Below, piece after piece: positions 1 through 64,000 of a stretch of 64,000 bases of DNA. Where the stretch lies: contig JAFYUM010000042.1 of NCBI GenBank assembly GCA_017558505.1, positions 1 through 64,000 on the forward strand. Direction: 5' to 3'. The stretch's first letter is position 1. Each line of letters opens with the position of its first letter. Both the position numbers and the translations under genes were made by a program. Below the pieces are notes generated by a model. It saw only the letters and a program-made list of their open reading frames with translations, searched no databases and was not told the DNA's origin. The DNA comes from Ruminococcus sp. Lineage in GTDB: Bacteria > Bacillota > Clostridia > Oscillospirales > Ruminococcaceae.

Positions 1-99
1 CATCTCCTATGGTTTGTCAACCCTTTTTTTGAATTTTTTTCAAAAAATTTTTCGATGTGATTTCTTAGTTTTCGCTGTCGTTCCCTAACGACATGTATT

Positions 100-128
100 A
101 TTATATCACACTTTTTACCGCTTGTCAA
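100..128 (-). promoter_or_regulatory. Leftward promoter for a gene beyond the left edge
   Basis: On the minus strand TTGACA (123-128) and TATAAT (100-105) are separated by exactly 17 bp, a textbook housekeeping promoter. The transcript would run off the left edge. At 1-8 the minus strand reads AGGAG followed directly by ATG, so a coding region may begin at or just beyond base 3. A second TTGACA lies at 15-20. The gene itself is outside the window. Confidence 0.6.
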
Positions 129-246
129 CTCAAAGTTTGTTACCGTTTTTCTTCTTTTTTTGTATAAAATCACATCAAAACACCTTTAGCACCTCCCTTC
201 ATTCCTTTATCAGATAAATAATTCGGCTTATCTCGTTATTTGTCTA

Positions 247-1866
247 TCATTTGTTCTTATCATAAAAAATGAAAGTAGCATTTACATTTTTATCCTTCTT
301 ATGCAGCATCAGTATCAGATGAATATCCATTCCCTTTTCCGGCACCTCATAATCAAGGTAAATCACATTCATTCCCTCTTTATACGCTGAAATCAAACGC
401 TTTCTGCTTCTCAGAGTTTCTGCCTTAAAATTGTCGGCAATTATCCTTTTTTCGTCAAACATCACTCTCGCAAAGTCATCATAATATACAGGAACTGTCA
501 AACCTAATTCCTCGGTCAGATTATCACCTTTTTTTGTTTTTATATGCTCTTTTATTTTTCCTTCTGTCAGATCTACTGAAAAAAACGCGAAGCTTCCTAT
601 CGTTAATGCCGTTTCATACCTCTGCCGCTCTTCTTCAAGTCGTTTCTCAAAATTCTCCTGCTCTGTAATATCTATAATCGAGCTCAGAATATATTTTTCA
701 CCGTCAGCAAACGCCAACAGCTTCGTTCTGCATTTCAAAGCAGCTATTGTACCGTCTTTTTTCAGATTATGGATAGTATACTCAACACTATCACCCGGTT
801 TGACAAGCTTTTTTACCGCTTTTCTGACAACACTCTTATCCTCTTGTATAATCCGGTATGTTACATCGTAATTAAGAATCTCCGGATTCAGTTCAGGCAC
901 ATCAAACATTCTTCTTGCCTCCTGATTAAAGACAAGAATATGTCTTTCAGGTAACGTGTATGCAAGTATTCCGCTGCCCAGCTGATCGGTAATTTCATCA
1001 TTAAGGGAAAGAAGCTGCATATTGCGGTTTATAAGAGTTCTACGCTGTTCTTCGTGCCTTTTACGAATCTCTGTTATATCATACGCCACAATGAATGCCT
1101 GCAAATGCTCTGTTTCATCATCTTTTGAAATTATAGCATTTGTGCGGATATACTTATCTTCTGCAGGAACATAAAACTCTGTAATTACGCAGGTATTTCC
1201 TTTTTCATATGCGGCAATGAGTCCCTTCTGGGTAAGATATATTTCCATTCCCTTTTCAGAGAATAAAGGATTGACAGCCTTGACATATTCCCTTGTCAGA
1301 TCATCAAAATTCACGGGCACTTCCAGACCAAGTTTTCTGGCTATACCAAGCTCATGACTTGTAACAAATTCCTCGTAAACAAGCCCTTCTGTAAGATCAA
1401 AGAAGAAGCCGAACTCACAGTTTTTTATCAACGCCTCGCGACAGCTTTTACGTTCTCTTTCAAGCAGTTTCATAAGACGGACAAGATTTGAAATATCTGT
1501 CAGAGATACAAGTATGTACTTCTGTTCGTTTTCTGATACAAGCATTTTTGTAACCGAACGTATATATTTAATTCCGTTTTTTCCGATTATACGGTATTCG
1601 CTGCTCACTTCACCGCCGTTATCAATAATATTCGCATTATCTTTCAGAACACGTGTTCTGTCCTCGGGATGAATCATCTCATTTTGAAATCTTTCAAATG
1701 CCTCTTTGGTATCTTCACTTTCATCTATCTCAACAATGTTACGAGCTTCCTTATTTATGTTAAAAATCTCGTACTGCGGTACAGTATATACAAAAACACC
1801 ACATTCAACCGAATTTAGCAGCTCTGCATAAACTTTATTTATGTTATCCGTGTTCATAACTGACAT
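247..1866 (-). CDS. Tandem PAS-domain sensory protein without an output domain
   Basis: Cytoplasmic 539-residue protein made of a duplicated sensory unit. PAS-like segments lie at about 15-130 and 290-405; each is followed by a second alpha/beta sensory segment (about 150-265 and 420-530) that starts with a FDLTEG or VDLTEG motif. Short coiled linkers (LERERKSCREAL, LEEERQRYETAL) join the parts and DIT motifs close the PAS folds. There is no signal peptide, membrane helix, histidine kinase, GGDEF, EAL or HTH. In related Firmicute proteins such units precede GGDEF or kinase domains, so this is either a truncated sensor or an adaptor that acts on another protein. The start is supported by GGAGGG 6 nt upstream and a promoter at 1970-1998. 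The gene is monocistronic. Ligand and partner are unknown. Confidence 0.75.
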   Translation of the reverse strand: MSVMNTDNINKVYAELLNSVECGVFVYTVPQYEIFNINKEARNIVEIDESEDTKEAFERFQNEMIHPEDRTRVLKDNANIIDNGGEVSSEYRIIGKNGIKYIRSVTKMLVSENEQKYILVSLTDISNLVRLMKLLERERKSCREALIKNCEFGFFFDLTEGLVYEEFVTSHELGIARKLGLEVPVNFDDLTREYVKAVNPLFSEKGMEIYLTQKGLIAAYEKGNTCVITEFYVPAEDKYIRTNAIISKDDETEHLQAFIVAYDITEIRKRHEEQRRTLINRNMQLLSLNDEITDQLGSGILAYTLPERHILVFNQEARRMFDVPELNPEILNYDVTYRIIQEDKSVVRKAVKKLVKPGDSVEYTIHNLKKDGTIAALKCRTKLLAFADGEKYILSSIIDITEQENFEKRLEEERQRYETALTIGSFAFFSVDLTEGKIKEHIKTKKGDNLTEELGLTVPVYYDDFARVMFDEKRIIADNFKAETLRSRKRLISAYKEGMNVIYLDYEVPEKGMDIHLILMLHKKDKNVNATFIFYDKNK

Positions 1867-1969
1867 TCAATTCCCTCCTCATCTATTGTCAGATATTTCA
1901 TTTTTTCAGGTCGTGTTGCCACAAAGACTGATTGTCGGAACAATAATATTTCTTTCCATATACAATTTT

Positions 1970-1998
1970 ATTATATCATATTGCATATATTTTTTCAA
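1970..1998 (-). promoter_or_regulatory. Promoter of the PAS protein gene
   Basis: Minus-strand TTGAAA (1993-1998), 17 bp spacer, TATAAT (1970-1975). It lies about 100 nt upstream of the start codon, leaving a leader of roughly 95 nt with no recognised riboswitch. Confidence 0.6.
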
Positions 1999-2057
1999 TA
2001 GTTTCGCTCGTTTTTATTAAAGCTCTCGTAAAAATTTACACTCTGTTCAAAAATGTC

Positions 2058-2090
2058 AAAAAAACGTCTACAGACAATTTTCCGTAGACG
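2058..2090 (-). terminator. Terminator after thiT
   Basis: On the minus strand an inverted repeat with CGTCTAC arms closes directly before a run of six T. It sits just after the thiT stop codon. Confidence 0.75.
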
Positions 2091-2097
2091 CTGATAC

Positions 2098-2694
2098 TTA
2101 TTTATCCTCTGTTTTACATATCATCTTTTTCATCGCGGAAACTCTGAAAAGAACAAATGCTCCTATACAGGTAAAAATCATTTCAGGAAGCATATAGCAG
2201 CCATTGTATATAAGACTGTACAGATATGTATTTTCCGTAGAAAAATTGTCCCACAGTTTTCCTGCACTATGAAAAATAACCGCCCCACTGATAAAATGAC
2301 ATAAAAAACGCATAGTTATTGCCGTAGCCATACCGAAAATCCAGCCTTTTATTCCCTTGCTGCGAAAAATTCCCGCAAACCCTATAAGCGTATAAGCTAA
2401 AATATAATCAAGAAAAATACAGGAAACAAGCATAACAGGGGTAAGTCCCCACGCAAAAATTCCGTCACCAATACCCTGAATGAACTGGAAAAGCGAAAAA
2501 ACAAAAGATATCATAAGACCTTTTTTTACACCATATTTTATACTGTAAATCCCTACAGGAAGCATACTGAGCAATGTTATTGCACCACCCCACGGCAGTT
2601 TAAAAATTATAACATAGCTCAATACAACGCCCATTGCTACAACAAAAGCACCTTCAATCATGGGAATCAATTTATTTCTTTGCATTTTGAACAC
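2098..2694 (-). CDS. thiT: Energy-coupled thiamine transporter substrate-binding subunit ThiT
   Basis: Integral membrane S-component (198 aa, about six hydrophobic segments) of an ECF-type importer. In this family it binds thiamine with high affinity and docks onto a shared EcfAA'T module encoded elsewhere. Family hallmarks are the LPxGIYSIKYGVKKG stretch near residue 45, the IGDGIFAWG segment near 75 and the RFLCHFISGAVIF motif near 128; length and topology match ThiT (YuaJ). The ATG has AAGGAG 7 nt upstream. The gene stands alone with its own promoter and terminator. Many thiT genes are preceded by a TPP riboswitch; the roughly 20-nt leader here is too short for one, so thiamine control through RNA is unlikely at this promoter. 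Confidence 0.88.
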   Translation of the reverse strand: MFKMQRNKLIPMIEGAFVVAMGVVLSYVIIFKLPWGGAITLLSMLPVGIYSIKYGVKKGLMISFVFSLFQFIQGIGDGIFAWGLTPVMLVSCIFLDYILAYTLIGFAGIFRSKGIKGWIFGMATAITMRFLCHFISGAVIFHSAGKLWDNFSTENTYLYSLIYNGCYMLPEMIFTCIGAFVLFRVSAMKKMICKTEDK

Positions 2695-2719
2695 TCCTTG
2701 AATTAATAATCACTGATTA

Positions 2720-2748
2720 ATTATAGCACATATTTTCAGATTAATCAA
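2720..2748 (-). promoter_or_regulatory. thiT promoter
   Basis: Minus-strand TTGATT (2743-2748), 17 bp, TATAAT (2720-2725), placed between the terminator of the upstream operon and thiT. Confidence 0.7.
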
Positions 2749-2751
2749 GCA

Positions 2752-2790
2752 GAAAATAAAAACACGGCATCGCCGAAGCAATACCGTGTT
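2752..2790 (-). terminator. Terminator of the Fe-S scaffold/GGGtGRT operon
   Basis: Near-perfect inverted repeat AACACGGTAT / ATGCCGTGTT on the minus strand (2761-2790), followed by a T-rich tract; 25 nt after the stop codon. Confidence 0.8.
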
Positions 2791-2815
2791 ATGATTGTTA
2801 TATTCAGAAGTTGAA

Positions 2816-3814
2816 TTACTTCATAGCTTCCTCGATAGCAACTGCACAAGCAACAGTCATACCAACCATGGGGTTGTTACCTGCGCCGATAAGTCCCATC
2901 ATCTCAACGTGAGCAGGAACAGAAGAAGAACCTGCAAACTGAGCGTCTGAATGCATTCTTCCGAGAGTATCTGTCATACCGTAGGAAGCAGGACCAGCAG
3001 CCATGTTATCGGGGTGGAGTGTACGTCCTGTACCGCCGCCTGAAGCAACTGAGAAGTACTTCTTGCCAGCGTCTGTACGCTCCTTCTTATATGTTCCTGC
3101 AACGGGGTGCTGGAAACGTGTGGGGTTAGTTGAGTTACCTGTGATAGAAACGTCAACGTTTTCCTTCCACATGATAGCGACGCCTTCTGTTACGTCGTTT
3201 GCACCGTAGCAGTTAACCTTTGAACGGAGACCATCGGAATAAGCCTTGCGGAATACTTCCTTAACCTCGCCTGTGCTGTAATCCATCTCTGTTTCAATAT
3301 ATGTGAAACCATTGATACGAGCGATGATCTGTGCAGCATCCTTACCAAGACCGTTAAGGATAACACGGAGGGGCTTTTTACGTACCTTGTTTGCCTTTTC
3401 AGCAATACCAATAGCACCTTCAGCAGCAGCGAAAGACTCATGACCTGCAAGGAATGCGAAACACTCTGTCTCCTCCTCGAGGAGCATCTTGCCGAGGTTA
3501 CCGTGGCCGAGACCAACCTTACGCTGGTCAGCAACTGAACCGGGGATACAGAAAGCCTGGAGGCCCTCACCGATAGCAGCAGCAGCGTCAGCAGCTCTTG
3601 TGCAGCCCTTCTTGATAGCGATAGCGCAGCCTACAGTGTAAGCCCACTTTGCGTTCTCAAAGCAGATAGGCTGAATGCCTTCAATAAGTTTGTAGATGTC
3701 AAGACCCTTTTCCTTGCATACGTCAGCACACTCTTCGATAGAGTTGATGCCGTAAGCCTTGATTACGTCAAGGATCTGCTTTTCTCTTCTCTCATATGAT
3801 TCAAATAAAGCCAT
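2816..3814 (-). CDS. GGGtGRT family protein, unknown function
   Basis: Soluble 332-aa protein of the GGGtGRT family, named for the glycine-rich motif seen here as SGGGTGRTLHP at about residue 260. The family is confined mainly to anaerobes and is usually encoded next to a NifU/IscU-like scaffold, as it is here: the gene follows the scaffold by 14 nt and shares its promoter and terminator. Other conserved stretches are LGHGNLGKMLLEEETECFAFLAGHESFAAAEGAIG-type segments (about 102-137), a Gly-rich SSSVPAHVEMMGLIGAGNNPMVG-type tail and only a few cysteines. A role in Fe-S cluster or anaerobic redox metabolism is an inference from gene pairing only. Codon usage is strongly biased, as in a highly expressed gene. 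No reaction is known to me. Confidence 0.85.
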   Translation of the reverse strand: MALFESYERREKQILDVIKAYGINSIEECADVCKEKGLDIYKLIEGIQPICFENAKWAYTVGCAIAIKKGCTRAADAAAAIGEGLQAFCIPGSVADQRKVGLGHGNLGKMLLEEETECFAFLAGHESFAAAEGAIGIAEKANKVRKKPLRVILNGLGKDAAQIIARINGFTYIETEMDYSTGEVKEVFRKAYSDGLRSKVNCYGANDVTEGVAIMWKENVDVSITGNSTNPTRFQHPVAGTYKKERTDAGKKYFSVASGGGTGRTLHPDNMAAGPASYGMTDTLGRMHSDAQFAGSSSVPAHVEMMGLIGAGNNPMVGMTVACAVAIEEAMK

Positions 3815-3828
3815 TGTACAAATCCTCC

Positions 3829-4521
3829 TTATTCTTTTCTGGGATCAACGATCTTAACAGCGTCAGCAACTCTGCCGTACTGTCCTTGAGCCTTCTCAAA
3901 TGCAGTATTAGCATCATCGCCTGCCTTGATGAAGTCCATCATCTTGCCGAAGTTAACGAACTTGTAGCCGATGATTTCGTTCTCCTCGTTAAGAGCAAGA
4001 CCTGTTACATAACCGTCTGTCATTTCGAGGTAACGGGGGCCCTTTGCGAGAGTACCGTACATTGTACCAACCTGTGAACGGAGACCCTTACCGAGGTCCT
4101 CAAGACCAGCACCTACAACAAGACCGCCCTCAGAGAATGCAGACTGTGAACGACCGTAAACGATCTGAAGGAAGAGCTCTCTCATAGCTGTATTGATAGC
4201 ATCACAAACGAGGTCTGTGTTAAGAGCCTCAAGGATTGTTCTGCCAGGGAGAATTTCAGATGCCATAGCAGCAGAATGTGTCATACCAGAGCAACCGATA
4301 GTCTCAACGAGAGCTTCCTGGATAACGCCCTCCTTAACGTTGAGAGTGAGCTTGCAGGTACCCTGCTGAGGAGCGCACCAGCCGATTCCGTGTGTAAAGC
4401 CGGAAATGTCCTTGATTTCCTTAGCCTTTACCCACTTAGCCTCTTCGGGGATAGGAGCTGCACCGTGAGCAACGCCCTGTGCGATAGGGCACATTGTTTC
4501 AACTTCGTGAGAATAAATCAT
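3829..4521 (-). CDS. NifU/IscU-like iron-sulfur cluster scaffold protein
   Basis: Predicted scaffold of the IscU/NifU N-terminal fold (230 aa), the constant partner of GGGtGRT proteins. Cysteines suited to cluster binding occur as GWCAPQQGTC near residue 48 and as VETIGCSGMTHSAA near 73, the latter resembling the scaffold-type GCG/GCxxS loop. I chose the ATG at 4521 rather than the longer reading from 4587 because AAGGAGT precedes it by 7 nt and homologous proteins begin with this MIYSHEVE-like segment. First gene of a two-gene operon, promoter at 4627-4655 with a leader of about 98 nt. The clusters' client is unknown. Confidence 0.8.
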   Translation of the reverse strand: MIYSHEVETMCPIAQGVAHGAAPIPEEAKWVKAKEIKDISGFTHGIGWCAPQQGTCKLTLNVKEGVIQEALVETIGCSGMTHSAAMASEILPGRTILEALNTDLVCDAINTAMRELFLQIVYGRSQSAFSEGGLVVGAGLEDLGKGLRSQVGTMYGTLAKGPRYLEMTDGYVTGLALNEENEIIGYKFVNFGKMMDFIKAGDDANTAFEKAQGQYGRVADAVKIVDPRKE

Positions 4522-4626
4522 TTTTAATACTCCTTTCGGGAATTTAGCGATTGACAACTTTAAGCTATCAACGCAATATCGGGGCAAACGCGGGAATTAT
4601 CCCTTGTCCGTCCCACATACAATAAT

Positions 4627-4655
4627 ATTATACTACATTTTGAAAATTTAATCAA
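4627..4655 (-). promoter_or_regulatory. Promoter of the Fe-S scaffold/GGGtGRT operon
   Basis: Minus-strand TTGATT (4650-4655), 17 bp, TATAAT (4627-4632). The leader to the ATG at 4521 is about 98 nt and contains a small GGGATAATTCCC palindrome. Confidence 0.65.
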
Positions 4656-4703
4656 GGGCTTTTGACAAAAGAATATCAATATAGCGTTAGCACGCCATAA
4701 CAA

Positions 4704-5372
4704 TCAATAACCCAGTTCCTCACCCACAAGAATAACCTTAATGCGGTTTTTATGTCTTTGCTGTGCGGAAATCAGGTAATTGCAGCAAATTCTGCCGTCA
4801 CCCTTGCAGCCGTCAGCCATTTCGTGGTCAGCCTTACCGAGAGAAATGCACTCCCCTGTTTCCGCACAGGGAGTCTTACAGCTCAGACGGACGCAATTCG
4901 GAGGTGCGGCTTCTGTTTTAACTCGGATTTCTGCCTCATTCAAATCCCTTACAATTTTGTTATAACCCGCGATTATAATAACAGATTTTGGACCAAAAGC
5001 AATAGCGGCAATTCTGTTGCTGTTGCCGTCCACGTTATAAAGCACGCCGTCCTCCGTAACCGCATTTGTGCTTGAAATGTAAACATCGGCAAAAAATGCC
5101 TTTCTGTAAAGTTCGGGAACTTCTTCGGGGGCAACCTTTGAACGGTCAAGATAGTTATACTTGTCCGACTGGATAAGCGTTCTTATACCGCATTCCTCCA
5201 TAGAAACTGTGCCGCCGTGAGTAATAACATCTCCCTCATTGAGAAGATTTTCCACAATTTCTTTAACATCTGCTGCTGTAGGTGCATAGTAGAACTCCAT
5301 ATTATTTTTACGGAGATTTTCACCTGTTTTCATTATCCTTTTTTCAATAATTGCTTTTTTATTAGCGTCCAT
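4704..5372 (-). CDS. LUD-domain protein (LutC/YkgG-like)
   Basis: Lactate-utilisation (LUD, DUF162) domain protein of about 222 aa. The fold is recognisable from the DVITHGGTVSMEECGI segment (about 48-63), the SSTNAVTEDGVLYNVDG segment (about 104-120) and the IAFGPKSVIIIAGYNKIV segment (about 126-143); the C-terminus carries a cysteine-rich tail (CKTPCAETGEC and CKGDGRICC) that could bind metal. In the family LutC acts with Fe-S proteins LutA and LutB on lactate, but neither is present here, so a stand-alone redox or electron-bifurcation accessory role is as likely. The start at the second ATG (5372) is preferred because GGAG lies 8 nt upstream of it but only 2 nt from the first ATG. Divergent from the MATE gene. 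Confidence 0.75.
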   Translation of the reverse strand: MDANKKAIIEKRIMKTGENLRKNNMEFYYAPTAADVKEIVENLLNEGDVITHGGTVSMEECGIRTLIQSDKYNYLDRSKVAPEEVPELYRKAFFADVYISSTNAVTEDGVLYNVDGNSNRIAAIAFGPKSVIIIAGYNKIVRDLNEAEIRVKTEAAPPNCVRLSCKTPCAETGECISLGKADHEMADGCKGDGRICCNYLISAQQRHKNRIKVILVGEELGY

Positions 5373-5406
5373 AAACATTTCTCCTTTTTTAAAATTTGTA
5401 TACTCT

Positions 5407-5432
5407 CCACACTTCCGCTTTATTTTGTGTGG
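5407..5432. promoter_or_regulatory. Inverted repeat in the LUD gene leader
   Basis: CCACAC and GTGTGG arms separated by 14 nt lie between the LUD promoter and its start codon. It could be a hairpin or an operator; no regulator is identified. Confidence 0.35.
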
Positions 5433-5455
5433 TATTTTAAAAACGTATTATACAT

Positions 5456-5484
5456 ATTATACCCCTGCAAAAAACAAATGTCAA
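5456..5484 (-). promoter_or_regulatory. LUD gene promoter
   Basis: Minus-strand TTGACA (5479-5484), 17 bp, TATAAT (5456-5461). It is back-to-back with the MATE promoter, the two -35 boxes being 8 bp apart. Confidence 0.75.
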
Positions 5485-5492
5485 TATTACAC

Positions 5493-5521
5493 TTGAAAAA
5501 AAATGAAATAGGGTGTATAAT
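5493..5521 (+). promoter_or_regulatory. MATE-nudC operon promoter
   Basis: TTGAAA (5493-5498), 17 bp, TATAAT (5516-5521), 35 nt upstream of the MATE start codon. Confidence 0.7.
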
Positions 5522-5555
5522 TATGTAGTTATAATATTGAAAAGAAGGTTTTAAA

Positions 5556-6944
5556 ATGAAAGAAAACGAAAAAAACAACTCATTGGGTACAGCACCTGTG
5601 CCTAAACTTATGGCGGGCTTTGCGATACCCAGTATTATCGGCATGCTTGTAAGTGCACTGTACAATATTGTTGACCAGTTCTTCATCGGTCAGGGTGTAG
5701 GCACAGACGGAAATGCTGCTACAAATATAGCTTTCCCATTCTCCACATTATGTATAGCCGCTGCACTTCTGTTAGGCATCGGCGGTGCCTCCTGCTTCAA
5801 CCTCACAATGGGCAAAGGCGACTCAAAACGTGCCGCATATTTCGCAGGAAATGCATTGACAATGCTGGCAGGTATCGGTATTGTTATAGCCGCATTTACA
5901 CTTGCCTTCCTCACTCCCTTGCTTAAGCTTTTTGGTTCCCCAGATGACATACTCCCCTACGCAAAAGACTATGTTGCAGTATCCGCCATAGGCTTTCCGT
6001 TCCTTATTCTTTCAACAGGCGGCGGACATATCGTCCGTGCCGACGGAAGCCCATCCATGACAATGATTCTCAACCTTACCGGAGCCGTTATAAATACAAT
6101 TCTTGACGCATTGTTTGTACTCCAGTTCAACTGGGGTATGAAAGGCGCAGCCGCCGCAACCGTAATCGGTCAGTTTGTTTCAGCACTTATGGTAATTTTC
6201 TACATCCGCAGGTTCAAGACAGTAAAGCTTACCGCAAAACACTTTGTTCCACAGCTCAAGGTCATATCAAGAGTCTGTGCAATCGGTATGGCGTCCTGCT
6301 TTAATCAGCTGGCTATTGCTCTTGTGCAGGTTGTACTCAACAACTCCCTTAAATACTACGGCAGTCTTTCCATATATGGCGAGAAAGAACCCCTTGCAGT
6401 TGCTGGTATCGTAATGAAGGTGAATATGATTGTATTTTCTATCGTAATCGGTCTTTCACAGGGAGCACAGCCTATCCAGAGCTTTAATTACGGTGCAAAA
6501 AATTACAAGCGTGTTAAATCATCATACATATACGCATTGGCAATCGGCGGTGGAATTTCCATAGTAGCATTTATCCTTTTCCAGCTTATTCCAAAGCAGA
6601 TTTTAGGACTTTTCGGAACAGGCACAGATACATATTTTGAATTCGGCTGTCAGTTTTTCAGAACATTCCTGTTCTTCACATGGCTTAATTGTATTCAGCC
6701 TATCTCCTCCACCTTCTTCACATCAATCGGAAAACCAATCAAAGGCGTTTTCCTTTCACTTACACGACAGATTATATTCTTCATTCCCGTACTGCTTGTA
6801 TTGCCGAAATTTATGGGAATTGACGGAATACTCTACACAGGACCTATCTGTGATCTTCTTTCAGGCATAGTCGCAGTTCTTATGACGGCATATGAATTCA
6901 GAGTAATGACAAAACTCTCCAACCAGAATGAGGTAACTTCATGA
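5556..6944 (+). CDS. MATE family efflux transporter
   Basis: Twelve-helix multidrug and toxin extrusion protein (462 aa, normal length), expected to export cationic compounds in exchange for Na+ or H+. The N-terminal half has the typical MLVSALYNIVDQFFIGQGVG segment after helix 1 and the RADGSPSMTM loop near residue 160; the second half repeats the pattern (IGLSQGAQPIQSFNYGAKN near 300). It belongs to the MepA/DinF-like branch common in Clostridia. Translation starts at ATG 5556 behind AGAAGG. The stop codon overlaps the nudC start (ATGA), so the two are translationally coupled. Substrate cannot be told from sequence. Confidence 0.9.
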   Translation: MKENEKNNSLGTAPVPKLMAGFAIPSIIGMLVSALYNIVDQFFIGQGVGTDGNAATNIAFPFSTLCIAAALLLGIGGASCFNLTMGKGDSKRAAYFAGNALTMLAGIGIVIAAFTLAFLTPLLKLFGSPDDILPYAKDYVAVSAIGFPFLILSTGGGHIVRADGSPSMTMILNLTGAVINTILDALFVLQFNWGMKGAAAATVIGQFVSALMVIFYIRRFKTVKLTAKHFVPQLKVISRVCAIGMASCFNQLAIALVQVVLNNSLKYYGSLSIYGEKEPLAVAGIVMKVNMIVFSIVIGLSQGAQPIQSFNYGAKNYKRVKSSYIYALAIGGGISIVAFILFQLIPKQILGLFGTGTDTYFEFGCQFFRTFLFFTWLNCIQPISSTFFTSIGKPIKGVFLSLTRQIIFFIPVLLVLPKFMGIDGILYTGPICDLLSGIVAVLMTAYEFRVMTKLSNQNEVTS

Positions 6945-7774
6945 TACAGGATATATCTCCCCTCGGTCTTGATAACCGATATATAGCCTACGCAGAACCC
7001 GATGAAAACAGTATGCTCATGTATTTCAGAGAAAATACTGTCCTCTGCAATATGGAGTCCGAACGACTTTTTCCTACGATTTCACAAATGAAAAATCCCT
7101 CGGAGGTAAAATATCTTTTTTCCGTAGGCAATGTGAAATATTTCCTTGTAAGCGATTACTCCTCCGCCGACGAGGGATTTTCCATGGTGAATATACGCTC
7201 GCTACGTAATGAGAAATTTATGCTCCGACCAAGTATATTTGCTCTTTTTACGGCATACCACCTCTCCGAATGGTACAATGCAAGCCGGTACTGCGGCGAA
7301 TGCGGTGCAAAGACTATCCCATGTACAGGCGAAAGAGCGCTTCTGTGCACGGACTGCGGAAAGCTTATTTATCCCCGTATAAATCCCGCTGTAATTGTAG
7401 GCATTACAAACGGCGATAAGCTCCTTGTAACACGCTATGTAAAGAGCCGCAGAGTCAATTGTGACGCTCTTGTGGCAGGCTATATGGAAATCGGAGAAAC
7501 ACCCGAGGATACTGTCCGCCGTGAAGCCATGGAAGAAGTGGGTCTTAAAGTAAAGAATATCCGCTACTACAAATCACAACCGTGGGGATTTTCAGCAGGA
7601 CTTTTGCTGGGCTTCTTCTGTGATGTTGACGGAGATACTGAAATTACCCTTGAAAAATCAGAGCTCAGTAAAGCCTGCTGGATTAGGCGTGAGAATATAA
7701 TCGGTCAGCCCGACGATTTAAGTCTGACAAACGAAATGATGCACATTTTTGCAGAGGGAAAGGAAAAATACTAA
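6941..7774 (+). CDS. nudC: NAD(+) diphosphatase (NADH pyrophosphatase) with zinc ribbon
   Basis: Nudix hydrolase of 277 aa that splits NAD(H) into NMN(H) and AMP; family members also remove NAD caps from RNA. Order of domains: N-terminal NudC-type fold (1-110), zinc ribbon with cysteines 118, 121, 136 and 139, then a complete Nudix box at about 180-202 (GYMEIGETPEDTVRREAMEE). After the box the NADH-specific motif reads SQPWGFS instead of the classical SQPWPFP, which keeps the diagnostic SQPW. ATG overlaps the MATE stop. Downstream is a HAD phosphatase 4 nt away. With nrtR, pncB and the pncA-like gene further on, this is one of four NAD-related genes in the window. Confidence 0.88.
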   Translation: MIQDISPLGLDNRYIAYAEPDENSMLMYFRENTVLCNMESERLFPTISQMKNPSEVKYLFSVGNVKYFLVSDYSSADEGFSMVNIRSLRNEKFMLRPSIFALFTAYHLSEWYNASRYCGECGAKTIPCTGERALLCTDCGKLIYPRINPAVIVGITNGDKLLVTRYVKSRRVNCDALVAGYMEIGETPEDTVRREAMEEVGLKVKNIRYYKSQPWGFSAGLLLGFFCDVDGDTEITLEKSELSKACWIRRENIIGQPDDLSLTNEMMHIFAEGKEKY

Positions 7775-7778
7775 TCAT

Positions 7779-8573
7779 ATGAGCGAAAAATCAATAATTT
7801 TCTTCGATATAGACGGAACAATCGCCACCGAGGACGGCAATCTGACAATCCCCGAAAGTACCGTTGAAGCCATTGCAAAGGCTCGTGAAAACGGCCATTA
7901 TACCTTTGTAAATTCGGGACGGACACTTTTCAACATCAATAAAAAGGTGCGTTCTCTTGGATTTGACGGTATAATCTGCGGCTGCGGCACTTACATAGAA
8001 ATGAATGGCGAGGTACTGCTCTACAATGCTCTGAAACAGGATTTCTGCCGTAAAATAGCGGAATTTGTCCGCACTACAGGTGTAACTCCCGTATACGAGC
8101 ATAGGGACGGCTACTTTTTCGATGATTTCTCCCCGAAAAATACGGATTTAGAGGATTTTCTCGTCACTTTCGTGGAGGAGGGAATTCCTGTTGACCGCCG
8201 TGTTGAGGACAATGAGTTCATCTTTGACAAGTTCGTAATCTGGGAAAATCCCGACTGTGATATGGAGCTTTTCCGCCGTGAAATCGGGAAATACTTCGAT
8301 ATAATCGACCGTGGAAATGGCTTTTATGAAAATGTTCCCCTTGGATTTTCAAAGGCTACGGCAATTGAAATTATCCTCAAAAAGCTTGGAATTCCCCTTG
8401 AAAATGCCTATGCAATCGGTGATAGTGCCAATGATTTGCCTATGCTTCGTGCAGTTCCCAACAGTATTGCCATGGGCGGTGCTGAAACTATTTATCCATA
8501 TGTTTCGTACATTACCACGCCTCTTTTGGAGGACGGAATTTATAATGCCCTGAATCATTTCGGGTTAATATGA
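7779..8573 (+). CDS. Cof-type HAD-IIB family hydrolase
   Basis: Haloacid-dehalogenase superfamily phosphatase of 264 aa, cytosolic. Motif I FFDIDGTI gives nucleophile Asp10 and acid Asp12; motif II VNSGR lies near residue 46; the Cof (C2B) cap occupies the middle; motifs III/IV are the KATAIEIILKKLGI segment and GDSANDLPML near 215. Such enzymes dephosphorylate sugar phosphates, nucleotides or pyridoxal phosphate; the substrate here is unknown. The ATG at 7779 is chosen over a TTG at 7749, which would lie inside nudC and add no conserved residues. The last codon overlaps the next gene by 4 nt. Third gene of the MATE-nudC operon. Confidence 0.85.
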   Translation: MSEKSIIFFDIDGTIATEDGNLTIPESTVEAIAKARENGHYTFVNSGRTLFNINKKVRSLGFDGIICGCGTYIEMNGEVLLYNALKQDFCRKIAEFVRTTGVTPVYEHRDGYFFDDFSPKNTDLEDFLVTFVEEGIPVDRRVEDNEFIFDKFVIWENPDCDMELFRREIGKYFDIIDRGNGFYENVPLGFSKATAIEIILKKLGIPLENAYAIGDSANDLPMLRAVPNSIAMGGAETIYPYVSYITTPLLEDGIYNALNHFGLI

Positions 8574-8791
8574 GGTTTATCGATATGGAAGATTTTTTAA
8601 TAGCCATAAATGATATTTTACAGCTTGCTGTTGCAATAGGTTTATTTGCTTTTGTCATTTATCTTTTTATATATCTTATATCGTCAAGCCGTTCAGATAT
8701 CGGATTACAGAAATATCTGAAAAATCTTGAAAATAAAGTTTTAGATGATGTATCTAATAATGTGAAAAATGACGATGAAAAGATAAAATAG
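8570..8791 (+). CDS. Small single-pass membrane protein, unknown
   Basis: 73-aa protein with one strongly hydrophobic helix (about residues 14-37, rich in Phe, Ile, Leu) and a charged, Asn/Asp/Lys-rich C-terminal tail (38-73). The ATG overlaps the HAD gene stop (ATGA), which argues for real translation as the last gene of the operon; an ATG at 8585 is an alternative start. I do not recognise a family. No signal cleavage site or lipobox is seen. Confidence 0.5.
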   Translation: MRFIDMEDFLIAINDILQLAVAIGLFAFVIYLFIYLISSSRSDIGLQKYLKNLENKVLDDVSNNVKNDDEKIK

Positions 8792-8810
8792 GCAAAAATC
8801 GGAATTTTCA

Positions 8811-8839
8811 TTGACAAAAACAAAAATAAATGTTATAAT
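8811..8839 (+). promoter_or_regulatory. rnpB promoter
   Basis: Consensus TTGACA (8811-8816), 17 bp, consensus TATAAT (8834-8839). Transcription should start near 8846, matching the first paired base of RNase P RNA. Confidence 0.85.
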
Positions 8840-8846
8840 ACCAAAG

Positions 8847-9187
8847 TGAGCAGACCATGCAGCAGCGGAAACGTTAAAGTTTACGAGGAAAGTCCGGGCA
8901 TCACAGAGCAGGGTAGCTGCTAACGGCAGCCGAGGGCGACCTTAGGGCAAGTGCAACAGAGATATACCGCCGCTTTTGCGGTAAGGGTGGAAAGGTGAGG
9001 TAAGAGCTCACCGGAGTGCAGGAGACTGCACTGCCATGTAAACCCTATCCGATGCAACGTCTATTGGTGCTTTGTATCTTAACGTCTGCTCGGCGGATAC
9101 AGAGTAATGACGGCTTCAGCTTACGGGCGACTGTAAGCGTAGATAAATTGCTGCACACGACAGAACCCGGCTTATCGGTCTGGTCAT
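8847..9187 (+). ncRNA. rnpB: RNase P RNA, bacterial class A-like
   Basis: Catalytic RNA of ribonuclease P, which matures tRNA 5' ends. Universally conserved core segments are present: GAGGAAAGTCCGGGC (from 8881), the GAGGGCGACC region, and the 3' core ACAGAACCCGGCTTAT with GGTC near 9160-9180. The 5' end (TGAGCAGACC, 8847-8856) pairs with the 3' end (GGTCTGGTCA, 9177-9186) to form helix P1. The overall layout, including the ACAGA and CCGGCTTA pairing elements, fits the ancestral type A better than the Bacillus type B. Flanked by its own consensus promoter and a strong terminator. Confidence 0.95.
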
Positions 9188-9190
9188 TTC

Positions 9191-9224
9191 GGAGAGTATT
9201 TATTACAATTACTCTCCTTTTTTT
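9191..9224 (+). terminator. rnpB terminator
   Basis: GGAGAGTA / TACTCTCC stem (9191-9217) followed by seven T, a few bases after the 3' end of RNase P RNA. Confidence 0.9.
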
Positions 9225-9448
9225 CTAACTATTTCTTATTTAAGTATCATTTAACGCAATTTTAAGTAATTACGCATTAGATTTAAGCAATTTTTAACTT
9301 GCATTCCCTGCATATTTGGCAATTATAACGATTTTATATAAAGTGAACATTTTCTCTTTACAAAACGAGAAAATTATGCTATCATAAACTATAGGTATAG
9401 ATATCTTGAATAAATTTCTGTTTTTTTAGAAAAATTTCTCAAAACCCC

Positions 9449-9477
9449 TTTACTTTTTCGCTCTAATGTGATAAAAT
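9449..9477 (+). promoter_or_regulatory. Promoter of the TrpR-like gene
   Basis: TTTACT (9449-9454), 17 bp, TAAAAT (9472-9477). The 225 nt between the rnpB terminator and this promoter are AT-rich with two near-repeats of GCAATTTTAA, and hold no gene I can support. Confidence 0.5.
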
Positions 9478-9522
9478 AGTAATATCAACTATTGCTATTG
9501 AGCAGATTGGAGATACTATACC

Positions 9523-9822
9523 ATGAATGAAAAAATGAGATCCGAAAATATGGATAAGCTTTTTGAGGCTATACTTACCCTCGAAAGCGTTGACGAATGT
9601 TACAAGTTTTTTGTTGACCTTTGTACTACTATTGAACTCAAATCCTTCGCCCAGCGTTTCCACGTTGCAAGACTTCTTGATGAACACAGAGTCTACAATA
9701 GCATCGTGTCCGAAACAGGTGCAAGTACAGCCACTATCAGCCGTGTAAACCGCTCCTTGCAGGACGGTAACGACGGTTACAACATCGTTTTCACAAAATT
9801 AAAGGAAAAAGGACTCCTTTAA
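9523..9822 (+). CDS. YerC/YecD-family TrpR-related DNA-binding protein
   Basis: 99-aa helical protein of the TrpR-like YerC/YecD family. The C-terminal half carries the TrpR-type helix-turn-helix, seen as SIVSETGASTATISRVNRSL (about 61-80), preceded by the FAQRFHVARLL helix that matches the TrpR dimerisation region. Tryptophan-binding residues cannot be assumed; these Firmicute relatives have no established ligand. GGAG lies 10 nt before the ATG. Monocistronic, with a promoter at 9449-9477 and a strong terminator. It stands just upstream of the cellulase gene, but the terminator separates them, so a regulatory link is only a possibility. Confidence 0.85.
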   Translation: MNEKMRSENMDKLFEAILTLESVDECYKFFVDLCTTIELKSFAQRFHVARLLDEHRVYNSIVSETGASTATISRVNRSLQDGNDGYNIVFTKLKEKGLL

Positions 9823-9843
9823 TCACTGCAATGCAGCTAATTC

Positions 9844-9902
9844 AGGTCAGACGTCAATACAGGTCGGTTTATACCTTATTCTGTTGATTTCTGACCTTTT
9901 TT
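9844..9902 (+). terminator. Terminator between the TrpR-like gene and the cellulase
   Basis: AGGTCAGA / TCTGACCT outer stem (9844-9851 and 9890-9897) with a second inner stem (TCAA..ACAG with CTGTTGA), followed by six T. Confidence 0.8.
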
Positions 9903-9951
9903 ATGCCTGTTTTACGTTAAGATAAGTCTACGTGACTCATCATATAAACAA

Positions 9952-9967
9952 TCGGGGATTTCTCCCC
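9952..9967 (+). promoter_or_regulatory. Hairpin abutting the cellulase ribosome-binding site
   Basis: CGGGGA and TCCCCG arms around a four-base loop end immediately before GGAAAGGA, the ribosome-binding site of the GH9 gene. It may protect the mRNA 5' region or modulate initiation. No clear -35/-10 pair is visible between the upstream terminator and this point. Confidence 0.4.
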
Positions 9968-9982
9968 GGAAAGGAAAAAGAT

Positions 9983-12802
9983 ATGAAAAAATCCAGATTT
10001 TTTAAACGATCGGCCGCCTTTCTTTCAGCCGCTGCCGTTCTGATGACAAGCAGCGCTGTAACTGCAAGTGCGGAAGTCATCACCCCCGATCAGCCAAACA
10101 ATTATTACAACTATGCTGAAGCTCTCCAGCTCGCACTCTGCTTCTACGACGCTAACAAGTGCGGCGACGAAGTAGGCGAGGACGGCTATTACTCATGGCG
10201 TGACGACTGTCACATCAAGGATGCTGAAATCCCACTCCAGCCTATGAATCCTATGCCTGAGGTTAATGTAGGTGTTAGCGGTCCCGACGACGGCGAAGAC
10301 AACGGCCTTGGCAATTATGACGGCGAAGGCGACGGCGGTGCCAGTGAAGATGAAGATCTCTACGTCGGCGTTAATATGACAAATAAGTTCATTGAGGAAA
10401 ACAGAGAATTCCTTGATCCCGACGGAAACGGCACTCTCGACCTTACAGGCGGCTGGCACGATGCAGGTGACCACGTAAAATTCGGCCTGCCTTTCTCATA
10501 TTCAGCTTCAACGGTAGGCTGGGGATATTACGAATTCCGTGACGCTTACAAGGATTTGGGACTCGACAAACACGTTGAGGACGAAATGCGCTGGGCTAAC
10601 GATTACTTCATGAAAGCCACATATATGAACGATAAGGACGAGGTTATCGCTTACTGCTATCAGGTAGGTGAAGGTAACAACGACCACAACTACTGGTGTC
10701 CCCCTGAATTGCAGGTTGACGGCACTTTCGTTGCATCATCCTCCTGCGGAGTTAAGCGTCCCGCTTATTTCGCTACAAAGGAAATGCCCGCTTCTGACCA
10801 GGTTGCAGGCGCTTCTGCTTCTCTTGCTATCAATTATCTCAACTTCAAGGATACTGATCCTGAATATGCTGCAAAAAACCTCAAATATGCAAAGGCACTC
10901 TATGAATTTGCAGTTGAAACTCACATTGAAGAATGGGAACCCGGTATGGTTCCTACAGCAATGAGCCTTGGCTACGACGGCGGTTTCTACACATCAAGCT
11001 ACGATTACGATGAACTCTCATGGGCTGCTGTATGGCTCTATTACGCTTGCGTTGCTGAGGACGAAACATCCGAAAAGGCAGCTTACGACAAGTACATCAT
11101 GGACATCATTTCCGTTGACGAAACAACTGAAAACGCAAAGGGTGCACACAACTATACCGGTTATATGAAACGTATCATCACAGACACAGGTAACTGCTGG
11201 CAGAATATCTGGGTACACTGCTGGGATACTGTATGGGGCGGAGTTTTCGCTAAACTTGCTCCCGTAACAAACACAGCACGTGACTGGTATATCTTCCGCT
11301 ACAATCTTGAATTCTGGTCAGGTACTTCCGCCTCCACAGATACCTCAAATTGGGGCTATGAGCCTGTAACAACTCATAAGTATTTCGGTATGGACGACCA
11401 CCTGTGGAACACTCCTATGACTTATGATGAAATTCCCGATCTCCCCGACAGTGCTACAAGCAGCGACTTTATCGCTAAATCTCCTAACGGCTGGGCTGTT
11501 GTATCAGGCTACGGCTCCGCACGTTATAACACAGCAGCAGGTCTTTGTGCTATGGTTTACGCAAAGACAACAGGCGATATGACATTCGCTGAATGGGCAA
11601 AGGCTCAGATGGCATACATACTCGGAAACAACCCCATGGGTTACGCTTACGAAGTAGGCTACGGCACAAACTTTGCTTCACAGCCTCACCACCGTTCATC
11701 ACATTGTTCACCTACACAGAGTATGGAAGACCCTGTAATTCAGGTTCATACTCTCTGGGGCGCTCTCGTTGGCGGTCCTGACCTTGACGACTTCCACAGC
11801 GATATTACAAAGGACTACATCTACAACGAAGTTACCGACGACTATAACGCAGGCTTCTGCGGTGACCTTGCGGGACTCTACTACTTCTACGGTGCAGAGG
11901 GCAAAGAACACGAAAAGGATAACTACCTCAAGCCCGACTTTGATATGTCAGAAAACGCTATCGGCTACGACCAGGTAGACGAGGACGGCAATCCACTCCC
12001 CACAGGTCTTTATATTTCCGGCGGTAAAAATCAGGAGAACGAAGCAGGCGTACAGATTAAAATTGTTGTACACAACAGAACTGTAAATCCTCCTAAATTC
12101 GAGAGTAACCTCAAGGCAAGATATTATTTCAACATCAACGAACAGCTTGAAAAGGGCGAAGATATCAGCTTCATTGAAACACGTGTTGATTACGACCAGG
12201 AAAAGAGCTTTACAGACGGCAAGAACGAGGCACATATCTCCGAGCCTATCAAGTATGACGACAACGGTACATACTACATCGAAATTTCATGGCAGAATTG
12301 TGACTTCTACGGAAGCCGTGTATACCAGTTCGGACTCCTTAACAAAATGCACCCCGAAACATTCGATACAGTCTGGGATTCCACAAACGACTACAGCTAC
12401 GCAGAGCTTGTAAGCTTTGAGGACGATAACGACGCTGCTGCTATTACAGAGCTTATCACACTCTATGCAGACGATGAGCTTATCTGGGGCGTTGAGCCAG
12501 ACGGCACAAGACCTGGTGAAGGCGGGACACAGATGCCTACAACAAAGCCTTCAACACCCTCAGATGATGAAGACGATGATATTCTCTGGGGTGACGCTAA
12601 CTGTGACGGCAATGTAACAGTTGCTGACGCTACAGCAATTCTCCAGGCTATCGGAAATCCCGACAAGTACAGCTTATCAGAAAAAGGCGAGAAAAATGCT
12701 GATTGCTGCAATAACGGTGACGGTATTACTGTAGCAGATGCACAGGCAATTCAGAAGCTTGATGCAAAGCTTATTTCTAAGCTTCCTACTACTTCAAAGT
12801 AA
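9983..12802 (+). CDS. Cellulosomal GH9 endoglucanase with CBM3c and dockerin
   Basis: Secreted cellulase of 939 aa, assembled onto a scaffoldin. Order: signal peptide (1 to about 31, ending TASAE), GH9 catalytic module to about 640, CBM3c-like module (about 645-820), acidic/Thr-rich linker, dockerin (about 868-935). The GH9 signature GGWHDAGDHVKF near 155 supplies the catalytic base; NEVTDDYNAGF near 615 supplies the acid Glu. GH9 fused to CBM3c is the arrangement of processive endoglucanases. The dockerin has two Ca-binding repeats, GDANCDGNVTVADA and NNGDGITVADAQA. Unusual: about 65 extra residues, Gly/Asp/Glu-rich, split the catalytic module between WRDD (71) and DLTGG (152). The ATG at 9983 has AAGGA 7 nt upstream; the longer reading from 9932 adds a tail that would spoil the signal peptide. 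Confidence 0.95.
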   Translation: MKKSRFFKRSAAFLSAAAVLMTSSAVTASAEVITPDQPNNYYNYAEALQLALCFYDANKCGDEVGEDGYYSWRDDCHIKDAEIPLQPMNPMPEVNVGVSGPDDGEDNGLGNYDGEGDGGASEDEDLYVGVNMTNKFIEENREFLDPDGNGTLDLTGGWHDAGDHVKFGLPFSYSASTVGWGYYEFRDAYKDLGLDKHVEDEMRWANDYFMKATYMNDKDEVIAYCYQVGEGNNDHNYWCPPELQVDGTFVASSSCGVKRPAYFATKEMPASDQVAGASASLAINYLNFKDTDPEYAAKNLKYAKALYEFAVETHIEEWEPGMVPTAMSLGYDGGFYTSSYDYDELSWAAVWLYYACVAEDETSEKAAYDKYIMDIISVDETTENAKGAHNYTGYMKRIITDTGNCWQNIWVHCWDTVWGGVFAKLAPVTNTARDWYIFRYNLEFWSGTSASTDTSNWGYEPVTTHKYFGMDDHLWNTPMTYDEIPDLPDSATSSDFIAKSPNGWAVVSGYGSARYNTAAGLCAMVYAKTTGDMTFAEWAKAQMAYILGNNPMGYAYEVGYGTNFASQPHHRSSHCSPTQSMEDPVIQVHTLWGALVGGPDLDDFHSDITKDYIYNEVTDDYNAGFCGDLAGLYYFYGAEGKEHEKDNYLKPDFDMSENAIGYDQVDEDGNPLPTGLYISGGKNQENEAGVQIKIVVHNRTVNPPKFESNLKARYYFNINEQLEKGEDISFIETRVDYDQEKSFTDGKNEAHISEPIKYDDNGTYYIEISWQNCDFYGSRVYQFGLLNKMHPETFDTVWDSTNDYSYAELVSFEDDNDAAAITELITLYADDELIWGVEPDGTRPGEGGTQMPTTKPSTPSDDEDDDILWGDANCDGNVTVADATAILQAIGNPDKYSLSEKGEKNADCCNNGDGITVADAQAIQKLDAKLISKLPTTSK

Positions 12803-12810
12803 ACATATTA

Positions 12811-12840
12811 AGGGTATCAGAAAATCTGATACCCTTTTTT
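12811..12840 (+). terminator. Cellulase gene terminator
   Basis: Perfect 11-bp stem AGGGTATCAGA / TCTGATACCCT with a three-base loop, followed by six T. Confidence 0.9.
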
Positions 12841-12873
12841 ATGAAACAATAAGGCGAAATTTACAAAATAACA

Positions 12874-12902
12874 TTGACATTTGAAGAAAAATGATGTATA
12901 AT
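12874..12902 (+). promoter_or_regulatory. Promoter of the DUF1508 gene
   Basis: TTGACA (12874-12879), 17 bp, TATAAT (12897-12902): full consensus. Confidence 0.85.
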
Positions 12903-12945
12903 TAAAATACCGAATATCGGAAATAACCAGAAAGGGTTTAAAAAA

Positions 12946-13329
12946 ATGGGAAAATTTATTATTAAAAAGACAAACACTGGCTTTACATTCAGCCTTAAAG
13001 CAGGTAACGGCGAAGTTATCGCAACAGGCGGCGAGGTTTATAACAGACTGGACAGCATCAAGAATGGTATTGCAAGTGTTACAAAGAACGCTCCTATCGC
13101 CAATCTTGAAGACCAGACTGTTGAAGAATTTGCTGTTGAAAAAAATCCTAAGTTTGAAGTTTATACTGATAAGAAAGGTGAATTCAGATTCCGCCTCAAG
13201 GCAAAGAATGGTCAGATCATCGCTGTAAGCGAGGGCTACACAAAGAAGCCGAGCTGCCTTAACGGCATTGAAAGCGTTCGCAAGAATGTTGTTGATGCGC
13301 CCGTTATTCTTCCCGAAGAAGAAAAGTAA
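12946..13329 (+). CDS. DUF1508 (YegP-like) protein
   Basis: 127-aa cytosolic protein built of two copies of the DUF1508 beta-rich unit: GKFIIKKTNTGFTFSLKAGNG (2-22) and PKFEVYTDKKGEFRFRLKAKNG (about 67-88), each followed by a I-A-short loop and a cluster ending in NGI..V. The family name-giver is YegP; some members are linked to stress but no reaction is established. Strong consensus promoter and AGAAAGGG ribosome site suggest high expression. Monocistronic, sharing a bidirectional terminator with rsmA. Confidence 0.88.
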   Translation: MGKFIIKKTNTGFTFSLKAGNGEVIATGGEVYNRLDSIKNGIASVTKNAPIANLEDQTVEEFAVEKNPKFEVYTDKKGEFRFRLKAKNGQIIAVSEGYTKKPSCLNGIESVRKNVVDAPVILPEEEK

Positions 13330-13331
13330 TC

Positions 13332-13365
13332 AAAAAATGGTATCGCTCCAGCGATACCATTTTTT
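13332..13365. terminator. Bidirectional terminator between DUF1508 and rsmA
   Basis: Sixteen-base arms AAAAAATGGTATCGCT / AGCGATACCATTTTTT with a two-base centre, giving T runs on both strands between convergent genes. Confidence 0.9.
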
Positions 13366-13366
13366 C

Positions 13367-14224
13367 TTATTCGTACTTCATAAGTTCCCTTGTAAGTGCC
13401 ATCAGCTGTTCCATTGAAAGCGCCTCAATACGGACGGATTCAGATATACCAAGCTCTGAAAGTGCCGAGTATACATTGTTTTTAGCAATTCCAAGCATTG
13501 AACAAAGAGAATTTGCAAGAGTCTTTCTACGCTGCGAAAAGCCTGCCTTGACCATGCGAAAAAAGAATTTCTCCTCATCTGGTGCAAGCCGCTGTTCTCT
13601 GTCAAGATCTATACGTATTACGGCAGAATCTACATTCGGCGATGGCATAAAGCTTCCACGTGATACCCCGAAAAGCTGCTTCACCGTACCGTAATAATTA
13701 ACTCCAACGGTAATTGCACCCGACTCACGGCTGCCAACCTTTGCACAAAGACGCTGTGCCGCCTCCTTCTGCACCATAACCGTGATAGAATCAATGGGCA
13801 GATGACTTTCCAGCAGAAGCATAATAACGGGAGATGTTATATAATAAGGCAGATTTGCACATACTGCGACATTAAGACCAGCAAAATCCTCCGCTATTAT
13901 TTTATGTAAATCAGCTTTCATTACATCTTCGTTGTATATTTTGATATTGTCAAATTCCTCCAGCGTTTCATCAAGAACAGGCATAAGACGGGTATCAATT
14001 TCAACAGCTGATACTCTATCCGCACGGAGAGCAAGCTCCTTCGTAAGCACACCAATTCCAGTGCCTATTTCAAGCACACCGTATCCCTCACGGGCATTGC
14101 CCATTTCCGCTATTCTGGGGCATACATCAGGATTTATGAGGAAATTCTGACCCAATCCCTTGGAAAAATTAAATCCATGCTTGCCAAGTATTTCCTTGAC
14201 TGTTCCAATATTTGTTAAATTCAT
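13367..14224 (-). CDS. rsmA: 16S rRNA dimethyladenosine transferase RsmA (KsgA)
   Basis: SAM-dependent methyltransferase (285 aa) that dimethylates two adjacent adenosines in the 3' hairpin of 16S rRNA during 30S maturation. Diagnostic motifs: GQNFLINP near residue 24, SAM-binding VLEIGTGIGVLTKEL near 50, acidic VEIDTRL near 74, and catalytic NLPYYITSPVI near 124. Full length. AGGAG 6 nt before the ATG lies inside the end of the upstream flavoprotein gene, whose stop codon directly abuts this start. Last gene of a four-gene leftward operon. Confidence 0.95.
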   Translation of the reverse strand: MNLTNIGTVKEILGKHGFNFSKGLGQNFLINPDVCPRIAEMGNAREGYGVLEIGTGIGVLTKELALRADRVSAVEIDTRLMPVLDETLEEFDNIKIYNEDVMKADLHKIIAEDFAGLNVAVCANLPYYITSPVIMLLLESHLPIDSITVMVQKEAAQRLCAKVGSRESGAITVGVNYYGTVKQLFGVSRGSFMPSPNVDSAVIRIDLDREQRLAPDEEKFFFRMVKAGFSQRRKTLANSLCSMLGIAKNNVYSALSELGISESVRIEALSMEQLMALTRELMKYE

Positions 14225-15805
14225 TTATATTCTCCTTAAAACTGCCTCTGCACATTTCATACCGTCTACTGCCGCCGAAACTATTCCACCAGCATATCCT
14301 GCACCCTCGCCACAGGGGAATAATCCTCCTACAGACAGGGATTCAAGGTTCTCGCCCCTGTTTATACGCACAGGCGAACTACTGCGGCTTTCAACTCCCG
14401 TAAGAACTGCGTCCTTATCGTCAAAGCCCTTGATTTTCCGCCCCATCTCCACAATTCCTGCCTTTATTGAACGGCATATAAAATCAGGAAGATAATCCTG
14501 CGGCATTGTAAATTTCACCTTTGGACGATAGCTGGGCTGAACCCTGCCAAACTCCACAGATAACCGATCTTCAAGAAAATCCCCAACAAGTATAACAGGT
14601 GCCGAATAATCAGTACCGCCTGCAATAAAGGCTTTTTCCTCGATTTCACGCTGAAAATACATTCCTGCCAAAGGATGGTCACTGCCGAAATCCTCAGGGG
14701 TGACATTTACAAGTAACGCACTATTAGAATTTACGCTGTCACGAGCAAAATAACTCATACCGTTGACCGCAAGCCTTCCCTCCTCGGATGATGCAGCAAC
14801 AACCTCACCACCCGGACACATGCAAAATGTGTATAATGCCCTGCCGTCGGGGAGATGAATCGCCAGCTTGTAATCAGCCGCTTTAAGTGCAGGATGTCCT
14901 GCAAAATCGCCATACATAGCCTTATCTATACAACTGCGGAGATGCTCAATACGCATTCCGACAGCAAAATTCTTCTGCGACATATCAACATTTTTGTCGT
15001 GAAGCATTTCGAAAACATCCCTTGCGCTATGACCAGTAGCAAGGATTACATTGTCCGTTTCTATAGTGTGACTACCCTCGCTGTCGGTATAGGAAACCGA
15101 CGTAATACAGCCATTATCTGTGGTGTAACCATCAAATTTTGCTTCAAAACGAACATCGCCGCCAAGCTCAATCACACGCTTACGAAGATTTTTTACAGTA
15201 TCACGAAGCTTATCCGTGCCGATATGCGGCTTTGCAAGATAGGCTATTTCCTCAGGTGCACCAAATTCCACAAGCCATTTCAGAATTGTCTGAATACGTT
15301 TATCCTTTATTCCCGTGGTCAGCTTTCCGTCGGAAAATGTACCTGCTCCGCCCTCACCGAACTGCACATTTGATTCAGGATTAAGCATTCCGCCACTCTG
15401 GAAGTTTTTAACGGATTTTACACGACTGTCAACGTCCTGTCCACGTTCAAGAACAATCGGCTTTGCACCTGCCATTGCAAGAACAAGTGCCGCAAACATC
15501 CCAGCCGGTCCGAATCCTACGACTACAGGAGATTTTTCAACAGTTACCTGTGGAATCTCATAAGTAAATTCTTCAATGGGAGCTGCATTTTTCAGCTGTT
15601 TTAGCAGCTTCTGTTCCCCCTTTGCGACAATATCAACGGAAACAATAAAATGAACATCGTTTTTTCTTCTTGCATCCACGGATTTTCTTGAAAGCTTAAC
15701 AGAAATCAGCGATTTTTCGGGAATTTTCAACTGTCTGAAACATAATCCCTTTAAATCCCCGAAATTAAATCCAAGAGGAACTTTAATATTGCTTACACGA
15801 ATCAT
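14225..15805 (-). CDS. FAD-dependent oxidoreductase, COG2509 type
   Basis: Flavoprotein of 526 aa of the uncharacterised FAD-dependent dehydrogenase group (COG2509). An N-terminal region (1-90) with a basic FRQLKIPEKSL segment precedes the dinucleotide-binding VVVGFGPAGMFAALVLA at about 93-109 and the ERG acid near 120; the GEGGAGTFSDGKL loop (about 149-161) and LATGHSARDVFEML motif are typical. The C-terminal FPCGEGAGYAGGI motif (about 504) contacts FAD. Substrate unknown. It overlaps the upstream flavoprotein by 4 nt and abuts rsmA, so it is co-translated in the mscS-rsmA operon. Confidence 0.88.
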   Translation of the reverse strand: MIRVSNIKVPLGFNFGDLKGLCFRQLKIPEKSLISVKLSRKSVDARRKNDVHFIVSVDIVAKGEQKLLKQLKNAAPIEEFTYEIPQVTVEKSPVVVGFGPAGMFAALVLAMAGAKPIVLERGQDVDSRVKSVKNFQSGGMLNPESNVQFGEGGAGTFSDGKLTTGIKDKRIQTILKWLVEFGAPEEIAYLAKPHIGTDKLRDTVKNLRKRVIELGGDVRFEAKFDGYTTDNGCITSVSYTDSEGSHTIETDNVILATGHSARDVFEMLHDKNVDMSQKNFAVGMRIEHLRSCIDKAMYGDFAGHPALKAADYKLAIHLPDGRALYTFCMCPGGEVVAASSEEGRLAVNGMSYFARDSVNSNSALLVNVTPEDFGSDHPLAGMYFQREIEEKAFIAGGTDYSAPVILVGDFLEDRLSVEFGRVQPSYRPKVKFTMPQDYLPDFICRSIKAGIVEMGRKIKGFDDKDAVLTGVESRSSSPVRINRGENLESLSVGGLFPCGEGAGYAGGIVSAAVDGMKCAEAVLRRI

Positions 15806-17043
15806 TTTCCTGCTCCTTTCAGGGATTTACCACAGCTGCCACCTGCAAGCATACCCGATGACCAAGCCCATTGCAGATTATAACCACCACAATCCCCTGC
15901 CGTATCAAGAATTTCTCCGCATATGTACATACCCTTATGAAGCTTTGACTGCAGATTATTATCAACACAGGAGCTGTGAACTCCCCCCATAGTTGACTGT
16001 GCATTCTGCCATGGTGAACAGCCGCAAACATCAAATTCAAGGGATTTTATACAGTTTACAACCGCAGATATTTCATTATTTTTCAGTGACGATACTTTAT
16101 CCGTCATAGGTCTGTCAAGAGATTTCTTCACTATATAAACGGCAAGATTTTTCACAAAAATTCCCGTGAGAAGTTCTTCTACAGATAAATTCCCACGTTT
16201 TTTTCTGATATTTTCAAGATATTCTTTCAGCACATTCCACTGCATTTCGGGTAGCAAATCAGCTTTAAGCGTCAGTCTGCCCTCGTATTCAGAAAAGAGA
16301 TAGGCAAGGTTGAAAACACAGATGCCCGAAATATTGTTCTCGTTAAACTGAATTTCACCCTTTTCTGTGCGAAGGATTTTTCCGTCTGAAACAGCTGATA
16401 TTTCGCCCTTTACACGAACGCCCTTCAATCCTTTCAGACTATCCGGACTCACTCTTAATGGTGCGACAGCAGGGCATATTTTTGCTGTTTTATATCCCAT
16501 ATTTTTCAGCAGACGCATTATGCCGCCGTCCGTTCCGAATGTCGGTGCGGCATATCCCCCTGCGGCTATTACAAGGCGTTTACAACTGATATGCTCATCG
16601 CCGCAAATCAGCTTAAAACCGCCTTTTTCTGGAACAATATCCTTAACCTCACAGCCGCATACTTCCTCAATTCCAAGCTCCTCAAGCTTCATACGCATAG
16701 CGTTAACAATAGTGTTGGAACTATTGCTTCTGGGATAAATTCCGCCCTCTCTGCCCTCACTGCCGCTGATGCAGAGCACACCGAGATAATCCGTGAAAAA
16801 CGTCCTGTAATCAGGCATTTTTTCAATTATCTCCACCGCATTGACAGAACCGTGATAATTATATTTTGAAAGCTTTAAATTGCTTAAATTACACTTGCCG
16901 TTACCCGAGGCAATGATTTTTTTGCCTGTTCTGGGCAGCTTTTCAATAATTGTTACTTTAGCAGCCATATTGGCTTCTTTTGCCGTAATAGCCGCAGTAA
17001 GTCCCGACGCTCCGCCGCCGATTATTGCTATATCTGTTGTCAT
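15802..17043 (-). CDS. HI0933/BaiN-like flavoprotein
   Basis: NAD(P)/FAD-dependent oxidoreductase of 413 aa, HI0933 family (YhiN, BaiN). FAD-binding IIGGGASGLTAAI at 7-19, EKLPRTGKKIIASGNGKCN near 35 (family hallmark GKK..SGNGRCN), an AAGGYAAPTFGTDGG motif near 157 and the C-terminal GEILDTAGDCGGYNLQWAW block near 374. One member, BaiN, was linked to bile-acid dehydroxylation; most are uncharacterised, so that role should not be assumed here. Follows mscS by 16 nt and overlaps the next flavoprotein by ATGA. Confidence 0.88.
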   Translation of the reverse strand: MTTDIAIIGGGASGLTAAITAKEANMAAKVTIIEKLPRTGKKIIASGNGKCNLSNLKLSKYNYHGSVNAVEIIEKMPDYRTFFTDYLGVLCISGSEGREGGIYPRSNSSNTIVNAMRMKLEELGIEEVCGCEVKDIVPEKGGFKLICGDEHISCKRLVIAAGGYAAPTFGTDGGIMRLLKNMGYKTAKICPAVAPLRVSPDSLKGLKGVRVKGEISAVSDGKILRTEKGEIQFNENNISGICVFNLAYLFSEYEGRLTLKADLLPEMQWNVLKEYLENIRKKRGNLSVEELLTGIFVKNLAVYIVKKSLDRPMTDKVSSLKNNEISAVVNCIKSLEFDVCGCSPWQNAQSTMGGVHSSCVDNNLQSKLHKGMYICGEILDTAGDCGGYNLQWAWSSGMLAGGSCGKSLKGAGK

Positions 17044-17059
17044 TCAAAAGCCTCCGAAA

Positions 17060-17938
17060 TCACTTTTTGTCAATTATATGAACATCAAGCTGGTTATAAG
17101 GAATTTCAATTCCACTCTTGTCGAATATACGCTTTACAGTTTCATTGAGAGTATATCTCACTTCTGCAAAATCGTCATTTTTTACCCACACACGGACATC
17201 TATGGCAATTGCACTTTCTTTCTGTGCCGCCATTCTTACAACAGGTTCAGGATTTTTCAATATAAGCGGATTTTCCATTGCCGCTGTCATTATAAGTGAA
17301 CGGGCAAGGTTAAAATCAGCGTCATAGCTTATATCAAATATCAGGTCAACTCGTCTTGTAGGAGTTTCTGTATAATTTATAAGTCTTGCCGAGGTTACAT
17401 TACCATTGGGGATAAGTATAGTCTTTCCGTCGGAGGTATTGAGCTTTGTATAAAGTATGCCTATAGCCTCAACTGTCCCCACCGTACCGTCAAGCTCTAC
17501 CGTATCACCTGCGGAAAAAGGCTTTGAAAAGAGTATGATAAATCCGCCGCATAGATTTGTAAGGCAGTTCTGCAACGCAAGGCTGGCTGCAAGTCCTGCC
17601 GCACCCAGTACAGTTATTACCGACGACATAGGAACTTTCAGAACGGATAAAACCATAATAACCACTATTGCATAAAGAACGATGCGTATAACCGAAACAA
17701 GAAAAGCCCGTGCCGCATTGTCCATATTGGATTTTTTCATTGCCCTGCTGATAATACGACTTATTATTCTTGAAGCGATAATTCCCAGCACAAAGACAAT
17801 AATAGCTATTATCAACGCCGGAAGTATTCCTCTGAAATAATCAAGGATTCCACTGAAAAATCCCGAAGCCTTGTCAACGTGTTCCTGCAACACTTCCTGC
17901 ACGGGAACTGCTGTTGTTTCCTGTATGTTTTCTTCCAT
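17060..17938 (-). CDS. mscS: Small-conductance mechanosensitive channel MscS
   Basis: Membrane-tension-gated channel that releases solutes on hypo-osmotic shock. Three membrane segments: about 32-58, 78-98 and the pore-lining, Ala/Gly-rich VITVLGAAGLAASLAL helix near 105-125, followed by the conserved FSKPFSAGDTVELDG beta domain and a C-terminal alpha/beta vestibule. About 292 aa, close to E. coli MscS. Start at the second ATG (17938) is preferred: AAGGAG lies 9 nt upstream of it but touches the first ATG (17947). First gene of the operon mscS, two flavoproteins, rsmA. Confidence 0.93.
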   Translation of the reverse strand: MEENIQETTAVPVQEVLQEHVDKASGFFSGILDYFRGILPALIIAIIVFVLGIIASRIISRIISRAMKKSNMDNAARAFLVSVIRIVLYAIVVIMVLSVLKVPMSSVITVLGAAGLAASLALQNCLTNLCGGFIILFSKPFSAGDTVELDGTVGTVEAIGILYTKLNTSDGKTILIPNGNVTSARLINYTETPTRRVDLIFDISYDADFNLARSLIMTAAMENPLILKNPEPVVRMAAQKESAIAIDVRVWVKNDDFAEVRYTLNETVKRIFDKSGIEIPYNQLDVHIIDKK

Positions 17939-17968
17939 GTTATTCATCTCCTTAATTTTAATACCTAT

Positions 17969-17997
17969 ATTATATCAGATTTTTACGTTTTAGTCAA
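17969..17997 (-). promoter_or_regulatory. mscS operon promoter
   Basis: Minus-strand TTGACT (17992-17997), 17 bp, TATAAT (17969-17974). Confidence 0.75.
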
Positions 17998-18009
17998 TCA
18001 GAATATAAA

Positions 18010-18048
18010 AACACCGCACACAATCATCAATCCGACTGTATGCGGTTT
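18010..18048 (-). terminator. pncB terminator
   Basis: ACCGCATACA / TGTGTGCGGT stem on the minus strand (18013-18046), followed by a five-T run; 8 nt after the pncB stop. Confidence 0.75.
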
Positions 18049-18053
18049 TACAT

Positions 18054-19253
18054 TTACTTTTTACTTTCCCTGTTAATTCTGAACTCAACAGAACGCTTAA
18101 GATATTCAAGATACTCCGAATCGCTGCACATTGCCTTGCCAAAATCATCAGAAAGCTTTGCAACAGGTCTGCCGTTGACATACTGGAGCTTTATAACAAT
18201 GTTAAGCGCCTTTTCCTCTGTATCGTTTGAACAGAAAGTTCCTATTCCAAAAGATACCTTTGTTTTATTACAGAAATAATCGTAGAGCTTCTGTGCGCGG
18301 TCAAAATCAAGGCTGTCGCTGAATAACAGAAGCTTTGTTTTAGGATCAATTCCATACTTTTCATAGTGAGCAATGACTTTATCGCCCCATGCAAAGGGAT
18401 CACCACTGTCGTGACGAACACCTGTATAGTTATTGACCATAGAACGGTTGAAGTCAAGCAGAAACAAATCCGTTGTAACTGTATCTGTAAGTGCAGTACC
18501 ATTATCGCCCTGATACTCGTCATACCAGTCTTTCATTGCGTAGTGGTTTGTATATGCAAGAGGTATAGAATCAATTCCCTGATACATCTGTACAAATTCA
18601 TGAGCATATGTACCGATAGGTGTAAGATTATACTTCTTTGCAAGATATACATTGGAAGTACCCACACACTTATCGGTTTCAGTACAAAGACGCTTTACAA
18701 CAACATCCTGCCACTCTCTTGAAAGACGTCTGCGGCAGCCGAACTCTGCAAATCTGAAATTATATGTACCGTCATTCAAAGCACATATTTTCGCATCAAG
18801 ACGTTCCTCCGCTGATTTTAAAAGTCTGCTGTAATCATACTGCATACGGAAGTATACCTCGTTTACAATCTCCAGCAGATATATCTCAAACTGCATTGCA
18901 GAGAAAAGAGGACCGTCTACTACGATTTTAAGTTCACCTGTTTCGTCAAGCGTAATTGTGACATAATCACGAATAGGACGCCATAATCTTAAAAATTCCA
19001 CATAATCGTTCTTTATGAAGCGTATGGAGCGGAGGTAATCAAGCTCATCCTTTTGGAATGTTAGTGTACAGAAGTGGTCAACCTGTTCGTTTATTTCCTG
19101 TGCCATTTCCGCTGTGAAAACAACATCCTTGCTGCGGCATTTAAAATAGTACTGTCCGCAGAGATCAGTGTGTTTGTGAAATATAACCTGATTCATATTG
19201 AACTTATAAAGGTCGGTATCAAGCAGTGAAATAATAATAGGGTCAAGTCTCAT
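18054..19253 (-). CDS. pncB: Nicotinate phosphoribosyltransferase
   Basis: Converts nicotinate and PRPP to nicotinate mononucleotide, the entry step of NAD salvage (Preiss-Handler). 399 aa, the length of the short bacterial form. Substrate-channel motif DTDLYKFNM near residue 12, phosphorylatable His in IGTYAHEFVQ near 216, and the PRPP-site VRHDSGDPFAWGDK near 284 are all intact. It lies 15 nt downstream of the NrtR-like regulator and shares its promoter, the usual place for a gene controlled by NrtR. Product use would need NadD and NadE from elsewhere. Confidence 0.95.
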   Translation of the reverse strand: MRLDPIIISLLDTDLYKFNMNQVIFHKHTDLCGQYYFKCRSKDVVFTAEMAQEINEQVDHFCTLTFQKDELDYLRSIRFIKNDYVEFLRLWRPIRDYVTITLDETGELKIVVDGPLFSAMQFEIYLLEIVNEVYFRMQYDYSRLLKSAEERLDAKICALNDGTYNFRFAEFGCRRRLSREWQDVVVKRLCTETDKCVGTSNVYLAKKYNLTPIGTYAHEFVQMYQGIDSIPLAYTNHYAMKDWYDEYQGDNGTALTDTVTTDLFLLDFNRSMVNNYTGVRHDSGDPFAWGDKVIAHYEKYGIDPKTKLLLFSDSLDFDRAQKLYDYFCNKTKVSFGIGTFCSNDTEEKALNIVIKLQYVNGRPVAKLSDDFGKAMCSDSEYLEYLKRSVEFRINRESKK

Positions 19254-19268
19254 ATCAATTTCTCCTTT

Positions 19269-20099
19269 TTATATATTGTTTTTACGCTTATAAAGCTTAG
19301 CCGGGCGATATCTCTCACCCTTTACATACTCATCTGTTTCTTCCACATAGCTGCTTACCATTCGTCTGAAATTCCCCGAAAGCAAAGGCATATCCATAAT
19401 AGTTTCCTGAACCTTCTGCAATGCAGTCAGAGTAAATTTTTCAGGCAGGAAGTTAAATATCATATCATAATTTTTAGCCTCCTGACGCAGAACTGTCAAC
19501 GATTCAGCTATTACAGCAGCGTGGTCAAAAGCAATGTCGCCGTTATCTATAATACGGAATTCCGCACGTCTGAATTTTGTCTTTTCTCTTGCAAGAACAG
19601 CTTTCAGCAATATATCATCATATTCCAGAGTAAGATAATACAAATCATCATCTTTTTTTCCGAAATTAATGATAAACCACTGTGCATCTGAAGCGTCGTC
19701 CATTCCGATCTGCTTTACGGACTCCTCAGTAATTATGGAAGCATAAGCATTTGAGATTATCCAGCCTCGTGGATCTCTGCCGGGTTTGCTGAAAGTACCG
19801 ACAGAAATAAGTGCAGTTGGAATTACATTAGTTTCCTCATGAATTTCTCTTACTGCACATTCCTCAACAGTTTCGCCCTTCTGAAGGAATCCGCCCGGCA
19901 ACGCCCACTTATCCTTGAACGGGTGCCCCCCTCTCTTTATAAGCAGCAGCCGCAGCTTGTTATCAGGTGCTTTACGCTCATTTGTTTTTTCCTCAGTGCT
20001 GATCATAAACGCCGCAACATCAGTTGTCACAGACGGACGTTCATAATCATCAATATTGTAATTTAATAGAAATTCCTTTTCGCATTCCACTTGTTTCAT
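19269..20099 (-). CDS. nrtR: NrtR-type Nudix-related transcriptional regulator of NAD metabolism
   Basis: 276-aa protein with an N-terminal Nudix fold and a C-terminal winged helix, the layout of NrtR, which represses NAD genes and is released by ADP-ribose. Nudix box at about 70-92 (GGFLQKGETVEECAVREIHEE) ends EETN rather than EExG, so hydrolase activity may be weak. The C-terminal hallmark block (FTLTALQKV, NFRRM, RYRPAKLY) is present. Heads an operon with pncB. GAGGAGG directly touches the annotated ATG (20099); a GTG three codons later (20090) has ideal 9-nt spacing and may be the real start. A palindrome covers its promoter, consistent with autoregulation. Confidence 0.88.
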   Translation of the reverse strand: MKQVECEKEFLLNYNIDDYERPSVTTDVAAFMISTEEKTNERKAPDNKLRLLLIKRGGHPFKDKWALPGGFLQKGETVEECAVREIHEETNVIPTALISVGTFSKPGRDPRGWIISNAYASIITEESVKQIGMDDASDAQWFIINFGKKDDDLYYLTLEYDDILLKAVLAREKTKFRRAEFRIIDNGDIAFDHAAVIAESLTVLRQEAKNYDMIFNFLPEKFTLTALQKVQETIMDMPLLSGNFRRMVSSYVEETDEYVKGERYRPAKLYKRKNNI

Positions 20100-20108
20100 C
20101 CTCCTCTG

Positions 20109-20143
20109 TTATTATTATTATGATTATATCACAATAATAATAA
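20109..20143. promoter_or_regulatory. Candidate NrtR operator over the nrtR-pncB promoter
   Basis: A 35-bp near-perfect palindrome with TTATTATTATT / AATAATAATAA arms and TGAT / ATCA inner arms. It spans the spacer and -10 box of the nrtR promoter. A related sequence sits at the promoter of the pncA-like gene (23643-23670). Confidence 0.6.
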
Positions 20144-20151
20144 TTTGTCAA
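20123..20151 (-). promoter_or_regulatory. nrtR-pncB promoter
   Basis: Minus-strand TTGACA (20146-20151), 17 bp, TATAAT (20123-20128): full consensus, overlapped by the palindrome. Confidence 0.85.
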
Positions 20152-20200
20152 GAGAAAATCAAAAGATTATAAAATGTTTTTTATTTAATTTTAACCGTGC

Positions 20201-20232
20201 AAAAATCCCCGAAACGCTGCCGCTTCGGGGAT
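20201..20232 (-). terminator. Terminator of the nhaC-like gene
   Basis: ATCCCCGAA / TTCGGGGAT stem (20205-20232) with five T following on the minus strand. Confidence 0.8.
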
Positions 20233-20245
20233 TGAAATTTTATTT

Positions 20246-21877
20246 TCAGTTTTTTTCCTGTTTAACTGTACCCATAATCAATTTCAGCAGAACAAGCACA
20301 AATATCATCATCGCACTTGATAAGCCAAGAACAAGTAACACATTCTGAACAAATCCTGCCAACAGATATCCGGCAGCACTTACAGCAGCTACTGTCAGAG
20401 CATATGGCAGCTGTGTCGATACGTGGTTTACATGGTCACACTGTGCACCAGTAGAAGCCATAATCGTCGTATCTGAAATAGGTGAGCAGTGATCGCCGCA
20501 TACAGCTCCTGCAAGACAGGCAGAAATGCAGATAATTACCATCGAGGGTATATCCCCGCTGGTCGAAACATCTGCAAGTTCCGTACTGAACACGCTTGTA
20601 ACAATCGGAATGAGAATACCGAAGGTACCCCATGATGTACCTGTAGCAAATGAAAGTCCTATAGCTACAACAAAAAGTATAAGAGGAAGAAGTACCCTTA
20701 ATCCTGTTGCATTTTCAACAAGACCTGATACAAACACACCCGCTTCAAGGAAGCCCGTCATTGTTTTGAGAGTCCAGGCAAAGGTAAGGATAAGTATCGC
20801 AGGCACCATCTGCTTGAAGCCTGTTGCTACAGAATCCATACATTCTGTAAATGTAAGCACCTTACGACAGAGGAAATAGCCGATAATTACGATAAGTGCT
20901 GCCATTGAACCAAGTGATAGTCCGTAGGAAGCGTCACAATCAGCAAATGAATTTATGAAGTCTTTGCCGCTGAAAAATCCGCCTGTGTAAATCATACCGA
21001 CTACGCAGAGTACAATCAATATTACAACGGGAAGAATAAGGTCAATAACCTTTCCTTTTGTGTGTGAAGGCTTGTCGTCCTCAGCATACACAGTACTGCG
21101 TGTTGTAAATAAATCACCCTTTTCAGCATTTTTTTCATGAAGCTTCATTGAACCGTAATCAACGCCTGTAAGAGATATAAATACAACCATTAAAAGAGTG
21201 AGAAGTGCATAGAGATTGTAGGGAATAGTGCTGATAAACAGCTGTATTCCGTTAACTCCCTCAACTGTTCCGCTTACTGCTGCTGCCCATGATGAAATAG
21301 GAGCAATAATACAAACAGGAGCTGCGGTGGAGTCGATAAGATATGCAAGCTTTGAGCGTGACACTTTATATTTATCAGTTACTGGACGCATTACAGAGCC
21401 TACTGTAAGGCAGTTGAAATAATCGTCAACAAATATCAGTACACCAAGGAAAAATGTTGCTATACACGCTCCTGCACGGCTTTTAATATGCTTTGTCGCC
21501 CATTCGCCATAAGCACGGCTGCCGCCTGCTTTATTCATAAGCACAACTATTGCACCAAGAACAACGAGAAATATTAAGATTCCCACGTTATAGCTGTCTG
21601 CAAGATTAGCAATAAATCCTTCTTTTAAAATTGCTTCAAACATGCCCTCAAAGCCTGTTCCTGCATTTGCAGCAGCTAATATACCGCCTGTAACGATACC
21701 GATAAACAAAGAAGAATATACCTCTTTTGTTATAAGGGCAAGTCCGATTGCCACTATAGGTGGCAACAGCGACCACAATGTACCTGCTGCCTCCGTAACG
21801 GGGGCGGATACTGCACAGCAAATGGTGAATACCACCACGAGCAATGCAAAAATAAATTTACTCAGATGTTTTTTCAT
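20246..21877 (-). CDS. NhaC-family Na+/H+ antiporter-like transporter
   Basis: Polytopic membrane protein of 543 aa with about 11-13 helices, ion-transporter superfamily NhaC type. Recognisable blocks: GTLWSLLPPIVAIGLALITKEVYSSLFIG-type segment near residue 32, FVDDYFNCLTVGSVMRPVTD near 149 with paired acidic residues, and SFATGTSWGTFGILIPI near 405. These proteins exchange cytoplasmic Na+ or an organic anion or amine for H+ or a counter-substrate; the closest substrate cannot be read from sequence. An EamA transporter gene overlaps its start by 20 nt, so the two are translationally coupled. Confidence 0.85.
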   Translation of the reverse strand: MKKHLSKFIFALLVVVFTICCAVSAPVTEAAGTLWSLLPPIVAIGLALITKEVYSSLFIGIVTGGILAAANAGTGFEGMFEAILKEGFIANLADSYNVGILIFLVVLGAIVVLMNKAGGSRAYGEWATKHIKSRAGACIATFFLGVLIFVDDYFNCLTVGSVMRPVTDKYKVSRSKLAYLIDSTAAPVCIIAPISSWAAAVSGTVEGVNGIQLFISTIPYNLYALLTLLMVVFISLTGVDYGSMKLHEKNAEKGDLFTTRSTVYAEDDKPSHTKGKVIDLILPVVILIVLCVVGMIYTGGFFSGKDFINSFADCDASYGLSLGSMAALIVIIGYFLCRKVLTFTECMDSVATGFKQMVPAILILTFAWTLKTMTGFLEAGVFVSGLVENATGLRVLLPLILFVVAIGLSFATGTSWGTFGILIPIVTSVFSTELADVSTSGDIPSMVIICISACLAGAVCGDHCSPISDTTIMASTGAQCDHVNHVSTQLPYALTVAAVSAAGYLLAGFVQNVLLVLGLSSAMMIFVLVLLKLIMGTVKQEKN

Positions 21878-22811
21878 CTTCTTTTCTCCTTTTAATTTTT
21901 TTGTTTTCTTTTATTTTTGTGGGAGTTACAGCTCCCAACTGACACAGAATAACAGCGGCAAAAACGAGAGCACATCCGAAAAACTCCTTGAACGAAAGAG
22001 CCTCATTAAGGATTAGCCAGCCTGAAAGTGCCGCAAACACTGATTCAAGACTCATAATCAGCGTTGCAGATGCAGGATCTGTATATCTCTGCCCGATTAT
22101 CTGTAATGTATAAGCCGCACCGCAGGACATTACACCTGCATAGAGAATAGTGTATTTTGCGTCAAATACAGCCTCAAGCCGCGGATTTTCAAAGAGAAAC
22201 ATACATATCGTCATAAGAAGCCCTGCTATAAAAAACTGTATACATGACATTATCATTCCGTCTGCTTTTTTCTCATTGAAGCGGTCTATCACCATGATAT
22301 GACCTGCATAGAAAAAAGCTCCGCACAATACAAGCAAATCACCTCTGCCAATGGTAAAGCCATCTTTAATACAAAGCAGGTAAAATCCGGTAAGAGCAAG
22401 GAACACGCAGAACCACACTTTAAGACTTGACCTGCGGTAAACCACAAGCTCAATCAGCGGGACAATTGTCACGTACAATGCAGTAATAAATCCTGCCTTG
22501 CCCGCTGTAGTTTCAACGATTCCCCATTGCTGAAAGGAACTTGCAATAAACAGAAAAATTCCGCAGACAATACCGCCGGTAACAGTAATTTTTCCCGCTC
22601 CGCTCCTGACATTTTCAGATGATTTCTCATTTCTTCGCCATTTGAATGCCGTAATTACCGGAATAAGTACAATTCCTCCAAGAAGCGTTCTCACCGCATT
22701 ATATGTAAATGGCTCCACATATCTCATGCCCTCGCTTTGCGCAACAAAAGCCGTTCCCCATATCAATGCAGTAATCAGCAGAATTACATTTCCTTTCAAT
22801 TTGCTTTTCAT
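21858..22811 (-). CDS. EamA-type DMT superfamily transporter
   Basis: Ten-helix drug/metabolite transporter of about 317 aa made of two EamA halves: the first begins LLITALIWGTAFVAQSEGM near residue 10, the second near GDLLVLCGAFFYAGHIMVID. The final half includes MSLESVFAALSGWLILNEALS, the usual conserved EamA stretch. It probably exports small metabolites or amino acids. The start at 22811 (MKSKLKG) has CGGAG 8 nt upstream; the longer reading from 22856 overlaps the promoter. A palindrome at the -35 suggests a dedicated repressor. Confidence 0.87.
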   Translation of the reverse strand: MKSKLKGNVILLITALIWGTAFVAQSEGMRYVEPFTYNAVRTLLGGIVLIPVITAFKWRRNEKSSENVRSGAGKITVTGGIVCGIFLFIASSFQQWGIVETTAGKAGFITALYVTIVPLIELVVYRRSSLKVWFCVFLALTGFYLLCIKDGFTIGRGDLLVLCGAFFYAGHIMVIDRFNEKKADGMIMSCIQFFIAGLLMTICMFLFENPRLEAVFDAKYTILYAGVMSCGAAYTLQIIGQRYTDPASATLIMSLESVFAALSGWLILNEALSFKEFFGCALVFAAVILCQLGAVTPTKIKENKKIKRRKEDEKTSE

Positions 22812-22844
22812 ACACCATTCTCCGTTTGCCACATATTCCTGTAT

Positions 22845-22873
22845 ATTATACCACAAACCTCAATTTGTTGCAA
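22845..22873 (-). promoter_or_regulatory. Promoter of the EamA-NhaC operon
   Basis: Minus-strand TTGCAA (22868-22873), 17 bp, TATAAT (22845-22850). Confidence 0.7.
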
Positions 22874-22890
22874 TTATTTTACAACAAATT
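22862..22890. promoter_or_regulatory. Inverted repeat overlapping the EamA promoter -35
   Basis: Perfect 9-bp arms AATTTGTTG / CAACAAATT separated by 11 bp cover the -35 box. This is a classic repressor-site position. No matching regulator gene is adjacent. Confidence 0.5.
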
Positions 22891-22958
22891 ATTGAAAATT
22901 CAGTAATAATCACAAATAGAAGAGAGGTTATTTGTGTGTTACGACAATATTTTAAAGA

Positions 22959-23007
22959 CAACAAAAAACAGACAGTACCGAATCGGATGTGAACGGTATT
23001 GTCTGTT
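22959..23007 (-). terminator. Terminator of the pncA-like gene
   Basis: AACAGACAATACCG / CGGTACTGTCTGTT stem with one mismatch on the minus strand, followed by six T. Confidence 0.85.
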
Positions 23008-23042
23008 TTCACTTTAGAGACGTCCTTCAATTACTGCTCTCC

Positions 23043-23570
23043 TTATATAATTGTTATCTGACACATTTTCATAGCCTCCAACGCTCTATTGTGGGAATCG
23101 GGCGTTACTCCCGCACAACATCTGCTATTGACAACTATTTCAGTTTCAGGGAAAAAAGCCTTGAGAATCATAGCGTTGGAAATTACGCATATATCCGTGC
23201 ACACTCCTGCAAGCTCAATTTTCTCGGGTACTCCACCGCATATGTCAAGAATACGCCGCGGAAGCTCCTTTGAACCAAAAGTTATTTTCTCAACGCCTCG
23301 AGCTTCTTCACCGATAAGTTCCGCAAGTTCAGATATAAGTCTGTGTCCCTCTGTCCCCTTTATGCAGTGAGGAACAGGAAGATTTCTACCCTCCTGTGTA
23401 TCAGAATAATTCTCAAAATGAGTATCAAGGGTGTAGAGAATTTCCGTTCCCTCTGCAATCACCTCTTTCACCCTTTCTACCATGGGCGCAACCGCAGCCA
23501 GAGTTTCAGCATTTCCCAATGCTCCGCTGATAAAATCATTTTGCATATCAATTATAACAAAAATTTTCAT
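23043..23570 (-). CDS. Isochorismatase-family cysteine hydrolase, probable nicotinamidase
   Basis: 175-aa cysteine hydrolase. The nicotinamidase triad is visible as Asp8 (IIDMQNDF), Lys95 (EKITFGS) and Cys128 (GVCTDICV); metal ligands fit Asp49 and His51 (TLDTHF) and His68 (PVPHCIKGTEG). Nicotinamidase turns nicotinamide into nicotinate, the substrate of PncB encoded 4 kb away. Because isochorismatase-like hydrolases vary in substrate, the metal-site histidines, the GTEG motif and the shared operator-like sequence with nrtR-pncB are the main arguments for PncA. AAGGAG precedes the ATG. Monocistronic with a consensus promoter. Confidence 0.82.
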   Translation of the reverse strand: MKIFVIIDMQNDFISGALGNAETLAAVAPMVERVKEVIAEGTEILYTLDTHFENYSDTQEGRNLPVPHCIKGTEGHRLISELAELIGEEARGVEKITFGSKELPRRILDICGGVPEKIELAGVCTDICVISNAMILKAFFPETEIVVNSRCCAGVTPDSHNRALEAMKMCQITII

Positions 23571-23642
23571 AGTCGTACACTCCTTATCATTGACATTACC
23601 GCATATATCCCGTAAAGACAGGATAATGCACGTTGTTTTGTG

Positions 23643-23670
23643 TTATTATCTTTTCGATATTATCATTATA
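23643..23670. promoter_or_regulatory. Second candidate NrtR site at the pncA-like promoter
   Basis: Sequence resembling the nrtR palindrome: it shares TTATTAT, then GATAT, then ATCAT in the same register (22 of 27 aligned positions identical by eye). It includes the -10 box and the start region of the pncA-like transcript. Confidence 0.5.
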
Positions 23671-23693
23671 GCACTAACACGCACATTTGTCAA
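23665..23693 (-). promoter_or_regulatory. Promoter of the pncA-like gene
   Basis: Minus-strand TTGACA (23688-23693), 17 bp, TATAAT (23665-23670). Confidence 0.85.
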
Positions 23694-23759
23694 GTCAACA
23701 GAATAAATTCAGCATTTTGCACATCCAAGCCCCTTATTTTTCATTATCAATATACAAAT

Positions 23760-23915
23760 GGGCGCCTCTAAAAACCCGTTTGATTAAAGAAAAAGCAGAT
23801 AGGTACGGCAACTGCAAGGAAACCTTCCGACGATGTGCTGTCGCACTCCAAGGGAGGTTGACGAAGAAGATGCCGTACATAATTGCTTTTTCAAAAAGGG
23901 TTTTTAGAGGTACCC
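23760..23915. repeat. Hairpin (MITE-like) repeat, long copy
   Basis: A 156-bp non-coding element bounded by 18-bp imperfect terminal inverted repeats (GGGCGCCTCTAAAAACCC and the complement of GGGTTTTTAGAGGTACCC, 16 of 18 matching). Further inside, AAAAAGCA pairs with TGCTTTTT and GTACGGCA with TGCCGTAC. The centre holds its own CCTTCCGACGATG to CTCCAAGGGAGGTTG hairpin-forming stretch. The left arm is shared, with 24 consecutive identical bases, with 29654-29738. No target duplication is certain. The element occupies most of the 406-bp gene-free gap between the pncA-like gene and the glycosyltransferase. Confidence 0.7.
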
Positions 23916-23920
23916 ATATA

Positions 23921-23955
23921 TTAAAACAACACCGCACATAATCTGTACAGTGTTG
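23921..23955 (-). terminator. Terminator of the glycosyltransferase gene
   Basis: CAACAC / GTGTTG arms with additional inner pairs on the minus strand, followed by a TTTT run. Confidence 0.6.
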
Positions 23956-23976
23956 TCTGTGATTTATTTAGAGAAG

Positions 23977-25362
23977 TCATTTAATACCTGTCAGCTTCTG
24001 ATAATTCTTCCCTTGCACATATTTTCCTAAAGGCGTCGAAATAATACCTGCTGTTGCTCCGACAATCCAGCTATACTTCACACCAATAAATATACAGAAA
24101 AGAATAATCAAAACAATTACAACAAGCCAGTAAAATAACTGGAATTTACCATTTGCCTTATTAAGTTCAACAATAATATCCTTTCCTGTTGCATCATGGG
24201 GGGCTGATTCAATAAAATCAGCTGCACCTGTAGTTCCCGAAGCATTTCGGAAATCCTCACTGCATTCCTCTGCACTTTCAGAATACCGGCTGTTATTTAG
24301 TATTTCCGATACAGCCTTACTGATTTCTTTTGCCGAATCATCTTTCAGCATAACTCCCGCACCAAGCTCCGCCGCTCTGCGAGCCACCGCAAACTGCTCA
24401 CCTGTCTGTGGATAAAGCACCATTGGAGTCGCCATATACAAGCTTTCTGATACGCTGTTCATTCCGCAGTGAGTAATAAATACATCAGTTTTTGAAAGAA
24501 TTTCAAGCTGATTTACATATGGATAAACGCTGATATTCTGCGGTAATTCTCCAAAATCTTCAGGATTTACTGCTTTTCCGCAGGAAATAACAACATCAGC
24601 CTGCATATCTTTCAATGCCTCAATACATTTCTTATAAAAATCGGGACGGTTATTTATAACAGTTCCCATTGAAATATATACAAGCGGACGTTCCTTTTTC
24701 TTATCAGGGAGCTTATCTGTGTATACCGATGGTCCGACAAAAGCATAATGCTCCGAAAAAACCTCGGAATAGGGCTGAAACTTTTTTGTGGCATATACAA
24801 CAGAATCAGTGTTGTTGTCACTTTGCACCAGTGACAGAACACCTTTCACCTTGTAGCCGTATGGTTCAAGTTTTTTCAGCTCCTTTGAAATTTTCGGCAG
24901 TCCGAAAATCATATCTGCAAGCTCAGCAGCACTGTGTTTCATATACTGGGACGAAAGCTGATTAAATGCAAATGTACTTGTAGAAACAACCATCGGTACT
25001 TTATGCTTCAAAGCATTAAGCTTCCCCCAGAAACAAACAGAGTCGGTATACACAACATCAGGCTTGAAATCAGCAAATTCTTTTTCAAGAAAATCATTCA
25101 TATTCACAGTTATACGCAAATCCTGTATCGACATCTCGGTTGTGGAAACTTTTTTCAGTCTTTTTTCTTCCTGCTCAGTAACCTTTCCCAGAAATTCATT
25201 GCAGGAGATAAAATCCGCACCTGTAGCCCTGATTTTCTCCCCGAATTCATCAAACGAATAAAACCGCACCTTATTCCCATGTTTTACAAGTTCTGAAACA
25301 ACAGGCAGCATAGGGTTTGTATGACCATGGGCAGGAATTGAAAAAACAGCTATTCTTTTCAC
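23977..25362 (-). CDS. GT1 (MGT/UGT-type) glycosyltransferase with C-terminal membrane anchor
   Basis: GT-B fold transferase of 461 aa resembling macrolide and lipid glycosyltransferases. N-terminal acceptor domain starts RIAVFSIPAHGHTNPMLP with the catalytic-type His near 13; the donor domain has VYISMGTV near 227 and the sugar-nucleotide signature FITHCGMNSVSESLYMATPMVLYPQTGEQ (about 296-324, HCGxNSVxE and PxxxEQ features). Unusually for the family a two-helix hydrophobic tail (about 405-445, LVVIVLIILFCIFIGV) follows, which suggests membrane attachment and a lipid or membrane-bound acceptor. Translationally coupled (ATGA) to the AbrB-like regulator upstream. Confidence 0.87.
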   Translation of the reverse strand: MKRIAVFSIPAHGHTNPMLPVVSELVKHGNKVRFYSFDEFGEKIRATGADFISCNEFLGKVTEQEEKRLKKVSTTEMSIQDLRITVNMNDFLEKEFADFKPDVVYTDSVCFWGKLNALKHKVPMVVSTSTFAFNQLSSQYMKHSAAELADMIFGLPKISKELKKLEPYGYKVKGVLSLVQSDNNTDSVVYATKKFQPYSEVFSEHYAFVGPSVYTDKLPDKKKERPLVYISMGTVINNRPDFYKKCIEALKDMQADVVISCGKAVNPEDFGELPQNISVYPYVNQLEILSKTDVFITHCGMNSVSESLYMATPMVLYPQTGEQFAVARRAAELGAGVMLKDDSAKEISKAVSEILNNSRYSESAEECSEDFRNASGTTGAADFIESAPHDATGKDIIVELNKANGKFQLFYWLVVIVLIILFCIFIGVKYSWIVGATAGIISTPLGKYVQGKNYQKLTGIK

Positions 25363-25577
25363 TTTTCATCATCCTTCTTTTCATCAAATACGCTGGCAAA
25401 AAATTCAGCCATAGAGCGTTGAGGCGGTATTGCAAGACCTCTGTTTTCATCGCCGAGAATAAGCAATGTATCTCCGGGTTTGATATTGAAAACATCTCTT
25501 GCCTGCTTTGGGATTACTATCTGTCCCTTTTCTCCTACTGTGGCAGTCCATGTATAATATCCTTTTGGCATATCCAT
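25359..25577 (-). CDS. AbrB/SpoVT-type DNA-binding protein
   Basis: 72-aa swapped-hairpin regulator. The whole AbrB fold is visible: TATVGEKGQIVIPKQARDVF (about 11-30) followed by NIKPGDTLLILGD (31-43). An acidic-basic tail (DEKKDDEK) ends the protein. It overlaps the glycosyltransferase by 4 nt. The palindrome at its -10 box suggests autorepression, so the pair would form a self-regulated operon. AGGAG is 8 nt upstream of the ATG. Confidence 0.9.
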   Translation of the reverse strand: MDMPKGYYTWTATVGEKGQIVIPKQARDVFNIKPGDTLLILGDENRGLAIPPQRSMAEFFASVFDEKKDDEK

Positions 25578-25594
25578 ATTATCAGCTCCTAAAA

Positions 25595-25619
25595 GTATGA
25601 TTTGTTATACTTATCATAC
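25595..25619. promoter_or_regulatory. Palindrome over the -10 of the AbrB-glycosyltransferase promoter
   Basis: Perfect 7-bp arms GTATGAT / ATCATAC around an 11-bp centre, which itself contains AAGTAT with a downstream ATACTT. One arm is the -10 box. Likely operator, possibly of the AbrB-like protein itself. Confidence 0.55.
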
Positions 25620-25641
25620 CACACTCTAATTTATTTGTCAA
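25613..25641 (-). promoter_or_regulatory. Promoter of the AbrB-glycosyltransferase operon
   Basis: Minus-strand TTGACA (25636-25641), 17 bp, TATGAT (25613-25618). Confidence 0.75.
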
Positions 25642-25660
25642 GACTTATTTTTCAAATCCG

Positions 25661-25689
25661 TTGACAATCACTAAAAAATGGAGTAAAAT
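25661..25689 (+). promoter_or_regulatory. Pyridoxal kinase promoter
   Basis: TTGACA (25661-25666), 17 bp, TAAAAT (25684-25689). Confidence 0.7.
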
Positions 25690-25718
25690 AGTAATAATGA
25701 TGAGATTTTAAGGAAAGA

Positions 25719-26561
25719 ATGATTTTTATGAAAAAAGTTGTAACCATACAGGATATTTCCTGTTTCGGCAAATGCTCCCTCACCGTTGCACTGCCTATAA
25801 TTTCAGCTATGGGCATTGAAACAGCAGTTATCCCAACCGCTGTACTTTCAACTCATACGGGTGGATTTGAGGGATATACATTTCATGATTTATCGGAGGA
25901 TATAACAGATATTTCAGCTCACTGGAAATCCCTTGGTCTGAAATTTGACGCTATTTACACAGGCTATCTCGGCTCTGCATCTCAGGTGCAGATTGTATCG
26001 GATTTCTTCGACAGCTTCGGCAATGACAATAATTTCATTGTTGTTGACCCTGTTTTAGGCGACCACGGCAGGCTCTATGCAGGCTTTAATGATGAATTTG
26101 TAGTGCAGATGCGTCAGCTGTGCAGGAAAGCCGATTATATCATGCCGAATATGACAGAGGCAAGCTTTCTGCTGGGTATTCCCTATCACGATGCTGATAA
26201 TGAGGATTACGTTAAAGATGTTCTGAAAAAACTTTCAGAACTTGGATGCCGTGTACCTGTTCTTACAGGTGTGCGTTTCGGTGACAACGAGGGTGCTGTG
26301 GCTTATGATTCCGCAACAGGAGAATATTATTTCTCATTCGGCAAACACGTTGACCGCCAGCTTCACGGCACAGGGGATATTTTCGCCAGCGTTTTCACAG
26401 GTGCAGTTACTCTCGGAAAGTCCGTTCAGCAGGCACTTGATATGTCGGTGAAATATATCGCCGATTGTATTGAGGTAACTATGCCCTGCGCCGACGATGT
26501 ATGGTATGGAAGCTGTTTTGAGCTATGCCTTGATAAGTTGATTGGTTATACAAAGGAGTAG
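25719..26561 (+). CDS. Pyridoxal/pyridoxamine kinase
   Basis: Ribokinase-like enzyme (about 280 aa) that phosphorylates B6 vitamers in the PLP salvage pathway. Evidence: QDISCFGKCSLTVALPI at the N-terminus, LSTHTGG near 45, YTGYLGS near 85, VDPVLGDHG near 108, MPNMTEASFLLG near 138 and the anion-hole LHGTGDIFASVF near 216 with the catalytic Asp. This is the PdxK/PdxY branch. Two in-frame ATGs (25719 and 25728) both lie near AAGGAAAG; homologues begin with MKK, favouring the second. The next gene follows after 5 nt. Confidence 0.9.
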   Translation: MIFMKKVVTIQDISCFGKCSLTVALPIISAMGIETAVIPTAVLSTHTGGFEGYTFHDLSEDITDISAHWKSLGLKFDAIYTGYLGSASQVQIVSDFFDSFGNDNNFIVVDPVLGDHGRLYAGFNDEFVVQMRQLCRKADYIMPNMTEASFLLGIPYHDADNEDYVKDVLKKLSELGCRVPVLTGVRFGDNEGAVAYDSATGEYYFSFGKHVDRQLHGTGDIFASVFTGAVTLGKSVQQALDMSVKYIADCIEVTMPCADDVWYGSCFELCLDKLIGYTKE

Positions 26562-26566
26562 AATTA

Positions 26567-27205
26567 ATGAAGAAGAATTATATTATCGCTTTAGTAATTG
26601 CCTCAGTAATTTTAATTCCGCTTGTGTTGATTTCCTTGTTTTTCTCATCTCACACAATAGAAATTAAAACAGAATACGGTGATGAATTCAGTATCTTGTG
26701 TGATGATTTCGGAGATTTATATGTTTTTAATGATGTGAATTCATCATTTGAAACTGACCTTTATTATTTTTCTGATAAAAAACAATTTCACTCCGTATGC
26801 GACAATCAATATATCAGATGCTATAATATTTTTGATTGTGACGGCGAATGGGATAAAAACAAATTATCGGGTAAATTTATTTTTAAGCTAAAAAAATATG
26901 ATGAGTTTTTTGCTGTGCGTTATGGTGATGTAAAATATTCATCTGAATATATGTTCAAGGAGGCTGCAGAAAAAGTCAAAAATGAGTTTTTGTGTGATCC
27001 TTTGCTTATGAAACTATGTATAGCCGATTTAAATTATCTGTATCACGATGAAATGATAGAAATTGGAAATAAACTCATAAATCAGGAATATGAAGAACTT
27101 GAACAATATGGTTTGACTAAAGAAATGATTGAGGATACTGAATCTTTAAATCAAAAAATTAATATTATGAAGAAATATCTTAAAAAACAAGGTTTTAAAA
27201 CCTGA
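26567..27205 (+). CDS. Membrane-anchored protein, unknown
   Basis: 212-aa protein with a single N-terminal hydrophobic helix (about 5-27, no lipobox or clear cleavage site), so probably anchored with the rest outside the cell. The body is rich in Tyr, Asp, Phe and Lys and contains paired cysteines (ILCDD, SVCDN, IRCYN, IFDCD). AT content is higher than in its neighbours, which may point to recent acquisition. It follows pyridoxal kinase by 5 nt with GGAG before the ATG, so co-transcription is likely. I recognise no family. Confidence 0.65.
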   Translation: MKKNYIIALVIASVILIPLVLISLFFSSHTIEIKTEYGDEFSILCDDFGDLYVFNDVNSSFETDLYYFSDKKQFHSVCDNQYIRCYNIFDCDGEWDKNKLSGKFIFKLKKYDEFFAVRYGDVKYSSEYMFKEAAEKVKNEFLCDPLLMKLCIADLNYLYHDEMIEIGNKLINQEYEELEQYGLTKEMIEDTESLNQKINIMKKYLKKQGFKT

Positions 27206-27285
27206 ATTTCAAAATTTTTCCTAATGATTACAACGGGAAATACTGTCAATAATAATATCAACCTGATTTTTAAGGAGATATTATT

Positions 27286-28059
27286 ATGGCGTATAATAAA
27301 GTTGTTATTTCGGGAATTAACACCTCGGAGCTTAAAGTCTTAAAGGAAGAAGAAAAAATGCGGCTTCTGAGGGAGTATAAAGAAACGGGCAGTAAAGCGG
27401 CAAAGGATGCTCTTATAAACGGCAATCTGCGACTTGTTCTCAGTGTTATACAGCGATTTACTGGCAGGGGAGAGGATATTGACGATCTCTTTCAGATTGG
27501 TGTTGTGGGACTTATAAAAGCTATCAACAACTTCGATCTGACAAAGGAGGTCCGATTTTCCACATACTGTGTTCCCATGATTATGGGCGAATTACGGCGG
27601 CATCTCCGTGATTTCAGCCAGATTAAAGTAAGCCGTTCCCTCCGTGACCTTGCTTATAAAGCAATTCAGGCAAAGGAAAAACTTATGCTGCAAAATCAGC
27701 GTGAACCGAATATTGAGGAAATTGCTAAGGAAATCGGTGAAAAACGGGCAGATGTGGTCATTGCCCTTGAAAGTATAAGCGATCCTATTTCTCTCTATGA
27801 ACCTGTTTATTCCGATTCCGATGACAATATGTATATTATGGACCAGATAGGCGACAAAAACGATGTTGAAAGCTGGATGGGTTCAATTGCTATCCGCGAC
27901 GCTATAAAATCTCTTGGAGACCGTGAGAGAAATATACTTTATATGCGTTTTTTGCAGGGTAAAACACAGATGGAGGTTGCCAATGAAATCGGCATATCAC
28001 AAGCACAGGTATCACGGCTTGAAAAAAGTGCCATTTCACGCATAAAAGACAGCATTTAG
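27286..28059 (+). CDS. sigG: RNA polymerase sporulation sigma factor SigG
   Basis: Sigma-70 family factor (257 aa) that directs late forespore transcription. The N-terminus NKVVISGINTSELKVLKEEE matches SigG, whose start is distinctive (NKVEICGVNTSKLPVL in Bacilli). Region 2 includes LRLVLSVIQRF and GRGEDIDDLFQIGVVGLIKAI with FSTYCVPMIMGELRRHLRD; region 4 contains the HTH TQMEVANEIGISQAQVSRLEK. AAGGAG is 7 nt before the ATG. Unlike in Bacillus, spoIIGA and sigE are not adjacent; the gene appears to be alone. Its presence implies the strain sporulates or descends from sporulators. Confidence 0.93.
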   Translation: MAYNKVVISGINTSELKVLKEEEKMRLLREYKETGSKAAKDALINGNLRLVLSVIQRFTGRGEDIDDLFQIGVVGLIKAINNFDLTKEVRFSTYCVPMIMGELRRHLRDFSQIKVSRSLRDLAYKAIQAKEKLMLQNQREPNIEEIAKEIGEKRADVVIALESISDPISLYEPVYSDSDDNMYIMDQIGDKNDVESWMGSIAIRDAIKSLGDRERNILYMRFLQGKTQMEVANEIGISQAQVSRLEKSAISRIKDSI

Positions 28060-28091
28060 AAATATTTCAGTTAATTATCACTTTTTTCCAC

Positions 28092-28120
28092 TTGACAGAT
28101 ACATCCAAATGATATATAAT
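28092..28120 (+). promoter_or_regulatory. Promoter of the Pro/Thr-rich protein gene
   Basis: TTGACA (28092-28097), 17 bp, TATAAT (28115-28120). Confidence 0.8.
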
Positions 28121-28157
28121 AAATAAGTATGAAAATTCCGTCTGGAAAGGTGATAGT

Positions 28158-28790
28158 ATGAGCAAAAAATCAGGATTTATATCAAATCTGAATAAATCCA
28201 CAAAGGTCACAATGGCTTCATGTATCGGATTTATTATGATTACAGGAATTATCCTTGTAATCTTTATTTTATTTCCCATAACACCGTCAGAAAAGGTTCT
28301 GGCAAGTATAGGACGTGAAAACGTCATTAATTCCAACAATGAAAATCAGCTTCAGTCTGCTACCGAAGCTGTATCAACAGAAGAAAAGACATCAGAAGCA
28401 ACCGAGGTTTCAGATACGACCACAACAAAATCCGTATCAACAACCACACGTACTGTAAATATACGTATCACATCCGGTTCCGGCTTTTTGTGGAACGGAC
28501 GTATACCCACAGGTGTAATGCCAGACACACCAACCACAGTTGTACCGATTCCTGAAGAACCTACCGCAAATCCCGGAGAAACAGGAACGGACATACCACA
28601 GGGAACAGTTCCGACAACGCTACCAAGTGAAGGAACAGATGTTCCGCCAGAAGGAACTGTAAACCCGGATCCTAACGGAGGAACGGTAACTCCACCTGCT
28701 GATACACCTGTTGAACCGCCTGTTGATACACCTGCACCGCCTGCGGATACTCCGCCGGACAGCGGTTCAGCCAAAACACCAGCAGCATAA
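28158..28790 (+). CDS. Membrane-anchored Thr/Pro-rich extracellular protein
   Basis: 210 aa. A short basic N-terminus and one hydrophobic helix (about 19-43) act as signal anchor; the remaining 165 residues are low-complexity, first Ser/Thr-rich (TTTTKSVSTTTRT near 94), then Pro/Gly/Thr-rich with loose repeats of the type PPADTP, PPVDTP, PAPPADTP at the C-terminus. Such segments are typical wall-spanning or glycosylated stalks, but no functional head domain is present. AAAGGTG precedes the ATG. The opposite strand also shows a long open frame here; it is a by-product of the repetitive composition. Confidence 0.7.
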   Translation: MSKKSGFISNLNKSTKVTMASCIGFIMITGIILVIFILFPITPSEKVLASIGRENVINSNNENQLQSATEAVSTEEKTSEATEVSDTTTTKSVSTTTRTVNIRITSGSGFLWNGRIPTGVMPDTPTTVVPIPEEPTANPGETGTDIPQGTVPTTLPSEGTDVPPEGTVNPDPNGGTVTPPADTPVEPPVDTPAPPADTPPDSGSAKTPAA

Positions 28791-28795
28791 AAATC

Positions 28796-28826
28796 ACCGC
28801 CTTTGAATTATCAAAGGCGGTTTTCT
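28796..28826. terminator. Bidirectional terminator between convergent genes
   Basis: ACCGCCTTTGA / TCAAAGGCGGT perfect 11-bp stem with a four-base loop; T-rich on both sides. Confidence 0.8.
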
Positions 28827-29605
28827 TATCTAACAACATATTGATATAAAATCGAATACAATAATTTCCGCAATCTCCTTTTCCATTGAGAATATTCAGC
28901 AATATCCTCACTGTCAGGAATTTCATTGCTGTTCAGTGCATTATATATTCTCATCCCTGCCTTACAATCGGAAATGTGAATACCTGATGTACATATATCA
29001 CTGCAAATTCCCTTGACAGAAACAGCAGTTGAAATAACCGGTGGATTACCATCGCAGTCCGTTATAAGCCTTTCAGCAGATTTCATCTCCTTTTCCTGTA
29101 TGTCAATTTCCATAAAAGGCGGCAGAAGGATTTCCGTTTCCTCCGCCTTTACATAATTATCAAGAGCCTTTGACACATCAATGCAATTTATGCCCTCACA
29201 AAGATTAAATTCCACAAGGGCAATTCCACGGCGGTCACGATAAGCGTCAAGAAAACCTGATAAAGACGTTGAAGTCATTGAAATTGTTCTGCCCTTACTG
29301 CGGAATATTTCAAAATCTCCCATACGTTCCACACGATAGGTTCTGCACGATTTTTCAAGTACCGATTTACCAAATGCCGAAAAAAGACTGTTGAAAAAAT
29401 CAAGAAGTCTCGGCACATCTTCAAGTATAGCAGGATTGAGAAGCTTTCCTTCCCCTGCTCTCATTTTTTCAGAGTAAATATCAGGGAAAAAGAGAGAATT
29501 AAGCACCACATAAGCTTTCCCGTCGCCATAAAAAGAATCATCGCCGGAAACATCACCGATATAATATTTAATAGCATTTTTTTCTTTTTCAGTAAGATTA
29601 TTCAA
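28826..29605 (-). CDS. Probable ADP-ribosyltransferase-fold protein (R-S-E type)
   Basis: About 259-aa soluble protein, not annotated by any family I can name exactly, but carrying the three landmarks of arginine-type ADP-ribosyltransferases in order: Tyr90-Arg91 (TYRVER), Ser-Thr-Ser 112-114 (SMTSTSLSGF) and Glu156-x-Glu158 in the phrase EETEILLPP, with VEFNLCEGINCIDVS between. These would transfer ADP-ribose from NAD. There is no signal peptide, so the target would be internal or delivered by contact. The frame is open from a GTG at 29629, but that lies in the terminator of the upstream gene; a TTG at 29605 has GAGGTG 6 nt before it and is preferred. No antitoxin or hydrolase gene is adjacent. 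Confidence 0.6.
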   Translation of the reverse strand: MNNLTEKEKNAIKYYIGDVSGDDSFYGDGKAYVVLNSLFFPDIYSEKMRAGEGKLLNPAILEDVPRLLDFFNSLFSAFGKSVLEKSCRTYRVERMGDFEIFRSKGRTISMTSTSLSGFLDAYRDRRGIALVEFNLCEGINCIDVSKALDNYVKAEETEILLPPFMEIDIQEKEMKSAERLITDCDGNPPVISTAVSVKGICSDICTSGIHISDCKAGMRIYNALNSNEIPDSEDIAEYSQWKRRLRKLLYSILYQYVVR

Positions 29606-29619
29606 ATACAACACCTCAT

Positions 29620-29646
29620 AAAAACGCACGGAAAAAATCCGTGCGT
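29620..29646 (-). terminator. Terminator after the EAL-protein gene and hairpin repeat
   Basis: Perfect ACGCACGGA / TCCGTGCGT stem with TTTTT following on the minus strand. It lies upstream of the ADP-ribosyltransferase-like gene, which must therefore use read-through or its own promoter. Confidence 0.75.
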
Positions 29647-29653
29647 CAGATTA

Positions 29654-29738
29654 CTGGCATCTCTGAAAACCGTTTGATTAAAGAAAAAGCAGATGATGTA
29701 CATAGCTTCTTTTTCTCAAAAGTTTTTTAGAGTCACCC
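29654..29738. repeat. Hairpin repeat, short copy
   Basis: About 85 bp. The left arm (GGCATCTCTGAAAACC then CGTTTGATTAAAG and AAAAAGCAGAT) matches the element at 23760-23915, and the right end TTTTTTAGAGTCACC is the matching inverted arm. The central module of the long copy is missing, as in an internally deleted derivative. Located directly after the EAL gene stop codon, where it could also act as an RNA hairpin. Confidence 0.65.
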
Positions 29739-32042
29739 TTATTTCATTCGGAATCTCTTGTTGAGATAAAGCTTTTCAAAATCCTCTACAGCCACTGGCT
29801 TTGCAAAGTAGAAGCCCTGGAAAATATCACAGCCGAATCGTGAAAGGAATTCCACCTGATCAAGTTTTTCTACACCCTCTGTTATTACCTGCATATTCAG
29901 CGATTTTGCAAGGGCAATAATCATTTTGAGAATTATTGTACTTTTAGCTGGATTTGTTGTTTTCTGCAGGAATCCCATATCAATTTTCAGTACATCAGCA
30001 TCCAGATCCTTGAGCATATTGAGCGAGGAATATCCGCTTCCGAAGTCATCAATTTCAACAATGAACCCACGCTTGCGGAGTCTTGCAATAAGCTGAAGGT
30101 GATTTGTGGGATCGTCCATGATAGCACTTTCTGTTACCTCAAGATGAAGTCTTGAAGGATCAATGTTATACTTGTATATAAGCGAAATAATAACGTTATA
30201 CACATCAAGAAGATAGAAGTCCTTCTGGGAAATATTCACGGAAAGATAACTTTTCTTGTAACCCATTTCATCCCATTTTTTCAGCTGTGCACAGGCATGC
30301 TCCCACATATATCTGTCAAGACGGCTTATAAGACCAGTCTGTTCCAGTATCTTGATAAAGCTGTTCGGGCTTATCATGCCGTCAACGGGATGAAACCAGC
30401 GTACAAGCACCTCACCGCCTCTGATACAGCCGTTTGAAGCTATCTGCGGCTGGATATACGGACGGAAATGGCCATTTTTTATTGCCGTTTCAAATTCACT
30501 GATTATACGGTGGTCACCGATAAAGCTTTCACGCAGTTCCGTCTTATAATAGGCAACACGACTTCTGAAGCTGTCCTTGATAGTTCGGATTGCCAGCATA
30601 GCATGGTCGCACATGACAGAAACTCTCAGATTCCTGTCGGTTACTCGATATACGCCTATGTGTATATGAGTTTTGAAAGAGGAATTTTCAACAAAGGAAT
30701 CAGCCTTTGAATAGCAGGCAAGGAGAGCTTCCTCCGAATATCTGCTCCGAGGCATACAAAGCGCAAATCTGTCACCTGTAAGACGTGCATACACGCAATA
30801 ACTGCCGCCGAGCTTTCTCGTAATATCGGCTATTTTTTTAAGCAGCTCATCACCCTCGTCAACACCGAATATATCGTTGACAATTTTGAAGTTTTTTACA
30901 TCGGTAACAATTATATTGTATTCCTCGTCCTTGTTTTCCTTCATCATCGTTTCAACGACTTCATAGAAATATTCCTTATTGTAAAGCCCTGTAAGTTTAT
31001 CATGAGTAGCACGATACTTCTCATTCTCGTACTTGAGAAATTCCTCTGTTTTGTCATGGATAAGGAAGAAGTAGCCAAGGCTTTTCATAATACTGTCGTA
31101 TATGCGGCGATATTCTATTGTGTAATAATGAGTTTCCTTTCTGTTCCTTCGTGTCATTTCCCATATATGAATGGAATTGGTGTCCTTAATATCGTTACAT
31201 TTCCACACCTTAAGCTGTTCTTCAAGAGTCTTTATTGAGTCATCAGCGGCACAGAATTCAACGGCAGCAGTGTTGGCGTAAACAATATTTCCGTCAATAT
31301 CAACACATATGATACCGTCTTTCATATTGGCGACAGTAAAGAACATAAGCCTGTCCATAAGTCCTCGCGGCACATACACAAGAGAGAAATAAAAAATCAT
31401 AAAGCCCTCTAAAGCGTATAATGCGATTGAATAGTCAAACTTAAAATCCATATACAAGTGCAGGAAGCTCAACGAAGCCAGAACACACATGGATATAAAC
31501 AGCGAACTGTACTTTATAACATATGCCCGTGGAGAAATTATCATTTTATGAAGCAGTATTGTCATAACAATAACTGTCATAAACATAACAAGTGCAGTAT
31601 GATATGTATAAAGCATACTGTAATCACAGGTGCGGAAGAACACGTTTCCGAAATCATCCGAAAGCCTTTCCACTTTAAAGACAATATTTACAAAAGGATT
31701 TATCAGCAAAATAGCAGCATCTATGCCTGCCGCAATAAAAACAGGCAGCCGCAGCACACCCAATCCGTTCGTTTTTCCTATGTAGTGCCGTGTAAACGAC
31801 AGCAAAGACATAATCGTCAGTGTTTCAAAAATGTTGTATATTGCAAAAACAATAAGCGACATTTTTGAAACAGGTATCATAATCGCTGATACATTGAACA
31901 GCGTAACACCAACAGCACAGGACAAAAGACGTCTGACATATTTTTCAAGAGGGTTGCTTTTCAGCTTGACAATACAATACACGCAACACACAGTCAGGAC
32001 AACTGTGCCGGAAAGAAGCAAGCTTATCATAAGCCAAATCAT
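29739..32042 (-). CDS. Membrane PAS-GGDEF-EAL protein, probable c-di-GMP phosphodiesterase
   Basis: 767 aa. Seven hydrophobic helices (about 1-230) form a sensory membrane domain, then a PAS segment (about 240-345), a GGDEF domain (about 350-510) and an EAL domain (about 520-765). The GGDEF signature is replaced by LTGDRF, so cyclase activity is unlikely. The EAL domain keeps its catalytic set: EVL in place of EAL, SVNIS Asn, LEVTES Glu, DDFGSGYSSL Asp pair, LKIDMGFL Lys, TEGVE Glu and FQGFYF Gln. It should hydrolyse c-di-GMP at the membrane in response to an unknown signal. AGGGTG precedes the ATG; own promoter at 32142-32170. Confidence 0.9.
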   Translation of the reverse strand: MIWLMISLLLSGTVVLTVCCVYCIVKLKSNPLEKYVRRLLSCAVGVTLFNVSAIMIPVSKMSLIVFAIYNIFETLTIMSLLSFTRHYIGKTNGLGVLRLPVFIAAGIDAAILLINPFVNIVFKVERLSDDFGNVFFRTCDYSMLYTYHTALVMFMTVIVMTILLHKMIISPRAYVIKYSSLFISMCVLASLSFLHLYMDFKFDYSIALYALEGFMIFYFSLVYVPRGLMDRLMFFTVANMKDGIICVDIDGNIVYANTAAVEFCAADDSIKTLEEQLKVWKCNDIKDTNSIHIWEMTRRNRKETHYYTIEYRRIYDSIMKSLGYFFLIHDKTEEFLKYENEKYRATHDKLTGLYNKEYFYEVVETMMKENKDEEYNIIVTDVKNFKIVNDIFGVDEGDELLKKIADITRKLGGSYCVYARLTGDRFALCMPRSRYSEEALLACYSKADSFVENSSFKTHIHIGVYRVTDRNLRVSVMCDHAMLAIRTIKDSFRSRVAYYKTELRESFIGDHRIISEFETAIKNGHFRPYIQPQIASNGCIRGGEVLVRWFHPVDGMISPNSFIKILEQTGLISRLDRYMWEHACAQLKKWDEMGYKKSYLSVNISQKDFYLLDVYNVIISLIYKYNIDPSRLHLEVTESAIMDDPTNHLQLIARLRKRGFIVEIDDFGSGYSSLNMLKDLDADVLKIDMGFLQKTTNPAKSTIILKMIIALAKSLNMQVITEGVEKLDQVEFLSRFGCDIFQGFYFAKPVAVEDFEKLYLNKRFRMK

Positions 32043-32141
32043 TTAACATCACCCTAAATATGGCGAAAATTTATTTCCGCCAGAAATTAACGTCCTTTAC
32101 AACAGAACCAAATAACACACTTTCATAATTTCCTTAAACTT

Positions 32142-32170
32142 ATTGTAACATATTTTCACAGAATTGTCAA
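32142..32170 (-). promoter_or_regulatory. Promoter of the EAL-protein gene
   Basis: Minus-strand TTGACA (32165-32170), 17 bp, TACAAT (32142-32147). Leader about 95 nt. Confidence 0.75.
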
Positions 32171-32199
32171 TAACCTAACGCGAAATTTGCACTTAAAAT

Positions 32200-32724
32200 T
32201 TAATTTATTAATACAGTTAATATTATTTTATTTAATGTATCTGAATAAAAGATAAACAAAGCGACTAAAATCGTCGAAAAAAACACTTTAAGAATGGTGT
32301 TGAACAAGTGGAATTTCTGCTGTTCACAAGAAAAATCAGCTAAAATTTCAAGTATAGCCCCGCCATCAAGGAATTTATATGGCAGCAGATTAACAAGTCC
32401 CTCAATAAGACAGAATACCACAAAATATCCGCCTCTCCCCCATGCCGTAAGCAATAAAAAGGCTGCAATATTCGCAAGCGGCCCGCATAACTGCACAATA
32501 ATTGCCGCTCCCTTTGTTTCAGAAGCCGATGCCGTCATTTTTATCCCTGTCCAACCGAATTCAATTGACCTGACACAGCCGCCCGTAAAATATACAGCGG
32601 CAATATGGCCTGCCTCATGGAGTATGCACGCACCATAAAATCCCATTATAAGACTGCTGTCCCGAAAAATAAAAACGAGAGCGTTGAACAGCAGAAATGA
32701 GAATTTTACTTTTATTTTCGACAT
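32200..32724 (-). CDS. M50 (site-2) intramembrane metalloprotease, SpoIVFB-like
   Basis: 174-aa multi-helix membrane protease. Zinc motif HEAGH at about 36-40 and the second site NLLPYKFLDGG near 112 (consensus N-x2-P-x4-DG) are intact, and the short length with four or so helices fits SpoIVFB, the protease that frees pro-SigK in the mother cell. It overlaps by 13 nt a 99-aa single-helix protein in the position of SpoIVFA. Whether it works in sporulation or in another signalling cascade is an inference from the SigE-like promoter and the sigG gene nearby. Confidence 0.75.
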   Translation of the reverse strand: MSKIKVKFSFLLFNALVFIFRDSSLIMGFYGACILHEAGHIAAVYFTGGCVRSIEFGWTGIKMTASASETKGAAIIVQLCGPLANIAAFLLLTAWGRGGYFVVFCLIEGLVNLLPYKFLDGGAILEILADFSCEQQKFHLFNTILKVFFSTILVALFIFYSDTLNKIILTVLIN

Positions 32725-33011
32725 AGATTCTCTATAAATCCACCGATATAGTATAGTGGATTTTCAAAAAGCTCCTGCTCCGAAGAAGAAAAAGTCTTTA
32801 TCATATAATAGAGCTCCTCTGTCATATCAGGCTGACGCAAATTCAGCATAATCATTCCTACAGCTAAAATGATGCACAATATTCCCTGAAATGCAGGAAT
32901 ATCCTCTGATTTCCCTTCTCGTCCAGCTCTCTGCTCCTCTTTCTGAAGATATTCCGTTGTGTCCTGTTCAGGCAGAATATCACGGATTTCATAATTTTCA
33001 TCTGTAACCAT
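32712..33011 (-). CDS. Single-pass membrane partner of the M50 protease (SpoIVFA position)
   Basis: 99 aa: charged cytosolic N-terminus (1-40, rich in Glu, Asp, Arg), one helix (about 41-58, ILCIILAVGMIML), then about 40 outside residues ending at a basic RK. In Bacillus subtilis spoIVFA precedes spoIVFB and holds the protease in a complex; SpoIVFA has a LytM-type domain outside, absent here. The gene order, overlap and topology are right, but sequence similarity cannot be judged. GGAGTG lies 8 nt before the ATG inside a 7-bp inverted repeat. Confidence 0.6.
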   Translation of the reverse strand: MVTDENYEIRDILPEQDTTEYLQKEEQRAGREGKSEDIPAFQGILCIILAVGMIMLNLRQPDMTEELYYMIKTFSSSEQELFENPLYYIGGFIENLCRK

Positions 33012-33014
33012 GAG

Positions 33015-33037
33015 ATTTCACACTCCTCTTGTGAAAT
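33015..33037 (-). promoter_or_regulatory. Inverted repeat around the ribosome site of the M50 operon
   Basis: ATTTCAC / GTGAAAT arms with GAGGAG in the loop region and start codon next to the arm. It may modulate translation. Confidence 0.35.
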
Positions 33038-33064
33038 GTATGTGAAAATGTCTGTAATTAGAAC
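33035..33064 (-). promoter_or_regulatory. Possible SigE-type sporulation promoter for the M50 operon
   Basis: Minus-strand CATACATT (33035-33042) matches the SigE -10 consensus CATACAHT; 14 bp upstream GTTCTAAT (33057-33064) matches the -35 consensus GKMATATT at 5 of 8 positions. No good SigA promoter is seen here. spoIVFAB of B. subtilis is SigE-dependent. Confidence 0.4.
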
Positions 33065-33108
33065 AAAAATTCAATTCATCGCTCAATTATTATTTACAAA
33101 ACGCTGTC

Positions 33109-33138
33109 TTGACACATTACATTATAATATGATAAAAT
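33109..33138 (+). promoter_or_regulatory. Promoter of the lipoprotein-radA operon
   Basis: TTGACA (33109-33114), 18 bp, TAAAAT (33133-33138). Confidence 0.65.
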
Positions 33139-33173
33139 ATAAGGTGACATAATATACTCTCGGAGGGATTAAA

Positions 33174-34217
33174 TTGAAAAAAATCAGCAGTTTATTTTTA
33201 CTTACAGCCACTGTGGCTGCAATGACAGGATGCACAGAAAAGAACAACGGTTCATCTTCTGAATCGTCCGAAAAAACTACTCCTGACAGCATTACATACA
33301 GCTGGCAGACACCTTATGAAGAAAAAATTGCCGAATTCATGAGTTCAGCTGATTACAGCGAAAATTCATGCTTTGATATACTCGACCTTTCCGGCGACGG
33401 CACCCCTGAACTGATTATCTCCCCAAACAGCGATGCAACAACAAAATGTCTTATATATACATTTAACGGCGGCACTGTTTCAGATCTCGGAGAAATAGGC
33501 AATAACGGAACATTTTCATTCTGTCCCGATATAACCGTAATCAGGGATGAATACATCGGCAGCGGTCTTATTCTCGGAAAAATATATTCACTTGCAGACG
33601 GCCCGATGAAAACGCTTGTTTCCTACAGCGACAACTCTGCCTCAGCTTCAATGGGGGCAGCTATATATCATGAAATAAACGGTGAGAAACTCTCCCTTGC
33701 AGACTATGAAAAAGCATTGGAACCCTATTCTGCCCTCAACACAATTGAAACAGGCAGACGCTTTACAATGGGCGATAAAGCTGTAAATTATGGTATTTGC
33801 ATTTCAGAAAACTGGCCGGCTGTATTAACCTCTGACCAGAAAAAGCTCTGTATTTCCAAACTTTCAGCAGAAGCTGAAGCTGCTGCAAACGATGGCAGAA
33901 ACGGTGCCTTTGATTTCTGCGACTTCAACGGCGACAAAGTTCCCGAACTTGTAATCTCTGCTGACAACACCCCTGACTCAACCTGTAAGATATACTATTT
34001 CTCCGGCGGACAGCTTACTGAAATGGAGGGAGAATACGGAAAAAACGGCGTTTTAAGCTTTGATATCAAAAATTACGTATTCTTTGCCGATAACACCTAC
34101 TGGAGCATTGCAAATTCTGCTTTTATAGCTGACCAGTACCAGAAATCCGACAGCATAACAGAAACAGGCAGAAAATACCCATTGAGTGAAAGCGGAATTT
34201 CCGCTGTATCAGACTGA
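33174..34217 (+). CDS. Secreted lipoprotein with two DxSGDGxPEL repeats
   Basis: 347-aa lipoprotein: N-terminal signal with lipobox AMTGC, lipidated Cys at about 20, then a Ser-rich spacer. Two related units follow, near 64-130 and 240-305, each holding a Ca-loop-like D-S/N-GDG/K-x-PEL-I/V-IS motif, then C-x-IY-x-F-x-GG, and a -G-x-NG-x-L/F-SF motif. These resemble FG-GAP/VCBS- and dockerin-like calcium loops. Start is TTG at 33174 behind GGAGGG at 6 nt spacing. Located one base before radA, so probably co-transcribed although functionally unrelated. Function unknown. Confidence 0.8.
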   Translation: MKKISSLFLLTATVAAMTGCTEKNNGSSSESSEKTTPDSITYSWQTPYEEKIAEFMSSADYSENSCFDILDLSGDGTPELIISPNSDATTKCLIYTFNGGTVSDLGEIGNNGTFSFCPDITVIRDEYIGSGLILGKIYSLADGPMKTLVSYSDNSASASMGAAIYHEINGEKLSLADYEKALEPYSALNTIETGRRFTMGDKAVNYGICISENWPAVLTSDQKKLCISKLSAEAEAAANDGRNGAFDFCDFNGDKVPELVISADNTPDSTCKIYYFSGGQLTEMEGEYGKNGVLSFDIKNYVFFADNTYWSIANSAFIADQYQKSDSITETGRKYPLSESGISAVSD

Positions 34218-34218
34218 T

Positions 34219-35577
34219 ATGGCTAAATCACGCTACGTTTATATATGCAGCAAATGCGGCAGTGAAAGTTCCAAATGGAATGGCCGCTGCCCCTCCTGCG
34301 GCTCATGGAACACTCTTGAGGAGGAGCTCATTGACAGCGGAAAAAACATTTCCTCCTACACCGTCCCCGACCTTTCGGACAGCATTATGGAACTGGCAGA
34401 TATAGGCGACGGCAATGATGTAAGATATAATACAGGTATCGGCGAGCTTGACCGTGTGCTTGGCGGCGGACTTGTTAAAGGCTCCCTTGTACTTCTCGGC
34501 GGTGAGCCGGGTATCGGTAAAAGTACGCTGCTTTTACAGATATGCCAGTATCTGGGTGAAAACCATTCCGTACTCTATGTGTCGGGAGAAGAATCCGCGA
34601 GACAGCTGAAACTCCGTGCCAGCCGTCTTGGAGTTGACTCTGAAAATCTTTATATACTCACTGCTACAGACGCCGAAGCCGTCGCTGAAACAATTGCAGC
34701 AAGCTCCCCCGATATTGCAATTATCGACTCTGTACAGACTATGAGTATAAGCCGTATTTCTTCAAGTCCGGGCAGTCTTACGCAAGTACGTGAATGCTCA
34801 AATCTCTTTATGCATACCGCCAAAAAGCAGGAAATTCCCATAATCATTGTCGGTCATGTCAATAAAGACGGTGCAATTGCAGGCCCTAAAGTTATGGAAC
34901 ATATTGTTGATGCTGTGCTATATTTTGAGGGCGAACGCCACCAGAGCTATCGTCTGCTCCGTGCGGTAAAGAACCGTTTTGGCTCAACAAATGAAATAGG
35001 CGTATTTGAAATGCTTGACAAGGGACTGGCTGAGGTTGAAAATCCCTCGCAGATGCTTTTGTCCGGCAGACCTCTCAACGTATCGGGCACTTGTGTTGCC
35101 TGTGTTATGGAAGGCAGTCGTCCCATACTTGCTGAAGTACAGGCACTTGCAGCAAAGACAAGCTACTCCGCACCGAGAAGAATGACCACAGGCTTTGATT
35201 TCAACCGCCTCAGCATACTTGTTGCGGTACTTGAAAAACGTCTTGGTATTTTTATGGGAAGCCTTGATATTTACCTGAATATTGTCGGTGGATTTCGTCT
35301 TGATGAGCCTGCCGCGGACTTACCTGTTGCTATGGCCTTGTACTCAGGTATTATGGATAAACCCATTGACGAAAAAATCATATCATTCGGAGAAATAGGT
35401 CTGGGCGGAGAAATACGTTCTGTTTCCCACGTTCCCCACAGAATAAATGAAGCACAGCGAATGGGCTTCACAAAGGTAATTATACCAAAGCATAACGCTT
35501 CACAGATAAACCCAAAGGACTATGATATTGAAATTGTTCCCGTGTCTACTCTCAAACAGGCATTCGGGGCTATATAA
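34219..35577 (+). CDS. radA: DNA repair protein RadA (Sms)
   Basis: Branch-migration ATPase in recombinational repair, 452 aa. N-terminal zinc finger C-x2-C...CPSC (residues 10-13 and 27-30), RecA-type core with Walker A GGEPGIGKST near 94, RadA signature KNRFGSTNEIG near 252 and a C-terminal Lon-like domain (from about 300, DIYLNIVGGFRLDEPAADLPVA). Start ATG 34219 is one base after the lipoprotein stop; the longer reading from 34186 has no support. No separate promoter is obvious, so translation is coupled. Confidence 0.94.
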   Translation: MAKSRYVYICSKCGSESSKWNGRCPSCGSWNTLEEELIDSGKNISSYTVPDLSDSIMELADIGDGNDVRYNTGIGELDRVLGGGLVKGSLVLLGGEPGIGKSTLLLQICQYLGENHSVLYVSGEESARQLKLRASRLGVDSENLYILTATDAEAVAETIAASSPDIAIIDSVQTMSISRISSSPGSLTQVRECSNLFMHTAKKQEIPIIIVGHVNKDGAIAGPKVMEHIVDAVLYFEGERHQSYRLLRAVKNRFGSTNEIGVFEMLDKGLAEVENPSQMLLSGRPLNVSGTCVACVMEGSRPILAEVQALAAKTSYSAPRRMTTGFDFNRLSILVAVLEKRLGIFMGSLDIYLNIVGGFRLDEPAADLPVAMALYSGIMDKPIDEKIISFGEIGLGGEIRSVSHVPHRINEAQRMGFTKVIIPKHNASQINPKDYDIEIVPVSTLKQAFGAI

Positions 35578-35586
35578 GGAGAAAAA

Positions 35587-36216
35587 ATGAAAAAGTATAT
35601 AATCCCTCTTATGGCAATTGCCGCAGCTATGACCTTCAATCTATGCAGTTGCACCAGTACAGATACAGATAATTCCTTCTCATCATACAACAGCACTGAC
35701 AAGGAAACAAGCTCACCAAATGACGCTATACAGCCTTTCAGCGATTATTTCAACGCATTTATCAGTGGTGAAGGTGAAAAAGTAATACTCGCAACTACTC
35801 CCGCAGTTTATATCGAACAGATGAACGCTGACGGTACATATAACACCTTGCTTACAGAAACAGAAGATATTGTTATAAAATACACTATGAAGGCATGGGA
35901 AGAACAGTATGGAAATAACATCTCTATCAGCCCTGCTGACATTCAGGACGTTGTTGAGCTCTCATCCGTACAGCTTGATGAAGCTGTTCAGTCCTATAAA
36001 ATCACCTATGGCGATACTTCTTCTGAAATAAACATTACTGAAGGCTACGAACTCACATACTCCTACACAATAGGCGGTTCAAAAACTTCAGAGGATATAA
36101 TTGAAACATCCTGTTTTGTAAAAATTGAAAACGACGGCTGGAAAATGCTACCGTTAACTTCAGCTGATTTAAAGGGATATGCGGAGGCAATAAATAACTT
36201 GAACTCAAATCAATAA
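35587..36216 (+). CDS. Small secreted lipoprotein, unknown
   Basis: 209 aa; signal peptide with lipobox LCSC (Cys about 22) and a Ser/Thr-rich spacer, then a folded domain with an NTF2-like outline (start QPFSDYFNAFISGEGEKVI near 50, repeated YTIGG, WKMLPL near the end). It follows radA by 9 nt and precedes the ABC transporter by 18 nt. AAGGAG precedes the ATG. I do not recognise a named family. Confidence 0.72.
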   Translation: MKKYIIPLMAIAAAMTFNLCSCTSTDTDNSFSSYNSTDKETSSPNDAIQPFSDYFNAFISGEGEKVILATTPAVYIEQMNADGTYNTLLTETEDIVIKYTMKAWEEQYGNNISISPADIQDVVELSSVQLDEAVQSYKITYGDTSSEINITEGYELTYSYTIGGSKTSEDIIETSCFVKIENDGWKMLPLTSADLKGYAEAINNLNSNQ

Positions 36217-36234
36217 CCCCGAAAGGAACTGTTT

Positions 36235-36939
36235 ATGCCAGCTTTTGTTGAATTTAAAGATGTAAAAAAAATATATAAAACAGGCGAAACGGAAATCCAT
36301 GCGCTCAACGGTGCGGATTTTGAAATAAACAAAGGTGAATTCTGCGTAATCGTCGGTGCATCAGGAGCAGGAAAGACAACCATTCTGAATATTCTCGGCG
36401 GTATGGACACGCTTACAAGCGGAAACGTTATTCTTGACGATAAAGATATATCAAAAATGTCAAAAAAACAGCTTACCGCCTACAGACGCTATGACATAGG
36501 ATTTGTTTTTCAATTTTACAACCTCGTGCAGAATCTTACAGCCCTTGAAAATGTGGAGCTTGCCTCACAGATTTGCCGTGAGCCACTTAATGCCGCTGAT
36601 GTGCTGAAACAAGTGGGACTTGAAGAACGTATGAAGAATTTTCCGGCACAGCTGTCAGGCGGAGAACAGCAGAGAGTTGCCATTGCAAGAGCACTTGCGA
36701 AAAATCCGAAGCTGCTTCTTTGTGATGAGCCTACAGGTGCACTTGATTATAATACAGGTAAGGCTGTATTGAAGCTTTTGCAGGACACCTGCCGTAAAAC
36801 AGGCATGACCGTGGTTGTAATCACACACAATTCAGCCATATCCGCTATGGCTGACAGAGTCATAACAGTCAAGAACGGAAAAGTATCTGATATGCGACTC
36901 AATGACAATATCGTTGATGTTGCTGATATTGAATGGTGA
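36235..36939 (+). CDS. ABC transporter ATP-binding protein (LolD/MacB type)
   Basis: 234-aa ATPase with Walker [10 protein letters not shown] near 43, Q-loop FVFQFYNLV near 87, signature LSGGEQQR near 140, Walker [13 protein letters not shown] near 160 and switch His in VITHN near 199. Of the LolD/MacB/FtsE subclass, which pairs with FtsX-like permeases. AAAGGA precedes the ATG. Overlaps the following permease gene by a few bases. Role: mechanotransmission or lipopeptide/antimicrobial export rather than uptake. Confidence 0.92.
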
Positions 36940-39731
36940 CGGTTATGGCACGTTCTATGAGAAAAACGACTCTCCGTGAAATCAGACACACTCTCGGGCG
37001 ATATATGGCAATTCTCGCTATTATTGCACTGGGTGTTGGATTTTTCGCAGGAGTCCGTGATACAACACCTGCAATGGTAAATATGATGGACAAATTCTTT
37101 ACTGAAAAGAATTTTTACGATTACAGGATAATTTCCACAAGCGGCTGGGATGAAGAAAGCGTTGAGGAATTTGCAGCACAGCCCCAAGTTCTCATGGCAG
37201 AGGGCAGTTTTTCCTTTGACGCTTCATATTATGTTTCAAGCCGTTCAATTGATGAAACAGTACTTAAAACCCATATGCTCCCCCAAAAAATCAATGATAT
37301 TGAAGTGCTTGAGGGAACTCTCCCAGAAAAGCCTGATGAATGTGCTGTTGAACAGGGAAAAGGGTACAAAATAGGCGAAAAAATCAGACTCAACGACAGC
37401 AACGACCCCGAAACCCTTGATATGTTGAATGAAAGGGAATTTACTGTTACAGCTCTTGTAATCTCCCCTTACTACATAAATCGTGAAAAAGGTACAACAT
37501 CAATAGGAAACGGCACTCTTGACGGTTTTATATATCTTCCCGAATCAGCTTTTGATTCGGAATTTTACAGTGAAGTATTTGTATGCTTTGACTCGGATTA
37601 TCTAATGTATTCTGAGGAATATAACAGCTTTATAGAAAACAAAAAAGATGAATGGGAGAAAATTGCGGAAGAAATCGCATTAAAACACCATAACAAAATA
37701 ATTGCAGAGGCGGAAGCTGAACTCTCCGACGCAAAAACTGAATTTGAAAACAGTATAGCAGAGGGACAAGCGGAGCTTGATAAATCCGCAAAGGAACTTG
37801 CTGACGGCAAAAAAAAGCTTGAATCTACAAAAAAACAGCTCGACGCCGCAAAGGCTGACATAGATATGCTTGAAGCATATATCGGCAGCACCTCCCCCGA
37901 CTTCAAAGAAGCAAAAGCAAACTACGAAAACGGTCTTGCCGAATACGAAGAAGCTCTTGCTGAATTTGAAAAAGGCGAAGCCGAATACAACAAGGGACTG
38001 GCTGAATTTGAAGAAAAATCAGCAGAAGGCAAAAAGGATATAGCCGAGGCTGAAAAGAAAATTGCTGATATGGATAATCCGTCGGTATATCTTTTTGACC
38101 GTAATACAAATATCGGCTACGCTCTTTTTGAAAATGACTCTGAAATTGTTGAACAGGTGGCAAAAGTTTTCCCAATATTCTTCATACTTGTTGCAGCTCT
38201 TGTCTGCATGACAACAATGAGCCGAATGGTTGAGGAACAGCGCACACAGATAGGCGTACTGAAAGCTATCGGCTACTCCGAAGCTTCAATTATGGGCAAG
38301 TTTATGTTCTATTCCTGCTCTGCCGCACTTATCGGCTGTATAGCAGGTTTTGCCGCAGGTACAAAGCTTTTCCCCTCAATTATCTGGGAGACATACAAAC
38401 TTATGTACATCCCGATTGATATGCCATACTACTTTGACAAGGAACTGGCAATAATCGCAGTTATTGTTTCCATCCTTTGCTCTGCAGGTACAACGTGGAT
38501 TTCCTGCCGTGTAGAGCTGAAAGAAACTGCCGCTTCTCTTATGCGTCCGAAAGCTCCGAAAGCCGGAAAACGCGTGCTCCCCGAATACATTCCCTTTCTG
38601 TGGAACAGGCTTAAATTCCTGCACAAAGTATCTATTCGCAACATTTTCCGCTATAAGGGACGATTGTTCATGATGGTAATAGGCATAGGAGGCTGTATGG
38701 CACTTCTGCTTACAGGCTTCGGAATAAAGGACTCAATTGCAGGCTTTGCAGATACCCAGTACAACGAAATCCAGACAGCTGATTCTGCCGTATTCTTTCT
38801 CGATGAAAAATATGATAAGATTCATGACCTTCTTAATGAGGAAACGGAAGATTTTGTAATGATGTATCATGGCTCATGGGATTTGCTTTACGACAACAGG
38901 GTAAAAAGTATTGACCTTGAAGCTATTGAGGATTACAGCAATATATCAGAGTTTATGGTATTCCGTGACAACGAGGGAAATCCACTCTCTCCGCCACAGG
39001 CTGACGAAGCACTTATCAGCAATAGTATCGCCGACAGATACAATGTTGAAATCGGCGACGAGATTACACTCCGTGATTCAGAAATGCGTGAGCTTCAATT
39101 TAAAGTTTCAGGTGTTTTTGAAAATCATGCCTACAATCTTGTTTATACTAATCTTGAAAGCTGTAAAAATCAGCTTGGCACAGATATATTGTCAAATAAA
39201 GCCTTTATAAACTTCCGTGAGGAAGAAAACCACGGAAAACAGGCTGCTGATATAAACAAAGTAAGCGGAGTTATATCTGTGGAGCAGTTTGCAAAAACCC
39301 GTGACAGAATGGCTGAAATGATGAGCAGTCTTGACTATATTGTCCTACTTGTAATAGCCTGTGCAGCTGCTCTTGCATTTATAGTAATATACAATCTTAC
39401 AAATATAAACATAACAGAGCGACAGCGTGAAATTGCCACTATTAAAGTGCTCGGCTTCTTCCGCCGCGAAACCTCGGCATATGTTCTCCGTGAAAACATA
39501 GCCCTGACAGTTATGGGTATTCTTGCTGGAATTGCCCTTGGAATACCGCTGCACAGCTTTGTAATGTCGCAGATTAAGGTAGATATCGTTGATTTCAGCA
39601 CTGTTATTTTTCCGCAGAGCTTCATATACAGTGCAGTTCTTACGCTTATTTTTAATTTTATTGTTAACCTTTTTATGGAAATAAAGCTTGAACGAATAAA
39701 TATGGCTGAATCTCTCAAATCAGTTGATTAA
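36933..39731 (+). CDS. FtsX-like ABC permease with extracellular coiled coil
   Basis: 932-aa permease. One helix at about 25-45, long extracellular part with a coiled coil (about 250-375, highly charged E/K/A/L heptads), three helices around 408-530 (first FtsX domain), then a linker, another helix near 575 and a second FtsX domain with three helices near 800-910. This is the MacB-like group in which ATP hydrolysis moves the outer domain. A start at the fifth codon (36945) is also possible. With the ATPase it forms a two-gene transporter; cargo unknown. Confidence 0.88.
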   Translation: MVTVMARSMRKTTLREIRHTLGRYMAILAIIALGVGFFAGVRDTTPAMVNMMDKFFTEKNFYDYRIISTSGWDEESVEEFAAQPQVLMAEGSFSFDASYYVSSRSIDETVLKTHMLPQKINDIEVLEGTLPEKPDECAVEQGKGYKIGEKIRLNDSNDPETLDMLNEREFTVTALVISPYYINREKGTTSIGNGTLDGFIYLPESAFDSEFYSEVFVCFDSDYLMYSEEYNSFIENKKDEWEKIAEEIALKHHNKIIAEAEAELSDAKTEFENSIAEGQAELDKSAKELADGKKKLESTKKQLDAAKADIDMLEAYIGSTSPDFKEAKANYENGLAEYEEALAEFEKGEAEYNKGLAEFEEKSAEGKKDIAEAEKKIADMDNPSVYLFDRNTNIGYALFENDSEIVEQVAKVFPIFFILVAALVCMTTMSRMVEEQRTQIGVLKAIGYSEASIMGKFMFYSCSAALIGCIAGFAAGTKLFPSIIWETYKLMYIPIDMPYYFDKELAIIAVIVSILCSAGTTWISCRVELKETAASLMRPKAPKAGKRVLPEYIPFLWNRLKFLHKVSIRNIFRYKGRLFMMVIGIGGCMALLLTGFGIKDSIAGFADTQYNEIQTADSAVFFLDEKYDKIHDLLNEETEDFVMMYHGSWDLLYDNRVKSIDLEAIEDYSNISEFMVFRDNEGNPLSPPQADEALISNSIADRYNVEIGDEITLRDSEMRELQFKVSGVFENHAYNLVYTNLESCKNQLGTDILSNKAFINFREEENHGKQAADINKVSGVISVEQFAKTRDRMAEMMSSLDYIVLLVIACAAALAFIVIYNLTNINITERQREIATIKVLGFFRRETSAYVLRENIALTVMGILAGIALGIPLHSFVMSQIKVDIVDFSTVIFPQSFIYSAVLTLIFNFIVNLFMEIKLERINMAESLKSVD

Positions 39732-39782
39732 AGTCACCTCTGAAAATACCTTTTGTGTAAAAGCTGTTTTAGATATGCCCTT

Positions 39783-39815
39783 GTGGTATCGGTTAATTCC
39801 GATACCATATTTTTT
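39783..39815 (+). terminator. Terminator of the ABC transporter operon
   Basis: GGTATCGG / CCGATACC perfect stem (39785-39806) followed by ATATTTTTTATC. Confidence 0.8.
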
Positions 39816-39898
39816 ATCATATACCACTTATATGATTTATTATCTTTTATTTTTTCAGATAAAAGCATAATATATCAGCTAATCAGTATTATATATCA

Positions 39899-39927
39899 TT
39901 GAAAACATCAGAAATGTGGGGTATAAT
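39899..39927 (+). promoter_or_regulatory. Pectate lyase promoter
   Basis: TTGAAA (39899-39904), 17 bp, TATAAT (39922-39927). Confidence 0.7.
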
Positions 39928-40055
39928 ATGATTGTAAGGTTGAAACGGCCATTCAACAACCAAAGGCATTTTCAAGGGATAATAATCAAGTGTATCATTA
40001 ACCAACACTATGCTTGTATAGGCATAGGCAAATCATTTTGAAGGGAAAATTAATT

Positions 40056-43000
40056 ATGAGGAATTCGATGATGAAAAACAGAATTGCGGCAATTGCTGCA
40101 TCCGCAGTTGTAAGCGTTTCTACTGTAAGCGGCACATTCAACAGCTTTGTTGCTCCAATGACAAGAAATATCTCAATTGCATATGCAGCAGAGGCAAGCG
40201 TGAAAATCAATGCCGCTGTAGGCTATGCAGAGGGTATGTACGCTACATGGGGCGCTGTTTCAGGTGCTTCCGGCTACAACGTTTATGTTGACGGTACTCA
40301 GATTGATTCTGAGCTTATCAGACAGTACAGCGGCTATATGAGAGCTGACGCTGTTGGTCTTAAGGCAGGCAGTCACACAATCAAGGTTGTTCCAATTATC
40401 GGCGGCTCACCTGACACATCAAAGGCTGCTGAGGCTACTGCAAGCGTTTATGCTCACGACAGAAGCGGCTTCGCTTTCAGCAACGGCAAGGCAATGGGTG
40501 CTTACAACGGTGACGGTACTCTTAAATCAGGTGCTGTTGTGGTTTATGTGACAAATGCAACAAAGGATTCAGTTTCCGCTAACATCGGCGGCACAACTGC
40601 TAAAGGTTTCCAGAATATTCTCAATGCCGCACAGGACAGCTCAACACCTGTATGTATCAGAGTTATCGGTAACATAACAGATCCCTCAACTCTTGATAAG
40701 GGCGATCTCCTTATTGATAAGACAAAGTGCGGTATTACAATTCAGGGTATCGGCTCAGATGCAACTCTCAACGGCTTCGGAATAAGAGTTAAAGGCTCAT
40801 CTGATGTTGAAATCTGCAACCTCGGTCTTATGAACTGTGACAGCTCAGAGGGCGATGCAGTCGGACTCCAGCAGGATAATGACCACGTATGGGTTCACAA
40901 TAACGATTTCTTCTATGGCGATCCGGGTTCAGATGCCGATCAGGTTAAGGGCGACGGTGCTCTTGATACTAAAAAATCCCAGTATGTAACACATTCCTAC
41001 AATCACTTCTGGGACTGCGGAAAAACTCACCTCAACGGAAACGGCGACACAACCCTCAACTATATTACATACCACCACAACTGGTATGACCATTCAGATT
41101 CCCGTCATCCCCTTGTACGTGTATCATCTGCGGTACATTGCTACAACAACTACTATGACGGCGTTGCAAAATACGGTATGATTGCAAGACTTAGCAGCTC
41201 TGTATTTGCAGAATCCAATTACTTCAAGGACACAAATAACCCTATTCTTATCTCTCAGCAGGGTACAGATATTGCTGACGGTGACCCAATTGCATCAGAT
41301 GCAGGCGGTATGATTAAATCCTACGGCAATATCTATGACAATACTGAAAAGCCCATTACTCATGCAGATTCTGCTACAGATTTCGACTGCTACGAGGCTT
41401 CAGCAGCATCAGAGGCTGTTCCCTCATCATATAAGACAAAGAAGGGCGGCACAAGCTACTCAAACTTCGATACAAGCAGCTCAATGTACAGCTATTCTGC
41501 TGATTCTGCCGCTGATGTTCCCTCTATCGTAATGGCAAAGGCAGGCCGTGTTGACGGCGGTGACTTTGACTGGGATTTCAGCGACCCATCAGAGGACAGA
41601 AATTATGATGTAATCTCAGGACTTAATTCTGCACTTGACTCCTATAAGGATTCAATCGTTGCTATTGGCTCAGGCTTCAAGGATGATATATCAAATCCTC
41701 CCACATCAACTCCTGTATCCACAGTCAAGCCCTCAACGTCTTCAACAACAACGAAGGCGTCCTCTCAGACCACGCCTGCACAGACAAATCCCACAACTCC
41801 TTCTGTGTCAGGCGGTCAGGTCCACAACTTTACAGCTAACGGACTTAACAGCTCATTCTTCACAATTTCAGGCAACCTTTCTACAAGTAAGGGAACTGTT
41901 ACATATGACGGCAAGACTCTTACCCAGTGTCTGAAAATGGAATCTGCTACAAGCATTTCCTTCAATGCAGGTTCAGCTGGAAAGCTTACCCTTGTTTTCG
42001 TTGAACCCTCCGCTACTGTAAAGGTTGACGGCACAAAATACACAGCAAGCAATGGTATTGTATCTGTTGACCTTAGTGCAGGTGAACATACAATTACTAA
42101 GGGCGATTCAACAAATCTTTTCTATATGGTATTCGGCGTTTCAGCAGGCTCATCCTCGACAACCGCAAGTCCCTCACAGCCTGTTCAGACTACTGTAACC
42201 ACAACTAAAAACAACACATCCTCTTCTACAACTGTTGTAAATCCTCCTGCATCCAGTTCATCAGGAATTGATAAAATTGTAGACGATGCAATCTATTGCT
42301 CACCTAACGGCACAGGCTCTGGTACAAAGGATTCCCCCACAGATGTTCTTTCAGCTATAAAGAACATCAAGGCAGGCGGTACTATATATCTTCTTGACGG
42401 TACATACAAATACGATTCCAGTATAATTATAGATTCTTCAAATAACGGCTCTGCAAACGCTTACAAGACAATTCAGGCTTATCCCGGCAACAGCGGAAAA
42501 GTTGTATTCGACTTCTCTGCACAGGCAGTAAGCGGCTCTAACCGCGGATTTGTCCTTGACGGTGATTACTGGCAGTTTGTAAACTTTGAGATTACCAAGG
42601 CTGGAGATAATGGTATGCTCCTTTCGGGTAACTACAACAGAATTGTAGAAATGGTATTCAACGACAATCAGGACACAGGATTACAGCTTTCACGTTATGA
42701 TACAAATGCTTCTACCGTTGCACAGTGGCCATCATACAATCTGGTTCTCAATTGCACATCAAAGAATAACTGTGATGATGCTACTATGGAAAATGCCGAC
42801 GGATTTGCTGCTAAGCTTACCTGTGGTGAGGGTAATGTATTTGACGGCTGCATGGCTTATAACAACTCTGATGACGGTTGGGATTTATATGCTAAAACAG
42901 AAACAGGCCCTATCGGTGTTGTAACTATCAAAAATAGTATTGCTTTCAGAAATGGATTTACTGAATTCGGCGAGGGCTATGGAGACTGCGACGGTAACGG

Positions 43001-43907
43001 CTTCAAACTTGGCGGTGCAGGCGTTGGTACTGCACATATCGTTGAAAACTGTCTTGCATTTGAAAATCTCAACTGCGGATTTACTGACAATAATAACCCC
43101 AAGCTGGGCAGCCTTAAAAATTGTACCGCTTACAATAACGGTGTAGGCGGCAACGGAAAGGCTAACTATATGGTATATCGCTGCTCATCATCAACAAAGC
43201 TTGATAACCTTATGTCATTCAACGACACAAGCAAGGTTTCAGACACAGGTGCAGCAGGTATAAAGATATCCAACGATAAATTTGTGGGCGTTATGAATAA
43301 TTCCGTCTACTACAATGGCAGCTATTACTTCGCAAAGAGTAATGTTTCCATGACAAACGGTGCAAAAATTGGTGATGTGGTTACAGTTCAGGCTTCTGAT
43401 TTCATCTCATTTTCAGTTCCGAAAATGGGTACGGACTTCCACACCGCATGGAGAGCTTCTGACGGTTCAATTAAGACAGGCAATTTTGCCGAATCCACAG
43501 GTACTTACGCAGCTCTCGGATATCACCTTGACGGAAAGGGTACTGCATCTGCTCTTACAGGACAGACAGGAGCAGCTGCATCTCAGCATACTACATCTAC
43601 TACACAGCCCACAACTGCTCCTACATCAGCACCTACAACAGTTCCCACAACTGTTCCTACAACAACTCCCGTAACTCCCTCAACAGGTCTTGCAGGTGAT
43701 GCAAACTGCGACGGCACGGTATCAATTGCTGATGCAGCTGCAATCCTCCAGTTCCTTGGAAATAATGATAAATATTCACTTTCTGAAAAAGGCGAAGCAA
43801 ATGCAGATGTATTCAACAGGGGTGACGGTCTTACAGTTGCAGATGCACTTTCAATTCAGAAATATGATGCAGGAATGATAAGTACACTTCCTGAATCTGT
43901 GCAGTAA
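40056..43907 (+). CDS. Cellulosomal bifunctional pectate lyase (PL1 + PL9) with dockerin
   Basis: Secreted enzyme of 1283 aa that cleaves polygalacturonate by beta-elimination with two catalytic modules. Order: signal peptide (to about 48), fibronectin III-like domain (about 40-120), PL1 lyase (about 135-520) with NDFFYGDPG and the catalytic/Ca region HSYNHFWDCGKTH near 313 and DSRHPLVRV near 347, Thr/Ser linker, a beta-sandwich CBM-like domain (about 588-695), second linker, PL9 lyase (about 738-1160) with parallel-beta-helix NGFKLGG near 981 holding the catalytic Lys, Thr/Pro linker, dockerin (about 1210-1283; GDANCDGTVSIADA and NRGDGLTVADALS). Start: ATG 40056, behind AAGGG; ATG 40071 with AGGA at 8 nt is an alternative. 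The dockerin is the same type as that of the GH9 enzyme. Confidence 0.93.
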   Translation: MRNSMMKNRIAAIAASAVVSVSTVSGTFNSFVAPMTRNISIAYAAEASVKINAAVGYAEGMYATWGAVSGASGYNVYVDGTQIDSELIRQYSGYMRADAVGLKAGSHTIKVVPIIGGSPDTSKAAEATASVYAHDRSGFAFSNGKAMGAYNGDGTLKSGAVVVYVTNATKDSVSANIGGTTAKGFQNILNAAQDSSTPVCIRVIGNITDPSTLDKGDLLIDKTKCGITIQGIGSDATLNGFGIRVKGSSDVEICNLGLMNCDSSEGDAVGLQQDNDHVWVHNNDFFYGDPGSDADQVKGDGALDTKKSQYVTHSYNHFWDCGKTHLNGNGDTTLNYITYHHNWYDHSDSRHPLVRVSSAVHCYNNYYDGVAKYGMIARLSSSVFAESNYFKDTNNPILISQQGTDIADGDPIASDAGGMIKSYGNIYDNTEKPITHADSATDFDCYEASAASEAVPSSYKTKKGGTSYSNFDTSSSMYSYSADSAADVPSIVMAKAGRVDGGDFDWDFSDPSEDRNYDVISGLNSALDSYKDSIVAIGSGFKDDISNPPTSTPVSTVKPSTSSTTTKASSQTTPAQTNPTTPSVSGGQVHNFTANGLNSSFFTISGNLSTSKGTVTYDGKTLTQCLKMESATSISFNAGSAGKLTLVFVEPSATVKVDGTKYTASNGIVSVDLSAGEHTITKGDSTNLFYMVFGVSAGSSSTTASPSQPVQTTVTTTKNNTSSSTTVVNPPASSSSGIDKIVDDAIYCSPNGTGSGTKDSPTDVLSAIKNIKAGGTIYLLDGTYKYDSSIIIDSSNNGSANAYKTIQAYPGNSGKVVFDFSAQAVSGSNRGFVLDGDYWQFVNFEITKAGDNGMLLSGNYNRIVEMVFNDNQDTGLQLSRYDTNASTVAQWPSYNLVLNCTSKNNCDDATMENADGFAAKLTCGEGNVFDGCMAYNNSDDGWDLYAKTETGPIGVVTIKNSIAFRNGFTEFGEGYGDCDGNGFKLGGAGVGTAHIVENCLAFENLNCGFTDNNNPKLGSLKNCTAYNNGVGGNGKANYMVYRCSSSTKLDNLMSFNDTSKVSDTGAAGIKISNDKFVGVMNNSVYYNGSYYFAKSNVSMTNGAKIGDVVTVQASDFISFSVPKMGTDFHTAWRASDGSIKTGNFAESTGTYAALGYHLDGKGTASALTGQTGAAASQHTTSTTQPTTAPTSAPTTVPTTVPTTTPVTPSTGLAGDANCDGTVSIADAAAILQFLGNNDKYSLSEKGEANADVFNRGDGLTVADALSIQKYDAGMISTLPESVQ

Positions 43908-43942
43908 TAATATGCCCGTTCCTTAAATATAATGATATACGG

Positions 43943-43973
43943 AAAAGAGAGTTCCTTCGGGAGCTCTTTTTTC
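43943..43973 (+). terminator. Pectate lyase gene terminator
   Basis: Imperfect AAAAGAGAGTTCC / GGGAGCTCTTTT stem with a TTCG loop and following T run. Confidence 0.7.
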
Positions 43974-43981
43974 TGTGCATA

Positions 43982-44016
43982 AATAAACCCCTATTGAAAA
44001 ACAATAGGGGTTTATT
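43982..44016. terminator. Perfect 15-bp inverted repeat between convergent genes
   Basis: AATAAACCCCTATTG / CAATAGGGGTTTATT arms with a five-base loop. T tracts are short on both sides, but the position between pectate lyase and cardiolipin synthase suggests a bidirectional terminator. Confidence 0.6.
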
Positions 44017-44053
44017 CATATGCAAATATGATTTCAGCTAACTTTAGTATTTC

Positions 44054-45631
44054 CTAAAACAATGGTGCTACAAATTTCAGAATCTGCCCCGAAATTTTAT
44101 AGAAAACCTTTTCTTTTTTTATGGTATCAAGCGTCACTTCACGGCATTTTTCAAGAGTTGCAGAAAAATCCGCTTCAATATCAGAAATGCAAGATGTCCT
44201 GTACATATACGCCGCACATTCAAAATGATGGTATAAACTACGATAATCAAGATTTATCGTTCCCACCACAGCCTTTTCATCATCACTTACAAAAATCTTT
44301 GAATGAACAAATCCAGGAGTATATTCATAGAGCTTTACACCTGCCTTTGTAAGCTCCTTATAATGAGTCTTTGCAAGGGCAAATGCCATTTTCTTATCAG
44401 GTATACCGGGAAGAATTATTTTAACATCAATCCCCCTCTGTGCCGCATATTTTATTGCATTTTCCATTTTACCGTCAAGTATGAGATATGGTGTCATAAT
44501 ATGAACATAGCTTGTAGCACGGTTCAGGATATCAATATACACATTCTCCCCTACTTTATCATCATCAAGAGGGCAATCCGCATACGGCATTACAAATCCG
44601 CTGCATTTCAGAAATTCTACAGGTTCAAGCCATTTTTCCCACTCTGGCTCTTTTTCCGAAATATTCCACATCTGCAAAAACATAAGTGTAAAGCTGCGTA
44701 CAGCCTCGCCCTTCAGCATTACTGCGGAATCCTTCCAATGTCCGAATCTTTCACGACGGTTTATATACTCATCAGCAAAATTAATTCCACCCGTAAATGC
44801 AGTTTTTCCGTCAATTACGAGGATTTTCCTATGGTCACGATAGTTATAATAAGTTGAAAGAAAAGGTGTTACAGGAGCAAATGCCTTGCACTTTATACCA
44901 AGCTCTGCCATCCGCTTGGGGTAATCATGGGTTAAGGTAGACATTTCACACATTCCGTCATACATAACACGGACTTCAACTCCCTGTGCCGCCTTTTCCT
45001 TTAGCTTTTCAAGGATTTTCCCCCACATAAAGCCCTCGGCAATTATGAAATATTCCACAAATATGAATTTTTCGGCTTTATCAAGTTCCTCTAAAACTGC
45101 TGCAAATTTTTCTTCACCGCTTGAATAAAATTCAGTTTCAGTATTGGTATATATAGGAAAACATCCTGTTCGGTTTACATAACGACATAAATCATCCGTT
45201 CCCGAAAAGGTCAGCTGAACGTCCTCCATAACACTCATATCCTGTGGAATTATTGTCTTTGTTTCCTTTATAAGAACATTAACACGCTTTTTGATAGCAA
45301 AATGCCCGAAGTCGGTCTGCGTCAGCAAGAGAAGTATCGTTCCCGGCACAGGAAAAACAAAGAAAATCATCATCCACGTAAGCTTTGCAGTGGAATCCAT
45401 TTCACAGTTGAAAAGCCATATAATCGCCACAGCTGTAAGTATACCGAAAAATATATGAAAATATGGGCTTGATTCATCAAAGTGAATGTACATTGATGCA
45501 ATAATGAAAATCTGTAAAACGAAAAGCAGCAGAATAATGAATAATCTGCTGAAAATGAGCTTAAAAAAACCTTTTTTCTGTTTCGGTATAAGTCTGAATA
45601 TTCCGTCATCAGGTATTTTTCTTTTAAACAT
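44054..45631 (-). CDS. cls: Cardiolipin synthase (phospholipase D type)
   Basis: 525-aa membrane enzyme that condenses two phosphatidylglycerol molecules to cardiolipin and glycerol. Two or three N-terminal helices (about 24-105) precede two PLD domains with intact HKD motifs: HRKILVIDGKTAFTGG near 260 and HSKIFVSDDEKAVVGTINLD near 440. It starts 8 bases inside the end of the galactokinase-like gene (ATG 45631, GGAG 6 nt upstream), so the two are coupled. The leftward operon is divergent from GH130. Confidence 0.93.
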   Translation of the reverse strand: MFKRKIPDDGIFRLIPKQKKGFFKLIFSRLFIILLLFVLQIFIIASMYIHFDESSPYFHIFFGILTAVAIIWLFNCEMDSTAKLTWMMIFFVFPVPGTILLLLTQTDFGHFAIKKRVNVLIKETKTIIPQDMSVMEDVQLTFSGTDDLCRYVNRTGCFPIYTNTETEFYSSGEEKFAAVLEELDKAEKFIFVEYFIIAEGFMWGKILEKLKEKAAQGVEVRVMYDGMCEMSTLTHDYPKRMAELGIKCKAFAPVTPFLSTYYNYRDHRKILVIDGKTAFTGGINFADEYINRRERFGHWKDSAVMLKGEAVRSFTLMFLQMWNISEKEPEWEKWLEPVEFLKCSGFVMPYADCPLDDDKVGENVYIDILNRATSYVHIMTPYLILDGKMENAIKYAAQRGIDVKIILPGIPDKKMAFALAKTHYKELTKAGVKLYEYTPGFVHSKIFVSDDEKAVVGTINLDYRSLYHHFECAAYMYRTSCISDIEADFSATLEKCREVTLDTIKKEKVFYKISGQILKFVAPLF

Positions 45632-46874
45632 AAAGCTCTCCGGCTGCTCCTTTTCTAAACTTCATAGCCTTTGTACTGCCCTGTCCGAAAATATTATCAA
45701 GGGTTTTAATATAATTGCCAACCATATAATCAGGTACAAATGAAATTACATACCCGCCATGAACTCTCACAGCACCGCTTCCGTTAAGATATCTTCGGCT
45801 AATGGATAACGCAAGTTTAAGTGAAGGCTGCATATTCTGCAGCATTATAGCAAATGATTTTCCGGAGAGATTTACAAGCTCCAGAAATTCATGAATCCTT
45901 CCGCCCTCAACTGCTTCAACTTCAAGAAATACACGTTTATTTTCCTCAAAGAAATAAATGGCACGGTTAACGGCTCTGTCACAGCATTTTTTTCGGATTT
46001 CTGCTATATTATCAAAAAAAGCGTCCTCATCAGCTTCACCAAGATATTCAACACCAATTGCATTTGCAACGGATTTCATATCATAGAGTATTTCCTTATA
46101 AGTGTCGGTGAAATTTTCATTGTTTTCACCAACGTCAACCAGACATACACTGTAACCTGATTTTGAAAAATCAAAATCCAATCTACGAATAACAGGATTG
46201 TGCGGATAATTAAGTTCAAAAGCAGCTATTCCACCTATAGCACATATAAGATAACTCTCAAGTCCGATTTCTTTTTCCATATATTTCTGCTCAACAAAAT
46301 GACCGATTTTTGCGATTTCAATTTCTGAAAGCCTTTTATCAGATGAATTATTGATAATATTTCCGATAAATATCTCAAATGCCACAGATGAAAAAAATCC
46401 ACTTTCCACAGGAATATCTGACATTATGTATGCGTCAAAACCGCTGCATATTATCCCCTTTGCAGCAAATTCAGAAATAATTTCTGCTGTCAGAGCACCA
46501 TATCCGCTGTATTTTTCAGCAATATCTGATAAATCAGACAAATCAATTTCAACGTGCTCAAAATCCTTTGAAAAAATACGTACGACATTTTCATTATGAT
46601 AGGCTACAAATCCAAGTATATCCGGAGTTACAGCAGCTGCCAGTACATTTCCATGCTGTTGTGCAGTGTGATTTCCTCCGATTTCAACTCTCCCGGGGAC
46701 AGAAAAAATGTGTATCTCCTCATGTAAAGGGTACAGCCGTGAAAAATTCTCCGCACAATTGAGATATCTTGCTCTCTGACGCAGAATTTCGCTGTCGGAC
46801 TCACTGTATACCTGCGAAAAAAGTTCGTCCATACCTCCGTTTGATATTTTATTAATAATTTCATAAATAGTCAT
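45624..46874 (-). CDS. Galactokinase-like GHMP protein with degenerate active site
   Basis: 416 aa, full length, clearly derived from the long Firmicute galactokinases (N-terminal extension, PGRVEIGG, HGNVLAAAV, FDFSKSGYSVCLVD). Three functional motifs have decayed. Sugar-binding HTD reads HTA (69-71, Asp to Ala). The ATP loop SGLSSSAA reads SGFFSSVA (158-165). The catalytic GLMDQ reads GLESY (204-208, Asp to Ser at 207). The GGGFAGT motif near 366 reads GGYVISF. Galactose phosphorylation is therefore unlikely; a binding or regulatory role, like yeast Gal3, or simple drift is possible. The gene is intact, so it is probably maintained. First gene of an operon with cls. Confidence 0.85.
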   Translation of the reverse strand: MTIYEIINKISNGGMDELFSQVYSESDSEILRQRARYLNCAENFSRLYPLHEEIHIFSVPGRVEIGGNHTAQQHGNVLAAAVTPDILGFVAYHNENVVRIFSKDFEHVEIDLSDLSDIAEKYSGYGALTAEIISEFAAKGIICSGFDAYIMSDIPVESGFFSSVAFEIFIGNIINNSSDKRLSEIEIAKIGHFVEQKYMEKEIGLESYLICAIGGIAAFELNYPHNPVIRRLDFDFSKSGYSVCLVDVGENNENFTDTYKEILYDMKSVANAIGVEYLGEADEDAFFDNIAEIRKKCCDRAVNRAIYFFEENKRVFLEVEAVEGGRIHEFLELVNLSGKSFAIMLQNMQPSLKLALSISRRYLNGSGAVRVHGGYVISFVPDYMVGNYIKTLDNIFGQGSTKAMKFRKGAAGELYV

Positions 46875-47031
46875 AAATTATCACCCATTTTTATTATACA
46901 CCTTTTAAATATAAAAATCCATAGTTTTCATTGAACTTTCATTCACAACAATGTTTTTATAAAGTTTATCTATATTATACTGTTAAAATGTGTGCAGTAT
47001 AGATATTTTTTCGGAACTGCATTTTAATAGC

Positions 47032-47060
47032 TTGACTTTAGCAAAAAAATAATGTATACT
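47032..47060 (+). promoter_or_regulatory. GH130 promoter
   Basis: TTGACT (47032-47037), 17 bp, TATACT (47055-47060). Confidence 0.6.
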
Positions 47061-47122
47061 TAAATTATAGTGAAAAACAACAGGATTTAATTGTATTTTA
47101 ATTAATTAAGGTGGTATATATT

Positions 47123-48142
47123 ATGGCTGATATAAAAATTATTGCCCCCCCGCTCCCTGATATGCCCTGGAGCGAAAAACCCGAAGGTTACACCGCACCA
47201 ATGTGGCGACACCCCGAAAATCCGATAATAAAAAGAAATCCCCTTCCTGATGTTGCCCGCATTTTCAACAGTGCTGTTATCCCCTACGAAAATGGATATG
47301 TGGGTGTTTTCAGAGGTGAACAACGTGACGGTATGCCTCACGTATATTTTGGCACAAGTGACAATGCACTTAACTGGAACTTTCAGGAAGAAAAAATTAA
47401 GTTTGTCGATGAGGAGGGAAATCCTTTCCAGCCAATTTATGCCTACGATCCCAGATTAATCAAAGTTGAAGATACTTATTATGCAATCTGGTGTCAGGAT
47501 ATGTACGGTGCAGCTATCGGCATGGCTAAAACAACTGATTTCAAAACATTTACACGAATTGAAAATCCTTTTTTGCCCTACAACCGCAATGCTGTGCTTT
47601 TCCCACGAAAAATAAACGGTAATTTTATAATGCTATCACGTCCCTGTGACAACGGACATACTGCATTTGGCGATATATTTGTAAGCGAAAGCCCTGATAT
47701 GATTTACTGGGGCAAGCACCGCCATGTAATGGGAAAATCCGACAACTGGTGGGAAAGTCTTAAAATCGGTGGCGGTGCAGCACCTATTGAAACAGATAAG
47801 GGGTGGCTGATTTTCTATCATGGAGTAGTCAACACCTGCAACGGTTATGTCTACAGCATAGGTGCGGCAATTCTTGACATCAATGAACCTTCAAGAGTTC
47901 TTCACCGCTGTTCACGCTATGTTCTCGCCCCTGAAGAATGGTACGAGGAGCGTGGTTTTGTCCCCAATGTATGCTTCCCCTGCTGTACTCTGCATGATTC
48001 CGCAACAGGCAGAATTGCACTTTACTACGGCTGCGCAGACAGCTATGTGGGTGTCGCATATACTACTGTCGAAGAAATATACAACTATATTTTAAAGTAC
48101 GACCTCCTTCAGAATGGAGATTCTTCGTTGGGCAAAAGATAA
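47123..48142 (+). CDS. GH130 beta-mannoside phosphorylase
   Basis: 339-aa cytosolic five-bladed beta-propeller enzyme that phosphorolyses beta-1,4-mannosides to mannose 1-phosphate, as known for Ruminococcus albus RaMP enzymes. Family features: RHPENPIIKRNPLPDVARIFNSAV-type N-terminus, GVFRGEQRDG near 74, catalytic Asp in YAYDPRLI near 110 and the AAPIETDKGWLIFYHGV block near 220. The short length favours the mannooligosaccharide phosphorylase subgroup (GH130_2) over the 390-aa mannosylglucose phosphorylases. ATG 47123 has AAGGTGG 9 nt before. Own promoter and terminator. Confidence 0.85.
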   Translation: MADIKIIAPPLPDMPWSEKPEGYTAPMWRHPENPIIKRNPLPDVARIFNSAVIPYENGYVGVFRGEQRDGMPHVYFGTSDNALNWNFQEEKIKFVDEEGNPFQPIYAYDPRLIKVEDTYYAIWCQDMYGAAIGMAKTTDFKTFTRIENPFLPYNRNAVLFPRKINGNFIMLSRPCDNGHTAFGDIFVSESPDMIYWGKHRHVMGKSDNWWESLKIGGGAAPIETDKGWLIFYHGVVNTCNGYVYSIGAAILDINEPSRVLHRCSRYVLAPEEWYEERGFVPNVCFPCCTLHDSATGRIALYYGCADSYVGVAYTTVEEIYNYILKYDLLQNGDSSLGKR

Positions 48143-48170
48143 AATTCTGTTGTTTTATGCCTTTTTACTC

Positions 48171-48202
48171 ATCCCTGCCATTTTTTGGGCAGGGATTTTT
48201 CG
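48171..48202 (+). terminator. GH130 terminator
   Basis: ATCCCTGCC / GGCAGGGAT stem (48171-48196) followed by five T. Confidence 0.85.
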
Positions 48203-48284
48203 TCAATATACACAATTCACACTGTTTATAATTGTTCAATAATAACTTGATTTGCCGTTTTTTTAGATTTTTCACAAAAAAGGC

Positions 48285-48313
48285 TTGCAGTTTTTTGTGA
48301 AATGTGATAAAAT
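48285..48313 (+). promoter_or_regulatory. Promoter of the Ddl-like/ywiB-like/argS cluster
   Basis: TTGCAG (48285-48290), 17 bp, TAAAAT (48308-48313). Confidence 0.55.
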
Positions 48314-48419
48314 AGATATGATAATTATTATCAATAGCTATGCTTTGACAATCCGATATTAACAATTACCAGTTAAATCAGGATAAATATTTTACCTTAA
48401 CAGTTGTAAGGAGTTTATT

Positions 48420-49493
48420 ATGGCAAAAATCAAGGCAGCCGTCATTTTCGGCGGTACGTCACAGGAACACGAATTATCTCTCGCTTCAGCCGCCGAAGTA
48501 ATCCGTAATATCCCTACGGATACCTACGAAGTCATTGCCGTGGGAATTACACGGAAAGGACACTGGCTCTACTTTCCCGGCGATGCTGACGAAATAGCCA
48601 ACGGAACATGGGAAACCAATCCCGACTGCACCTCCGCCATTCTTTCCCCTGATCCTCTCCACAGAGGTATAATAATTATGGAAAACGGCGAAACATCTGT
48701 AAGACGAATAGACGTTGTTCTTTCGCTTTTACAGGGAAAAAAATGTGCCGACGGAACAATACAGGCACTTCTTGAAATGTCAGGGATACCTTATGCAGGC
48801 TGCTCACTCCTGGCCTCCGCTTCGTGTATGGACAAATCCCATACTCATATGATTATGGACGACTACGGAATAAACACTGCACCATGGAAGCTTTTAACCC
48901 AGCGTGATATGAACCGCATTGACGAAAAATGTCTCGAAATCACCGACGCTATCGGTTTTCCCATGGCAGTCAAACCAGCCAACAGCGGATGCAGTGCAGG
49001 CACAAGTACTGCAAATAACTCCGACGAGCTTGTGACGGCAGTTAAACTTGCATTTTCCAACGATAATAAGGTTGTTGTTGAAAGATATATAAAGGGAAGA
49101 AAACTTGAAGTCGCAGTATGGGGATACGACACCCCAACAGCTTCAAACGTAGGGGAAATAATCTCCACCGACGCTGTGTACGATCCCACTGAAGTGCGAA
49201 AGAGTTCAGGTGACGACCTTGTAATTCCTGCTGATTTACCTGCGGAAACCACAAAGCTCGTCCGTGAAACAGCTGTCAGGGCATTCAAGGCAATGAACTG
49301 CAAAGGCTACTCACGAATTGATTTCTTCCTTGCCGAGGACGGCTCACTTCTCCTTAATAAAATAGGTACAGCACCGGGTATGCGTGAAAACAGCGTTTTC
49401 CCGAAACTTATGAAGGAATACGGGTTGGAGTTTTCAGAGGTTATTGATATGCTCCTTGAAGCGGCAATAGAAAATGCTGATAAATGCTATTAA
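48420..49493 (+). CDS. D-alanine-D-alanine ligase paralogue lacking metal ligands
   Basis: 357-aa ATP-grasp protein with the overall sequence of D-Ala-D-Ala ligase: FGGTSQEHELSLASA (10-24), LLASASCMDK (130-139), AVKPANSGCSAGTS (183-196), RIDFFL (299-304). Key parts have changed. The HGxxGEDG loop is QGKKCADG (105-112), GRE is GRK (226-228), and the Mg ligands of NExNT are NKIGT (313-317, Glu to Lys and Asn to Gly). Canonical ligation of two D-alanines is therefore doubtful. The reading frame is intact and the gene heads a cluster with a DUF1934 gene and argS, overlapping the former by its end. A different ligase must serve the cell wall. Confidence 0.85.
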   Translation: MAKIKAAVIFGGTSQEHELSLASAAEVIRNIPTDTYEVIAVGITRKGHWLYFPGDADEIANGTWETNPDCTSAILSPDPLHRGIIIMENGETSVRRIDVVLSLLQGKKCADGTIQALLEMSGIPYAGCSLLASASCMDKSHTHMIMDDYGINTAPWKLLTQRDMNRIDEKCLEITDAIGFPMAVKPANSGCSAGTSTANNSDELVTAVKLAFSNDNKVVVERYIKGRKLEVAVWGYDTPTASNVGEIISTDAVYDPTEVRKSSGDDLVIPADLPAETTKLVRETAVRAFKAMNCKGYSRIDFFLAEDGSLLLNKIGTAPGMRENSVFPKLMKEYGLEFSEVIDMLLEAAIENADKCY

Positions 49494-49504
49494 AGGTGAA
49501 TGAT

Positions 49505-49921
49505 TTGAAAAATAACGTAACTATTTCCCTGACCAGTATTCAATGGCAGGATGGTGAAAAAACAGAAACAGAGCTTATGACAAAAGCACGTCTTTCACAT
49601 TCCGGCAGCTACGATATAATCACCTATGACGACACCGAAGCAACAGGCTTTGAAGGCTCTGTAACCACCATAAAAACCGACGGTAATACCGCATATATCA
49701 CAAGAGAAGGTACTGCCAATTCAGCTCTCGCCCTTGAAGTGGGACGAAAGAATTTCTGCCAGTATGACACTCCATACGGCAGTATGCGACTTGGAGTCTA
49801 CACTCACAACGTTGATAACACAATTGCCGAAAACGGCAGGTTGTACCTTAAATATTCTCTCGATTTAAATGCTTCTCCCCTTTCGGAGAACGAACTTATA
49901 ATGACTATAAAAAACAATTGA
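49505..49921 (+). CDS. DUF1934 (YwiB-like) beta-barrel protein
   Basis: About 139-aa calycin-like protein of the DUF1934/YwiB family, which in Bacilli is also encoded directly before argS. Signs: NVTISLTSIQWQDGEKTETEL at the start, YDIITYDDTEATGFEGSVTTI, and LRLGVYTHNV-type beta strands ending LYLKYSLDLN. The most likely start is TTG at 49505, with AAAGGTG 7 nt upstream and a homologue-like N-terminus; an ATG at 49484 would overlap the previous gene by 10 bases. Function unknown. argS follows after 13 nt. Confidence 0.82.
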   Translation: MKNNVTISLTSIQWQDGEKTETELMTKARLSHSGSYDIITYDDTEATGFEGSVTTIKTDGNTAYITREGTANSALALEVGRKNFCQYDTPYGSMRLGVYTHNVDNTIAENGRLYLKYSLDLNASPLSENELIMTIKNN

Positions 49922-49934
49922 AAGGAATAAATAA

Positions 49935-51701
49935 ATGGCTGATCTTATTAAATCCGCTTCCGAAGAACTCCGCACTCTTATTCTTGAAGCTCTCGGAAAG
50001 CTCGTTGCAGAGGGAGTTGCCCCTGCTGACGCTATACCCGATTTCACAGTAGAGATTCCTGCCGACAAGACTCACGGAGATTTCGCCGCAAATACCGCTA
50101 TGGTATGTGCAAGAGCATTTAAAATGCCACCAAGAAAAATTGCAGAACTTTTATGCGAAAAAATTGACCTTAACGGTTCAGTTTTCGACCGTGCTGAAAT
50201 CGCAGGTCCCGGCTTCATGAACTTCTTCCTCAATAAGAAATGGTTCGCTGACGCTCTGAAAAACGTCCTTGACGAAAACGACAGCTACGGAAGAACAAAC
50301 GCCGGAAATGACAGGAGAGTTCTTGTAGAATTTGTTTCGGCCAATCCTACAGGCCCTATGCACATCGGTAATGCCCGCGGCGGTGCTATCGGCGACTGCC
50401 TTGCAAGTGTTCTCGACTGGGCAGGATACAAGGCTGAACGTGAGTTTTACGTAAACGACGCCGGAAATCAGATTGAAAAGTTTGGTAAATCCCTTGATCT
50501 CCGATATATGCAGCTCTGCTCCGATAAAGGCAAGGAAGCTATCGGAAAATATCGTGATACAGAAGAACTTATCAAGTACCTCTACGATTTAAGCGGCGAG
50601 GGTATGGATTTTGAAATGCCCGAAGATGTTTACCTCGGAATGGATATAATCGAACATGCACTGAATTTCCTCAATATCAACGGAAATTCCTACGCTGAGG
50701 CTTCTGTGGAGGAACGCAGAAAAGCACTTGTTGACTATGCGCTCCCCATTAATATAGCAGGTCTTGAACGTGACCTTAAAAAATACCGTATCATCTATGA
50801 TAACTGGTTCAAGGAAAGCGTAATCCACGAAAGAAATGAAACAAAAACTGTTGTGGACAAGCTTCTTGAAAACGGCAATGCCTACGAGCTTGACGGTGCA
50901 GTATGGTTCAAGGCTACCGATTACGGCATGGACAAGGACTTTGTTCTCCGCCGTTCAAACGGACTTTATACCTACATTGTTCCCGACATCGCATATCACT
51001 ATGACAAGCTTGTAACACGTAATTTTGACAAGGCAATAAATATCCTCGGTGCCGACCACCACGGATATGTACCACGTCTGAAAGCGGCTCTTACAGCCCT
51101 TGGCGTTGATGCTTCGAAGCTGGATGTTATCCTTATGCAGATGGTACGTCTTGTGAGAAACGGTGAAACAGTCAAGCTTTCAAAGAGAAGCGGTAAGGCA
51201 ATTACTCTTGTCACACTTCTCGATGAAATTCCGATTGACGCTGCAAGATTTTATTTCAACCTCCGTGAAGCAAATTCACAGTTTGAATTTGACCTTGACC
51301 TTGCTGTTGAGAAATCTTCACAGAATCCCGTTTTCTATGTTCAGTACGCACACGCAAGAATTTGCAGCCTTATGTCAAATCTTGCTGCGGAGGGTATCAC
51401 ACTTCCCGAAAATGCTGACCTTACACTTCTCAGCGACACAAGAGAGATTGAGCTTATCCGTCACCTTGCTTCACTTCCACGTGAGGTTGAGCTTGCGGCA
51501 AAGAATTATGATCCCTCAAAGCTTACAAAATACGCTATTGATACAGCCACACTGTTTCATCGCTTCTACGACGGATGCAGCGTAAAGAACGCTGAAACAA
51601 CCGAGCTTATGAACGCAAGAATTGTTCTTGCACAGGCTGTACGGCAGGTTCTCAGAAACGTTCTTACAATTCTCAAAATTGAATGTCCCGAAAAAATGTA
51701 A
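49935..51701 (+). CDS. argS: Arginyl-tRNA synthetase
   Basis: Class I synthetase, 588 aa, full length. Arg-specific N-terminal domain (HGDFAANTAM near 37), active-site SANPTGPMHIGNARGG with HIGN near 144, KLSKRSGKAITL near 414 (KMSKS equivalent), and the C-terminal anticodon-binding DALR domain ending LTILKIECPEKM. AAAGGA precedes the ATG. Last gene of the Ddl-like/YwiB-like/argS cluster. No T-box leader is seen in front of this cluster. Confidence 0.96.
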   Translation: MADLIKSASEELRTLILEALGKLVAEGVAPADAIPDFTVEIPADKTHGDFAANTAMVCARAFKMPPRKIAELLCEKIDLNGSVFDRAEIAGPGFMNFFLNKKWFADALKNVLDENDSYGRTNAGNDRRVLVEFVSANPTGPMHIGNARGGAIGDCLASVLDWAGYKAEREFYVNDAGNQIEKFGKSLDLRYMQLCSDKGKEAIGKYRDTEELIKYLYDLSGEGMDFEMPEDVYLGMDIIEHALNFLNINGNSYAEASVEERRKALVDYALPINIAGLERDLKKYRIIYDNWFKESVIHERNETKTVVDKLLENGNAYELDGAVWFKATDYGMDKDFVLRRSNGLYTYIVPDIAYHYDKLVTRNFDKAINILGADHHGYVPRLKAALTALGVDASKLDVILMQMVRLVRNGETVKLSKRSGKAITLVTLLDEIPIDAARFYFNLREANSQFEFDLDLAVEKSSQNPVFYVQYAHARICSLMSNLAAEGITLPENADLTLLSDTREIELIRHLASLPREVELAAKNYDPSKLTKYAIDTATLFHRFYDGCSVKNAETTELMNARIVLAQAVRQVLRNVLTILKIECPEKM

Positions 51702-51743
51702 CAGAAATATTCGTAAAGTTTACTATTTGGTTACAAATGTAAA

Positions 51744-51773
51744 TTGGCTGTTGTGAATTTATCACAAAGCCAA
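51744..51773. promoter_or_regulatory. Long palindrome between argS and the PucR-type regulator
   Basis: TTGGCTGTTGTGA with complement TCACAAAGCCAA, 12 pairs with a single bulge around ATTTA. There is no T run afterwards, so it may be an operator or a stable mRNA end rather than a simple terminator. The following 120 bp up to the regulator gene are AT-rich with candidate TTGTAA-16-TAAAAT near 51858-51884. Confidence 0.5.
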
Positions 51774-51908
51774 CAATGAAAATTGGGTGAAAAATCTAGT
51801 TTTCACAAAAAATTAACACTTTGTTCATAATTTATTCATATATATATGTTACAATTTGTAATATATTATGAATCGGATAAAATCTAATTAATGAAAGGAT
51901 CTTTACTT

Positions 51909-52994
51909 ATGTCCAACAGATTATTTCAGGGTTTAGTTCATCAGATGAGAGATACAATCGACACAACTATGGGTGTCGTTGATGAAACAGCTACCATTAT
52001 CGCCTGCAGCGATTTATCCAAGGTAGGCACAACAAATGAATTTGTTTCTCTTGATCTCAGCGATTCACATGATATCTTCATCCGTGACGGCTATACATAC
52101 AAGCCCTTCGGCTCACGTGTAAAGCCCGATTATGCTGTATTTGTAGAGGGTGTTGATGACGCTGCTGCAAAGTATGCAAGCATTCTCGCAATCACACTTT
52201 CTAATATCAAGCAGTACTACGATGAAAAGTACGACAGAAACAATTTCATCAAGAACGTAATTCTTGACAACGTCCTCCCAGGAGATATCGTTATCAAGGC
52301 ACGTGAGCTCCACTTCAATGCAGAAATCAGCCGTGCGGTATTCCTCATCAGAATTGTTTCCGCTAACGACATTTCCGCTTACGATGTAATCCAGAACCTT
52401 TTCCCTGACAAGAACAAGGACTTCGTTTTCAATATCACAGAATCTGATATCGTTCTCGTTAAGGAGCTTAAGTCAACTGTTGACTCAAAGGATCTTGAAA
52501 AGCTCGCTCGTTCTATCGCCGATACACTTTCTTCCGAGTTCTATACCCGTGTAAATGTCGGTATCGGTACATCAGTTATCGGAGTGAAGGATTTAGCACG
52601 CTCCTTCAAAGAAGCTCAGATGGCTCTCGAAGTTGGTAAGGTATTCGATACAGACAAGGTTATCATCAGCTATGACAACCTGGGTATTGCCCGTCTTATC
52701 TACCACCTCCCCACAACTCTTTGTGAAACATTCCTCCATGAGGTATTCAAGGTTGGAAGCATTGATTCTCTCGACCACGAAACACTTTTCACTATCCAGA
52801 AGTTCTTTGAGAACAACCTGAACGTGTCCGAAACATCAAGAAAACTCTTTGTACACAGAAATACTCTCGTGTATAGACTTGAAAAAATCAAGAAGCTGAC
52901 AGGCCTTGATCTCCGTGAGTTCGATCATGCTATTATCTTCAAGATCGCCCTCATGGTAAAGAAGTATCTGTCTGCTAACCCTGTTAAGTTCTGA
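51909..52994 (+). CDS. PucR/CdaR-type transcriptional regulator
   Basis: 361-aa regulator. A sensor-like N-terminal region (1-120, MRDTIDTTMGVVDETATIIACSD) recalls the sugar-diacid recognition domain of CdaR; a GGDEF-like middle (VGIGTSVIGVKDLARSFKEAQMALE near 215-245) and the PucR C-terminal HTH (FFENNLNVSETSRKLFVHRNTLVYRLEKIKKLTGLDLR near 296-334) follow. ATG at 51909, AAAGGA 10 nt upstream. Codon usage is strongly biased toward preferred codons, suggesting high expression. It sits 117 nt before ftsE on the same strand, so a role in envelope control is conceivable. Ligand unknown. Confidence 0.85.
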   Translation: MSNRLFQGLVHQMRDTIDTTMGVVDETATIIACSDLSKVGTTNEFVSLDLSDSHDIFIRDGYTYKPFGSRVKPDYAVFVEGVDDAAAKYASILAITLSNIKQYYDEKYDRNNFIKNVILDNVLPGDIVIKARELHFNAEISRAVFLIRIVSANDISAYDVIQNLFPDKNKDFVFNITESDIVLVKELKSTVDSKDLEKLARSIADTLSSEFYTRVNVGIGTSVIGVKDLARSFKEAQMALEVGKVFDTDKVIISYDNLGIARLIYHLPTTLCETFLHEVFKVGSIDSLDHETLFTIQKFFENNLNVSETSRKLFVHRNTLVYRLEKIKKLTGLDLREFDHAIIFKIALMVKKYLSANPVKF

Positions 52995-53111
52995 TAGGGA
53001 AACAAAGTACCAAAGTTCCGTTCCGTCAGCTGTCGGGCTTCGATAGAAAGAAAAAACGGAAGCTGGCTCCGGCAGTTCACGGACATTTCAACAGAAAGGT
53101 CAGGTGACACC
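52995..53111 (+). other. Structured leader before ftsE
   Basis: CCGTCAGCTGTCGG near 53024 and CCGGCAGTTCACGG near 53071 can pair at 11 of 14 positions, enclosing a purine-rich loop. There is no T run, so it is not a usual terminator. GC is higher than in other spacers of the window. Confidence 0.35.
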
Positions 53112-53957
53112 ATGGTTGAGCTTCAGAACGTATCCGTGACCTATGCAGGCGGCGTTGACGCTTTAAACAATGTCAGCCTCAAAATAAACGACGGCGATTT
53201 CGCCTTTGTTGTAGGTTCATCAGGTGCGGGAAAAAGTACCATGATTAAACTTCTGCTTAAAGAAATTGACGCTACGAGCGGTGTTGTAACCGTGAACGGC
53301 TATAATTTAAGCAAACTCAAAAAACGTAAAATACCGGAATTCCGCCGTACACTCGGTTTTGTATTTCAGGATTTCCGCCTTATCCCGTCCATGACGGTTT
53401 ATGAAAATATTGCTTTCGTACTCCGTGTACTGGACGCCCCATTGAAGTACATAAGAAAAAGAGTCCCATATGTTATAAGCCTAGTAGGACTCCACGCCAA
53501 AACAAATTCATATCCCGATGAGCTTTCCGGCGGTGAAAAACAGCGTGTTGCCATTGCAAGAGCACTGGTAAACGACCCGCAGCTTATTATCGCGGACGAG
53601 CCTACGGGAAATATCGACCCTGAGCTTTCATACGAAATTGTTGAACTGCTCAAGGGTATCAATGATCAGGGTACAACCATACTTATGGTTACCCATGAGC
53701 ATGACCTTGTCCGTCACTTCGGCGGAAGAATTATCAACATTACCAACGGCGAAATTGTGTATGACGAGATCGTTACAGGTACAAATGCAGAAATTCTTCC
53801 GGAGGTGGAGCTTGCACAGGCTATGGAGAATGCCGCACGCCCCCGTCACAATTACGCTATGCCCGTGGAAACAGGCGACGACTCCGTTCCATACGTTGAT
53901 GATGTACTTGCCGCAATCACCGGCACCGTTACCGAAAAGGGAGGTGCTGAAAAATGA
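53112..53957 (+). CDS. ftsE: Cell-division ATP-binding protein FtsE
   Basis: ATPase partner of FtsX; the complex activates peptidoglycan hydrolases at the septum or side wall. 281 aa. Walker A GSSGAGKST near 36, Q-loop FVFQDFRLIPSMTVYEN near 84, signature LSGGEKQR near 139, Walker B LIIADEPTGNIDPE near 158, VTHEHD near 194. FtsE usually ends near residue 228; here about 55 acidic, Ala/Glu-rich residues follow. The stop overlaps the ftsX start (ATGA). AGGTG before the ATG. Confidence 0.95.
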   Translation: MVELQNVSVTYAGGVDALNNVSLKINDGDFAFVVGSSGAGKSTMIKLLLKEIDATSGVVTVNGYNLSKLKKRKIPEFRRTLGFVFQDFRLIPSMTVYENIAFVLRVLDAPLKYIRKRVPYVISLVGLHAKTNSYPDELSGGEKQRVAIARALVNDPQLIIADEPTGNIDPELSYEIVELLKGINDQGTTILMVTHEHDLVRHFGGRIINITNGEIVYDEIVTGTNAEILPEVELAQAMENAARPRHNYAMPVETGDDSVPYVDDVLAAITGTVTEKGGAEK

Positions 53958-54859
53958 AGATAAGCGGTATCAAATACCTTGCAAATCAGGGTATAGAAAA
54001 TATCTGGAAGAATAAGATGATGGCATTTGCCACATTCTGTGTTCTTCTCATATCCCTCCTCCTCGTCGGTTGTTCCGTGTTGTTCTATATCAACATGAAC
54101 TCCATGATTATTGGTCTGGGAAGCCAGAACGAGGTTGCCGTTTACGTCGAAGCCGATACTCCACAGGAACGTGTTGACGAAATAGGCGAACAGCTCCGAA
54201 ATATGGATAATATTGATTCAGTTATATATATATCCAAAAAGGAAGCATACGAGCGTATGCAGAATCAGATTTCACAGGGCAAGGAAATTTTCGATTACAT
54301 TGATGATTACCAGTTTATGCCTGATGGTTTCAGCGTAACTGTTGCCGACAGCGAAAAGCTCCGTGCTACCGTTGAGGCAATAGCACGTATAGAAAATATT
54401 CAGAGTGCTGATTCTTCACCGCAAGTTGCGGAATTTCTCCGTGAACTCCGCCGTGTTGTAACACTTATTGCAGGTGCCGCAATCGTCGCACTCGCCGCTG
54501 TTTCAATGATTATGATTTCCAATACTACTAAGGCAAGCGTATTTGCAAGACGTGAGGAAATCCAGATTATGAAATATGTCGGTGCAACAAACGCATTTAT
54601 CAGAACTCCATTCTTTGTCGAGGGACTTGTTACGGGATTTTTCTCAGGGGCTGGTGCTTACTTTATCACGTGGGCAATTTACCGCTCTGTTTATGACATA
54701 CTTATGGCACAGGGCATGCTTATCAACGCATTCGGTGCGGGAAGTATAATTCCTTTTTCAGACATCCGTATATACTGCGGAATTGCATATCTTGCAGTAG
54801 GCGCTCTTGTGGGAGCTTTCGGAAGTGTCATAAGTACACGTAAACATCTTGACGTTTAA
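53954..54859 (+). CDS. ftsX: Cell-division permease FtsX
   Basis: 301-aa four-helix protein: helix 1 at about 20-45, an extracellular loop (50-160) that contacts the hydrolase, then helices near 173-195, 221-245 and 271-292. Characteristic FtsX features are NIWKNKMMAFATFCVLLISL at the N-terminus, NEVAVYVEADTP and KYVGATNAFIRTPFFVEG. GGGAGGTG precedes the ATG. It is the partner of FtsE; the PcsB-like hydrolase gene follows after 40 nt. Confidence 0.94.
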   Translation: MKISGIKYLANQGIENIWKNKMMAFATFCVLLISLLLVGCSVLFYINMNSMIIGLGSQNEVAVYVEADTPQERVDEIGEQLRNMDNIDSVIYISKKEAYERMQNQISQGKEIFDYIDDYQFMPDGFSVTVADSEKLRATVEAIARIENIQSADSSPQVAEFLRELRRVVTLIAGAAIVALAAVSMIMISNTTKASVFARREEIQIMKYVGATNAFIRTPFFVEGLVTGFFSGAGAYFITWAIYRSVYDILMAQGMLINAFGAGSIIPFSDIRIYCGIAYLAVGALVGAFGSVISTRKHLDV

Positions 54860-54899
54860 CACGTTCAGCATATTTGCTGACGAAAGGAGTATAATACCA

Positions 54900-56285
54900 A
54901 TGTACAAGTTAAAATTTGCCCGAAAGGCACTTGCATTTCTGACATGTTCAGCGTTGTCATTTGGAATTGTTGCTTCATATCCGAATATGACAAGTGATAC
55001 AAATACAGCAGAAGCCGCAAGAACTATCGGAGAAATTCAGGAGCAGAGAAAGGCAAACGCCGAAAAAATTGCTGCCCTTGAAGCAAAAATCGGCAATATT
55101 GAAGGTGAAAAAAACTACGAAAAACAACAGGCGGCTTATCTTGAGGAACAGATTGACATAATTCAGGAAAATATCAATCTTCTTAATGCTGAACTTGAGG
55201 CTATTAAAAAGGATATCACAACTACTGAAACAAGTATCGCAAATCTTGAAGCAGATATTGAAAGCCAGCAGGCGTCTATTGACGAAAACATCGAGCTTTT
55301 CAAAAAACGTCTTTGCATGATGTATGTAAACGGAAATGATACTTCCGCATCAATCGTGCTTGGTTCTTCAAGCTTTTACGATATGATGTCAAGAGTTCAT
55401 ATGATTAACCGCATTGCAGAATATGACGATAAGCTCATTGATGAACTTGTTAAAGAAATTGAAAGTCTTGAACAGTCCAAAAAAGATATGGAAAGAGAAA
55501 AACTAAATCTTTCAATGAAGCTTGACGAACAGAATAAGCGTAAGGAAGAAAAAGACGCTGAAATTGCTGTTCTCAATGAAAAAATGCAGTATACACAGAC
55601 TGAAATTGACCGTCTTGCACGTGAACAGGCAGAGCTTGAACGTGACAAGGCTGACGTTGAGGCTGAACAGGCTGCGCTGGCCGCTGAGGAAGAAGCATGG
55701 TATGCTGAAATCAAGCGTCAGCAGGAAGAAGCACAGCGACTCTGGGAGGAGGAGCAGAAGCGTCTCCAGCAGCAACAGCAGCAACAACAGAATAACAACG
55801 CAGGGGGAAGCACTTCATCTGCACCCTCTGGCCCCACTTATGTTCCTGTAACTCCATCACAAAGCGGATTTGCATGGCCTGCACCGGGATTCAGCTATAT
55901 TTCAAGCTATTACGGTCCCCGTTGGGGAAGAAATCACAACGGTATTGACGTTGGTGACAGCGGAATTATGGGCGGAACTTGTGTTGCTTCACAGTCGGGC
56001 AAAGTTATCGGTGTTGTAAACAGTTGTACTCACAACTTTGCAAAGAATTACAGCTGCGGATGCGGCAATGGTTATGGGAACTATGTTCTTATATCCCATG
56101 ACGGTACATATTCCACAATTTACGCTCATATGACATCTGCTTGGGTATCTGTAGGAGACTACGTTCAGCAGGGACAGGCTATCGGCTCTATCGGCTGTAC
56201 AGGTCATTCCACAGGCGCACATCTTCACTTTGAGATACGTGTAAACGCCGTTCCGCAGAATCCATTAAACTATGTAGGTCCATAA
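54900..56285 (+). CDS. PcsB/EnvC-like murein hydrolase with M23 domain
   Basis: Secreted 461-aa protein: signal peptide (to about 38, ending EAA), a long coiled coil (about 40-275, with EQ/EK heptads and a hydrophobic turn FKKRLCMMYVNGNDTSASIVLGSSSFYD near 135-162), a Gln-rich stretch (about 283-300) and a LytM M23 peptidase domain (about 330-461) with zinc/catalytic residues in RNHNGIDVGD near 345 and GAHLHFEI near 439. This is the layout of hydrolases activated by FtsEX, encoded immediately upstream. Start ATG 54900, AAGGAGT 9 nt before. Confidence 0.93.
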   Translation: MYKLKFARKALAFLTCSALSFGIVASYPNMTSDTNTAEAARTIGEIQEQRKANAEKIAALEAKIGNIEGEKNYEKQQAAYLEEQIDIIQENINLLNAELEAIKKDITTTETSIANLEADIESQQASIDENIELFKKRLCMMYVNGNDTSASIVLGSSSFYDMMSRVHMINRIAEYDDKLIDELVKEIESLEQSKKDMEREKLNLSMKLDEQNKRKEEKDAEIAVLNEKMQYTQTEIDRLAREQAELERDKADVEAEQAALAAEEEAWYAEIKRQQEEAQRLWEEEQKRLQQQQQQQQNNNAGGSTSSAPSGPTYVPVTPSQSGFAWPAPGFSYISSYYGPRWGRNHNGIDVGDSGIMGGTCVASQSGKVIGVVNSCTHNFAKNYSCGCGNGYGNYVLISHDGTYSTIYAHMTSAWVSVGDYVQQGQAIGSIGCTGHSTGAHLHFEIRVNAVPQNPLNYVGP

Positions 56286-56290
56286 AATAT

Positions 56291-56326
56291 TAAACACCGC
56301 ACAAGGATTTTCTGTGCGGTGTTTCC
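56291..56326 (+). terminator. Terminator of the ftsEX operon
   Basis: AAACACCGCACA / TGTGCGGTGTTT perfect 12-bp stem with a nine-base loop; the T run after it is short. Confidence 0.65.
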
Positions 56327-56350
56327 TTGATATGTCAAAGGAGATAATCT

Positions 56351-57520
56351 ATGAACAAAAAAATCAGCCTTGGACTGGCATTAAGTCTTATTGCTGTATC
56401 AGTTGCGGTAACATTTATTCTCACATCCTTTTTCTCCCTCCAGAGCTTTAATACAAAGGTCATGGATGTAAATGAAAAGGCAAAAAAATACACAGCCATG
56501 CAATCCCTTGACAACATTGTCCGTGAATCTTACCTCGGGGAAATCAACGAGGAAACCCTTGAGGACGGCATTCTGAAAGGCTATGTTCAGGGACTTGACG
56601 ACAAATACTCCCGTTATCTTACGGAAGAAGAATACCTTACAGAGCAAAATGAAAGCTCGGGTACACTTGTAGGTCTTGGTCTGACGCTTACGGAAGATGC
56701 CAGTGGATATATCCTCATCTCCGAGATTTTAAGCAGTTCCCCTGCCTCTGATCTGGGAATCATTAAGGATGACCTTATAATTAAAATAGACGGTGTAGAC
56801 GTTAAGGAAATGGGATTTTCTGCCGCCGCTGATAATATGAAAGGCACGGAAGGCTCGTCAATTACCCTCACAATCCGCCGTAACGGAAAGGATACTGAAT
56901 ATAAATTTACCCGTCGTGCAATTATTGTAAACAGCGTTGAAAGTGAAATGCTTGGAAGCTATATCGGATATATCAAGATAAACAGCTTCAAGGAAAATAC
57001 ACCAGAGCAGTTTATAGCTGCACTTGAAAGACTTACGGTCAACGGTGCAAAATCACTTATCTTCGATGTAAGAGGAAATTCTGGCGGACTTGTCTCTGCA
57101 TTGGAGAAATGCCTTGACCCGCTGCTTCCGGAAGGAATTATTGCAACCTCGGAATATAAGGACGGTCATACCGAAACGCTGATTTATTCCGATTCCTCTG
57201 AATTGATAATCCCTATGGCAGTTATTGCTGACAAGAAAACAGCAAGTGCCGCAGAGCTTTTTGCAGCTTCTCTCCGTGATTTCGGCAAGGCTGTAGTTGT
57301 CGGTGAACAGACATACGGAAAGGGTGTTATGCAGGATATAAAGGAACTTGACGACGGCGGTGCAGTAGTTCTTACAGTTGCAACATACAAAACAGTTTTA
57401 TCCGAATGCTATGACGGAATTGGAATTACTCCTGATTACCCTGTGGAAAACGGCGAGGACGGAATTGACATGCAGTACAACAAAGCCGTTGAGGTTGTTC
57501 AGCAGATGACGGCACAATAA
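56351..57520 (+). CDS. C-terminal processing peptidase, S41 family (CtpA/CtpB)
   Basis: 389-aa anchored serine protease outside the membrane. Helix at about 7-30, PDZ domain (about 95-175, GLGLTLTED..ISEILSSSPASDLGI), and S41 domain with catalytic Ser299 (TASAAELFA) and Lys324 (TYGKGVMQ), spaced 25 residues as in CtpA, and an NSGGLVSALEKCL motif near 240. It resembles CtpB, which in Bacillus cleaves SpoIVFA, and SpoIVFB-like genes occur elsewhere in this window; a housekeeping role with FtsEX is equally possible. GGAG precedes the ATG. Confidence 0.93.
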   Translation: MNKKISLGLALSLIAVSVAVTFILTSFFSLQSFNTKVMDVNEKAKKYTAMQSLDNIVRESYLGEINEETLEDGILKGYVQGLDDKYSRYLTEEEYLTEQNESSGTLVGLGLTLTEDASGYILISEILSSSPASDLGIIKDDLIIKIDGVDVKEMGFSAAADNMKGTEGSSITLTIRRNGKDTEYKFTRRAIIVNSVESEMLGSYIGYIKINSFKENTPEQFIAALERLTVNGAKSLIFDVRGNSGGLVSALEKCLDPLLPEGIIATSEYKDGHTETLIYSDSSELIIPMAVIADKKTASAAELFAASLRDFGKAVVVGEQTYGKGVMQDIKELDDGGAVVLTVATYKTVLSECYDGIGITPDYPVENGEDGIDMQYNKAVEVVQQMTAQ

Positions 57521-57526
57521 CGATTT

Positions 57527-57554
57527 ATGGCGATACGCAAGTATCGCCATTTTA
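57527..57554 (+). terminator. Terminator of the S41 protease gene
   Basis: ATGGCGATAC / GTATCGCCAT perfect stem with four-base loop, followed by TTTTAT. Confidence 0.75.
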
Positions 57555-57713
57555 TATACATTCAATACAGAATTTATATAAAGAAACTATTTTCAAATCT
57601 GAAAATTTATGGTATAATAATAAATGTATCTGTTTTTATACTGTTCCTGCACAGGGATAATTGAATTTTTGAGGACAGTACGTGATACAATGTATCTTTC
57701 TGGAGGTATTATT

Positions 57714-59426
57714 ATGAACGAAATGGAACTCTATTCACTCTGGTGTGAAAATGCAAAGGCTGATGCAGACCTTGTTACAGAGCTTGAAAGCATAAAAAAT
57801 GACAGCGAGGCAATCAATGACAGATTTTACCGTGACCTGGAATTCGGCACAGGAGGTCTTCGTGGTGTAATCGGTGCAGGTACAAACCGTATGAACATCT
57901 ACACTGTAAGACGTGCTACACAGGGCTTCGCTGATTATCTCAATCAGGAGTACAATAATCCTGCTGTTGCTGTATCCTATGACAGCCGTATAAAGAGCGA
58001 TGTTTTCTCGAAGGCTGCCGCAGAAGTTCTTGCTGCTAACGGTATCAAGGTACATATCTACAACGAGCTTATGCCTACTCCCTGTCTTTCTTTTGCTGTT
58101 CGTGAACTGAAATGCCAGGGCGGTATCATGGTAACCGCAAGCCATAACCCCGCTAAATACAACGGCTACAAAGTATACGGTGACGACGGTTGTCAGATTA
58201 CTCTCCGTGGTGCTGAAATAATTCTTGAGAAGATTAACTCACTTGATATATTCAACGATGTAAAATCCGCTGACTTTGACGAGGAAGTTGAAAAGGGTAA
58301 TATTCAGTTCATCGAAAACGATGTTATTGAAGCTTACTATGAAAAGGTTCTTGCAGAAGCTATAAACGCTGACCTCTGTGCTTCAAGCGGACTTAAAGTA
58401 GTTTACACTCCACTCAACGGAACAGGTAACAAGCCTGTTCGTGAGATTTTAAAGCGTATAGGTATTACAGATGTTACTATCGTTAAGGAACAGGAAAATC
58501 CCGACGGAAATTTCTCAACCTGCCCTTATCCAAACCCTGAAATCCGTGAAGCACTTGAAGTTGGTCTCCGTTATTGCAACGAGGTTAAACCTGACCTTCT
58601 TCTTGCTACAGATCCCGATTGCGACAGAGTTGGTATTGCTGTTCCCGACGGTGATGGCTATGCACTTTTCAGCGGAAACGAGGTTGGTGCAATGCTACTC
58701 GAATACATCGCTGACCAGAGCATTAAAAAGGGAATTATGCCCGAAAATCCAATTGCTGTAAAGACAATCGTTACAACAGACATTGTTAATTCCATCGGTA
58801 AGGAATACGGCGTTGAGATTATCGACGTTCTCACAGGCTTCAAGTTCATAGGCGAACAGATTGGCTTCCTTGAAGAAAAGGGCGAGGAAAACCGCTATAT
58901 CTTCGGATTTGAGGAAAGCTACGGCTACCTTTCAGGCGCATATGTACGTGACAAGGACGCTGTAAACGCTTCAATGCTTATCTGCGAAATGGCTGCATAT
59001 TACCGCACACAGGGTATTTCTCTCCTTGAAGCAAGAGAGAATATGTACAAAAAATACGGTATGTTCTACCAGACACTTTACAGCTTCACTTTCGAAGGCG
59101 AAAGCGGTATGAATAAAATGGATGAGATTATGACAACTCTGAGAAATAATCCGCCCACAGCTATAGCAGGAATCCCTGTTGTAAAGTTTGATGACTACAA
59201 GGCAAGCACATCAAAGGATATTGCAAGCGGAGAAGTAACAGAGCTTACTCTGCCTAAGTCAAATGTACTTGCATTCTTCCTTGAGGGCGGTTCAAAGGTA
59301 ATTGTTCGTCCTTCCGGTACAGAGCCTAAAATTAAAACATACCTCACAGCTAAACAGCCTACAAGAGCTGAGGCTGAGGTGCTTGAAAAGAAGCTTCACG
59401 ATGAATTTTCAAAGAATTTTCAGTAA
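57714..59426 (+). CDS. Phospho-sugar mutase (phosphoglucomutase/phosphomannomutase)
   Basis: Alpha-D-phosphohexomutase, 570 aa, interconverting hexose 1- and 6-phosphates. Phosphoserine loop TASHNPAKYNGYK near 139-151, Mg site DPDCDRVG near 303, sugar-binding GFEESYGYL near 398 and phosphate-binding RPSGTEPKIK near 533. The size and motifs match the PgcA-type enzyme of Firmicutes. It would connect mannose or glucose 1-phosphate from phosphorolysis to glycolysis. ATG at 57714 has GGAGG 7 nt upstream; the longer reading from 57624 has no such signal. Weak promoter with TATAAT at 57613-57618. Confidence 0.94.
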   Translation: MNEMELYSLWCENAKADADLVTELESIKNDSEAINDRFYRDLEFGTGGLRGVIGAGTNRMNIYTVRRATQGFADYLNQEYNNPAVAVSYDSRIKSDVFSKAAAEVLAANGIKVHIYNELMPTPCLSFAVRELKCQGGIMVTASHNPAKYNGYKVYGDDGCQITLRGAEIILEKINSLDIFNDVKSADFDEEVEKGNIQFIENDVIEAYYEKVLAEAINADLCASSGLKVVYTPLNGTGNKPVREILKRIGITDVTIVKEQENPDGNFSTCPYPNPEIREALEVGLRYCNEVKPDLLLATDPDCDRVGIAVPDGDGYALFSGNEVGAMLLEYIADQSIKKGIMPENPIAVKTIVTTDIVNSIGKEYGVEIIDVLTGFKFIGEQIGFLEEKGEENRYIFGFEESYGYLSGAYVRDKDAVNASMLICEMAAYYRTQGISLLEARENMYKKYGMFYQTLYSFTFEGESGMNKMDEIMTTLRNNPPTAIAGIPVVKFDDYKASTSKDIASGEVTELTLPKSNVLAFFLEGGSKVIVRPSGTEPKIKTYLTAKQPTRAEAEVLEKKLHDEFSKNFQ

Positions 59427-59436
59427 AATATAATCT

Positions 59437-59467
59437 ATAAGGCGGACTTCGGTTCGCCTTATGTTTT
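59437..59467 (+). terminator. Phospho-sugar mutase terminator
   Basis: ATAAGGCG / CGCCTTAT stem with a ten-base loop, followed by a GTTTTAT tract. Confidence 0.65.
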
Positions 59468-59527
59468 ATGAGGGTGAACAAATTGGAAATACAAGAGTTA
59501 CATAAACACATTGAAATCGGCAACTAA
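59468..59527 (+). other. Nineteen-codon remnant ORF
   Basis: ATG-initiated frame encoding MRVNKLEIQELHKHIEIGN before a stop, with no ribosome site. The helical text looks like the beginning of a longer protein. It lies just before two frameshifted genes, so it may be another relic, but it is too short to be sure. Confidence 0.25.
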
Positions 59528-59572
59528 CCTGTTCTTATATATTGAGAGGAAAAATATAACGGAATATGGTGT

Positions 59573-59949
59573 ATGCTGAAATTAACAAAAAACAACAAAA
59601 TTTTTCTTGATTTTACTGACAATAACAATCCGGATTCAGATGGGGATTTCAGAGCAACTTTTATTTTCGATTCTTTTGAAAAATTAATAAAAGAAGTCGA
59701 ATATTTTACAGATCGTAAATTAAATGAATTGTCTATACATCCTGATGTTCCCTATATCAGCAGCAGTAGTCCTGCATGGCTCGACTTCCAGTGGGATTTG
59801 TACAACGGAAAAGTGAAAATGCTTGAAAACTATAAAAATTTCTTTATAGGTGACTTATGGTGGAGATTCCTTTATCAGAAAAAATCAAGCCGGATTGCAG
59901 TTCAGACGAATTAAAAGCATTGATGATACAGATAGACGACGAATATTAA
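59573..59949 (+). pseudogene. Frameshifted small acidic protein gene
   Basis: The frame from 59573 reads an acidic, aromatic-rich protein (113 aa) ending at 59914. Near 59862 the sequence TGGTGGAG lacks one G: restoring it would continue into ATT CCT TTA... to a natural stop at 59947-59949, giving about 125 aa with a charged EKIKPD...DELKALMIQIDDEY ending. The frame before and after is coherent in codon use. No family is recognised; small Asp/Trp-rich proteins of this type are often immunity proteins. A sequencing indel is the alternative explanation. Confidence 0.5.
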
Positions 59950-59961
59950 CAGGAGAAAGCC

Positions 59962-60320
59962 ATGATAATAGGTAATGATATTACTATAGAAGAAATAATT
60001 ATTGCTTTTGAAGAAAAATACGGCGATGATTTCAACTGGAGCTTGATTTCCGAAGCAAATAGTTTTTATTTATCGGAATTAAAAAAAGAAGTTGGGGCTG
60101 ATATCCGCTGTTTCAGAACAAAATCCGTGCCGCTGCCAAATGCGAATCCAATGATGATGTTTTATATTTAATTAATAACGATACATGCCGGATTTATCAT
60201 CTAACCTATTCTGCAAACAACTCTGATGGTTATCCTAAATATAAAGAATTTTCAAACATAAAAGCCGCATCTGAATATATACAGGATAAATTTGTGAGTG
60301 AATTTTTTGATTTAAATTAA
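59962..60320 (+). pseudogene. Frameshifted small gene, immunity-protein-like
   Basis: The first part (59962 onward, GGAG 8 nt before ATG) encodes MIIGNDITIEEIIIAFEEKYG through KKEVGAD; one missing base between 60102 and 60103 shifts the frame. Inserting one base (GAT-C-ATCCG) would restore ADHPLFQNKIRAAAKCES, then VLYLINNDTCRIYHLTYS through to a stop at 60318-60320, a protein of about 119 aa. The three-frame continuity strongly suggests a real gene that lost one base. Function unknown, probably part of a toxin-immunity or phage-related accessory set. Confidence 0.6.
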
Positions 60321-60345
60321 AATATAAAAATATTCTGAAATACGC

Positions 60346-60374
60346 TTGACAAACAAACCAATCTATGATATAAT
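60346..60374 (+). promoter_or_regulatory. rpmE promoter
   Basis: TTGACA (60346-60351), 17 bp, TATAAT (60369-60374). The leader to the start codon is about 82 nt; ribosomal-protein leaders are common before rpmE but I cannot identify one by eye. Confidence 0.85.
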
Positions 60375-60462
60375 GTATATCTGATGTATGCTTGCACTAC
60401 TGTCTAAGGAAAATGATGGGCTGCACGATTTACAGAAAATTTAATAAAATGAGGTGAAAATC

Positions 60463-60666
60463 GTGAAAGAGGGAATCCATCCTAACTTTGTAAAGACAAC
60501 TATTACTTGCCACTGCGGTAACGTAATGGAAACAATGTCTACAAAGGAGAACATCAAGGTTGAAATCTGCTCAAAGTGCCATCCTTTCTATACTGGTAAG
60601 CAGAAGCTTGTTGATACAGGCGGACGTGTTGACAGATTCAAGAAGCGTTTCAATCTCGATAAGTAA
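60463..60666 (+). CDS. rpmE: 50S ribosomal protein L31
   Basis: 67 aa, starting VKEGIHPNF. The zinc-binding form: cysteines in CHCGN near 16-18 and [10 protein letters not shown] near 35-38. Ends with [11 protein letters not shown]. Start is GTG at 60463 with GAGGTG at 6 nt; an upstream in-frame GTG at 60454 overlaps that ribosome site. Short transcript bounded by a consensus promoter and a strong terminator. Confidence 0.96.
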
Positions 60667-60673
60667 AATTGTT

Positions 60674-60702
60674 AATAAGCCGCTCATAGTGAGCGGCTTA
60701 TT
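60674..60702 (+). terminator. rpmE terminator
   Basis: AATAAGCCGCTCA / TGAGCGGCTTATT perfect 13-bp stem with a three-base loop. Confidence 0.85.
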
Positions 60703-60724
60703 TGTACTACTCTGAGGATTTTTT

Positions 60725-61363
60725 ATGAACTATTTCACAATTTCAAAACCTGCCAGCGACTCCTTCATCGAGAAAAAATCCGAATTTATCGGTTATATCG
60801 CTCCTGTAAAGACAAACGATGAAGCCGTCGCTTTTATTAATGAGATAAAGGCAATGCACCGTAAGGCAAGGCATAATGTTTACGCCTATATCCTCCGCAA
60901 GGACAATATTTCCCGATATTCCGACGACGGTGAGCCGCAGGGCACAGCTGGCGTACCTGTTCTGGAGGTACTGCAAAAACGTGGACTTACAGATGTATGC
61001 GTAGTTGTCACACGATATTTCGGCGGTATTCTCCTTGGCGGCGGAGGTCTTCTCCGAGCTTACTCCCATGCTGCTTCAATAGCCTGCGACGCCGCACATA
61101 TTATGGATATGCGGCTTTGTCACCGCCTTACCATAAAAACCGATTATAACCTTTACGGAAAGATTAACTATATCCTGCCCAATTTCGATGTAATTACCGT
61201 AAAATCCGATTTTGCCGACGCTGTTACCCTTGAAATTCTTGTTATGTCCGATAAGCTTGATGCACTCCGCAAAGAGCTGACGGAAGTTACAAACAATTCG
61301 GCAGAAGTTACAGACCTTGGCGAATTGTACGAGGATTTTTCATCAGTTATGACAAACCTTTGA
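60725..61363 (+). CDS. yigZ: YigZ/IMPACT family protein
   Basis: 212-aa protein of the IMPACT/UPF0029 family. N-terminal block SRYSDDGEPQGTAGVPVLEVL (about 60-80), VVVTRYFGGILLGGGGLLRAYSHAA (about 92-117) and a C-terminal ferredoxin-like domain. Relatives may regulate translation; no enzymatic reaction is established. It lies just before dgt-dnaG but has 86 bp between, with a possible own promoter near 61390. Confidence 0.92.
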   Translation: MNYFTISKPASDSFIEKKSEFIGYIAPVKTNDEAVAFINEIKAMHRKARHNVYAYILRKDNISRYSDDGEPQGTAGVPVLEVLQKRGLTDVCVVVTRYFGGILLGGGGLLRAYSHAASIACDAAHIMDMRLCHRLTIKTDYNLYGKINYILPNFDVITVKSDFADAVTLEILVMSDKLDALRKELTEVTNNSAEVTDLGELYEDFSSVMTNL

Positions 61364-61449
61364 TTTTCCATCAAAAAAATAAAGTATATTTGTACTTTCG
61401 ACAGTATAAGTATATATAAACCTTTAGTCGCACAGGAAAGGAGTTCATT

Positions 61450-62451
61450 ATGGAAAAGAGCATACGTGAAAATATTGAACTTGCTGAAGCTATGGTACAC
61501 AGCGAATATGCCTGTTCAAGTACTGATCCCGAAATGACAAAACGTGAACGTGACGAGGAAAAATGTTCCTACCGAACAGATTTTCAGCGTGACCGTGACA
61601 GAATTCTCCATTGCAACTCATTCCGACGACTCAAACGTAAAACACAGGTTTTTCTCTCACCTGTGGGTGACCACTATCGTACACGACTGACTCACACTCT
61701 TGAAGTTTCACAGATTGCCCGTACAATTTCCCGCTGTATGAATCTCAACGAGGCTCTTACAGAGGCAATTGCACTCGGTCACGATCTCGGTCATTCTCCT
61801 TTCGGTCATTGCGGCGAGGCTGTCCTGAACGAAATATGTCCCCACGGCTTCAAGCATTATCTACAAAGCGTAAGAGTTGCGGAGAGGCTTGAAAAAGAGG
61901 GAAAAGGCCTTAATCTCACATGGGCTGTCCGCAACGGCATAGAATGCCATACAAATATGACTGCCGCAACCCGAGAGGGCTGTGTTGTGCGTCTTGCGGA
62001 TACCATTGCGTACATAAATCACGATATCGAGGATTCAATCCGTGCAAGTGTCCTGCGTAAGGAGCAGCTTCCTGCGGACTGCGTTGAAATCCTCGGAGAT
62101 ACAAAAACAAAGCGTATTACTACTCTTATCGCCTCGGTTATCGCCCACGGCAGCGAGACTATCGACTTTGAGCCTGAAATCAGAAAAGCTCACGATGATT
62201 TACGCAGCTTTATGTTCAGAACGGTCTATACAAATCCTGCGGCAAAATTAGAAGAAGGCAAGGCTGAACTGCTTATCCGCAAGCTCTACAGCTACTTTAA
62301 GGAAAATTCTTCCCTGCTTCCCCCTCTTTATCTGGGTATTGCCGAGGAATCGGATATTGACCGTGCTGTCTGCGACTACATATCGGGCATGAGCGACGAG
62401 TACGCCGTTGACCTTTACACGGAGCTTTTCGTTCCGAAATTCTGGAAATAA
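61450..62451 (+). CDS. dgt: dGTPase-like HD phosphohydrolase
   Basis: 333 aa, deoxyguanosinetriphosphate triphosphohydrolase-like protein that splits dNTPs to nucleoside and triphosphate. HD-domain metal ligands: RTRLTHTLEVSQIAR near 74 (His), GHDLGHSPFGHCGE near 114 (His-Asp pair) and GIECHT near 154. N-terminal RTDFQRDRDRIL. AAGGAG 6 nt before ATG. dnaG follows after 17 nt, a frequent Clostridial gene order. Confidence 0.93.
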   Translation: MEKSIRENIELAEAMVHSEYACSSTDPEMTKRERDEEKCSYRTDFQRDRDRILHCNSFRRLKRKTQVFLSPVGDHYRTRLTHTLEVSQIARTISRCMNLNEALTEAIALGHDLGHSPFGHCGEAVLNEICPHGFKHYLQSVRVAERLEKEGKGLNLTWAVRNGIECHTNMTAATREGCVVRLADTIAYINHDIEDSIRASVLRKEQLPADCVEILGDTKTKRITTLIASVIAHGSETIDFEPEIRKAHDDLRSFMFRTVYTNPAAKLEEGKAELLIRKLYSYFKENSSLLPPLYLGIAEESDIDRAVCDYISGMSDEYAVDLYTELFVPKFWK

Positions 62452-62468
62452 ATACGGAGGTGTGAGCT

Positions 62469-64000
62469 ATGGCATCGTATGATGATTTTACCCTTGAACT
62501 GAAAAACGCCAATCCCATTGACAGCGTCATAAGCTCATACGTTCAGCTGAAAAAACGCGGCAGAAACTTAATCTGCAACTGCCCGTTTCATTCCGAAAAA
62601 ACCCCCTCGTTTACAGTATTTACCGATACACAAAGCTTTTACTGCTTCGGATGCGGTGCAGGCGGCGACATCTTCACCTTTGTAATGAAGGCGGAAAATC
62701 TGGACTTTATGGAGGCTGTCAGACTTATTGCCGAAAGAAGCGGTATAGCTGTACCTGAACGAAAAAATAATTCTCCCGACAACAGTCACAGGAGAACAAG
62801 AATATACGAAATGAACCGTATAGCCGCAAATTACTTTTATAAAAACCTTATAAGCGGCAAGGATAAAACAGGGCTTGACTATTTTATAAGCCGACAGCTT
62901 TCACCACAGACTGTAAAAAAATTCGGTCTTGGATATGCTTCTGACTCATGGGATGAGCTCTGCACGCTCCTGACTTCAAAAGGCTATTCGGAATATGAAA
63001 TAACCGACGCATGGCTTGCAGGGCGTTCACAGAAAAACAACAGGCTTTTCGATATGTTCAGAAAGCGTGTTATGTTTCCCATCGTTGATATGAGGGGAAA
63101 TGTTATAGGCTTCGGCGGACGAGTCCTTGATGACTCAAAACCCAAATACCTGAACACCAGTAAAACCCTTGTATTTGACAAAGGCTCAAATCTGTTCGCA
63201 ATGAATTATGCAAAGGATTCCGACAGCAAGCGGCTTATCCTCTGTGAAGGCTATATGGACGTTATCGCCGTACATCAGGCCGGCTTTGACAATGCCGTAG
63301 CCACTCTTGGAACTGCTATTACACCTGACCAGGCAAGACTTGTAAAGCGTTACGCCGAGGAAGTAATAATTGCCTACGACAGCGACGGTGCAGGTCAGAC
63401 AGCCGCAAGAAAAGCTATATCCCACTTTTCAGATGTGGGACTACGCACACGTATACTACGCATGGACGGTGCAAAGGACCCCGATGAATTTATAAAAAAA
63501 TTCGGAGTTCAGCGTTTCCGTATGCTGATTGACAAATCCGACGACGCAAATAATTTCCTTATTGACCGCTGCGAAAATGAACTTGATATAGAAACGGAAG
63601 CAGGAAAGGTTGAGCTGCTGAAACGTGTTTCCCGTGTTCTTGCAGATATTCCCTCCCCTTTGGAACGTGAGGTATATATTTCAAGAACGGCTGCAAAATA
63701 TGACTTCCCCGTAGATGTGCTTAAAGTTCACATTGACGATATGGTGAAGAAAAACAGCTATTCCGAGAAAAAAGGCGAATGGGAAAAAATTAAGAATCAG
63801 ACCACACGGCATACAGACAAAATCAATCCGCAGGCTAAGGATTTCCGGAAGGAAGCCAAGGCAGAGGAAACTATCATATGCAAACTTATGCGGAACCCCG
63901 AGGACGCTTCAAAGCTACGGGAACAAGTTCCGCCTGATATATTTGTCACCGATTTCAACAGAAAGGTCTATGAAGCTATTCTTGAAATCGCTGATACACA
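62469..64000 (+). CDS. dnaG: DNA primase DnaG, cut by the window edge
   Basis: Open to the end of the window (510 codons seen, last part missing). Makes RNA primers at replication forks. CHC2 zinc ribbon with CPFH and CFGCG near 38-65, Toprim segment with LCEGYMDVI near 257 and AYDSDGAGQTAAR near 300. The visible C-terminal part is the start of the DnaB-interaction domain. ATG at 62469 has GGAGGTG 6 nt upstream. No frame disruptions in the visible part. Confidence 0.96.
   Translation, partial: MASYDDFTLELKNANPIDSVISSYVQLKKRGRNLICNCPFHSEKTPSFTVFTDTQSFYCFGCGAGGDIFTFVMKAENLDFMEAVRLIAERSGIAVPERKNNSPDNSHRRTRIYEMNRIAANYFYKNLISGKDKTGLDYFISRQLSPQTVKKFGLGYASDSWDELCTLLTSKGYSEYEITDAWLAGRSQKNNRLFDMFRKRVMFPIVDMRGNVIGFGGRVLDDSKPKYLNTSKTLVFDKGSNLFAMNYAKDSDSKRLILCEGYMDVIAVHQAGFDNAVATLGTAITPDQARLVKRYAEEVIIAYDSDGAGQTAARKAISHFSDVGLRTRILRMDGAKDPDEFIKKFGVQRFRMLIDKSDDANNFLIDRCENELDIETEAGKVELLKRVSRVLADIPSPLEREVYISRTAAKYDFPVDVLKVHIDDMVKKNSYSEKKGEWEKIKNQTTRHTDKINPQAKDFRKEAKAEETIICKLMRNPEDASKLREQVPPDIFVTDFNRKVYEAILEIADT

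Follow-up and report, generated by a model that had tools for sequence, protein, structure and literature searches.

We found that a Ruminococcus gene at the conserved galactokinase locus of its genus encodes a full-length galactokinase homolog in which the catalytic motifs have been replaced. The gene is located in the window (the whole 64,000-nt stretch of DNA that was analysed); coordinates are listed in Table 1. Open copies that have lost the motifs occur in at least 21 species of the genus. The loss is a repeated one, the degenerate copies are under purifying selection, and the constraint on them is region-specific. On balance, we think that the gene product is a GHMP-fold pseudokinase retained for a non-catalytic role dating back to the ancestral galactokinase (GalK), probably the binding of a partner via its N-terminal helices.

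Table 1. Features of the pseudo-galactokinase locus (numbering of the window)
Feature	Position	Strand	Remarks
cls, cardiolipin synthase	44054..45631	minus	TIGR04265 322 bits, cut-off 290
Overlap of pseudo-galK stop with cls start, ATGTTTAA	45624..45631	minus	8 nt, cls ATG
Pseudo-galactokinase	45624..46874	minus	416 aa, open frame; Pfam, alignment, AF2 model, Foldseek
Codon 207, AGT (Ser) for catalytic Asp of GLMDQ	46254..46256	minus	Alignment
Codons 158-165, SGFFSSVA for SGLSSSAA, ATP loop	46380..46403	minus	Alignment
Codon 71, GCA (Ala) for Asp of HTD, galactose site	46662..46664	minus	Alignment with catalytic homologs
Helical N-terminal extension, codons 1-56	46707..46874	minus	Best-kept constraint among degenerate homologs
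Divergent intergenic region, pseudo-galK / GH130 gene	46875..47134	.	260 bp
GH130 family beta-mannoside phosphorylase gene	47135..48142	plus	ATG start, GTG at 47111 also possible; syntenic partner in genus
D-Ala-D-Ala ligase-like gene (ddl)	48420..49493	plus	Named by the protein's appearance; outer marker of syntenic locus

A preliminary description of the locus, made from the sequence alone, had recognized a full-length galactokinase with its fold markers, three replaced motifs and no stop or frameshift. All of this was borne out: the frame is open for 416 codons, and the replacements are exact in the alignment with genus relatives. The protein matches GalKase_gal_bdg (PF10509, 9.6e-11) and GHMP_kinases_N (PF00288, 2.1e-5) in Pfam. 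The AlphaFold2 (AF2) model has a pLDDT of 89 and a pTM of 0.89, and its top Foldseek match is Lactococcus lactis GalK (1pie, TM 0.74/0.78), so that both the GalK fold and the galactokinase signature region are present (PF10509, Foldseek). TIGR00131 gives 79 bits (cut-off 226.65); catalytic copies of the genus likewise stay below the cut-off at 125 to 154 bits. The galactose-binding Asp of GNHTD/GEHTD, found in 49/49 catalytic homologs, is A71 in the window protein (HTD to HTA). The ATP loop GLSSSAA is absent, with GFFSSVA at residues 159-165 instead, and the catalytic Asp of GLMDQ is absent as well, with S207 in GLESY. The C-terminal HGGGFAGT is cut down to HGGY. The window protein is very probably dead as a catalyst. 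With the catalytic residues gone and purifying selection acting, the latter judged in the window lineage from an indirect omega (dN/dS), it can be regarded from its sequence as a pseudoenzyme in the general sense.

The conserved gene order in the genus is ddl-GH130 facing galK, with cls next in some lineages, and in most species the syntenic galK has its full set of catalytic motifs. The window gene is the ortholog of this catalytic gene and occupies the ancestral locus. It faces the GH130 gene across a shared intergenic region, as previously noted; a promoter scan of this 260-bp region found sites no more numerous than in shuffled sequences. In the nearest relative (G043) the catalytic motifs are kept, and its Cls is 92% identical to that of the window while GalK is only 60% identical. 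Another galK, which is catalytic and 40% identical to the window gene, lies in a galT-galE-galK operon on contig C11 of the window genome. A recent duplication of the Leloir galK was ruled out by the synteny of the window gene with the genus gene and by this identity of only 40%. The earlier term "paralogue" therefore applies within the genome, but the gene is not a side duplicate. Second galK genes with catalytic motifs are present in G000, G085 and G099, and none was found in 18 of the 21 degenerate species, many of whose genomes are incomplete. Among 29 genomes searched, galT_2 was found only in the same three, and galT_1 was found in 0/40 genomes searched. In most species examined galK is thus present and galT undetected. 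Given the rarity of galT, even most catalytic copies at the locus appear to work outside the classical Leloir pathway. Such a catalytic-looking galK at the GH130 locus is seen genus-wide, for example in G018, G035 and G048. At three other loci, L045 (G049), L104 (G123) and L042 (G013), the GH130 gene is gone and the pseudokinase gene persists.

About 80 loci were inspected for motifs, and searches of the genus spanned up to 124 genomes. Most of these are apparently MAGs, with one genome per species, and all comparisons are between species. Open copies without the catalytic set are found in the window genome and in G085, G075, G066 (split over two contig ends), G094, G071, G080, G099, G118, G011, G111, G042, G013, G087, G014, G065, G049, G091, G069, G123 and G122. 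None of these 21 frames has an internal stop. In five species (G065, G049, G091, G069 and G123) in-frame deletion has removed the catalytic helix as well as the ATP loop, leaving about 227 to 262 aa; the G069 copy ends at a contig end. The G087/G014 and G122 copies are shortened in other ways. The G122 copy (L103, 4645-5469; 274 aa) stops after FLPKYLLL and, unlike all others, also lacks the C-terminal end. Open degenerate copies in 21 genomes rule out chance or a sequencing artefact. In an argS tree the degenerate species are spread over several clades with catalytic species between them; several forks are weakly supported. Counted on the printed tree, not by a program, this distribution would correspond to 8 to 10 independent losses, provided that loss is irreversible. 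No copy was detected in 29 of 124 genus genomes, which indicates that the job of the pseudokinase is not essential. A 247-aa truncated model gave only a weak Foldseek match (E about 1e-4, TM 0.3 to 0.4 to GHMP proteins), and zero Pfam matches were obtained with five further degenerate relatives that were scanned. Such genes would therefore probably be annotated as hypothetical proteins. An apparent early stage of decay is seen in G060 (L079, 4462-5754), in which the catalytic Asp is changed to Asn (LMNQ) and HGGGF to HGNGF, the rest being near canonical. Two otherwise intact-looking galK genes carry a single in-frame TAG (L119 in G024, 4435-5736, and G097:C23:2621-3901); motifs were read only in G024. 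These may be ordinary pseudogenes, errors of assembly or cases of recoding.

Selection was measured on pairs in which both members are degenerate and close enough for a reliable dS. Pairwise maximum likelihood (ML) gave omega values of 0.23 for G071-G080 (LRT 100), 0.26 for G099-G118 (LRT 42), 0.16 for the 246-aa truncated pair G049-G091 (LRT 51) and 0.39 for G087-G014 (LRT 24). Omega = 1 was rejected in each of the four pairs. Catalytic galK pairs show 0.05 to 0.11 and neighbouring genes mostly 0.02 to 0.12. It was concluded that the degenerate copies are selected proteins under relaxed constraint and not drifting remnants. The dN/dS check proposed in the preliminary description, run here between related species, is thus well below 1, and these values support its idea of a non-enzymatic job kept by selection. 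In the window lineage the dS of the gene is saturated under ML; the Nei-Gojobori omega is 0.22 to 0.29 (about 0.2-0.3). As dS there is saturated or nearly so, relaxation in this lineage may have been strong and recent. Unique changes give a ratio of 0.67 for the window gene and 0.12 for cls; ratios obtained in this way run too high for every gene. A neutral simulation was run to 200 substitutions, about half as many as the differences that separate the window gene from G043; about six stops were expected, and the probability of no stop was 0.0025. The window gene itself is probably under selection.

The arrangement with cls noted in the preliminary description was confirmed: the neighbour scores as a cardiolipin synthase above the TIGR04265 cut-off, and the 8-nt overlap is present. 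It is the sole cls match in its genome, and Shine-Dalgarno-like GGAG sequences for cls sit within the 3' end of the pseudo-galK coding region. In 12/12 degenerate species with linked cls the gap lies between -8 and +12 nt, five truncated copies having -4 nt, whereas most catalytic copies of cls-linked lineages are separated from cls by 22 to more than 600 nt, G043 being the exception. Translational coupling to cls may help to preserve the reading frame. Taken to its limit, the protein would be useless and the frame kept open only since ribosomes finishing pseudo-galK start cls, so that amino acid replacements and in-frame deletions would be harmless and stops and frameshifts would not. The close spacing agrees with this, as do the in-frame deletions that bring the ORF down to about 230 to 260 aa beside cls. 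We nevertheless consider it unlikely, if worth reckoning with. If only the frame were constrained, omega should be close to 1, but the cls-coupled pairs G049-G091 (truncated) and G087-G014 show 0.16 and 0.39. Furthermore, cls is missing beside or downstream of the pseudokinase gene in nine degenerate species, and two close pairs among these still give 0.23 to 0.26. In G011, G042 and G111, cls is on another contig near argS and the pseudokinase gene is elsewhere. Coupling is therefore not the whole story, since these species lack an adjacent cls and a frame constraint alone would leave omega unlowered. For the same reason the regulation of lipid synthesis through cls, suggested earlier, is possible at this locus and not general in the genus.

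The degenerate genes could also be in slow decay under relaxed selection, with an enzyme that is redundant or unneeded and on its way out and a low omega left over from before the loss. Their omega is 2 to 5 times that of catalytic copies, and G085, the fastest evolving, has 78 replacement and 13 silent unique changes; the 29 genomes without a copy and the two with an in-frame TAG point in the same direction. We regard this as rather improbable. The pairs G071-G080, G099-G118 and G049-G091 share motif losses or deletions and most likely split after the loss, and their omega is still 0.16 to 0.26. Internal stops are lacking in all 21 degenerate frames, and conservation is focused on specific residues. 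Low omega in degenerate pairs, region-specific conservation and the nine degenerate species without adjacent cls together argue against both drift and a mere translational leader for cls.

To define what is kept, 49 catalytic and 19 degenerate sequences were compared. Conservation of R62, N68, H69, T70, D71, G159, S162, S163, G204 and D207 falls from about 100% in the catalytic set to 11-32% in the degenerate set; the sugar- and ATP-contact columns of galactokinases are the ones that lose conservation. D85, G240, Y241, C244, F330, G367, A368, P381 and R407 are 100% conserved in the 19 degenerate homologs, and residues 1-56 of the latter retain 88-89% of the canonical conservation. This N-terminal extension is helical in the AF2 model of the window protein (H3-11, H16-22 and H27-47). 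Pooled omega in the extension is 0.11 in degenerate pairs (0.19 to 0.32 in the rest of the protein) and also 0.11 in catalytic pairs (0.06 to 0.10 in the rest). Within the degenerate pairs replacements are fewer in the extension (Fisher, p = 2.5e-4), and the same test within the catalytic pairs gave p = 0.52. Replacement counts in the extension versus residues 57-235 did not differ significantly between catalytic and degenerate pairs (Fisher, p = 0.38). Synonymous changes are also scarcer in the extension of catalytic pairs (p = 7e-4), and part of the low divergence there may thus not reflect protein constraint. For most related GalKs outside the genus but within the family, the alignment begins at model position 1-20, so the extension predates the catalytic loss.

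In the explanation that we prefer, retention of the pseudokinase for a non-catalytic role, the ancestral enzyme would already have had this second role. The helical extension (residues 1-56), propped by what is left of the beta-scaffold (about 54-93, 236-250 and 365-416), would bind a partner. Once phosphorylation was no longer needed, the active site would have degraded, and some lineages would have deleted the core in frame, with the binding module retained. In cls-linked lineages, including that of the window, tight coupling to cls translation would add a constraint on the frame and provide co-production with Cls, which is one candidate partner. More tentatively, the galactokinases of the genus in general could be bifunctional, the N-terminal extension serving a non-catalytic interaction, perhaps with the lipid/envelope machinery around Cls, and the enzyme half having been lost independently many times. 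If this is true, there is a GalK-derived family reaching down to about 230 aa that annotation does not recognize, and bacteria have their own counterpart of Gal1/Gal3, one that has discarded the ligand sites as well.

The yeast Gal3 protein, a non-enzymatic Gal1 paralog and co-inducer, resembles the genus copies in that activity was lost and a second, non-catalytic role retained. An ancestral bifunctional state of yeast galactokinase is described in PMC3048525 and in PMC7556753. The genus copies differ from Gal3 in losing the ligand sites themselves, in repeated loss mostly without a duplicate and in a core that can be deleted. As an analogy, Gal3 fits the evolutionary route (a bifunctional enzyme, then loss of catalysis) and not ligand sensing. 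A Gal3-like sensor, as put forward in the preliminary description, would bind galactose and/or ATP without phosphorylation and pass a signal on to the second galK or a regulator. The window protein does retain GRVEIGGNHT and some of the serine loop, and its genome has a true galK operon, comparable to yeast Gal1 beside Gal3. We consider such a sensor very improbable, and it is unsupported because the ligand sites are precisely what the family loses. The contact columns are down to 11-32% in the 19 degenerate proteins, contact residues are partly lost in the window protein, truncated members have neither ATP loop nor catalytic helix, and in 18/21 degenerate species no further galK was found. 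It is hardly credible that the protein is still an active kinase, or one of switched activity, whose catalytic residues have moved elsewhere. Full length and a good predicted fold could be cited for this, but the ATP loop, the catalytic Asp and the GGG motif of the C-terminus are changed together, differently in each relative, and the core is deleted in other members.

Compared with the clostridial-type galactokinases of the GHMP superfamily (L. lactis GalK 1pie solved), the window protein has the same fold and a similar length, is orthologous and syntenic with the catalytic copies of the genus, and still scores with the Pfam signatures; it differs by the lost HTD Asp, the broken ATP loop, the lost catalytic Asp and the shortened GGG motif. 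XOL-1 of Caenorhabditis elegans is a fast-diverging regulator with a GHMP fold in which ATP binding was undetected (PMC11349215). It is eukaryotic and not a galactokinase ortholog, and the likeness lies in the GHMP fold, here without a shown sequence relation. A search of open-licence papers found no bacterial GHMP pseudoenzymes; the non-enzymatic GHMP-fold examples met in it (Gal3 and XOL-1) are eukaryotic. Pseudoenzymes and GHMP-fold regulators are already known; the open-licence literature yielded no galactokinase-derived example from bacteria in which the loss recurs and the core is deleted. One bacterial genus here offers a natural series of catalytic enzyme, point-mutated pseudokinase and core-deleted remnant, and the surviving parts map which portion of GalK serves beyond catalysis. 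Genes of Ruminococcus can be wrongly annotated as "galactokinase". Elsewhere in the window, positions 40014-43907 encode a 1297-aa secreted-looking pectate lyase with a CBM77 (both by Pfam) and, by eye, a dockerin-like C-terminus.
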